Source: a virus
DNA length: 29,733 nucleotides
Strand: one strand, 5' to 3'
IMG/VR virus record: IMGVR_UViG_3300034685_000147
Span: 1 to 29,733 of that record
Shown one piece after another: positions 1 to 29,733 of this stretch (positions within the stretch are counted from its first letter, which is position 1; every line of letters begins with the position of its first letter). Both the position numbers and the translations under genes were made by a program. Under the pieces are notes generated by a model. It ran no database searches. It saw nothing but the letters and a program-made list of their open reading frames with translations, and was not told the DNA's origin.

Positions 1-3000
1 CTGTTCCCACCTATTATAATCATTTTCTAATTCTTTAAGTTTTTCGGTCTCATCAGCTAATTTTTTAGGGTCTGCTATATATACCCATTCACCATTTTGT
101 ATTATACGAACATTTTTTTCTTTTTCTATATTGGCTATTAATTCTCTCTGTTTAGCAATTTCATCAAGACGCTTTTGACGTTCTTCTTGCTCTTTAAGTT
201 CATCATTTTCTTTTTGTAAAACATCAATCTCAGCCTGTATAGCATCAATTTTTTCTTGAGCAGCTTTTTTAGCTTCTTCTTTAGTATTTTGCCATTGTTT
301 GATTTGATCTCGAAGAGAATCTATTATATGATTGTGATAAGCATCAAAAACACTATTAATAATAGACATTATATCATAGTTATTGCCTTGAATATTTTTA
401 TTTAATTCAAACCATTTATTGGAATTACTTTCAATTTCTTTGGTTAATTCATCAAATTTCTTTACTAAATCATCTATTTTTTGTTTTTGTTCATCAGATA
501 GCTTATTATATAAAACCCTGTTAATATTTAGTTTTTTAGTTTTTTCATCAAAATCTGCCACACTTCGACCTGCTACTTTATATCTTTCTATCTGTAATCC
601 AAGACCATCTCTTTCCTGACGCAATGCATTATTTAATTCATGTAATCTATTTTTTTGTTGTTGCAACAAATCATTTATTCTATTTAAATATTGTATTCTT
701 TGTTGGTCACTAGAAGCAATATCAGCTAAAGTTTGATACTTTTGAATTTCATTCTCTAAATCCTGAATAGCAAGTTGCAATCCACGAGTAGCTTCAATTT
801 GAGATTGATATGGTTCTTTAGATGATTTAGATTTAGAAGATGATTTAGTGGGGGTAGTAATTTGTTTAGTCAAATCAATTTTTGAAAGTAAATTTATTTC
901 ATTAATTATCGACTCAATTCCTGATAAATCTTCCCGCATTTGCGTATAAGTCGCACTAAGAGAAGGAAATCTATCTTGCCAATTAGTTAAATATTTTACT
1001 TTTGCTTCAGCATATAATAAATTAATTCCTTTTGCTCTTAATTCATTAATATCTGCTTGTAATCCTGCTTCATCTAACATAGATTTAAGTGTTTTTTCCA
1101 AACTAACTTTATAATCCTGTTCTTTAGCTTTTATTATTTCATAAATAGTATCTTTGTTTAAAGTTAATTGCCCATTTTCAACAACCAAAGCAGAAGTAAG
1201 TTGTGGATGAGCTTCTATTAATTTTTGTATCTGATCTAATGATAATTGTTGTCCGTTACTTAATGTTTGATAAGCAGAAGCTAAATCATTAGTGCTGTCT
1301 ATAAAATTCTTCAAACTACTACCAAAATCAAAACTCTGCTTTAATTTTGTAGCGTTTTCAACTATATTTACCAAAAAAGTATTTATATTACTTTCTGCAA
1401 GACCATATTGCTTAAACAGATTAGTTAAAATATTTTTCAATTTATCATATTCAGCTTGAACTTCTTTTAAAGTTGCATTACCTTTTTTGTATTCATTAGT
1501 TAATTCTTGATATTTTTCAAATTCAGCTTGAATATTTTGTTCTTTTAATGTTTTAGCAATATTTTCTATTTGTCTAGCATATTCTTCAACATTTGAAGTA
1601 TTTAGAGTTGGGAATTTTTTGTCTACGACTTGTGCTAAATTCTCAGCTATTTTTTTAGTTACACCATCTAATAAATTAAAGTCGGGAACAGTATTTTTTA
1701 TATTATCCCTTAATTTTTGATATTGTTCATTTTTACTTCTTAATTGTTCATTTAGTTTATTTAATTCTTCATCACTAATTGGAATATAATACTGACCTGG
1801 AGGACCAAATTGCTCACCAGAAATCTTTCGTTTTATATCATCAATTTTTTTAGCTTCATCTTCTAATTGTGCAACATAAGCACTACGTTTAGATTTTTCT
1901 TTTTCTGCTTGCTCTTCTCTTAGTTTTTGAATATAATCATCTAATGCAGTAGTATTTTTTATTATTGCATTACCTTCAGCATCGTAAGCAGATACTAGTT
2001 CAGGGGCAATTTCGGCTATTTTATTTTGCACATCAATTAATTGTTGTTGTTCGTCAGTACTTAAATTAGGTTTACCAGATAATTCTGCATAAGTTTCTCT
2101 TAAATCTTGAAGAGTACTTTGCTGTTGTTTAAGTTTATTTATTTGTTCATCTGTTTTTTGAATAAAAGCTTCTTGTGCTTTTTTAGCATTTTGTATAACA
2201 TTTGCGAAAACTACTAAAGCAGTAGTAATACCTGTAACTGCTAAAACTATAGGATGAGCTTTTAAAAAATTTAAAGCTACGTTTAATTCTCCTACAGCCA
2301 AAGTTGCTAATTTAGTCGCTAAAGTAAAAACATTTATACTGCCTGTTGCAGCAACAAAACTAGTAATTGCTTTAGCTTTAAAAATAGAAATAGCTGTGCC
2401 TAATCCTATGATCATTGTTCCAAGCACACCAAAGGTTTTTATAGTATTTTCTAATATATTTATTAAACCAGTCCCTGTATCTACTAAACCCTTTAAAAAA
2501 TCAGATGAAACTATTGTCTTATTTAATTCCTCAACACTAGTTCTAAATATCTGTATTCTACCTTCAATACTATTTAGATATTTTTCATTTTCATTTAAAG
2601 CCGAATTTTGACTATTATATGCCTTAGAAGTAGCATCAATAGCTGTCTGAAAATTATTCATTAAAGCCATAAATTTAGAATAATGATAAGTCCCAGCCAT
2701 CGCTTGAGCTATATTCTGTTGCTGTATATTTGTCAAAGAATTCCATTTTTTACTTATATCAGATAAAATATCGTTAAATGACCTAAATTCAGTAGCATTT
2801 TTTCTTACAGCTACTCCAATTGAATTTAAAACTTGTTCAGCTTTACCAGCATCTTCTTCTCCTTCAGGGCCTATTCTATAAACACGACTAATCATGCTTT
2901 TTAAAGCAGTACCAACTTCTGATCCTTGTAAGCCCGTTGCCGTTACTATAGCAGTAGTATATCCCTCTAATTCTTGTATACTAACTCCTGCTTGCTTAGC

Positions 3001-4455
3001 AGCAGCACCAACAGCAGAAATTGATTCTGCTAAATCCTCAACATTGGTTCTAAAATTATTCTGAATTTCATTCCATTGATCTAATATTGATATTGCATCT
3101 TTTGCAGATAAACCAAAAGTTATTATTGCAGTATTTAATGATTTAGCAGCTTCAGCAGCGCTCATTGTAGTAACATTCGCAGCCATTACTGAAGCTCTAG
3201 CTAATTCCTGAATATCTTGAAGGTTCTTATAACTACGACCCCATTCTGCCATAGATTGCATAATTTCAACTGATGATCTTCCAAGTTCCTTACCTAAACT
3301 AATTGCAACATCACGCATATTAGCCATATCTGAAGCTGACATATCAACAACTTTATTTAATTCAACTAATGCCGAATCCATTTCTTGTATATATTCAATA
3401 GCATTTTGATAACTATGTATAACTTCCATTGTTAAAGTTGATGCGATTATCCAAATAGGAAAACGCTCTAAAGCTATTTTAAGTTGTTCAATTACACCAA
3501 GATTTCTATTTAAAGTTTTTTGAACAACATCGCCATTTTGATAAATCGCTTTTGATGTTTCATCAATTTTGCCCTTAAATTGATCGAAAGTATCTTTGCC
3601 AGTTTTTACATTTACAGTAAAATCCCATATTTTTTTTCCTGTTGAATCTGTTGTTTGTTGTAATTTTTGTATCTCAGCATTAATACCATATATTGATTTA
3701 AGATATTCCGTTAATCCTTCTTTATTAAACTTAGAAACATCTAAATTAGATAATTTAAGAGTGCCTAAGCGTTGAATCCTTAATAATTCAGCTTGTTCTT
3801 CGTTATATTGTTGAATTTTATATTTATTTATAGCATCAGCTTGAGCTTTTTCCCATTCAAGTTCTCTTTGTTGTCTCCGACGTAAACTCTCAAGCCGAAA
3901 CCGTTCCATTTGTTCAATTAAATCTTGTTCATATTTATTTCTTTTTTCTATATTATTAATAGTAGTTCTAGTAATTTCTTCTTGGGTTTTAGCACTTTTT
4001 TTAATTATTTCCTGATTAAAATTATTGTCTTTATAAACTTCTGTAACTGTAGAAGGTTCTCCTTTTACAGTTGTCTCTACAATCTTTGCTAAATTCTTTT
4101 TTGCTTCTGCGTTTGCCGCAATAGCATTTGTATTATCATTAATAATTTTAGTAGTTTTTTCTATTATTTCACCATTACGCAATTCACTTTTTTCAACTCT
4201 AGTAGTAGAACCATCTAGTTCTTTCTTAATTTCTATATTTTGTTTAACTACTTGATTTTGGTATTTAATTACATCATTAACTTTTTGTATTGCAGAAGAA
4301 AATTCTTTTAAGGTATTTAATACTTTATCATCTATAGCAACTTTTAAGTTTATTTTCGATAATTTAGATTCAATTTTTTTTATTTGTTCATCAATACTAA
4401 CCTTAGATTTTCCTTCATCTAATTGAGCAATCAATTGAATAAAAGCATCTGCCAA
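1..4455 (-). CDS. Tail tape measure protein, TP901 type (3' end outside window)
   Basis: The tape measure protein sets tail length and helps eject DNA. One frame stays open from a TTG start at 4455, preceded by an AGAAGGTGAT ribosome binding site, to the window edge, giving about 1485 residues without the C-terminus. The core conserved in TP901-type tape measures lies at about 2600-3400 on the window; it includes stretches such as MSAAEAAKSLNTAI and VSIQELEGYTTAIVTATG. Downstream come hydrophobic helices (about 2200-2450, for example GVLGTMIIGLGTAI and LAVTGITTALVVFANVI), and then a very long Gln/Lys/Glu-rich coiled coil to the edge, with a Gly-Glu-Trp-Val-Tyr-Ile motif near position 75. The length, the TP901 core and the position as the last gene of the tail block make the call firm. 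The start codon is inferred from the ribosome binding site only. Confidence 0.93.
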   Translation of the reverse strand, partial: MADAFIQLIAQLDEGKSKVSIDEQIKKIESKLSKINLKVAIDDKVLNTLKEFSSAIQKVNDVIKYQNQVVKQNIEIKKELDGSTTRVEKSELRNGEIIEKTTKIINDNTNAIAANAEAKKNLAKIVETTVKGEPSTVTEVYKDNNFNQEIIKKSAKTQEEITRTTINNIEKRNKYEQDLIEQMERFRLESLRRRQQRELEWEKAQADAINKYKIQQYNEEQAELLRIQRLGTLKLSNLDVSKFNKEGLTEYLKSIYGINAEIQKLQQTTDSTGKKIWDFTVNVKTGKDTFDQFKGKIDETSKAIYQNGDVVQKTLNRNLGVIEQLKIALERFPIWIIASTLTMEVIHSYQNAIEYIQEMDSALVELNKVVDMSASDMANMRDVAISLGKELGRSSVEIMQSMAEWGRSYKNLQDIQELARASVMAANVTTMSAAEAAKSLNTAIITFGLSAKDAISILDQWNEIQNNFRTNVEDLAESISAVGAAAKQAGVSIQELEGYTTAIVTATGLQGSEVGTALKSMISRVYRIGPEGEEDAGKAEQVLNSIGVAVRKNATEFRSFNDILSDISKKWNSLTNIQQQNIAQAMAGTYHYSKFMALMNNFQTAIDATSKAYNSQNSALNENEKYLNSIEGRIQIFRTSVEELNKTIVSSDFLKGLVDTGTGLINILENTIKTFGVLGTMIIGLGTAISIFKAKAITSFVAATGSINVFTLATKLATLAVGELNVALNFLKAHPIVLAVTGITTALVVFANVIQNAKKAQEAFIQKTDEQINKLKQQQSTLQDLRETYAELSGKPNLSTDEQQQLIDVQNKIAEIAPELVSAYDAEGNAIIKNTTALDDYIQKLREEQAEKEKSKRSAYVAQLEDEAKKIDDIKRKISGEQFGPPGQYYIPISDEELNKLNEQLRSKNEQYQKLRDNIKNTVPDFNLLDGVTKKIAENLAQVVDKKFPTLNTSNVEEYARQIENIAKTLKEQNIQAEFEKYQELTNEYKKGNATLKEVQAEYDKLKNILTNLFKQYGLAESNINTFLVNIVENATKLKQSFDFGSSLKNFIDSTNDLASAYQTLSNGQQLSLDQIQKLIEAHPQLTSALVVENGQLTLNKDTIYEIIKAKEQDYKVSLEKTLKSMLDEAGLQADINELRAKGINLLYAEAKVKYLTNWQDRFPSLSATYTQMREDLSGIESIINEINLLSKIDLTKQITTPTKSSSKSKSSKEPYQSQIEATRGLQLAIQDLENEIQKYQTLADIASSDQQRIQYLNRINDLLQQQKNRLHELNNALRQERDGLGLQIERYKVAGRSVADFDEKTKKLNINRVLYNKLSDEQKQKIDDLVKKFDELTKEIESNSNKWFELNKNIQGNNYDIMSIINSVFDAYHNHIIDSLRDQIKQWQNTKEEAKKAAQEKIDAIQAEIDVLQKENDELKEQEERQKRLDEIAKQRELIANIEKEKNVRIIQNGEWVYIADPKKLADETEKLKELENDYNRWEQ

Positions 4456-4489
4456 AGGTATCACCTTCTTTGTAAAGAAATAAAAAACG

Positions 4490-4518
4490 TTGATAAAATT
4501 AAAATAAAAAAATATAAT
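4490..4518 (+). promoter_or_regulatory. Sigma-A-type promoter of the plus-strand moron
   Basis: A TTGATA -35 (4490-4495), a 17-nt spacer and a perfect TATAAT -10 (4513-4518) lie 36 bp upstream of the ATG at 4554. The -10 continues as TATAATAATAATAGG, the same block seen at two other promoters in this window. The promoter lies in the gap between the tape measure start and the moron and points against the surrounding operon. Confidence 0.8.
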
Positions 4519-4553
4519 AATAATAGGAAATATATTTAAAAGGAGGTAATCAT

Positions 4554-5105
4554 ATGGGGATAATAGCAATATTAATAGGTTTTTTTATATTTTTACTATT
4601 ATTAACAAAAATTGGTAATTATCAACATAAACTTAACAAACAAAAACAAGAGAAATGGGAAAAAGAAAATATAGTAGGCGAATTTAATCTGCAACACATT
4701 GCGGGACACCCAAAAATAAAACCTAATGAAAAAATCAATATTATTATTTATAAAAATAAAATTAGTTTTCGCACTAATCCACTTTTTGAGGAACCAATAA
4801 AATTTGAATTAGATCTTCAAGATATTACTCGTCTCGAAATAAAAAATGAAGAACAAATAACTAAAGATATCACACTTGGAAGATTATTACTTTTAGGCCC
4901 ATTGGCTTTTGGTCTTAAAAAAACAACTAAACACGAAACACAATACCTAATTCTATCTTATATAGAAAATGGTATAACTATTGATTGCATATTTAAAAAT
5001 GAAACAAGGAGTCAAAATCTCAATGAAATACCTGGAATATTGAATAAAATGAAATTAGAACAAATAAATAACAAACAAATACCTAAAACATCCATTACAA
5101 TTTAG
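4554..5105 (+). CDS. Membrane-anchored PH-like moron protein
   Basis: This gene makes a 183-residue protein of unknown function. An N-terminal transmembrane helix (about residues 2-20, IIAILIGFFIFLLLLTKI) is followed by a basic linker and a beta-rich domain. That domain holds a TLGRLLLLGPLAFGLKK loop (about 107-123) of a kind I associate with bacterial PH-like domains in Firmicutes. The topology suggests a protein tethered to the membrane with its domain in the cytoplasm. The gene runs opposite to the tail operon, between the tape measure and the minor tail gene. It has its own promoter and an AAAAGGAGGT ribosome binding site, and its last four bases overlap the convergent neighbour's stop. 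No terminator is visible. This arrangement is typical of a moron expressed from a prophage, so superinfection exclusion or a host-fitness role is a reasonable guess but is not shown by sequence. Confidence 0.75.
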   Translation: MGIIAILIGFFIFLLLLTKIGNYQHKLNKQKQEKWEKENIVGEFNLQHIAGHPKIKPNEKINIIIYKNKISFRTNPLFEEPIKFELDLQDITRLEIKNEEQITKDITLGRLLLLGPLAFGLKKTTKHETQYLILSYIENGITIDCIFKNETRSQNLNEIPGILNKMKLEQINNKQIPKTSITI

Positions 5106-5593
5106 ATATATTGTTTGTTATCATGATAAACTTTTATTTTAAATCCATAAGGATTATTTGCATTATATCTTTCAACTGCTTTTTTTATATATTGTGTTCC
5201 TTCAAAATCCGTAAATCGTGGAATTACTTTATGCGGTTTATGCCAATGCCAGCCAACTTCCATTAGCCAGGGAACATACCCCTGCTGTGACTCATCTTCA
5301 GGATGAATAACCGAAGGATGATTTGCTAATACAGGATTAAACCTGATTTCAATAATCATATTATTTCCGTCTTGATATGGATTACCTAATTCCATCGAAT
5401 TCTCCCAATTACCTGTCCTGATATATATTTTAGGGGTATATGAAGCTTTATATATAGCAATTTCTTCTTCAATATATTTTTTTAATCTTTCTCCTTCTTG
5501 TTTTAAAAATTTTGATACATCAAATCCATTAGATATCTTAACATTACCCATTTGTTTAGCAATATTTTTAAGCTGTTCTTCAATGCTAGCCAT
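5102..5593 (-). CDS. Putative minor tail / tail completion protein
   Basis: A 163-residue protein with a helical N-terminus (about 1-50) and a beta-rich remainder (RTGNWENSMELGNPYQDG, then VPWLMEVGWHWHKPH). The pattern of an Arg-Thr-Gly motif followed by a Trp/His-rich loop is reminiscent of HK97 gp10-like or other small tail and neck proteins. I do not recognise the family with certainty. Its ATG lies inside the last codons of the chaperone-like gene (8-nt overlap), and only a weak AAGG precedes it, so translational coupling is likely. The next minus-strand gene is the tape measure, reached after the antisense moron. A structural or tail assembly role is inferred from that position. Confidence 0.6.
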   Translation of the reverse strand: MASIEEQLKNIAKQMGNVKISNGFDVSKFLKQEGERLKKYIEEEIAIYKASYTPKIYIRTGNWENSMELGNPYQDGNNMIIEIRFNPVLANHPSVIHPEDESQQGYVPWLMEVGWHWHKPHKVIPRFTDFEGTQYIKKAVERYNANNPYGFKIKVYHDNKQYI

Positions 5594-6041
5594 TTAAATC
5601 AACCTTACTTAAAGTTAATAATCCAGACAACAGTTCTGGATTATCTTTTATTTGGGCAAATTGTTCCTTTGCTCTCATTACAAATGTATCAAATTTATTA
5701 ATTTCCTCTTGAGGTATTGCATTTATAATAGGTTCTAAATAATTATTATCTATAAGTAAATCTAACATTTGAATTTGTTTCTCAAATTCTTCTGGTACTT
5801 CAATATTAGTAAAATACTTTACTAATAAAATCAAGATATAACTTGGTACAAAACTTAACTTAATATTATTTTCTTTCATATATTCTACTTTTTCCACAAG
5901 TTCCATAAGCATACGCTGAATAGTAGAAGGCCTAAAATGTTCTTGAACCAATATATCATGACCATTAACAGTTATTTTCTTTTCAGTATAAAATTTATTA
6001 TCCTCTGATTTTAATGTTCCTAAATTAATCTTTTTCGACAT
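5586..6041 (-). CDS. Putative tail assembly chaperone
   Basis: A 151-residue, mostly helical, acidic protein with a short beta-rich N-terminus (NGHDILVQEHFRPSTIQRM). Its size, helical content and place just before the tape measure block fit tail assembly chaperones that coat the tape measure during tail polymerisation. In many phages this gene has a programmed frameshift that makes a longer form. I found no convincing slippery site leading to an extended second frame, and a separate minor tail gene intervenes. The start has a good AGGAGG site about 11 nt upstream. The gene follows the inserted recombinase by 15 nt, so it must be read through that insert unless a local promoter exists. None is obvious. 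Confidence 0.5.
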   Translation of the reverse strand: MSKKINLGTLKSEDNKFYTEKKITVNGHDILVQEHFRPSTIQRMLMELVEKVEYMKENNIKLSFVPSYILILLVKYFTNIEVPEEFEKQIQMLDLLIDNNYLEPIINAIPQEEINKFDTFVMRAKEQFAQIKDNPELLSGLLTLSKVDLNG

Positions 6042-6056
6042 TAATTTATTTCCTCC

Positions 6057-7019
6057 TTATATTTCAATAGCATCTTTCTTTTCTTGTAATGCATTATAAT
6101 TAATTTGTAAATAAAAATCTTGGGTAACCTGTGTTCCTTTATGATTTAATAATTTACTAACATCTTCTAAACTCATGCCATTTTGATAAAGTAAATTACT
6201 TCCAGAATGACGAAGATCATGGCAATGTAAATCTGGTTCATTAATTATATTACCAATCTTTTTTATCCATGAATTTTGAAAAGTAGATTTGCTCACTTGC
6301 TTCCATCCATCTTTAGTTTTAGTACAAAATAAATATTCACAATCAATATTGTGTTCTCTTCTAATTTGTAACCACTTTTCAATTAATTCCTTACATTTTT
6401 TAGAAAAAAATAATGTAACCAAATAGCCTTCTTTTTCTAACACGTTTTCAACCCTTCGTGTTTCTAAATTAATCTGCTCTACCTTAGTATTAGCAATTGC
6501 ATTAATACGAGCCATAGTAGATAAAGCAAATTCAAAAAATAATTCAAGCTGTATATCGTTCATCTCTGATAATTTTTTTCTTATTAATTCAACCTGTTCT
6601 TTTGTTAAAAATGTCTGTTTGATTTCATGCTTACCTTTTGCAATTTTTGGTCTCTCTAACAATTCAATCGGATTTTCTTTAATTTTTCGTTTCTTTTTAT
6701 AATAAATATACATAGAAGAAATAGAAGATAATCTTCTTGATATTCTTCGTGTTTTATTGCCTAATACTGTAGTACAAAAAGCAATAAAATCTTCAATCAT
6801 CTCTGCTGCTTCTTCAGTATCAAAATCAAACAAATACTTATTATCATAATTGTCAAGTATATAAATAAAAAATTGGTTCATATCAGAAGTATAATTATAT
6901 CTACTTGCTTCTGAGAGGTTATTTAACATTCCATTAAGATATTTACGCCATAGTTCCACATTTTTTGGATTAATTTTTGCTAATTTTTCTGGTGTAGCTA
7001 TAACTACTTTTTTAGGCAA
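6057..7019 (-). CDS. Tyrosine recombinase embedded in the tail module
   Basis: A site-specific recombinase of the phage integrase (tyrosine recombinase) family, which cuts and rejoins DNA through a 3'-phosphotyrosine. Numbering from the TTG at 7019 (320 residues), there is an N-terminal core-binding SAM-like domain (about 20-125) and a catalytic domain with Arg171 (MARINA), a beta-hairpin Lys near 207, the HDLRH box (His267, Arg270), His293 in LLNHKGTQVTQDFY, and nucleophile Tyr303. All catalytic residues are present, so the enzyme looks intact. The frame stays open to 7067, but that extension lies inside the upstream homing endonuclease gene. A GGTGG site before the TTG, which itself overlaps the endonuclease stop codon, favours the shorter form. 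It differs from the recombinase at 28436-29380. Its location between tail tube and chaperone is unusual. Confidence 0.88.
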   Translation of the reverse strand: MPKKVVIATPEKLAKINPKNVELWRKYLNGMLNNLSEASRYNYTSDMNQFFIYILDNYDNKYLFDFDTEEAAEMIEDFIAFCTTVLGNKTRRISRRLSSISSMYIYYKKKRKIKENPIELLERPKIAKGKHEIKQTFLTKEQVELIRKKLSEMNDIQLELFFEFALSTMARINAIANTKVEQINLETRRVENVLEKEGYLVTLFFSKKCKELIEKWLQIRREHNIDCEYLFCTKTKDGWKQVSKSTFQNSWIKKIGNIINEPDLHCHDLRHSGSNLLYQNGMSLEDVSKLLNHKGTQVTQDFYLQINYNALQEKKDAIEI

Positions 7020-8379
7020 CGCACTCACCACCGTATTTCTGTTGATACAAAAGTATTTTTTGAACAAATAAATTATTTTTTATATCATCAGGAAAAATAA
7101 AAATACATTTATCAATATTACCCGATTTATAAATATCCTTTATTTTCTTCTTAACATTATTATTGTATCTTTTTCCTACATAACCTTTTGGATTACGACG
7201 ATACATACCGAAATATTCTACATAAAAATAAATTTCGCCAAATTGAATTCTCCAATCAAACCTTCTTTTATCTCCCTTAATAATTTCTGAATAAGAAACT
7301 TCTTTCTTGAATTTTATATTATTATCAATTAAAAAATCAGTTATACGTTTTTCAATCAGTGATTTACATAAATTACCATTTTTGTCTATACAAATTTTAC
7401 CTGCTCCAGCATTTTGATAGTATAAATCATAATCAATATCTAACAAATCGCATATATTTTTAATATTTCCAAAATATCTCATATAGGTTGAATAACTAGC
7501 GATATTTTTGTTATTATTAAAATCGCTAACATATGGAATTCGATTTAATTTTTTAAAAAGAAAATAGAAGTCATTTAATAATTGTTCTTTACTACGAATA
7601 ATTACTGGCGAAACCGTAGGTTGCCACCCTAATTCTTTAATTATATCTGTATATGATTTTTGAAAAATCCTTTGAAAAACTTTATAAGTATAAGAACATC
7701 CAAAATTCTTTAATTCTTTAAAAGTTGGCACTCTGCCTAATTTATTTTTAATATTAATTAATATATTTATTAATTCTTCTTTGGTAACATCAAAATTTAT
7801 ATTTTCTTTATATTGTGGTAAATATTTCCGACAAATATCATTATATTTCATATTTAATTTTGTTTCTAGAACTCTACGTTGGTATCCTTTATGTTTAATA
7901 CTGTCATATTCATAAACGGTAGGAAATCTACCTAATTTTTTACCTAACTTAATTAATTCAAATAAAGAAATTTTTATTCTTTCTTTTTCTGATAATGGTT
8001 TTTCTATAAGACCAGCTTCTACACATGCATTAGTTAATCCATTAAATAACTTATTATAAACATAAATACTTGGTAACCATTTATTATCTTCAAAATCTTT
8101 CTTTTTAGGAACTTTACCTAAAACTTGATAATAATATCTTAATTTATTTATACATTCTTCTTTTGTATATCCCTGAAAATGATTTACTTTTAATCCTGCT
8201 AATTGTAATATTTTATTCCATGATTTTGTATTAAACCTATGATAATAATAAGTATCAGACGGCATATTATTTTCTTTTCCAATATCTCTTCTAGTTGGTG
8301 ATTTACCTAATTCTTTAGCTTTATCTCTTAATAATTGTAATAATTCATTATTAGAATAGTAATTATATTTTGTTTTCAT
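7012..8379 (-). CDS. Homing endonuclease with LGRxP repeats and a PD-(D/E)XK-like nuclease end
   Basis: A 455-residue mobile-intron-style endonuclease. Five copies of a helical repeat centred on LGK/RxPT (about residues 24-30, 87-93, 149-155, 214-220 and 278-284) match the 'homing endonuclease associated repeat', a DNA-reading module. The C-terminal domain looks like a Vsr/EDxHD-type nuclease: Glu343 (LIEKRITDFL), Asp375 (RRFDWRI) and Glu388 in FYVEYFG. Such enzymes nick or cut at one target and spread their own gene. It is free-standing: neither neighbour is split and no intron core is visible. The start has an AGGAGG site. Its stop overlaps the start of the tyrosine recombinase, so the two are translationally coupled and may move as a unit. 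Strong terminators lie immediately upstream of it. Confidence 0.8.
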   Translation of the reverse strand: MKTKYNYYSNNELLQLLRDKAKELGKSPTRRDIGKENNMPSDTYYYHRFNTKSWNKILQLAGLKVNHFQGYTKEECINKLRYYYQVLGKVPKKKDFEDNKWLPSIYVYNKLFNGLTNACVEAGLIEKPLSEKERIKISLFELIKLGKKLGRFPTVYEYDSIKHKGYQRRVLETKLNMKYNDICRKYLPQYKENINFDVTKEELINILINIKNKLGRVPTFKELKNFGCSYTYKVFQRIFQKSYTDIIKELGWQPTVSPVIIRSKEQLLNDFYFLFKKLNRIPYVSDFNNNKNIASYSTYMRYFGNIKNICDLLDIDYDLYYQNAGAGKICIDKNGNLCKSLIEKRITDFLIDNNIKFKKEVSYSEIIKGDKRRFDWRIQFGEIYFYVEYFGMYRRNPKGYVGKRYNNNVKKKIKDIYKSGNIDKCIFIFPDDIKNNLFVQKILLYQQKYGGECVA

Positions 8380-8417
8380 TCAAAATCCTCCTAAATCCTC
8401 TTTATTTTGTTATAAAA

Positions 8418-8480
8418 ATAGGAGAGAAGTGGAGGATTACACTTATCAGATAAGGGGCCAGCTTATCCTATCTCTCCTAT
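8418..8480 (-). terminator. Three-way-junction hairpin, second terminator-like element
   Basis: A 10-bp outer stem (8418-8427 with 8471-8480) encloses two small hairpins: 8427-8431 with 8440-8444 (AAGTG/CACTT) and 8449-8454 with 8462-8467 (GATAAG/CTTATC). The outer AGGAGAGA/TCTCTCCT arms are the same as those of the simple terminator at 8521-8554. On the minus strand the stem is followed by CTATTTTTATAAC, a short U-run. It may be a duplicated terminator that gained inner hairpins, or a structured leader of the endonuclease mRNA. Confidence 0.45.
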
Positions 8481-8512
8481 ATAAAACACTCATTTTATTT
8501 ACCATTTATTTC

Positions 8513-8554
8513 AAAAAAAATAGGAGAGAAAGATATTTAATACTTTCTCTCCTA
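8513..8554 (-). terminator. Rho-independent terminator after the tail tube gene
   Basis: A perfect 12-bp stem (8521-8532 with 8543-8554, TAGGAGAGAAAG/CTTTCTCTCCTA) with a 10-nt AT-rich loop. On the minus strand it is followed by an uninterrupted run of eight U (8520-8513). It begins 14 bp past the tail tube stop codon and would cut transcription before the endonuclease and recombinase genes. Confidence 0.85.
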
Positions 8555-8567
8555 ATATATAATATAA

Positions 8568-9317
8568 TTAAGCCAAAGGTACACGAATTATACGGCCAAC
8601 AACATCTGAAGTTTCAGGTTTCAATACTCTTAAACCAAATTGTGGAGCAACCGCTTTTCTTTCAGCAGTAGTATTAATAGTTACATTACCTGTCGGAACA
8701 GCAGAATCAAATTGGTATTGTATTTTTGCAAGCGGTGTTTCATCATTTTCAATTTCCAAGGTTTCAAGTATACATATTTTACCATCGGCAAATATCTTAT
8801 TGTTAATTTCTATAGTATTTGCAGTAGCAGCAGTAGTATATTTGTAACCACGAACTTCAACTTTATCTCCTGATACTACGCCAGTTGTAAATGTTACAGT
8901 TTTATCAGATATAGTATAATCAGTAGCAGAAATTAATGTACCATCCGCTTTATAAATTTGTATTCCACTATTAGTAGCTAAAGGTGTTTCATCTAAAGTA
9001 ATAGTAATTCCAGTAGTAGTGTCTCCAGTAGCTGTATACCATTTAGGAAAAGCCCATGCTATAGCAGCTCCAGTAATTATGTCCTGACCAAATTGTTTTG
9101 CAAGCCAATCAAATCTAAATGTTACATCAGTTAAAGCAATATCAATATCACGCCCACTATGCAAAACGCCTATTAATTGATTACCTTTACCGCCACGAAC
9201 ATCAGTGGAATTTACTCTAACATCGATATTAGCATCTTGTAAAGTAGTGGTACATATAATTGAACCATCGTCGGGTTCCACTAATAATACATCAAAAACA
9301 TCAGCAACTAAAGACAT
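8568..9317 (-). CDS. Major tail tube protein
   Basis: A 249-residue beta-rich protein that would polymerise into the tail tube. The N-terminal half has the pattern of phage tube proteins (a beta strand, then NSTDVRGGKGNQLIGVLHSG and DIDIALTDVTFRFDWLAKQ). The centre (about 100-165) is a Thr/Gly-rich, Ig-like stretch (for example TLDETPLATNSGIQIYKADG) that may be a surface-exposed insertion. The C-terminal strand pattern then resumes. It has a strong AAGGAGGAATAATAAT site, consistent with a highly expressed structural protein, and is directly followed by a terminator. The position after the neck genes and before the tail assembly genes supports the call. Exact family assignment would need a profile search. 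Confidence 0.8.
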   Translation of the reverse strand: MSLVADVFDVLLVEPDDGSIICTTTLQDANIDVRVNSTDVRGGKGNQLIGVLHSGRDIDIALTDVTFRFDWLAKQFGQDIITGAAIAWAFPKWYTATGDTTTGITITLDETPLATNSGIQIYKADGTLISATDYTISDKTVTFTTGVVSGDKVEVRGYKYTTAATANTIEINNKIFADGKICILETLEIENDETPLAKIQYQFDSAVPTGNVTINTTAERKAVAPQFGLRVLKPETSDVVGRIIRVPLA

Positions 9318-9331
9318 ATTATTATTCCTCC

Positions 9332-10069
9332 TTATTTTTCTTTAAAAATATCATTAAGTTTCTTTAATTTATCTTTAGAAACAAAAATAGAGTCCCAAGG
9401 ACTCTGAAACATATCAATAGATTCAGCAAAATTGTTTATTTCTATATTAGGTTTACCAGCAATTGCAATTTGACCAGATGCAATTTCGGCAGTTGTATTA
9501 TGACTGATAATTTTACTTATTCTAATAAAATCAGCTTCTAATTGATAAATAGTTTCTTCTGCAATCTGATCATAAGTTAACCCTTTAAAAGTAGCAACAG
9601 TAGTAATTTTATCTTCAATAGTTATTTTAAGTCCTTGTTTGGCTCTAGCTTCTAAAACCTTATTGGCCCATTCCTGCGTAATTTTATCTTTATAAACTTT
9701 AGGTTCAAACAATAAATTCTGTTTCATTATAACTTGTCTTATAATATCATAATTAGAGTTATCAATTACGTGCTCTTCATCAATAATAAAACCATATTGC
9801 ATCCCATCAACAACAAAATACACCTTTTGATTTAAAACTAAATTAAAAATTGTTTCTAATTTTGATATAGTTTTTTCTCTATCTGGTAAACCTGCTATAA
9901 CTAAATCTAATAAAGAATAATTTCCTTCAATTAAAAAATGCTGTCTATTATACATTAAAATATCAGCATTTTCCATAAAAACATCATAATCTTTTACTTT
10001 AACTGGATATACATTTCCAATTCTTTCAATATACTCTGGAAGCCCTAAAATATATTTAACTGTATTCAT
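9332..10069 (-). CDS. Conserved phage protein, likely tail or neck associated
   Basis: A 245-residue protein that I do not recognise as a named family. It starts LGLPEYIERIGNVYPVKVKDYDVF, a pattern I have seen in low-GC phage structural operons. It continues as an alpha/beta protein with a long central helical section and no transmembrane segment. The last Asp-rich part (FAESIDMFQSPWDSIF) looks like a peptide-like tail. The ATG overlaps the stop of the preceding gene (TAATG), indicating translational coupling with the tail completion protein, and the tail tube follows after 14 nt. A role in tail tube assembly or as a tail chaperone is possible but inferred only from position. Confidence 0.5.
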   Translation of the reverse strand: MNTVKYILGLPEYIERIGNVYPVKVKDYDVFMENADILMYNRQHFLIEGNYSLLDLVIAGLPDREKTISKLETIFNLVLNQKVYFVVDGMQYGFIIDEEHVIDNSNYDIIRQVIMKQNLLFEPKVYKDKITQEWANKVLEARAKQGLKITIEDKITTVATFKGLTYDQIAEETIYQLEADFIRISKIISHNTTAEIASGQIAIAGKPNIEINNFAESIDMFQSPWDSIFVSKDKLKKLNDIFKEK

Positions 10070-10557
10070 TAGCTTGCACTTCCAAATACATATACTAATT
10101 CATAACCAACATAATAAATATTACCTCGTATAGATATCGGTCTACCACTTAAAAAACGCACTTTACCTATACCTGTAATTTGTTTATTATTCATTAATTC
10201 ATTAATTCTGTCACAAATCCAAGATAAACGCAAATCAGCTTTATCAAAATCTATATGAACAAATATAGCAAAAACAATTTCTTGCTCACTCAATAAATAA
10301 TTACCAGTTGAATTACGATTACCTGGACAAACCATAACTCTACATTTGGGATTTTCGTTTAAATCATCTGTTTTAAAAGTCGGCATGATTACATCATTAA
10401 TAATATCCCAATGATTTTCCATATCCAATATATTAGTTTTATCCGTAGATAATGGATCATCAAGAGAAGAAGATGGTAAATAATATAATAATCTTAATAA
10501 AATTTCATCTGATGTTAAAACTTTATAAATATCAGATAAATTATCTTTCATTTGCAT
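10069..10557 (-). CDS. Putative tail completion / neck protein
   Basis: A protein of about 162 residues, mixed alpha/beta, soluble. The phrase KCRVMVCPGNRNSTGNYLLS, followed by alternating strands and a helix (DLRLSWICDRINELMNN), fits the small beta-barrel proteins that cap the tail terminus, such as tail terminators. The frame is open to a TTG at 10578. The ATG at 10557 is preferred because a GAGTGAT site sits 7 nt upstream and it lies just past the previous stop, so coupling is likely. Position in the neck cluster (third gene before the tail tube) supports a head-tail joining role. The exact family is not certain. Confidence 0.55.
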   Translation of the reverse strand: MQMKDNLSDIYKVLTSDEILLRLLYYLPSSSLDDPLSTDKTNILDMENHWDIINDVIMPTFKTDDLNENPKCRVMVCPGNRNSTGNYLLSEQEIVFAIFVHIDFDKADLRLSWICDRINELMNNKQITGIGKVRFLSGRPISIRGNIYYVGYELVYVFGSAS

Positions 10558-10559
10558 TT

Positions 10560-11207
10560 TTAAATCACTCGCTGACAAAGCAAATTCAAAATACCATTTG
10601 AATCTATAATATTTGTCTTATCAATGCCTATAATTTTATAGGTATCTCCAAACATATTAAATTCTGTATTTTCATTTATTGCGGGATTATCTATGTAAGG
10701 AATAATAATTGAAATTTTGCCTTCAGGTAAAACAATAGGATAATCAATATCTGAAATATTTAATGACTTTTGAGAAACTATACAATCCCATGAGGTATAT
10801 TGTTTAGTCTCTTGATAGACTGGCCTGCCTAAACTATCAGTGCCAATTTGAACCCTAGTTACACCAGTTTGAAGAGTAAGTACATTATTACACATTCTCA
10901 TTCTAGCACGCCAATAGGCATTACATATCAATTCGGGATAATCAATAATTATCCATTTCTTATTATTTAGCATTATATAAAAACCTAATTTTATTTCATC
11001 ATAAACAGATGTATATATCCGTTTATCATCACTATTTGTTATCTGTTCAACAATTGCTACAACATCTTCAGTGTCATTAATTTTAACAGACTGTCTTAAA
11101 ACACTTGTTACATCATTTTTTATTTGTTCAAATCTGTCAGCCATATCATTTAAAGATTGATTACTTTCAATATTCATACGAGTTAAATATAAATCAAAAT
11201 AACTCAT
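10560..11207 (-). CDS. Putative head closure / head-tail connector protein
   Basis: A 215-residue protein. A helical N-terminus (about 1-40) is followed by beta strands, including KLGFYIMLNNKKWIIIDYPE, then RVQIGTDSLGRPVYQETKQY and SIIIPYIDN. A beta-barrel with a short helical lead is the usual shape of head closure proteins (gp16/gpFII type). The gene sits between the adaptor-like gene (5-nt gap) and the tail completion gene (overlapping). I recognise no catalytic motif. The call is by architecture and synteny. Confidence 0.55.
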   Translation of the reverse strand: MSYFDLYLTRMNIESNQSLNDMADRFEQIKNDVTSVLRQSVKINDTEDVVAIVEQITNSDDKRIYTSVYDEIKLGFYIMLNNKKWIIIDYPELICNAYWRARMRMCNNVLTLQTGVTRVQIGTDSLGRPVYQETKQYTSWDCIVSQKSLNISDIDYPIVLPEGKISIIIPYIDNPAINENTEFNMFGDTYKIIGIDKTNIIDSNGILNLLCQRVI

Positions 11208-11212
11208 TTAAA

Positions 11213-11638
11213 TCAACTCAATCCATCTAAATTATCTTGATATGTATATCTAATAATTTTGTCATTAATTTCATTAACTAAATCACCTTTAAGTTTAATT
11301 AATTCATCAATATGATTTGCTTGAGAGTAAATTTTAAAATCACTTGTAGTCATTGTTTGACGTAAAAGACTTGCATTATATAGCTTAGGTTTAATCCATT
11401 CAACCACCATTAATAATGCAAGAATTTTTTTTTCCATATCAGTTAAATCAATATTAAATTGTTTTGCTACACTATCTCTATTACCTAAATCTTGCTTACA
11501 TAAATAAAATTCAGGAATAGCATTTATTAAATATTGTTCAAACATTTCTTCAGCTTCAGTTTGTAAAATTTGAGTAAAAGAAGTATCAGAAATTTGTTGT
11601 GAAAAAAGAGTATAAATATCAGAATAAGGGGTAGCCAT
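11213..11638 (-). CDS. Putative head-tail adaptor protein
   Basis: A 141-residue, all-helical protein (for example DIYTLFSQQISDTSF, then MEKKILALLMVVEWIKPKLY and IYSQANHIDELIKLKGDLV). The size, helicity and position as second gene after the capsid gene match the gp6/gp15-like connectors that ring the portal. It is the only gene here ending in TGA; the next gene starts 5 nt later. The start uses the GGGGGT site in the short gap. Expected partners are the portal and the head closure protein. Confidence 0.65.
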   Translation of the reverse strand: MATPYSDIYTLFSQQISDTSFTQILQTEAEEMFEQYLINAIPEFYLCKQDLGNRDSVAKQFNIDLTDMEKKILALLMVVEWIKPKLYNASLLRQTMTTSDFKIYSQANHIDELIKLKGDLVNEINDKIIRYTYQDNLDGLS

Positions 11639-11654
11639 TTAGATACCCCCTTTT

Positions 11655-12143
11655 TTATTTATCTATATTATCAATTTCTTTGGATTGAATAAAATCATCA
11701 AAATTAATCTTATAAGCTTCTTCTACAATACGTTTCTTAGATAAAGAATCAAAAGCACCGTTTTCAATTTTCTGCTTAATAACTTCAACAATTATTGGTT
11801 TCATACCTTCAGAAGCCTTTGTTATAAATTCCTTAAATTTATTATTCGGTAAATTAATAAATTTTTCGACTTCTTCAGGTTTAAATATATTCTCGTAGAC
11901 TTTCTCTAATCCTAAATTTTTAACTACATCATCATTTAAAATTAACAACCAAGGAGCATGAGTTATTTTTGGATATGTTGAATTGCATGTAGCAATTTCT
12001 TCGTAAGGCCATTCAGCAGTATCCCCATATCCATTCAAAACCCATTTTTCTTGAGTTCTTGGATTAATATAAACAAGCTGTCCAGTAGTATTATTTACCA
12101 CAGGAATCATATCGTCTTTATCAAACCTTTTTTTACCTGCCAT
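11655..12143 (-). CDS. Conserved capsid-proximal phage protein
   Basis: A 162-residue soluble protein with an Asp-Asp-Met-Ile and Val-Val-Asn-Asn-Thr N-terminal beta strand region (about 10-25), a 'NPRTQEKW..NGYGDTAEWPYEE' type central part, and a helical C-terminus rich in Lys/Glu. Proteins with this VNNT...W..GD..EWPYEE layout occur beside the major capsid gene in several large low-GC phages. I know no assigned function. It follows the capsid gene after a hairpin terminator at 12191-12212 and is the first gene of the neck cluster. A structural role in the capsid or neck is inferred from context. Confidence 0.5.
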   Translation of the reverse strand: MAGKKRFDKDDMIPVVNNTTGQLVYINPRTQEKWVLNGYGDTAEWPYEEIATCNSTYPKITHAPWLLILNDDVVKNLGLEKVYENIFKPEEVEKFINLPNNKFKEFITKASEGMKPIIVEVIKQKIENGAFDSLSKKRIVEEAYKINFDDFIQSKEIDNIDK

Positions 12144-12190
12144 TAATCGATATCATCCTTTCATTTTTGCATACTAAATTTTAAATAAAC

Positions 12191-12212
12191 AGAAGAGGCA
12201 AAAGCCTCTTCT
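12191..12212 (-). terminator. Terminator/attenuator after the major capsid gene
   Basis: A perfect 9-bp stem (12191-12199 with 12204-12212, AGAAGAGGC/GCCTCTTCT) with a 4-nt loop, located 2 bp past the capsid stop codon. On the minus strand it is followed by GTTTATTTAAAATTT, an imperfect U-rich tail. It could partly terminate or stabilise the abundant capsid mRNA while still allowing read-through into the neck genes. Confidence 0.6.
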
Positions 12213-12214
12213 AT

Positions 12215-13192
12215 TTAAGCTACTTTATAGATGCCGTATTTATTAGGAGTTACTACAGCAACACCACATTTTTTACGGAATGTATATTCCATAGTATCAT
12301 CAGCATTTCTACCATTATTACCAGGTGTTTCATCTATTAAAGCATCGCCTTCAATAACTATTTTAACTATAGATTCACCACCAACAGGAACCACCAATAA
12401 GAAATCACTTGCTATAGCAAAAGTATCAGTGCCAGCTTTATGAGCTTGCGGTATTTCAAAAAGATTTACTCCGTCTACATTCCTATAAAAACCTATTCTG
12501 CCTTTTTCATCTTTCATTGTATCGGAAACAGTGGCAGGAGCAACTTTAGCCAATGCCTTTTTAACACCGTACACAGCAACATCCAATCCGCCAGCAGCAG
12601 CACTTACATGGCTTACTAAATCTATAAAACTATCCTCAGAAAATGCACCACTTATACCATAAGTAGTACCTAAACTAGAAAAACTATTATAAATAGCTTC
12701 GTAAACCTTTGTCGCAATCTTATTGTTATACGATCTAGCAACTTTATTTACCATTTTAACCCAATCAATTCTACCAGCTAAAAAACGATAAAGTTCGTCA
12801 TATATTTTTACGCCTTCCATATATGTAGTAACAGTAAGAGAGCCATTATCAAGTCTCTGCCTTCTTAAATTACCATTACCATCAGATATAGTTGCTACTT
12901 CAAATAAATCAGTATTATCAATAATAAATGTATTAGTATCTCCCCAAGCAAGATTTTTTACTTCAGCAAATTGATTAAATTGATCTTCCAATATTGCACT
13001 CACTAATGCATCTAAAGTTTCTTCCATTACTTCAAAAATAGCTATTTTATTACGTCTAAAAGATTTATAATCTACTTTACCACCGCAAAGTTCAAGTAAG
13101 GCTTTTCTAAAAGCTTCGTTAGCTTCATCTTGAGAATATTTTGTTATTTTATTATTATATAAATCTATACCCATCTGAATAAGTTCATCCAT
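12215..13192 (-). CDS. Major capsid protein (HK97-fold family)
   Basis: A 325-residue protein that would form the capsid shell. The sequence fits an HK97-like coat: a helical N-terminal arm (about 1-55), a long E-loop/P-domain region with NGNLRRQRLDNGSLTVTTY, a spine helix (YEAIYNSFSSLG), and a C-terminal beta region (DDTMEYTFRKKCGVAVVTPN). It is encoded right after the protease/scaffold and decoration genes, in the usual order. It has a very strong AAGGAGGAAATACAA site and is bordered by hairpins on both sides of its neighbours, as expected for the most abundant structural protein. Its N-terminus has no long scaffold-like extension; scaffolding is probably supplied by the 621-residue gene upstream. 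Confidence 0.85.
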   Translation of the reverse strand: MDELIQMGIDLYNNKITKYSQDEANEAFRKALLELCGGKVDYKSFRRNKIAIFEVMEETLDALVSAILEDQFNQFAEVKNLAWGDTNTFIIDNTDLFEVATISDGNGNLRRQRLDNGSLTVTTYMEGVKIYDELYRFLAGRIDWVKMVNKVARSYNNKIATKVYEAIYNSFSSLGTTYGISGAFSEDSFIDLVSHVSAAAGGLDVAVYGVKKALAKVAPATVSDTMKDEKGRIGFYRNVDGVNLFEIPQAHKAGTDTFAIASDFLLVVPVGGESIVKIVIEGDALIDETPGNNGRNADDTMEYTFRKKCGVAVVTPNKYGIYKVA

Positions 13193-13235
13193 TTGTATTT
13201 CCTCCTTAATAAAAATTTAAAATAGATTATAAAAG

Positions 13236-13730
13236 TTAAACCTTTACTACTTGAATTGTAGTAGCAGCAACTCTGTTAAAACCAATTGTACCTTTTGCTA
13301 TAACTTTAGCAGCAAAACGAGTACCACCAGTTAAATCAGCAGCAGGAGCAAGTTTTGTAGTAGCATTAGCAGGAATTACATATTGATTTAATACAGTTGC
13401 ACCAGTAAAAGCATCATCAGAAAGAGTTATAATATCACCAACAGACAAGTGATAAGCTCTAGCAGGTTTATTAGCAGGATTATAAAAGTCCTTTAAGGAT
13501 TTGCCAGATTCATACATAACCTCAGGAGAAGCTACCATTAACAACTCCTCAGAAGTAATAGAAGTAGTAGAAGGAATTACAACCTGTCTAAGTTCCCTTT
13601 CGCCATCCACTAAAGCACCAAGATGAATAAATGAGCCATTATCCAAATCAGCAGTATGAACAACACTTTCAATATTACCATTATAAGAAGCTAATACTTT
13701 ATCAAGATTTACAATTATGTGATCAGCCAT
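13236..13730 (-). CDS. Capsid decoration-like protein
   Basis: A 164-residue, Ala/Val/Thr-rich beta protein with low charge (for example TKLAPAADLTGGTRFAAKVI near the C-terminus). It sits immediately upstream of the major capsid gene and has its own strong AAGGAGG site. Small beta-rich proteins in this slot usually decorate or stabilise the capsid (gpD-like or head fibre base). No Cys pairs, transmembrane helix or enzymatic motif is seen. An attenuator-like hairpin lies between this gene and the scaffold gene, so its expression may be set separately. Function is inferred from position and composition. Confidence 0.6.
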   Translation of the reverse strand: MADHIIVNLDKVLASYNGNIESVVHTADLDNGSFIHLGALVDGERELRQVVIPSTTSITSEELLMVASPEVMYESGKSLKDFYNPANKPARAYHLSVGDIITLSDDAFTGATVLNQYVIPANATTKLAPAADLTGGTRFAAKVIAKGTIGFNRVAATTIQVVKV

Positions 13731-13764
13731 TGTTTATTTCCTCCTTAATTTTTTTATAAATTAA

Positions 13765-13790
13765 AATCCCTATCTTTTTTGATAGGGATT
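13765..13790 (-). terminator. Attenuator hairpin between scaffold and capsid genes
   Basis: A perfect 10-bp stem (13765-13774 with 13781-13790, AATCCCTATC/GATAGGGATT) with a 6-nt loop. The stem overlaps the last two bases of the protease/scaffold stop codon. On the minus strand it is followed by TTAATTTATAAAAAAATT, so the U-run is weak. It may be a partial terminator or a 5' stabiliser for the decoration-capsid mRNA. Confidence 0.5.
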
Positions 13791-15654
13791 ATTTTGCATA
13801 TTTCTTTAAAATATAATCATAAGGTTTCCCAGTATCATTATCAGGGAGATTATCAATACCTAAACTTATATGTTCATCATTTTTATTTGAAACAGAAAAT
13901 TTATTAGCAATCTTCTTACCTAACAATTCATACAAAACTTTTTCTACATCTTCTAATTTCATATCTATAGCCTTTTCTCTTAAATCACCATAATCATTTT
14001 GTGTTAAAACACTAAATTCTTTTCTTGCAAATAAGTCGTCAATATTTTTTTGTTTTTCTTCTTTTAGTTTATTGGCTTTAAAATCAGCAAGCTCTTTATT
14101 TTTCTTTTCAAGTTCAGCAAACTTATTATTAATATCATTTAATTTAATTTCATATTCCTTAGAAACTTTTTCATTTTCTTTTTTAATAGCATAATTTAAA
14201 AATTCCTTATTCACAAAAGTGAAATCAGTACTAGCATCACCATCTTCAAAAGGCGTATAAGTTATTTTCATTCTTTTTGCAGAATTAAAATCAATTGTTA
14301 CCTTATCACCAGATACAGTATAATTAAACCCAAATATTTGCCAATTATTTACATAATCTTGAGCATAAACTATATTTTCATCATGATCTATATACCAATA
14401 TCTGCGAATTTCATATCCCCAATCATCAATAACCTTGATTTCGCCTAATGCATCAGCCAATTCAGTAGCCAATTGCATAGCAGTTAAAGAAAACTCTTTA
14501 ATTTTAATTTCTAAATCTTCTAACGATATATTTTCTAAATCAACTCCTTTCTTCTGTAATTGTTCTTCAGTAATAGAATATTTTTTAAGTAACTCCAATT
14601 TTTCATCCATTCCTATGCCTCCATCTAATTCAAAATTGCTTGTATCCAATCCCAACTCCTTATAATGCTTTTTTAAATGATTTTTAGCTTTCGTATTGCC
14701 TGCATCGTTTTTATTTAAAAAAGATAAAGCTGTTTGACATCCATCTTTATGTACAATCAATTTTCCATTTCTAATTGCATGATGCGGATATTTTAAATGT
14801 TGAGAAGGGGCATCTTCCCATCCATCCTCAACAATTAAATAAGCCTCTTTTACAAGAGACTTATAATTACTAGCTTTTAATATATCATTTCTTAATTTTG
14901 TTTTATCAACATCACCCCAAGAACCAGTCATGTCAGCACTATCTTTACTATTATCAATTTCTATTTTTTCGCCAGTACCCATATCTTCTTTCTTAATAAA
15001 TTGAGTTGTATTAGAAAAATATTTATTAAATTCATCCAACATTTCTCTCAACTGCTCCTTTATATTAGATGAACTAAATTTTTCTACTGATGCTCCAACC
15101 ATAGCAGGAATAACATTTTCACCTAAAATACAAACTCCTTCAAATCTAGCATCAGTATAATAATAATAACCATTTCGCCAATAACCCTGTATAGAATTAG
15201 GGTCTAATTCCATAGATTCAGATTTTTTACTGTCTCTTTCAAAAATATTAATACAGTTTGAAAACTTATTCCATAATAATCCTTCACAAACTAAAAACTC
15301 TCTTTCAACCCCATCTTCACATACTTTATTTTCAAACCTAGCAAAATTAGTTTCTGGTATTATTCCAAATGCTCTCCCAAGATAAACTATTTGAACACCA
15401 TCTTTATCAATAACTATCTTTTCCTCATGCCCTGAAAAATCTATATTGTTATTTTCATCTTCCCTAATATAACCTAATATTGGTATATTAGATAAAGAAG
15501 GTATCATTTTTTCCAAAACAGATTTATCAAAAAATGAATTATTAAGATTTAATCCAGTATGAGCAATAAATATTTTAACTCTAGTAAATCTTTTATCAAT
15601 TTCATCTATTTTTTCAAATTGAATAGGAATAGAAGTATTTATAATTAATTCCAA
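13789..15654 (-). CDS. Prohead protease fused to scaffold-like coiled coil
   Basis: A 621-residue, multidomain capsid assembly protein. Residues 1-200 look like an XkdF/DUF2213-type prohead protease: a GHEE motif with His76, a candidate catalytic Ser145 or Ser147 in KSESMELDP, and an FEGVCILGENVIPAMVGAS segment near 170-190. The middle (about 240-345) holds a WGDVDKTKLRNDILKASNY module with LKYPHHAIRNGKL that I have seen in clostridial phage head proteins. A beta-rich section (about 400-480, DDWGYEIRRYWYIDHDENI) follows, then a Lys/Glu coiled coil (about 490-560) typical of scaffolds, and a polar C-terminal tail. The TTG start is set by AGGAGGTGAGAATAA. The gene is ordered portal, protease/scaffold, capsid as expected. 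Self-cleavage to release scaffold pieces is inferred. Confidence 0.7.
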   Translation of the reverse strand: MELIINTSIPIQFEKIDEIDKRFTRVKIFIAHTGLNLNNSFFDKSVLEKMIPSLSNIPILGYIREDENNNIDFSGHEEKIVIDKDGVQIVYLGRAFGIIPETNFARFENKVCEDGVEREFLVCEGLLWNKFSNCINIFERDSKKSESMELDPNSIQGYWRNGYYYYTDARFEGVCILGENVIPAMVGASVEKFSSSNIKEQLREMLDEFNKYFSNTTQFIKKEDMGTGEKIEIDNSKDSADMTGSWGDVDKTKLRNDILKASNYKSLVKEAYLIVEDGWEDAPSQHLKYPHHAIRNGKLIVHKDGCQTALSFLNKNDAGNTKAKNHLKKHYKELGLDTSNFELDGGIGMDEKLELLKKYSITEEQLQKKGVDLENISLEDLEIKIKEFSLTAMQLATELADALGEIKVIDDWGYEIRRYWYIDHDENIVYAQDYVNNWQIFGFNYTVSGDKVTIDFNSAKRMKITYTPFEDGDASTDFTFVNKEFLNYAIKKENEKVSKEYEIKLNDINNKFAELEKKNKELADFKANKLKEEKQKNIDDLFARKEFSVLTQNDYGDLREKAIDMKLEDVEKVLYELLGKKIANKFSVSNKNDEHISLGIDNLPDNDTGKPYDYILKKYAK

Positions 15655-15676
15655 TTATTCTCACCTCCTATATTTA

Positions 15677-17143
15677 TTATTTATTATCTCGTGTTTTCAA
15701 TCCATTATCAGTTAATTGGTCTGTATCTTTTTGAGGAGCACCTCCAGAATTAGTGCCTGATTGAGTATGCGAAGATTGCAGAGGTTGAAGAATATTTACC
15801 ATATCTAATGTATTTTCTAAATAATTTAAACCTAAAAATTGAGTAGGGGTAAGCCCCATTGCACAAGCAACAGTTGATTTACTATAACCAAATTCAGCAG
15901 CTTTTAAATATTTATCAAATTTATCTTTCCAATTAAAAGAAGTTATATCAGGAAAACAAATTTTAAATTTATAACGTCCAATTCTTTTTGATAACTGATA
16001 ATTAATCCATCTTTCAAATTGACGATAACAATTAATTACAAAACTAGCATCCACAATAATTGACTGCAATAAACCTACAGAACCAGTTACTTGTTTTCCA
16101 AATAAAGTTTCAGATACACCAGCAGATTGGAAGAAATTTTCCATTGCTTGCCCAACAATATTATCTTTATTTTCTTCTTTTTTAACTAAAATACTATTAA
16201 TATCCATAGGGCTAGTAATAACTTTAACATTAGGAGGTAATCCTTTTTTGATATTATTATGAAAGAATTCTGCTTTATCTAAACTTATTAAAAGAGCATC
16301 TGGTTTTGACGATTTAGTATCCATAGGAATTCTCTGTGCAATAATTTGCGAAGCATCTAAAGCAGATTTATCTTTAAACATTTCTTTATATTCAAAAATA
16401 TCAAGTATATCCGCATATAACCCCATAAAAATAGGTAATATTAAAGCAGTATCTTCAAATTTAAAAGCTATAGCATTCTCAAAAGAAAGCGTAAACCAAC
16501 CATCAGGATATTCTGTTCTTTTATTATAAGCGTTCTGAATTTCTAAAGGATAATTTTTAATATTAATTCCAGGCTGACTAAAATAATTAAGGTTTATAGC
16601 ATATTGAAAACCAACTTCATTTTTATTGACAATCATGCAATAATCAGATGGCATACGCTGTAATGTTAGTGCACCATTATTCTCTCTTAAATAATAATAA
16701 CCCACATCTTCACCTAAAATAACTCTCATAACTCGACTAAATTCATCTTTAATATTAAATTTTTCTGTAAAATCAAGTGTTTTTCTAAAACTTTTTTGAA
16801 AAGATTTTTTATCAATATCATCAAAATTTGTATCAATAGGATACAAAAAATAATCAAAAGTAAGCATTGATGCAAAATAATAAACCAACCGTTTATAATG
16901 AAAAGAAGTATTCATTAAATACTGATGCAGTTGTCTTAATTCTTTAGAAAACTGATTAGGATTTTCAATAAATTTCAAAATTTGTTCTTTTGTATATTTA
17001 TAAGGATTTGTATATAACTTTCTTAAAACTCCGTTTAACCATAAAGGAATATCATTATAATTATCTATAGCACGAAAGAATTTCATATAAGCTTCATTTT
17101 GTTGTTGTATATTCTGCTGTGACGCTTTCTTTTTCTTAGGCAC
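15677..17143 (-). CDS. Portal protein
   Basis: A 488-residue protein for the dodecameric portal ring at one capsid vertex, through which terminase pumps DNA. The N-terminus (about 5-150) is helical. A central region has the LNYFSQPGIN and YPDGWFTLSFENAIAFKFED strands. A long helix pair around 330-400 (QAMENFFQSAGVSETLFGKQ) matches the portal stem/crown pattern where a sequence like 'ETLFG' is often seen. The C-terminus is a Gln/Ser/Asn-rich flexible tail. GTG start with an AGAAGGTGA site. It lies directly after the large terminase subunit and before the protease/scaffold, which is the canonical order. Confidence 0.85.
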   Translation of the reverse strand: MPKKKKASQQNIQQQNEAYMKFFRAIDNYNDIPLWLNGVLRKLYTNPYKYTKEQILKFIENPNQFSKELRQLHQYLMNTSFHYKRLVYYFASMLTFDYFLYPIDTNFDDIDKKSFQKSFRKTLDFTEKFNIKDEFSRVMRVILGEDVGYYYLRENNGALTLQRMPSDYCMIVNKNEVGFQYAINLNYFSQPGINIKNYPLEIQNAYNKRTEYPDGWFTLSFENAIAFKFEDTALILPIFMGLYADILDIFEYKEMFKDKSALDASQIIAQRIPMDTKSSKPDALLISLDKAEFFHNNIKKGLPPNVKVITSPMDINSILVKKEENKDNIVGQAMENFFQSAGVSETLFGKQVTGSVGLLQSIIVDASFVINCYRQFERWINYQLSKRIGRYKFKICFPDITSFNWKDKFDKYLKAAEFGYSKSTVACAMGLTPTQFLGLNYLENTLDMVNILQPLQSSHTQSGTNSGGAPQKDTDQLTDNGLKTRDNK

Positions 17144-17164
17144 TAGTTCACCTTCTTTCTACTT

Positions 17165-18901
17165 TTAATTAATAAATAAAAATCTAGTTATATCTGGAGC
17201 TTCATTAGTAACTAGTGAAGGCTCATACACTTTTACAATATAATATAAACCATATGCCAAAGCTGAATATCTATCTTTATCAACTTTTTTAGTAACTTGC
17301 TCTACAGTATATTTCCCAGAAGGTAATTTTTTTAAAGTTAAATTAGCTAACTCTTCTATCAATAAATCCGTTTGAATAAATGGATTTAATTCTTCAAGAG
17401 ACATTTTAAAATCAATATTAACTTCATTTTCACGAACCAATAAACGCAACCGACCGCTTTCAATTACATCCATGAAATTAACTATTATATCTGTATTCAT
17501 ACCTTGTGCATTAATTTCAAAAATCAATTCTTTGGCTAAAGGATCATCAGATTGCCTATCTGTATTCATAGTTGCCCAAGCATCATAAACTTCATTTGTT
17601 ACAGGGTCAATAGTTTCTTGTAATGCATAATCAACAACTGCACTTCCAATACCATTACTATCAATAACCACAGCAATGGCATTGTATAATACTTGAACTT
17701 TTTTCAACAATAAAGTTTGCTGAAAAAAAGAAGTGCCATTTGGAGGCACTAATATATTAACTAAATGTATTTGTTTTATTTGATTCTTTTTGTTTTTAAT
17801 CAATTTAAAAACAGTTATTACTGATTTATTATTACTTTGACTTTGTGACCTAGCTACATCAAAACTTATAATATAATCAAAATTATCTTCACCTTTATGT
17901 TCTGCTTTAGTTAAAGTTCTTAATTCCATAACTTTATTTATTTTAACCAATGCAGAATCTACAGCACCAACCCACTTAGATTCATAGTTTTGAGCAAAAT
18001 AAATGGGAGACATGGTAGGATCGTCTTTTTTAGCTAAAATTTGATTTCTTGTTTCACCACGTCCATAATGAACAGCCAATTGCCAATCGGCCCCTAAAAC
18101 CATTTTGCCTTTTAGCTCAGCCATTTCTTCAACCATTTGCAAATTTCTTAAATACTCATCGGTACCCCTAAACCCCGATGTCGTAAAGAAATTAATACTC
18201 CCATTTAATTCTTCAGGATTTATTACTGCTAATTTACCTATTGTTCTTCTGGGAACATTTACAATAGGCTCTAATACATCCTTAAATAAATTATTATCTA
18301 ATAATGCGGCTTCTTCTATATTTAACCGTCTACGTCTCATACCTTTTGAACTTTGCTGATTTGCCAATATATCAATACGTCCACCAGACGTAAAAATTAT
18401 TTCTGCACTATCCTTAGAAAAATTTGCCCTAACTATTTCATTTGCTATTAATGGATAATATCTTAATATTTCTCTATGTTTTTCTTCTAATAACTTAGAA
18501 GCATTTTCTTTAGTTTGAGCAGACATAGATATTTCAATATCAGGATAAAAAATAGCTGTATGATACATACCTAAAACTTCTAAAAAAGTTTTTCCCCAAC
18601 CCCTCGGGAACACCCCGTATGTAGATATAAACCTAGCCAAACATCTTAAAAAAACACGTTGGTCTAAGTCTAATCTAATACCTCCAGTTTGTGGTGTAAT
18701 TAAATCAAAAAATAAATCTGGGAACCAACGACACCATGAAACAAATTGAATCCATTTATTCAAATTCTTTTTAAATTTATCAACATCTTTATCAGAAACA
18801 CTTTTCACAGGATTATTAAATTCGGGATTGTAAATATCAGTTCTTGTTTCTTTTTTATCATATTTAAAATTATCTGACTGAAAATGTTTATATGACGGCA
18901 T
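17165..18901 (-). CDS. Terminase large subunit (packaging ATPase-nuclease)
   Basis: A 578-residue motor that cuts concatemeric DNA and powers packaging at the portal. The N-terminal ATPase has a Walker A variant FPRGWGKT (residues 98-105) and a Walker B-like stretch RRLNIEEAALLD (about 185-200). The C-terminal RNase H-like nuclease shows Asp in YIISFDVARS (about 345), Asp in AVVIDSNGIGSAVVDY (about 408) and a C-terminal Asp in VDKDRYSALAYGLYY. All expected acidic residues appear to be present, so it looks functional. Its ATG overlaps the end of the small subunit gene by 14 nt, indicating coupling, and it is followed by the portal gene. Confidence 0.92.
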   Translation of the reverse strand: MPSYKHFQSDNFKYDKKETRTDIYNPEFNNPVKSVSDKDVDKFKKNLNKWIQFVSWCRWFPDLFFDLITPQTGGIRLDLDQRVFLRCLARFISTYGVFPRGWGKTFLEVLGMYHTAIFYPDIEISMSAQTKENASKLLEEKHREILRYYPLIANEIVRANFSKDSAEIIFTSGGRIDILANQQSSKGMRRRRLNIEEAALLDNNLFKDVLEPIVNVPRRTIGKLAVINPEELNGSINFFTTSGFRGTDEYLRNLQMVEEMAELKGKMVLGADWQLAVHYGRGETRNQILAKKDDPTMSPIYFAQNYESKWVGAVDSALVKINKVMELRTLTKAEHKGEDNFDYIISFDVARSQSQSNNKSVITVFKLIKNKKNQIKQIHLVNILVPPNGTSFFQQTLLLKKVQVLYNAIAVVIDSNGIGSAVVDYALQETIDPVTNEVYDAWATMNTDRQSDDPLAKELIFEINAQGMNTDIIVNFMDVIESGRLRLLVRENEVNIDFKMSLEELNPFIQTDLLIEELANLTLKKLPSGKYTVEQVTKKVDKDRYSALAYGLYYIVKVYEPSLVTNEAPDITRFLFIN

Positions 18902-19826
18902 CGTTTTCTACATCCTTTTTTATTGCTTCTTCATATTCTTTTTTACGTTGTTCATAAAACCGATATATTTCGTCATATGTACATAATGGCAATCCTTTTA
19001 AATCACGAACATAATTTATATAACACCAAATAGTAAAATCTGCATCATCTTTGGGTCTTTTTTTAAATTGAGGAAGTATAGGAATAATATCTACTTCCTG
19101 TTCAACCATCCTTGTTAACTGACCAAATGTATCAAGTCCATCCTGTAAATCTGCTTTTGACATTTGGCTAGGCTGTAATTTTCCAGCTACAGCAGCATCT
19201 TTAGCCATATTAGCCCATTCTTTAGCTTCTTTTACATCACCTTTAGCAGTAGCTAACTCTTCTTTTACTCTAGCACGACAATATACAATTAAATATTCTT
19301 CATGCATAGCAGTTTTAATTTGATAACTATTTCTCAACTGTTGATATTTTTTTTCAAACAATCTATATTCATGAGATGCAAATCCTTCGCCCCATTTATC
19401 AATGAATTCTTGTGGAATTTCGTCTTTATCTTCTACTTGTTCTACTATTGGTTTTTCAGTTTCAATATTTTCACTATCTGCATCTTCATCAATAAAATTC
19501 TTATACTGCCCCAAATTCATCTTAGAAAAATATAAATTAATACGTTTTCGTTCAAACACTTTTTCTTTTTCTTTGATATCGGTAAACTCTAATTTATTAA
19601 CTGATTCTTCAGCAATTTCACTAGCAAGTTTCCATAACTCTTCACTAAAACCTCTATTATTCTCCTGTAAATATTCCTTTAATGTATTTAAATCTTTTAC
19701 ATATTCTTTTCGGCATTTATTACACCAAGCATCTCTTTGTTTCTCTAAAGATTTATTAATTGCAAACTGAGATAATTTTTTGATCCGTTTGCATCTACTA
19801 CATTGTTTAGTTAAACTACCTGGCAC
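18888..19826 (-). CDS. Putative terminase small subunit with N-terminal zinc motif
   Basis: A 312-residue protein encoded right before and overlapping the large subunit, so likely the DNA-recognition subunit. The N-terminus carries a CxxC...CxxC zinc motif (CSRCKR at about 9-14, CNKC at about 35-38). A long helical region follows, with an acidic linker (about 110-140) and a helical C-terminus ending in a Lys/Glu-rich tail. A zinc motif of this CxxC-F-C type also occurs at the C-terminus of the protein encoded at 26802-27977. GTG start with a GGGGTG site. No classical HTH is obvious, and the call rests mainly on synteny. Confidence 0.65.
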   Translation of the reverse strand: MPGSLTKQCSRCKRIKKLSQFAINKSLEKQRDAWCNKCRKEYVKDLNTLKEYLQENNRGFSEELWKLASEIAEESVNKLEFTDIKEKEKVFERKRINLYFSKMNLGQYKNFIDEDADSENIETEKPIVEQVEDKDEIPQEFIDKWGEGFASHEYRLFEKKYQQLRNSYQIKTAMHEEYLIVYCRARVKEELATAKGDVKEAKEWANMAKDAAVAGKLQPSQMSKADLQDGLDTFGQLTRMVEQEVDIIPILPQFKKRPKDDADFTIWCYINYVRDLKGLPLCTYDEIYRFYEQRKKEYEEAIKKDVENDAVI

Positions 19827-19892
19827 ATAAATTCACCCCAACAATCAATAAAAGTTCAATTTTATTCTGAATTTTTTCGTAATATAATATAT

Positions 19893-19913
19893 TTTTTTCG
19901 TAATACGAAAAAA
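19893..19913. promoter_or_regulatory. 21-bp palindrome, candidate operator
   Basis: A perfect dyad around an odd central base (19903): TTTTTTCGTA on the left, TACGAAAAAA on the right. A half-site TTTTTTCGTAATA repeats at 19872-19884, 21 bp away. It lies 67 bp upstream of the terminase small subunit start and overlaps or adjoins a possible minus promoter. It has too few GC pairs and no loop, so a hairpin terminator is unlikely. A regulator-binding site is the best reading. Confidence 0.5.
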
Positions 19914-19941
19914 TAAAATAGCATTAAACATTATATATCAA
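19913..19941 (-). promoter_or_regulatory. Weak candidate promoter of the packaging/late operon
   Basis: On the minus strand a TTGATA -35 (19941-19936) is followed after 17 nt by TTTTAT (19918-19913), a 4/6 match to TATAAT. The -35 is the same hexamer as the better promoters in this window. The palindrome at 19893-19913 would then cover the -10 edge and start site, as a repressor or activator site could. An alternative TATAAT is present nearby at 19935-19930 but lacks a good -35. Confidence 0.35.
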
Positions 19942-19959
19942 GCATTTCCAAATTTTTAA

Positions 19960-20441
19960 TTAATTTATATTCTTATTTCTTGATATGCTATATTTACTGT
20001 TTATAAATAAATCAAATGTATATTTTTCAACAACTTCACCAGCACAAAATAAAAAAGGATTAATATATATAATTCCTAATTTTTTAAACCTAATTATAAT
20101 TTCTTTACTAGTTAATTCTTTAAAAACATTATACAAAGATGTTGTTTTAATACTTGAAAGCTTTTGTAATAAATTTATATCAGGTATTTTTCCATTAACT
20201 TTTTATTAAAATGATAATTCTTTTTTATTTCAATACAGTTTTCATACACCATTTTATTATTTTTTATAATATAACTTCCATTATAACCTAATTGCCATAA
20301 CTCTTTATTGATATTATCAATATCTTTAAGTAATTTCTTTTCTTTAGCTTTTCTAACCTCATTTATTGAAATTACTTCACCCGTGGTTACATCAACTACC
20401 TCATTGTTATCAGTGATAATATAATAATTTTTATCATTCAA
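19960..20441 (-). pseudogene. RepL-like winged-helix protein split by a -1 frameshift
   Basis: Two frames together encode one protein of about 160 residues. Frame one runs from a TTG at 20441 (the frame opens at 20462, but an AAAGGGG site favours 20441) and stops at 20175. It carries NEVVDVTTGEVISINEVRK and a Lys-rich helix. A second frame, open from about 20204 to the stop at 19960, reads KLSSIKTTSLYNVFKELTSK, then KKLGIIYINPFLFCAGE, the wing signature 'GIxYINPxLF' of RepL-like and related winged-helix replication or regulatory proteins. The frames join at an AAAAAG run (minus strand, 20204-20199): a -1 slip, or one missing A, gives a continuous protein. Either a sequencing or real deletion, or programmed frameshifting, could explain it. 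It sits just upstream of the candidate operator. Confidence 0.6.
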
Positions 20442-20484
20442 TTTAAATCCCCTTTGTAGCAATAACCAATGTTTAAAATATTAA

Positions 20485-20715
20485 TTATTTATTTTTATTT
20501 TTTCTCACCACATCTTTTACATACTTAAAAGCACTTATGAATTTTTTTAATACTTCGTTTGAATTATATGATTGTATAAGAGATTCAACTTTTTCATTAT
20601 GCTCAAAATAAAAAATAGTGTTATTACCCAATACAACTGTTTTATATATCGGTATTTCATTTGCAATTAACCATGCAACAAGATTTAAACTTTTTGTATG
20701 AAAATAATTATCCAA
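20485..20715 (-). CDS. DUF5659-like small protein
   Basis: A small phage protein of about 76 residues. The pattern 'YFHTKSLNLVAWLIANEIP', then 'TIFYFEHNEKVESLIQSYNS' and a C-terminal helix ending in Lys/Asn, matches the DUF5659 family, which is common in Firmicutes phages and has no known function. The frame is open to a TTG at 20730, but an AGAGG site just before the TTG at 20715 makes the shorter form more likely. It lies between the tRNA-Trp and the RepL-like gene on the same strand. Confidence 0.65.
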   Translation of the reverse strand: MDNYFHTKSLNLVAWLIANEIPIYKTVVLGNNTIFYFEHNEKVESLIQSYNSNEVLKKFISAFKYVKDVVRKNKNK

Positions 20716-20747
20716 AGTAACCTCTTCCAAGCATATAATTTATTTAT

Positions 20748-20824
20748 TGGCAGGGGAGACAGGACTTGAACCTGCAACCAAACGATTTTGGAGATCGTTG
20801 CTCTTCCAATTGAGCTACTCCCCT
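20748..20824 (-). tRNA. tRNA-Trp (CCA)
   Basis: A complete cloverleaf on the minus strand: acceptor AGGGGAG with CTCCCCT, a D-arm with TAGCTCAATTGGAAGAGC, an anticodon loop CTCCAAA with anticodon CCA (20791-20789), a T-arm GCAGGTTCAAGTCCTGT, and an encoded 3' CCA. It reads UGG. It follows the large structured RNA by about 20 nt and is probably co-transcribed with it. Confidence 0.95.
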
Positions 20825-20844
20825 ATATATAAAATACTTCTTTT

Positions 20845-21476
20845 ATCGAGAGGGGATATGTACCCCTCCCATAAGCCATAGATTTTAGGATAAAGCAGAT
20901 GTCCGTCACTTATTTAAGCAGAGCACTTTTTTAATTTATCTATGCGTAGAAAGACTCTGCGTGAAAACTACGCTTTAATTGTATAGGATAATAACTCCTA
21001 GCGTTATTATCCGTGTTTGTATTTTATGTGCCCTCTATTGGCTAGGCACTTTTGGTGCACACGGCATGAAGCCGACCTTCGCCAATAGAGGACCCAACAA
21101 AAGCCGCCCTATATGTCATCGTCTGTGTCGTGGATTCACAGCACTAATATAGTGGCGGCCAACCTGTATGGGTTAATTCTCAAATTTGCCCTCCCCCGGT
21201 CGGGTTAACCCCGGCCCCCGAACGGCTATGCCGCTACTCAAAAATGAGGTTCATCGGGCTTGCTCAGGCCCCGGCACAAGGTTCCCCCGGCTTGCGCCCT
21301 ACGTCCTATCTTGCGATGTGCCTCACGGCTTGGTGAGGGTTTCGGATAGTAGTGGCGTAAGCCGCTGGGCCGTTCTCTGGCCCCTTGTGTTTGTCCGGCG
21401 CATGCCTGATATTGGAGCTGCGGGGCTTTCGCCAGCGGTTGCTAAGGGCAACCTACCGCAGCCTGGAAGGTATCTG
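20845..21476 (-). ncRNA. Large ornate noncoding RNA (GOLLD/ROOL-like candidate)
   Basis: About 630 nt of GC-rich sequence in an AT-rich genome, with no supportable gene, folds into many helices. Examples: a 10-bp hairpin 20986-20995/21003-21012; a three-way junction closed by an 11-bp stem 21032-21042/21081-21091 with two inner hairpins (GCAC/GTGC and CGGC/GCCG); a stem joining GCCGCC-CTATAT (from 21103) to ATATAG-GGCGGC (to about 21159); and another three-way junction at about 21418-21461, CTGCGG/CCGCAG enclosing GGTTGC/GCAACC and, on the minus strand, GGC-GAAA-GCC with a GNRA loop. A 6-bp hairpin 20850-20868 may be the 3' end. The GNRA loop, the tRNA strand and the tRNA-like elements all place it on the minus strand. 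Phage location, size and flanking tRNAs match the GOLLD and ROOL giant RNA classes. I cannot confirm either family without a covariance search. Ends are approximate. Confidence 0.7.
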
Positions 21477-21602
21477 TTCGGCGGTCAGGATTTGAACCTG
21501 ATTGCTATTTTTTCTCGATAATAGCGCCTACGTTACCCGGTTACTCGCCTAATGGCCTCTCCTGTCACGTCAAGGTACGTGTTCCCACCACGCCGCCACC
21601 AA
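21477..21602 (-). ncRNA. tRNA-like element 2
   Basis: A 126-nt unit with a perfect T-arm (TCAGG-TTCAAAT-CCTGA, 21485-21501) and a 7-bp acceptor (5' TTGGTGG at 21602-21596 with CCGCCGA at 21484-21478, two G-U pairs). A possible D-arm (CGTG/CACG) and a 6-bp variable-arm-like stem (GCTATT/AATAGC) are present. The middle does not form a normal anticodon arm and the unit is longer than any ordinary tRNA. The 3' end continues as ACAG rather than ACCA. It may be a degenerate tRNA, a tRNA-like domain of the large RNA, or a separate small RNA. Confidence 0.55.
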
Positions 21603-21673
21603 TTGTGCCCCGCATTTCCTACCTCAGCCTGCTAAGTAGGCACTTAGCGCTTCGGATTTGCAGGGCTATGTTC

Positions 21674-21792
21674 GCATAGGGGCAGGATTCGAACCTGCAC
21701 GGCATAGGTCATCCATGGCAAGCCCATTCCTATGCCTTAAGCTGGCCTCATTAAGCCAGTGCGTGATAGCGTCTTATTCCGCCACCCTATGC
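21674..21792 (-). ncRNA. tRNA-like element 1
   Basis: A 119-nt unit that starts like a tRNA-Leu (GTGGCGGAATAAGACGC), with an 8-bp acceptor GCATAGGG/CCCTATGC (21792-21785 with 21681-21674) and a perfect T-arm GCAGG-TTCGAAT-CCTGC (21698-21682). An arm in the anticodon position is CTGGC-8 nt-GCCAG (21759-21742), with one extra loop base. A long variable-arm-like stem GGCATAGG/CCTATGCC occupies 21701-21736. It is followed by GAACA instead of CCA. No ordinary amino acid identity can be assigned. Confidence 0.6.
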
Positions 21793-21793
21793 A

Positions 21794-21904
21794 TTACAAT
21801 ATATATACATATTTCAAGAATTCTTCATTTGACAAGTTAAGCACTTCTTTAAACATATCGCCAGCATGAATTACCTCTTCTAAGTCATTTGAGTATAAAT
21901 CCAT
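21794..21904 (-). CDS. Small hypothetical protein (36 aa)
   Basis: An ATG at 21904 with a GGAGTGG site 5 nt upstream opens a 36-residue, acidic, helical ORF (MDLYSNDLEEVIHAG..., ending KYVYIL) that stops 1 nt before tRNA-like element 1. No domain is recognisable. The good ribosome binding site, the AT-rich composition like the other genes (unlike the neighbouring RNA) and the fit between the NTPase gene and the RNA cluster support it being real. Its mRNA would continue into the tRNA-like element. Confidence 0.5.
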   Translation of the reverse strand: MDLYSNDLEEVIHAGDMFKEVLNLSNEEFLKYVYIL

Positions 21905-21950
21905 ATTAACCACTCCGTAAGTATATTTCTAATATTACTACATATTTTTA

Positions 21951-22592
21951 TTACCGAATTTTTTGTAATTCTATAGCAGAAGTAATATCTTTTATCAATT
22001 GTTCAGTATCATTTATTTTAGATTCAATTACAAAATTATAATTTATTGGTATATCTTTTTTATTAGATATATTATCCATCAATTCCAATACTGCTCTCAA
22101 ACTTTGTATTAAATTTTTATACGTCCCCCAATTCTCAGATTCACGTGCTTGTTTAATTTTAGTATTTAACTGTCTAACTTCATATTGTAAGGAACTCAAT
22201 AAATCAAATTCTTTTTGTTTATTTCCATAATCAGTAAAAAACCCAGTAATAATATTAACTCTTTTATTTTTAAGTTCATCCAAATTATATATTTCATCAA
22301 CTACAACTTGTTGATGTGCAATTAAAAAAGGATCATTAATACTAAAAATCTTATCATAATCGTATATTTTTTTAAAATACTCTACGCTTCCTTTATTATT
22401 TTCAACTACAACATATCCATATTTTTTAGCAAATTGAATTAAATTATATGTTTTCCCTATGCCACGCATATGATGAGTATTAATTAAAACCCCTACTCTT
22501 GCACCTAACTCCAATAAATCTTGTAAAGTATTCCCTTTTTGCAAAGGAATTTCATTAGATAAAACAAAATAGCCGTTTATGTTTTCTATCAT
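21951..22592 (-). CDS. P-loop NTPase, phage-type
   Basis: A 213-residue protein. A Walker A-like stretch MRGIGKTYNLIQFA lies at about 42-55 and a Walker B-like QQVVVDEIYNL at about 93-104, followed by INIITGFF and a long Lys/Glu-rich coiled coil (about 125-200). The P-loop is slightly unusual (G-I-G-K-T). Such small ATPases may act in DNA packaging, DNA injection or replication, and I cannot tell which. The start has a strong AGGAGG site. It follows the metallophosphoesterase by 31 nt in the same operon. Confidence 0.55.
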   Translation of the reverse strand: MIENINGYFVLSNEIPLQKGNTLQDLLELGARVGVLINTHHMRGIGKTYNLIQFAKKYGYVVVENNKGSVEYFKKIYDYDKIFSINDPFLIAHQQVVVDEIYNLDELKNKRVNIITGFFTDYGNKQKEFDLLSSLQYEVRQLNTKIKQARESENWGTYKNLIQSLRAVLELMDNISNKKDIPINYNFVIESKINDTEQLIKDITSAIELQKIR

Positions 22593-22623
22593 TTTTATTA
22601 CCTCCTAGCGTCGGTCGCCACCC

Positions 22624-23850
22624 TTAATTTAACTTTATATCATAGCTTATCGTTTTCCCTTTACCTTCTTCAAATATTAAACATTTCGCACCGGCTTTAG
22701 CATTCCATTTATTTTTATAAGCATAGTTATCAATACCACAAATAGAAGGAGCACGAATGATTTCAATATCATTGACTTCGCCTGCTCCAACAGTTTTTTC
22801 TAATGAAGAATGACTATGCCCAATAAAAACATAATCATAAAATTTTCTATGTAATTGTGAATAATCATGAATAATTTTATCTAAATTTCTTTCATTGTTT
22901 CCATGAAGCATAAGAATATTGAAGCCTAAGTCTGTAGTCTCATTAAAATTATTATTTATAGGATTATGTATTTGAACATTGGGATTATTTTTTAAACTTT
23001 CCTCTAAAAAAGCTCCAATAATTCTTTCCATATTTTCATTAGCAAACTGACTCTTTTTACCATCTAATAATCTTAATTCAGAATGATTACTGCCAGCAAC
23101 ATAATAATAATTAATAAATAATCTTTTACTTAATTCATTAAGCCAATCACGTAAAAAAGCAGAAACTTGAATAGTAGACTCCACGATACCTAATTTGATC
23201 CATTGTAATTGGCTAACTCTTAAAATACCATCAATTACATCCCCTAAATTTGCTATATTAATAAAATTAAAGCCCTCTTTTTGAGCAATCTTAATGACTT
23301 CATCTTGCAATAACCACATTCTTTGTTTTAATATATCAATATCATACTCATTTTTAATTGGATAAACATCTTTTTGCCGAATAATTTTATCATAATGTAA
23401 ATCGGCAAATAAAAGCCATAAAGAACGTTTATTAACTTTGGGCTGAATATCTTTTAAGTTCTCTGGCGGTTTATTTAAATTATTATTTTTAATTTCATCT
23501 CTGATAAAATCCAATAATAACTCAAATCTTGCTTGTTCACGAATTTTACTATTATAATCTGCCCGCAAAGATTGAAGTTTTATCTTTTCTTTTTGTAATT
23601 CTAGTTTTTGTTTCTCTATTTCCTTAAATACTTCTTCATTTTGAGCTTTTAATCCATCATTATAACCCTCTGAATAATATGAATACCATTTTCTTGCATA
23701 ACTTTCACTAACCTGATATCCTAATTCTTTTGATAATAATTCAGCAATTTTATCCCATGTAATATTATAAATATCTTTATTTCTACATAAGCGCAATTTA
23801 TAATCTTTTAGACTTTCATTTGTTTGTTTAAGTTTCGCATCCCTATACAA
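22624..23850 (-). CDS. Metallophosphoesterase with HTH-like N-terminus
   Basis: A 408-residue calcineurin-like phosphoesterase, a two-metal nuclease or phosphatase. The metal ligands are all visible: ADLH (149-152), GD (203-204), GSNH (253-256), LHG (315-317) and GHSH (344-347). Residues about 28-60 look like a helix-turn-helix (WDKIAELLSKELGYQVSESYARKW), followed by a coiled coil (about 70-110), so the protein probably binds DNA and may dimerise. It could act as a DNA repair-like nuclease in replication or degradation. It has no partner SbcC-like gene nearby. In the operon it lies between a homing endonuclease and the NTPase. Confidence 0.8.
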   Translation of the reverse strand: MYRDAKLKQTNESLKDYKLRLCRNKDIYNITWDKIAELLSKELGYQVSESYARKWYSYYSEGYNDGLKAQNEEVFKEIEKQKLELQKEKIKLQSLRADYNSKIREQARFELLLDFIRDEIKNNNLNKPPENLKDIQPKVNKRSLWLLFADLHYDKIIRQKDVYPIKNEYDIDILKQRMWLLQDEVIKIAQKEGFNFINIANLGDVIDGILRVSQLQWIKLGIVESTIQVSAFLRDWLNELSKRLFINYYYVAGSNHSELRLLDGKKSQFANENMERIIGAFLEESLKNNPNVQIHNPINNNFNETTDLGFNILMLHGNNERNLDKIIHDYSQLHRKFYDYVFIGHSHSSLEKTVGAGEVNDIEIIRAPSICGIDNYAYKNKWNAKAGAKCLIFEEGKGKTISYDIKLN

Positions 23851-23893
23851 AACCCCACCACCTACATATTATCTGCCATTTTTAATTTAAATC

Positions 23894-25108
23894 TTATGCC
23901 ACTTCATTTATTTTATATTTATCAATTACATTTTTCATATTTTTATTATGTATTAACCCATATTTAACTAACCATTCCTTTAATATTTTTTCTATATTAT
24001 TAAATTCCCAATAGGGAATTCGTAATAATGATATATTATTATCTTTACAATATTGATTTTTTATATTATCATTTTGTTGTTGTTGTCTTAACTTTTGTAA
24101 CATATCTTTTTTATTACCATATCTATACGGTTCAAAATGCCCTTCTCCATCATATTCAATTAAAAATAAAAGATTTTGGTTTCTATCATTAATTCCAAAA
24201 TCAAATGGAAGTGGTCTTATGTTTTTACATTCATCAAATTTCACTTGCATTTCATAATTAATATTAAATTTATTAAGAAACTCTTTAATTCTATTTTCTC
24301 CACTTGAAACAGAACAAAATGGACAACGAACACCAGATAAAAATGCATTGGGTTCTATATTCCAACTATTATTGCATTCATTATGTAATATTTGTATTTT
24401 AGTATGAGTATTAATATATTTTCCTAAAACTGTATATTCATCACCAACTAATTTATATACTTCATTTTCAAATTCTTTTTGTGTTTTAACATATAAATTA
24501 CGCTTATATTCACTTAGACATTCATTACATATATATTTGCTATTTATTACAGACATTAATGTAGCTTCTTGAATTCCTAAATTTTTATGCTTACTGCATA
24601 TATACTTCAATTTACTTCTAGCATTTCTATATTTTTTAGAAATTAATATATATCCTTTTTCTTCAAATATTTGCCTAACTTCTTCAATTGTATATTTTTT
24701 ATTTCCCATACATACAGGGCAATGTTGATTTAAATATATCATATTATTGAATTTCATATAAAATTTATGCCCTTTATCACATTCAAATAATAATTTATAT
24801 TGATTATTTATTTTTTCCATTTTTGTAGATATTAATTTATATCCTTTGCGATTATACATAAGCCATAATTTTATATTTTCAATATAAAATTTATTTTTTG
24901 ATGTAAAACGCAACAATTTAGAATTTGATTTATGATATTTTTTTATATTATTTAAAGATATATAATATTGATATCCATCTATATCTTTAATATGTAATGG
25001 TATATGATTATTAATATACTCTTTATCAATTAACTTAAAATTATACCAATTCTGACATTCGATTTCTATATATGATTTGACTTCTTCATATGTTAATTTT
25101 TTTGTCAT
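23894..25108 (-). CDS. Free-standing homing endonuclease with zinc motifs and PD-(D/E)XK-like nuclease
   Basis: A protein of about 404 residues with three zinc-type Cys clusters: C112...CPVC (132-135), CSKH...CNEC (173-199) and CNNSW...CPFC (247-267). The C-terminal Vsr/EDxHD-like nuclease shows Glu273 (SGENRIKEFL), Asp305 (PLPFDFGI), Glu320 and Asp322 (IEYDGEGHF), and the trailing ISLLRIPYW strand (numbered from the upstream TTG). Homing endonucleases of this kind are free-standing in phage genomes and spread by cutting gene-less relatives. The frame opens at a TTG (25114), but ATG at 25108 sits after AGGTGAT and is preferred. It separates the PhoH-like gene from the metallophosphoesterase, neither of which is interrupted. 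Confidence 0.75.
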   Translation of the reverse strand: MTKKLTYEEVKSYIEIECQNWYNFKLIDKEYINNHIPLHIKDIDGYQYYISLNNIKKYHKSNSKLLRFTSKNKFYIENIKLWLMYNRKGYKLISTKMEKINNQYKLLFECDKGHKFYMKFNNMIYLNQHCPVCMGNKKYTIEEVRQIFEEKGYILISKKYRNARSKLKYICSKHKNLGIQEATLMSVINSKYICNECLSEYKRNLYVKTQKEFENEVYKLVGDEYTVLGKYINTHTKIQILHNECNNSWNIEPNAFLSGVRCPFCSVSSGENRIKEFLNKFNINYEMQVKFDECKNIRPLPFDFGINDRNQNLLFLIEYDGEGHFEPYRYGNKKDMLQKLRQQQQNDNIKNQYCKDNNISLLRIPYWEFNNIEKILKEWLVKYGLIHNKNMKNVIDKYKINEVA

Positions 25109-25127
25109 AAACAATAATCACCTAAAA

Positions 25128-26300
25128 TTATAATTTCAAAAATACATTACTTGAATCACTTCTAACATTTTCTTTAAGAAAAACAACACCAACCAAAGGA
25201 TTGCCTTTTAATTTATTAACTGCATATTTTAAACCATTGTTTTTTTCAAATTTCTTTTCAGCTTGTAAATAATCTCCGCAAAAAGTAATACATGAATTTT
25301 TACCAATACGACCACCTATAAGGCGTAGAGTTTTTATGTCAAAATCCTCTGACTCATCCACAATTATCCATGTATCATCATATGTGTTACCTTTAATAAA
25401 AAATGGAACATTAAATTCTAATTGGTCACAATCTATAAGTCTATCTATATTTAATATATTTGCATTTTGTTTAATCGGTAAATAAAATTCTCCAATTTTA
25501 TCAAATTTATCACCTGGAAGTGCACCTATATTTTCACCAGCACCAATAGGATTACGACAAACAAAGACTTTATTATATAAACCTTTATCAAAAGTATAAT
25601 AAAATCCTAATCTAGTAGCCAGATAAGTTTTACCACTTCCCATTTCGCCTATAATAAATTTTATAGGTATATTTTTATTATGTAATAAATCTAATGCACA
25701 AGCTTGAAAATCATTTAGAGGAGCAATAATTTTTTTAGGTGGTAATTTAAGTTTTTCCAATTCATTTCCAGACCATCTAAAAATATCTATTGTAGTTTTA
25801 TCACATTTATTTTTAATTATTAAATATTGATTAATATACAATTTTAACGTATTTTCTGTTGGATTTTCATAAAAACTAGCTAACAGTTTATTATCTTTAT
25901 CACTTGTTTCATCAATCTCAATAATTTTATAACCAGTATAATTATCTATTTTATCTTCTATTTGTCGGCAAACTATATTTAAACTTTTTGCTTTTTGCTG
26001 TAAAACTAAATCATCAGTAACCAAAATATAATTGTTTTTTAAAGCTAACCAGAGAATCTTGTTATCATTCTTATTTTTATCAAATTCCAGAGGTAAATCT
26101 ATGTCAACACAATCATCAATAATATAATTGACTGAAGAATTTTTTAAATTTCTAATAACCTGTCTGGCATTATAATTCTCTCGCTTTAACTTATCAAGTT
26201 CTTCAAGCACAATAGAAGGTATAAATACGTGCCCGTTCAATTTATTAAAAATATTGGGATCGGCAATAAGGGAGGATGTATCTAGTAAGTATGAATCCAC
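25128..26300 (-). CDS. PIN-PhoH family ATPase/ribonuclease
   Basis: A 390-residue protein of the PhoH2 type. The N-terminal PIN domain has the acidic residues expected for RNA cleavage (Asp7 in LLDTSSL, Glu33/34 in VLEELDKLKR, Asp96/97 in ILVTDDLVL). The C-terminal PhoH ATPase has Walker A GEMGSGKT (218-225), a GALPGD motif (259-264) and Walker B IIVDES (312-317). It presumably unwinds and cuts RNA in the cytoplasm. GTG start at 26300 (GTG overlaps an upstream ATG). It is a little shorter than typical chromosomal copies at the C-terminus but keeps all motifs. In phages such proteins are often near metabolism or late genes. Confidence 0.85.
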   Translation of the reverse strand: MDSYLLDTSSLIADPNIFNKLNGHVFIPSIVLEELDKLKRENYNARQVIRNLKNSSVNYIIDDCVDIDLPLEFDKNKNDNKILWLALKNNYILVTDDLVLQQKAKSLNIVCRQIEDKIDNYTGYKIIEIDETSDKDNKLLASFYENPTENTLKLYINQYLIIKNKCDKTTIDIFRWSGNELEKLKLPPKKIIAPLNDFQACALDLLHNKNIPIKFIIGEMGSGKTYLATRLGFYYTFDKGLYNKVFVCRNPIGAGENIGALPGDKFDKIGEFYLPIKQNANILNIDRLIDCDQLEFNVPFFIKGNTYDDTWIIVDESEDFDIKTLRLIGGRIGKNSCITFCGDYLQAEKKFEKNNGLKYAVNKLKGNPLVGVVFLKENVRSDSSNVFLKL

Positions 26301-26331
26301 ATGATTTCCTCCATTTCTAGTACATTCAAAT

Positions 26332-26481
26332 TTAATGTGTTATGCTTACTTTAGTAAATTTTGGACAAAAAAGATATTTGATTTTATAAGACTGTTTACA
26401 GTCATTTTTGCATTGCTGACACATAGAATGATATTGTATTTCATTTTTTTTATTTTTATAAAACTCTAGGTTTATTATCAT
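26332..26481 (-). CDS. Small Cys-rich (zinc-type) protein
   Basis: A 49-residue protein with an ATG at 26481 and a GGAGGATTATA site. The motif is C-Q-Q-C-K-N-D-C-K (residues 21-29), followed by a C-P-K-F unit (about 39-42), which looks like a tiny zinc-binding domain. It overlaps none of its neighbours and ends 31 nt before the PIN-PhoH start. Similar Cys-rich mini-proteins are common in Firmicutes phages, and I know of no assigned function. Confidence 0.6.
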   Translation of the reverse strand: MIINLEFYKNKKNEIQYHSMCQQCKNDCKQSYKIKYLFCPKFTKVSITH

Positions 26482-26526
26482 TATAATCCTCCAGATTAAA
26501 TTTTAGAGTTACAACTCTTTTATCTT

Positions 26527-26555
26527 CTCAAAATTAGAGATTACTTTCAAATTCC
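26527..26555. repeat. Imperfect direct repeat, copy 1
   Basis: A 29-bp unit matching 26653-26681 at 23 of 29 positions (CTCA..ATT.GAGATTACTTT). Together with the second copy it marks a duplicated segment in the 320-bp gene-free leader at 26482-26801. Confidence 0.5.
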
Positions 26556-26607
26556 TAGGTCATATCTTACATAGCTAGTTCCAAAACCCATTTTATATAA
26601 GATTTTA

Positions 26608-26657
26608 GTAGGCTTAAACACCTACATGGACAAGACCCATGCCCTCTATCCACTCAG
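26608..26657 (-). ncRNA. Degenerate tRNA-like segment in leader
   Basis: On the minus strand the sequence CTGAGTGGATAGAG matches a canonical tRNA D-arm. It is followed by a 5-bp stem and 7-nt loop (CATGG-GTCTTGT-CCATG, 26641-26625), which would place CTT at the anticodon, and then by a GTAGG/CCTAC hairpin (26625-26608) without a TTC-type T-loop. No good acceptor stem closes it. A decayed tRNA or a tRNA-like leader element are both possible. I do not call it a functional tRNA. Confidence 0.3.
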
Positions 26658-26681
26658 TATTGGAGATTACTTTTATACTCC
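26653..26681. repeat. Imperfect direct repeat, copy 2
   Basis: Second copy of the 29-bp unit (see 26527-26555). It contains the 5' arm (26675-26682) of the pseudoknot described next. Confidence 0.5.
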
Positions 26682-26767
26682 TATATTTTATATTTATAAG
26701 GGGTATTGTGTCAGGAGTATTATTAATATATTTTGCCATACGAATGGCTGGCCCCACCAAATACCCC
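26675..26767 (-). ncRNA. Predicted pseudoknot in mRNA leader
   Basis: Two perfect 8-bp helices cross: ATACTCCT (26675-26682) with AGGAGTAT (26713-26720), and GGGGTATT (26700-26707) with AATACCCC (26760-26767). A hairpin GCCAT-4 nt-ATGGC lies inside (26735-26748). The element sits between the zinc-finger gene (stop at 26802) and the Cys-rich mini-gene (start 26481), in a 320-bp stretch with no supportable gene. A regulatory leader, a riboswitch-like element or a stable small RNA are possible. Confidence 0.45.
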
Positions 26768-26801
26768 TCCATATACTAATAACACTTTTAGAAGCTAATT
26801 T

Positions 26802-27977
26802 TTATCCTTTTTTCGCAGTTTTTTCACAATTTCTACATTCTGGTCTTAATCCATCTTTACAATCATCTTGCTTTCTAAAATATTTTCTATTTGCTAAATA
26901 AATTTTCCCACACTTACTACATTTTTTATATTTTCCTTTTGCTTTAAAAGTATAAAACCATTCTTCATAATCATCTTCATAAAATTTAACTATCTTATCA
27001 AGAATAATATTTTTACATCTCTGTATATCTCCATCAGACCAATCAAAACCATATTTCATTTTTAATTTATCAATTATCTGCTTTTTGTTTAATCCATCTA
27101 TATACCAACCTAAATAATCCCTCTCATAATTTTTTAATGGAGCATTATCAATAAGATACTCTAAAAACATTAATATATATTTCATTTGCCCTTGACAATC
27201 TTCAAAACTACTTTGTTTTAAAGCAGAATAAAATGATATAAGTCCATCTATATGTTTTTTATCTAGAAAATCTAATGCATTCCGTGAAACTAGTTTATAT
27301 TCTCCGTTTTTATCCCAATAAAAAGTATCAAAATTAAAGTTATACTCAGTAGTAGTAAAACCTAATCTTTTAAACTCAATCATACCAGATAATAGTTCTT
27401 TAACTATTCGAGCATCTTCTTGTAATTGGCTTATTGCTTTGTTTATCTTTTTTAAATCCGAATATTGAATATATTTTGGTTTATTTTTAAGATTTAATCT
27501 TAATCTTCTGTATTGGTTTATAGCTTTATATATCTGTTCTATTTCTTTATATTTTTTTATATCTTCTTTTAAAACTATTGCAACAGAAATTGCATTATTA
27601 TTTTTATCATTTATTTCCAATTCTTTTTGATTTTCTATGTAATTTTCAACATTATTTGTTAAAATTTCATTTTCTTCTATTCTTTTTGTTTTTCGTTTTT
27701 TACTTCTATAAGCACTTCTGTTTGGATATAATATATAATCTGCCATCTTTTCTAGTAAATGACATACAGGATCACTTTCACTTGTGCCCTCATTAGAATT
27801 TATATTACATTTAAACCATTTATCAAAATATTCTACAAAAAATTCATCATCTTTTAAAATTTCTTTTATTTTTTTTAGTCTGTTCTCAACTCCCTCAATT
27901 GAATAATCTAATTGTGAATAAAAATCTTCAATCTTTTTTCCATTTATTTTTCCATTAAATTTTGTATACGGTAGCAC
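26802..27977 (-). CDS. Zinc-finger phage protein, first gene of the long minus operon
   Basis: A 391-residue protein. The first part is helical with a basic, Lys/Arg-rich stretch (about 90-100). A C-terminal region contains YLGWYIDGLNKKQIIDKLKM, which looks like a helix-turn-helix or sigma-like region, followed by a C-terminal zinc motif CSKC...CRNC (about 353-387). The zinc end resembles the N-terminus of the terminase small subunit in this window. DNA binding, perhaps transcription control of the operon it heads, is inferred. GTG start; the nearest GGAGG is about 12 nt upstream, which is long. It is driven by the divergent promoter at 28052-28080. Confidence 0.55.
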   Translation of the reverse strand: MLPYTKFNGKINGKKIEDFYSQLDYSIEGVENRLKKIKEILKDDEFFVEYFDKWFKCNINSNEGTSESDPVCHLLEKMADYILYPNRSAYRSKKRKTKRIEENEILTNNVENYIENQKELEINDKNNNAISVAIVLKEDIKKYKEIEQIYKAINQYRRLRLNLKNKPKYIQYSDLKKINKAISQLQEDARIVKELLSGMIEFKRLGFTTTEYNFNFDTFYWDKNGEYKLVSRNALDFLDKKHIDGLISFYSALKQSSFEDCQGQMKYILMFLEYLIDNAPLKNYERDYLGWYIDGLNKKQIIDKLKMKYGFDWSDGDIQRCKNIILDKIVKFYEDDYEEWFYTFKAKGKYKKCSKCGKIYLANRKYFRKQDDCKDGLRPECRNCEKTAKKG

Positions 27978-28051
27978 GTATTATTATATCCTCCTTCCAC
28001 TATTTAAACTTAGGGGCATCACCCCCTTTTTGAAATTACCCTTCTATTATT

Positions 28052-28080
28052 ATTATACTCATTTATTTTATATTTATCAA
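28052..28080 (-). promoter_or_regulatory. Divergent promoter of the long minus-strand operon
   Basis: On the minus strand TTGATA (28080-28075), a 17-nt spacer and TATAAT (28057-28052). The -10 continues as TATAATAATAATAG. It lies 75 bp upstream of the GTG at 27977 and divergent from the regulator's promoter. Confidence 0.85.
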
Positions 28081-28087
28081 CACTTTT
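28066..28087. repeat. Left arm of 22-bp inverted repeat between divergent promoters
   Basis: This arm matches the reverse complement of 28134-28155 at 21 of 22 positions. Each arm contains the -35 box of one promoter plus flanking sequence (AAAAGT.TTGATAAATA). The two arms are 46 bp apart. This is a likely operator pair for a repressor or cooperative activator. Confidence 0.65.
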
Positions 28088-28133
28088 ATGAAATAAAAAT
28101 TGCTGATGATATATTAAAAATAAATTTCTTTAC

Positions 28134-28155
28134 AAAAGTATTGATAAATATAAAA
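28134..28155. repeat. Right arm of the same inverted repeat
   Basis: Contains the -35 of the plus-strand promoter (28141-28146) and flanking sequence identical, but for one base, to the left arm at 28066-28087. Confidence 0.65.
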
Positions 28156-28169
28156 AAATAGTATATAAT
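28141..28169 (+). promoter_or_regulatory. Promoter of the regulator-recombinase operon
   Basis: TTGATA (28141-28146), a 17-nt spacer and TATAAT (28164-28169). Transcription should start near 28176, which is after the ATG at 28174 and argues for the internal ATG at 28192 as the true start of the regulator. Confidence 0.85.
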
Positions 28170-28191
28170 AAACATGAAAGGAGATGATCGC

Positions 28192-28443
28192 ATGATAAGT
28201 TATTCACCCTTACTAAAACTACTGATAGATTTAAAAATATTAAACTTCACAAACTTATGTAATTCCATAGGTATTAACCCTGTATTTGGAACAAAAATCA
28301 AAAGAAACGATTATATCAATTTGAGCACTCTCAACAAAGTAATGAATTATTTGGCTAAGAATTATGGTGAAGAAATAAAGAAAATAAAAGGTAGAGAATT
28401 AAGAATTGAAGATGTTATAGAATGGAGGAGAGACAATGACTAA
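28192..28443 (+). CDS. Cro/CI-like XRE-family regulator
   Basis: A protein of 83 residues. The N-terminus MISYSPLLKLLIDLKI and the central INLSTLNKVMNYL match small XRE-type helix-turn-helix regulators of Firmicutes phages. The recognition region (SIGINPVFGTKIKRND) is somewhat diverged, so DNA binding is likely but not certain. The ATG at 28192 has an AAAGGAG site 8 nt upstream and follows the predicted start of transcription. The upstream ATG at 28174 does not. The last codons overlap the recombinase start by 8 nt. Its likely operators are the inverted repeats around the divergent promoters, so it may set the switch between the two directions. Confidence 0.75.
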   Translation: MISYSPLLKLLIDLKILNFTNLCNSIGINPVFGTKIKRNDYINLSTLNKVMNYLAKNYGEEIKKIKGRELRIEDVIEWRRDND

Positions 28444-29380
28444 TGTCAATGCTATTACATTACAAGAAGAGTATATAGGAGAAGAATTAGCAAATATGTT
28501 TATAAATAGTTTTGCCAGCAAAAATACCCAAGCAACATACGAAAATGCTATTAAACATTTTTTTCAAGTAGAAAATATAGGTGATATAAGTTTATTTGTC
28601 TTAAGATCAATTAGAAATGCTGATGTACTCAATTATGTGCACAAATTATTGAATGAAGGATTTTCAAGTGCAAGTATAAGAAATAGAATAAGTGCATTAA
28701 GAAGTTTCTATAATTTTTTAATGAGTAATAACCCATATATTAAAACAAATCCATTTAAAAATGGTTATGTAACCAGAATGCTTTCAGTTAAACTTGAAAA
28801 AGATGATAATTTACCTAAAACTGAAATGCTGACGCTGGAACAACTTCAAAAAATTTATAGTATTATTGATACCAATACAAAAACAGGCAAAAGAGATTAT
28901 TTACTGGTAAAACTTATGACAAATACCGGTATGAGAAGAGAAGAAGTATGTAATATTAGATTATGTGATATAGAAAAAGAAGAGAATCAATGGTTTATAA
29001 ATGTTACTGGAAAGGGTCGCAAACATAGAATTATAGAAATAGATGAGAGTATAGTAAGACTAATTGAAGATTATATAGGTATACCCTTTCCCTGCAAAAA
29101 TGAAAATTATATATTTACATCATTAAGCAATAGAAAAAGTGTTAATGGAAAAATAAATCCACAAACAGTATGGGATATAATAGAAAAACTTTGTAAAAAA
29201 GCAGGTGTAACCAATATATCTCCCCATAGTTTTAGGCACTTTTGGACAACTCAATTAATTATGGCCGGAAACAAACTTCCTGATGTGCAATATCTTGTAG
29301 GTCACAAAAATGTAAATACAACTATGAGATATTTTCATAAGTTTAATATATACCATAGTGGAATTAAAACCAACTTTTAA
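28436..29380 (+). CDS. Tyrosine recombinase (XerC/D-like integrase)
   Basis: A 314-residue site-specific recombinase. A SAM-like N-terminal core-binding domain (about 10-105) is followed by the catalytic domain with Arg167 (TGMRREE), Lys193 (GKGRKHR), His264 and Arg267 (SPHSFRH), His290 (VGHKNVNTTMRYF) and Tyr299. All catalytic residues are present. It is coupled to the Cro-like regulator, which is typical of an integration or resolution module, so it is the better candidate for the phage integrase than the recombinase in the tail module. No attachment site can be identified from this window. A good terminator follows directly. Confidence 0.9.
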   Translation: MTNVNAITLQEEYIGEELANMFINSFASKNTQATYENAIKHFFQVENIGDISLFVLRSIRNADVLNYVHKLLNEGFSSASIRNRISALRSFYNFLMSNNPYIKTNPFKNGYVTRMLSVKLEKDDNLPKTEMLTLEQLQKIYSIIDTNTKTGKRDYLLVKLMTNTGMRREEVCNIRLCDIEKEENQWFINVTGKGRKHRIIEIDESIVRLIEDYIGIPFPCKNENYIFTSLSNRKSVNGKINPQTVWDIIEKLCKKAGVTNISPHSFRHFWTTQLIMAGNKLPDVQYLVGHKNVNTTMRYFHKFNIYHSGIKTNF

Positions 29381-29398
29381 AAGTTGGTTTATTTTTTT
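29367..29398 (+). terminator. Rho-independent terminator after the recombinase
   Basis: A 10-bp stem AAACCAACTT/AAGTTGGTTT (29367-29376 with 29381-29390) with a 4-nt loop, then A and seven T (29392-29398). The stem overlaps the stop codon. Confidence 0.9.
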
Positions 29399-29407
29399 AT
29401 ATAAGTG

Positions 29408-29436
29408 TTTAAAAATAATAAATATATGAGTATAAT
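29408..29436 (+). promoter_or_regulatory. Promoter of the rightmost partial gene
   Basis: TATAAT at 29431-29436 with TTTAAA (29408-29413) 17 nt upstream as a weak -35. The sequence from TGAGTATAATAATAATAG is identical to that at the divergent minus promoter, and AAGTGTT precedes the -35 in both. The TATAATAATAATAG block is shared with the moron promoter too. Confidence 0.7.
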
Positions 29437-29478
29437 AATAATAGGGGGGTAGTATAAAGAAGAAAAGAGGTGATTTAT

Positions 29479-29733
29479 ATGGACGAAGATATTAGAACAG
29501 AACTGATAAATTCATTTGAAAATAAAAAAGATTTATGGGAAGTAGAGTATTTTATAAAAATTTATGGATTACAACTTGATAAAATTTTTCCTCATGAAAT
29601 AGGGAACCATTTGCACATGAATATTATTACTGCTTTTAACGGTCTGATGGTAGCTCTTCTTGATGATAAACTTCAAATGAGATATCTTTTCAAATGTCCT
29701 AAATGCAATAAAGAAATTTATGATTTAAAAGAT
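29479..29733 (+). CDS. Partial gene, zinc-ribbon-like, unknown (3' end outside window)
   Basis: An ATG at 29479 with an AGAGGTGAT site begins a protein of which 85 residues are seen. It is acidic and helical at first (MDEDIRTELINSFENKK...), has a Met/His-rich stretch (HEIGNHLHMNIITAFNGLM) and then a CPKC motif (about 77-80) that begins a zinc-ribbon. It has its own promoter and follows the terminator of the recombinase. I do not recognise the family. An accessory or defence role in a prophage is only a possibility. Confidence 0.6.
   Translation, partial: MDEDIRTELINSFENKKDLWEVEYFIKIYGLQLDKIFPHEIGNHLHMNIITAFNGLMVALLDDKLQMRYLFKCPKCNKEIYDLKD

Follow-up and report, generated by a model that had tools for sequence, protein, structure and literature searches.

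The window analysed here is an IMG/VR virus record of 29,733 bases. Its GC content is 0.45-0.57 over 20751-21750 against about 0.27 elsewhere in the record, in agreement with a sequence-only reading that had described a GC-rich stretch of about 1 kb in a low-GC genome. The stretch at 20748-21792, called the island below, is about 1 kb long, non-coding and strongly folding on the minus strand. All of its elements lie on this strand, co-directional with the late genes (Table 1), and the terminase gene follows 2-3 kb downstream. The same reading had likewise placed the stretch upstream of the late genes. The terminase is 53% identical, over the aligned pieces, to that of Psychrobacillus phage Perkons and 45% identical to that of Bacillus phage SPR, and the portal gene of the window matches a phage portal family. 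Judged by the sequences of its late genes, the window phage is SPbeta-like.

The sole long open reading frame in the island is on the plus strand, at 21186-21521. A protein product was considered and rejected, as the island copy of the relative L002 has indels and a gap of ~180 nt there and the reading frame is gone. The absence of convincing genes, noted before, therefore holds. Elsewhere in the window, at 7012-8379 and 23894-25114, two genes resemble those of homing endonucleases (HNH-associated repeats; CapR/DUF4379 zinc-finger protein); the second is separated from the island by 2 kb. Anti-defence loci can be amplified by homing enzymes next to tRNAs (PMC13096335).

Table 1. Features of the island and its surroundings, in the direction of the minus strand (positions in the window).
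Feature	Position	Strand	Evidence and remarks
Small ORF, 36 aa (MDLYSNDLEEV...YVYIL)	21794-21904	-	Stop codon 1 nt before the island; kept in L002
tRNA-like unit A	21674-21792	-	Rfam tRNA 32.4 bits; fold z -3.9; T-arm/acceptor scan
DUF3800-VIII RNA (RF03075)	21604-21669	-	44.7 bits, gathering cutoff 40.2; fold z -3.4; aligned with 21 homologues
tRNA-like unit B	21478-21602	-	Sequence; T-arm/acceptor scan
G+C-rich hairpin domain with GAAA tetraloop	21413-21473	-	Missing in L002
Core RNA, DUF3800-VII-like frame	21262-21410	-	82.6% identical to L002 1053-1211; fold z -3.8
G+C-rich structured segment, ~170-180 nt	21095-21261	-	Missing in L002
Three-way-junction RNA, 11-bp closing helix	21027-21092	-	90% over 61 nt in L002
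Two hairpins	20910-21015	-	tRNA-Glu(UUC) in the same place in L002
Conserved 3' segment with terminal hairpin	20841-20907	-	81% identical to L002 1365-1429
tRNA-Trp (CCA anticodon)	20748-20824	-	tRNA calling and Rfam; not in L002
Terminase large subunit, SPbeta YonF type	17165-18901	-	Downstream of the island, co-directional

Folding of the minus strand of 20830-21800 gave -364 kcal/mol (z -6.1 versus 20 dinucleotide shuffles), while the plus strand folded more weakly (z -3.8). In the whole-cluster ensemble, the helices that close the DUF3800-VIII hairpin and the three-way junction have pairing probabilities of 0.9-1.0, the acceptor of tRNA-like unit A about 0.69, and that of unit B only about 0.21. 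The GNRA loop of the sequence-only reading corresponds to a GAAA at about 21415-21425, though this loop is missing in L002. Together, the rise in GC and a minus-strand fold far beyond shuffles confirm a structured GC-rich island.

One module could be assigned to a known family. By the curated cutoff and a covariation-backed hairpin, the RNA located between the two tRNA-like units is a DUF3800-VIII member. In an alignment of 22 sequences, 10 of the 19 pairs of the family are supported by compensatory changes, and the window copy retains the invariant positions of this alignment. Unit A ends 4 nt before the RNA, and unit B begins a few nt after it.

The tRNA-Trp at the 3' end of the island was found where it had been proposed. 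Unit A has a 7-bp acceptor (GCAUAGG/CCUAUGC), a D-arm and a canonical T-arm, and reached a score of 32.4 bits with RF00005, the tRNA model of Rfam, in a restricted search (cutoff 29). It shares acceptor, D-arm, T-arm and a long variable arm with class II tRNAs, but differs from them by the 8-nt loop of its anticodon-like arm, by an extra linker, and by the length of the variable arm (~36 nt, GGCAUAGG...CCUAUGCC). With this loop and the long insertions, unit A departs from the cloverleaf with a 7-nt anticodon loop that characterizes tRNAs. Unit B was recognized by its GGCGG/CCGCC acceptor and canonical T-arm alone. Where the anticodon region would be, it carries a large, unrelated and hypervariable body of ~95 nt. 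It has no covariance-model match, and folded alone it is no better than shuffles. ARAGORN reports neither unit.

Both units are ~120 nt long, with T-arm-to-acceptor spacings of 93 and 101 nt in the window. We scanned 1.27 Mb of related phage DNA on both strands for a T-arm combined with a 7-bp acceptor. The scan returned ordinary tRNAs, with spacings of 47-67 nt; the sole long-spaced exceptions were the two units of the L002 island copy (97 and 110 nt). The lack of any false match in this amount of DNA argues that units A and B are genuine tRNA-like elements, and the two units of the sequence-only reading are more than chance. The 3' strands of the acceptor and of the variable arm of unit A (21674-21792) are near copies of each other and share one C-to-T change in L002, possibly reflecting alternative pairing or conversion.

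The core RNA resembles a second DUF3800-associated family. It shares with DUF3800-VII (RF02967) the 5' and 3' frame sequences (CAGGCAUGCGCCGGA..AACACAAGG / GGGAACCUUGUGCCGGG) and the order of helix, hairpin 1 and hairpin 2; it differs by an extension of ~80 nt in the second hairpin, by a score below cutoff in L002 (23.8 bits, E 0.044, cutoff 36.2), and by the negative outcome with a covariance model built from seven chromosomal DUF3800-VII members, which misses the core (best match 8.9 bits, elsewhere). The window core is absent from the Rfam matches to RF02967. A profile of two anchors, built from these seven members, nevertheless scored 31.8 bits in the window core and 25.9 bits in the L002 core. 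None of 1000 shuffles reached the respective score (maxima 21.2 for the window and 23.6 for L002), and the best score in 3.5 Mb of other DNA was 19.9. The simplest reading of these sequences would be a conserved DUF3800-VII frame with a second hairpin grown by ~80 nt. We stop short of counting the core among the members of this family. DUF3800-VII itself is present in 8 of 398 Bacillota genomes, and the proteins flanking it in the three loci L166, L171 and L172 are PF12686. A candidate for a third core homologue, in L165, was not confirmed, and strict as well as permissive searches with the other Rfam families, besides the tRNA and DUF3800 matches, returned nothing for the island.

The comparison with the near-identical phage L002 was informative; its terminase protein is 100% identical to that of the window. 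The island copy in this relative is far shorter, with no more than four short blocks that can be aligned. Its unit A has 91% identity and a more regular D-arm, and unit B retains its ends around a different interior. The copy lacks the DUF3800-VIII RNA as well as the GAAA hairpin and the segment of ~180 nt, a tRNA-Glu takes the place of the two hairpins, and the tRNA-Trp and the two following ORFs are gone. Module turnover is thus rapid beside an identical terminase. The three-way-junction RNA is retained, with fold z-scores of -4.0 in the window and -2.2 in L002. From the remodelled L002 copy we conclude that the island is a mosaic and not one conserved RNA of ~630 nt. The single ornate RNA of this length in the sequence-only reading does not survive, as modules were lost, gained and swapped between phages with identical terminase. 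Covariation among homologues, on which that reading would have been judged, is present for the DUF3800-VIII family; the rest of the island has one close homologue and weak covariation, with few compensatory changes (in the two available copies, one compensatory pair versus nine broken or gapped pairs for the core, and one versus two for the three-way junction).

Further relatives were sought in several ways. Nucleotide searches of phage, plasmid and E. coli collections returned just tRNA matches and one chance piece. When IMG/VR was scanned for exact patterns taken from the core and from the tRNA-like units, L002 alone emerged, all other matches being coding or due to chance, and a search with a neighbouring gene led to L002 again and to no further relative. 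In the SPbeta-like phages Perkons, SPR and E3, no tRNA was found in the stretches read, and there was no blast match to the island. Structured RNAs beside tRNAs do recur in this phage group: two skipping-rope RNAs and four tRNAs are located upstream of the terminase in L075 (6774-8431), and a drum RNA and a tRNA-Tyr in L051 (3838-4266). L002 has, at 615-680, an insertion of ~34 nt relative to the window. It contains a hairpin, AGCCCCTGGCTTTAGTCACGGGGAGTGTC, which in our view recalls the right ends of IS200/IS605 elements.

The high turnover and the replacement of tRNAs between window and L002, together with the tRNAs and the drum and skipping-rope RNAs that precede the terminase in related phages, could also be explained if the island were a tRNA island swollen by hitch-hiking structured elements, essentially debris of recombination at a tRNA hotspot, with function limited to the tRNAs. 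We regard this as unlikely, since core, three-way junction and 3' segment stay 81-90% identical and keep most of their pairs despite the turnover, and since GC remains high within a genome of 27% GC.

The mosaic structure also bears on the proposal that the island is a member or relative of the GOLLD and ROOL classes. As such it would assemble, late in infection, into a particle made of RNA alone. Phage GOLLD and ROOL RNAs are found near tRNA islands (PMC12286853), and size, strong folding and a neighbourhood of tRNA genes upstream of late genes would fit a single large ornate RNA of this type. However, the island did not match the covariance model of GOLLD (RF02032) or that of ROOL (RF03087), in both cases at E<=10, one of the ROOL runs having no positive control; the L002 copy is much shortened and remodelled; and two of the modules map to or resemble separate small RNA families. 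The likeness lies in the large size of the non-coding region and in the neighbouring phage tRNA genes; the island is modular instead of having one conserved fold, and matches neither class in sequence or structure. A giant RNA is therefore disfavoured, and we consider it very improbable. What stands of the earlier proposal is the structured RNA island with tRNA-like elements next to a tRNA, and what falls is its kinship, as one RNA, with GOLLD or ROOL. A very large RNA in the neighbourhood of tRNA genes is not necessarily one of the two.

The genomic context of DUF3800-VIII was then compared between chromosomes and phages. Matches to the family above cutoff come from 6 of 300 Bacilli genomes and from 11 of 398 genomes of Bacillota. 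A DUF3800 coding sequence, broken or fragmentary in some cases, lies within about 70 nt of the RNA in 14 of the 17 above-cutoff Bacillota loci, the exceptions being L141, L158 and L159. PDC-M04A, a candidate-defence model, is matched by two of the chromosomal proteins that adjoin the RNA. The viral set comprises the window and four records from an exact pattern scan, one of which (L147) scores below cutoff. No DUF3800 gene (PF12686) was detected in these five records, nor in L002; the window record is probably an incomplete fragment, and its phage could carry the gene elsewhere. The DUF3800-class RNAs of the window are orphans within the phage record. For the difference between gene-linked chromosomal and orphan viral copies, the Fisher exact p is 0.002, a value to be read with caution, as the two sets were gathered in different ways.

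Some loci deserve mention for their organization. In L159, which is unrelated to the window, a tRNA-Asn ends 1 nt before DUF3800-VIII, so that two loci are known with tight tRNA abutment, compared with a gap of about 190 nt in L143. The L159 stretch at 1290-1760 consists of a long-stem structured RNA (GGGGAAAACCAG...CUGGUUUUCCCC), the tRNA-Asn, DUF3800-VIII and then more structure, with the same order of tRNA unit and DUF3800-VIII as in the window, and is likely a mobile-element RNA array. In L141 (1330-1595), DUF3800-VIII is located within a possible tRNA-like unit and adjoins a serine-recombinase-like fragment; an upstream GGUGGUUG pairs with CAACCACC beyond the T-arm (z -4.0). L165 (8798-9400) is a GC-rich prophage in which a tRNA-like unit of ~130 nt with a 9-bp acceptor is followed by DUF3800-VIII, here enlarged by an additional arm; TerL lies downstream. 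One viral contig (L149, 1335-1399, and L145) has two copies that resemble DUF3800-VIII, one of them partial, at a distance of about 2 kb from each other, and no DUF3800.

The orphan copies in L158, L146, L165 and the window are found just upstream of TerS (in L158 directly upstream of this terminase small subunit gene), an HNH gene or TerL. Such positions would suit a set of cis-acting leader or packaging-region RNAs for late-gene expression or DNA packaging, with the site upstream of the terminase being incidental. This explanation appears distinctly unlikely, because chromosomal DUF3800-VIII adjoins DUF3800 genes far from any terminase, and because the close relative L002 lacks the RNA yet retains its packaging genes.

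We know of no assigned function for the DUF3800 RNA families. DUF3800 proteins form an RNase H-fold family of putative nucleases linked to non-coding RNAs and are accessory in some CRISPR loci (PMC10910872, PMC12669027). The fold and the RNA partners (PMC10910872), together with the conserved nucleotides in the window copy of DUF3800-VIII, would be in line with guides or co-factors, of the sort that OMEGA nucleases with an RNase H fold employ, for a DUF3800 protein that comes from the host or from another element. No guide-like segment or target was identified in these RNAs, and DUF3800 as an RNA-guided enzyme is itself hypothetical, so that we hold this role to be improbable.

Instead, we tentatively favour, as a possibility short of being probable, that the island is a mosaic array from which DUF3800-type orphan RNAs are released at tRNA-like units to act as decoys. 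The array, in the order tRNA-like A, DUF3800-VIII RNA, tRNA-like B, DUF3800-VII-like RNA, three-way-junction RNA and tRNA-Trp, would be transcribed, probably together with the late genes. Cleavage by host RNase P and RNase Z at the tRNA and the tRNA-like units on either side would free the DUF3800-type RNAs with defined ends. The freed RNAs might then bind in trans to DUF3800 RNase H-fold proteins of the host or of a rival element and hold them inactive, by an RNA mimicry like that of pseudo-ToxI against ToxIN. The oversized tRNA-like units may be processing marks, or decoys for tRNA-targeting defences; units of this kind in phages might in general work as processing punctuation or bait. In favour of the model we count the DUF3800-VIII assignment, the anchor score of the core, the contrast between chromosomal and viral contexts, the link of DUF3800 to nucleases and candidate defence, the close abutment of tRNA units and the rapid module turnover; against it count the negative covariance model and sub-cutoff Rfam score for the core, the weak covariation between the two island copies and the small number of tightly abutting loci. 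We infer transcription, processing, binding and a decoy or protective role by analogy, and the decoy model has as its putative premise that DUF3800 and its RNA may form a defence or toxin-antitoxin pair. In a more general form, phages would have mosaic anti-defence islands in which orphan DUF3800-class RNAs, freed by remodelled tRNA-like punctuation, counteract DUF3800 nucleases, a generalization that we consider doubtful. The occurrence of orphan copies in phages versus gene-linked copies in chromosomes makes a directly testable case for a defence or toxin-antitoxin pair of which the phage carries the RNA half.

That a phage could carry the RNA half of DUF3800 modules as an antidote is suggested by analogy with pseudo-ToxI, AbiF RNA and phage tRNA. 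The abiF motif reportedly came from the same structured-RNA survey that probably named the DUF3800 motifs. It turned out to be an antitoxin RNA (AbiF, RCd22; PMC12373285). Pseudo-ToxI of phage PhiTE neutralizes ToxIN through RNA mimicry (PMC3475682), and a phage tRNA-Tyr overcomes Septu, a tRNA-cutting defence (PMC13096335). The window copy of DUF3800-VIII has the same 66-nt hairpin with the conserved nucleotides as the family, above cutoff, whereas the family is usually found at the end of a DUF3800 gene and the window copy between tRNA-like units, in a record without DUF3800. In being an orphan it resembles pseudo-ToxI, a phage RNA without its protein partner that is a proven neutralizer, while the window RNA is known from sequence. 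RCd22, in contrast, adjoins its protein partner and was shown to neutralize it. For both pseudo-ToxI and RCd22, the RNA and protein families differ from those of DUF3800.
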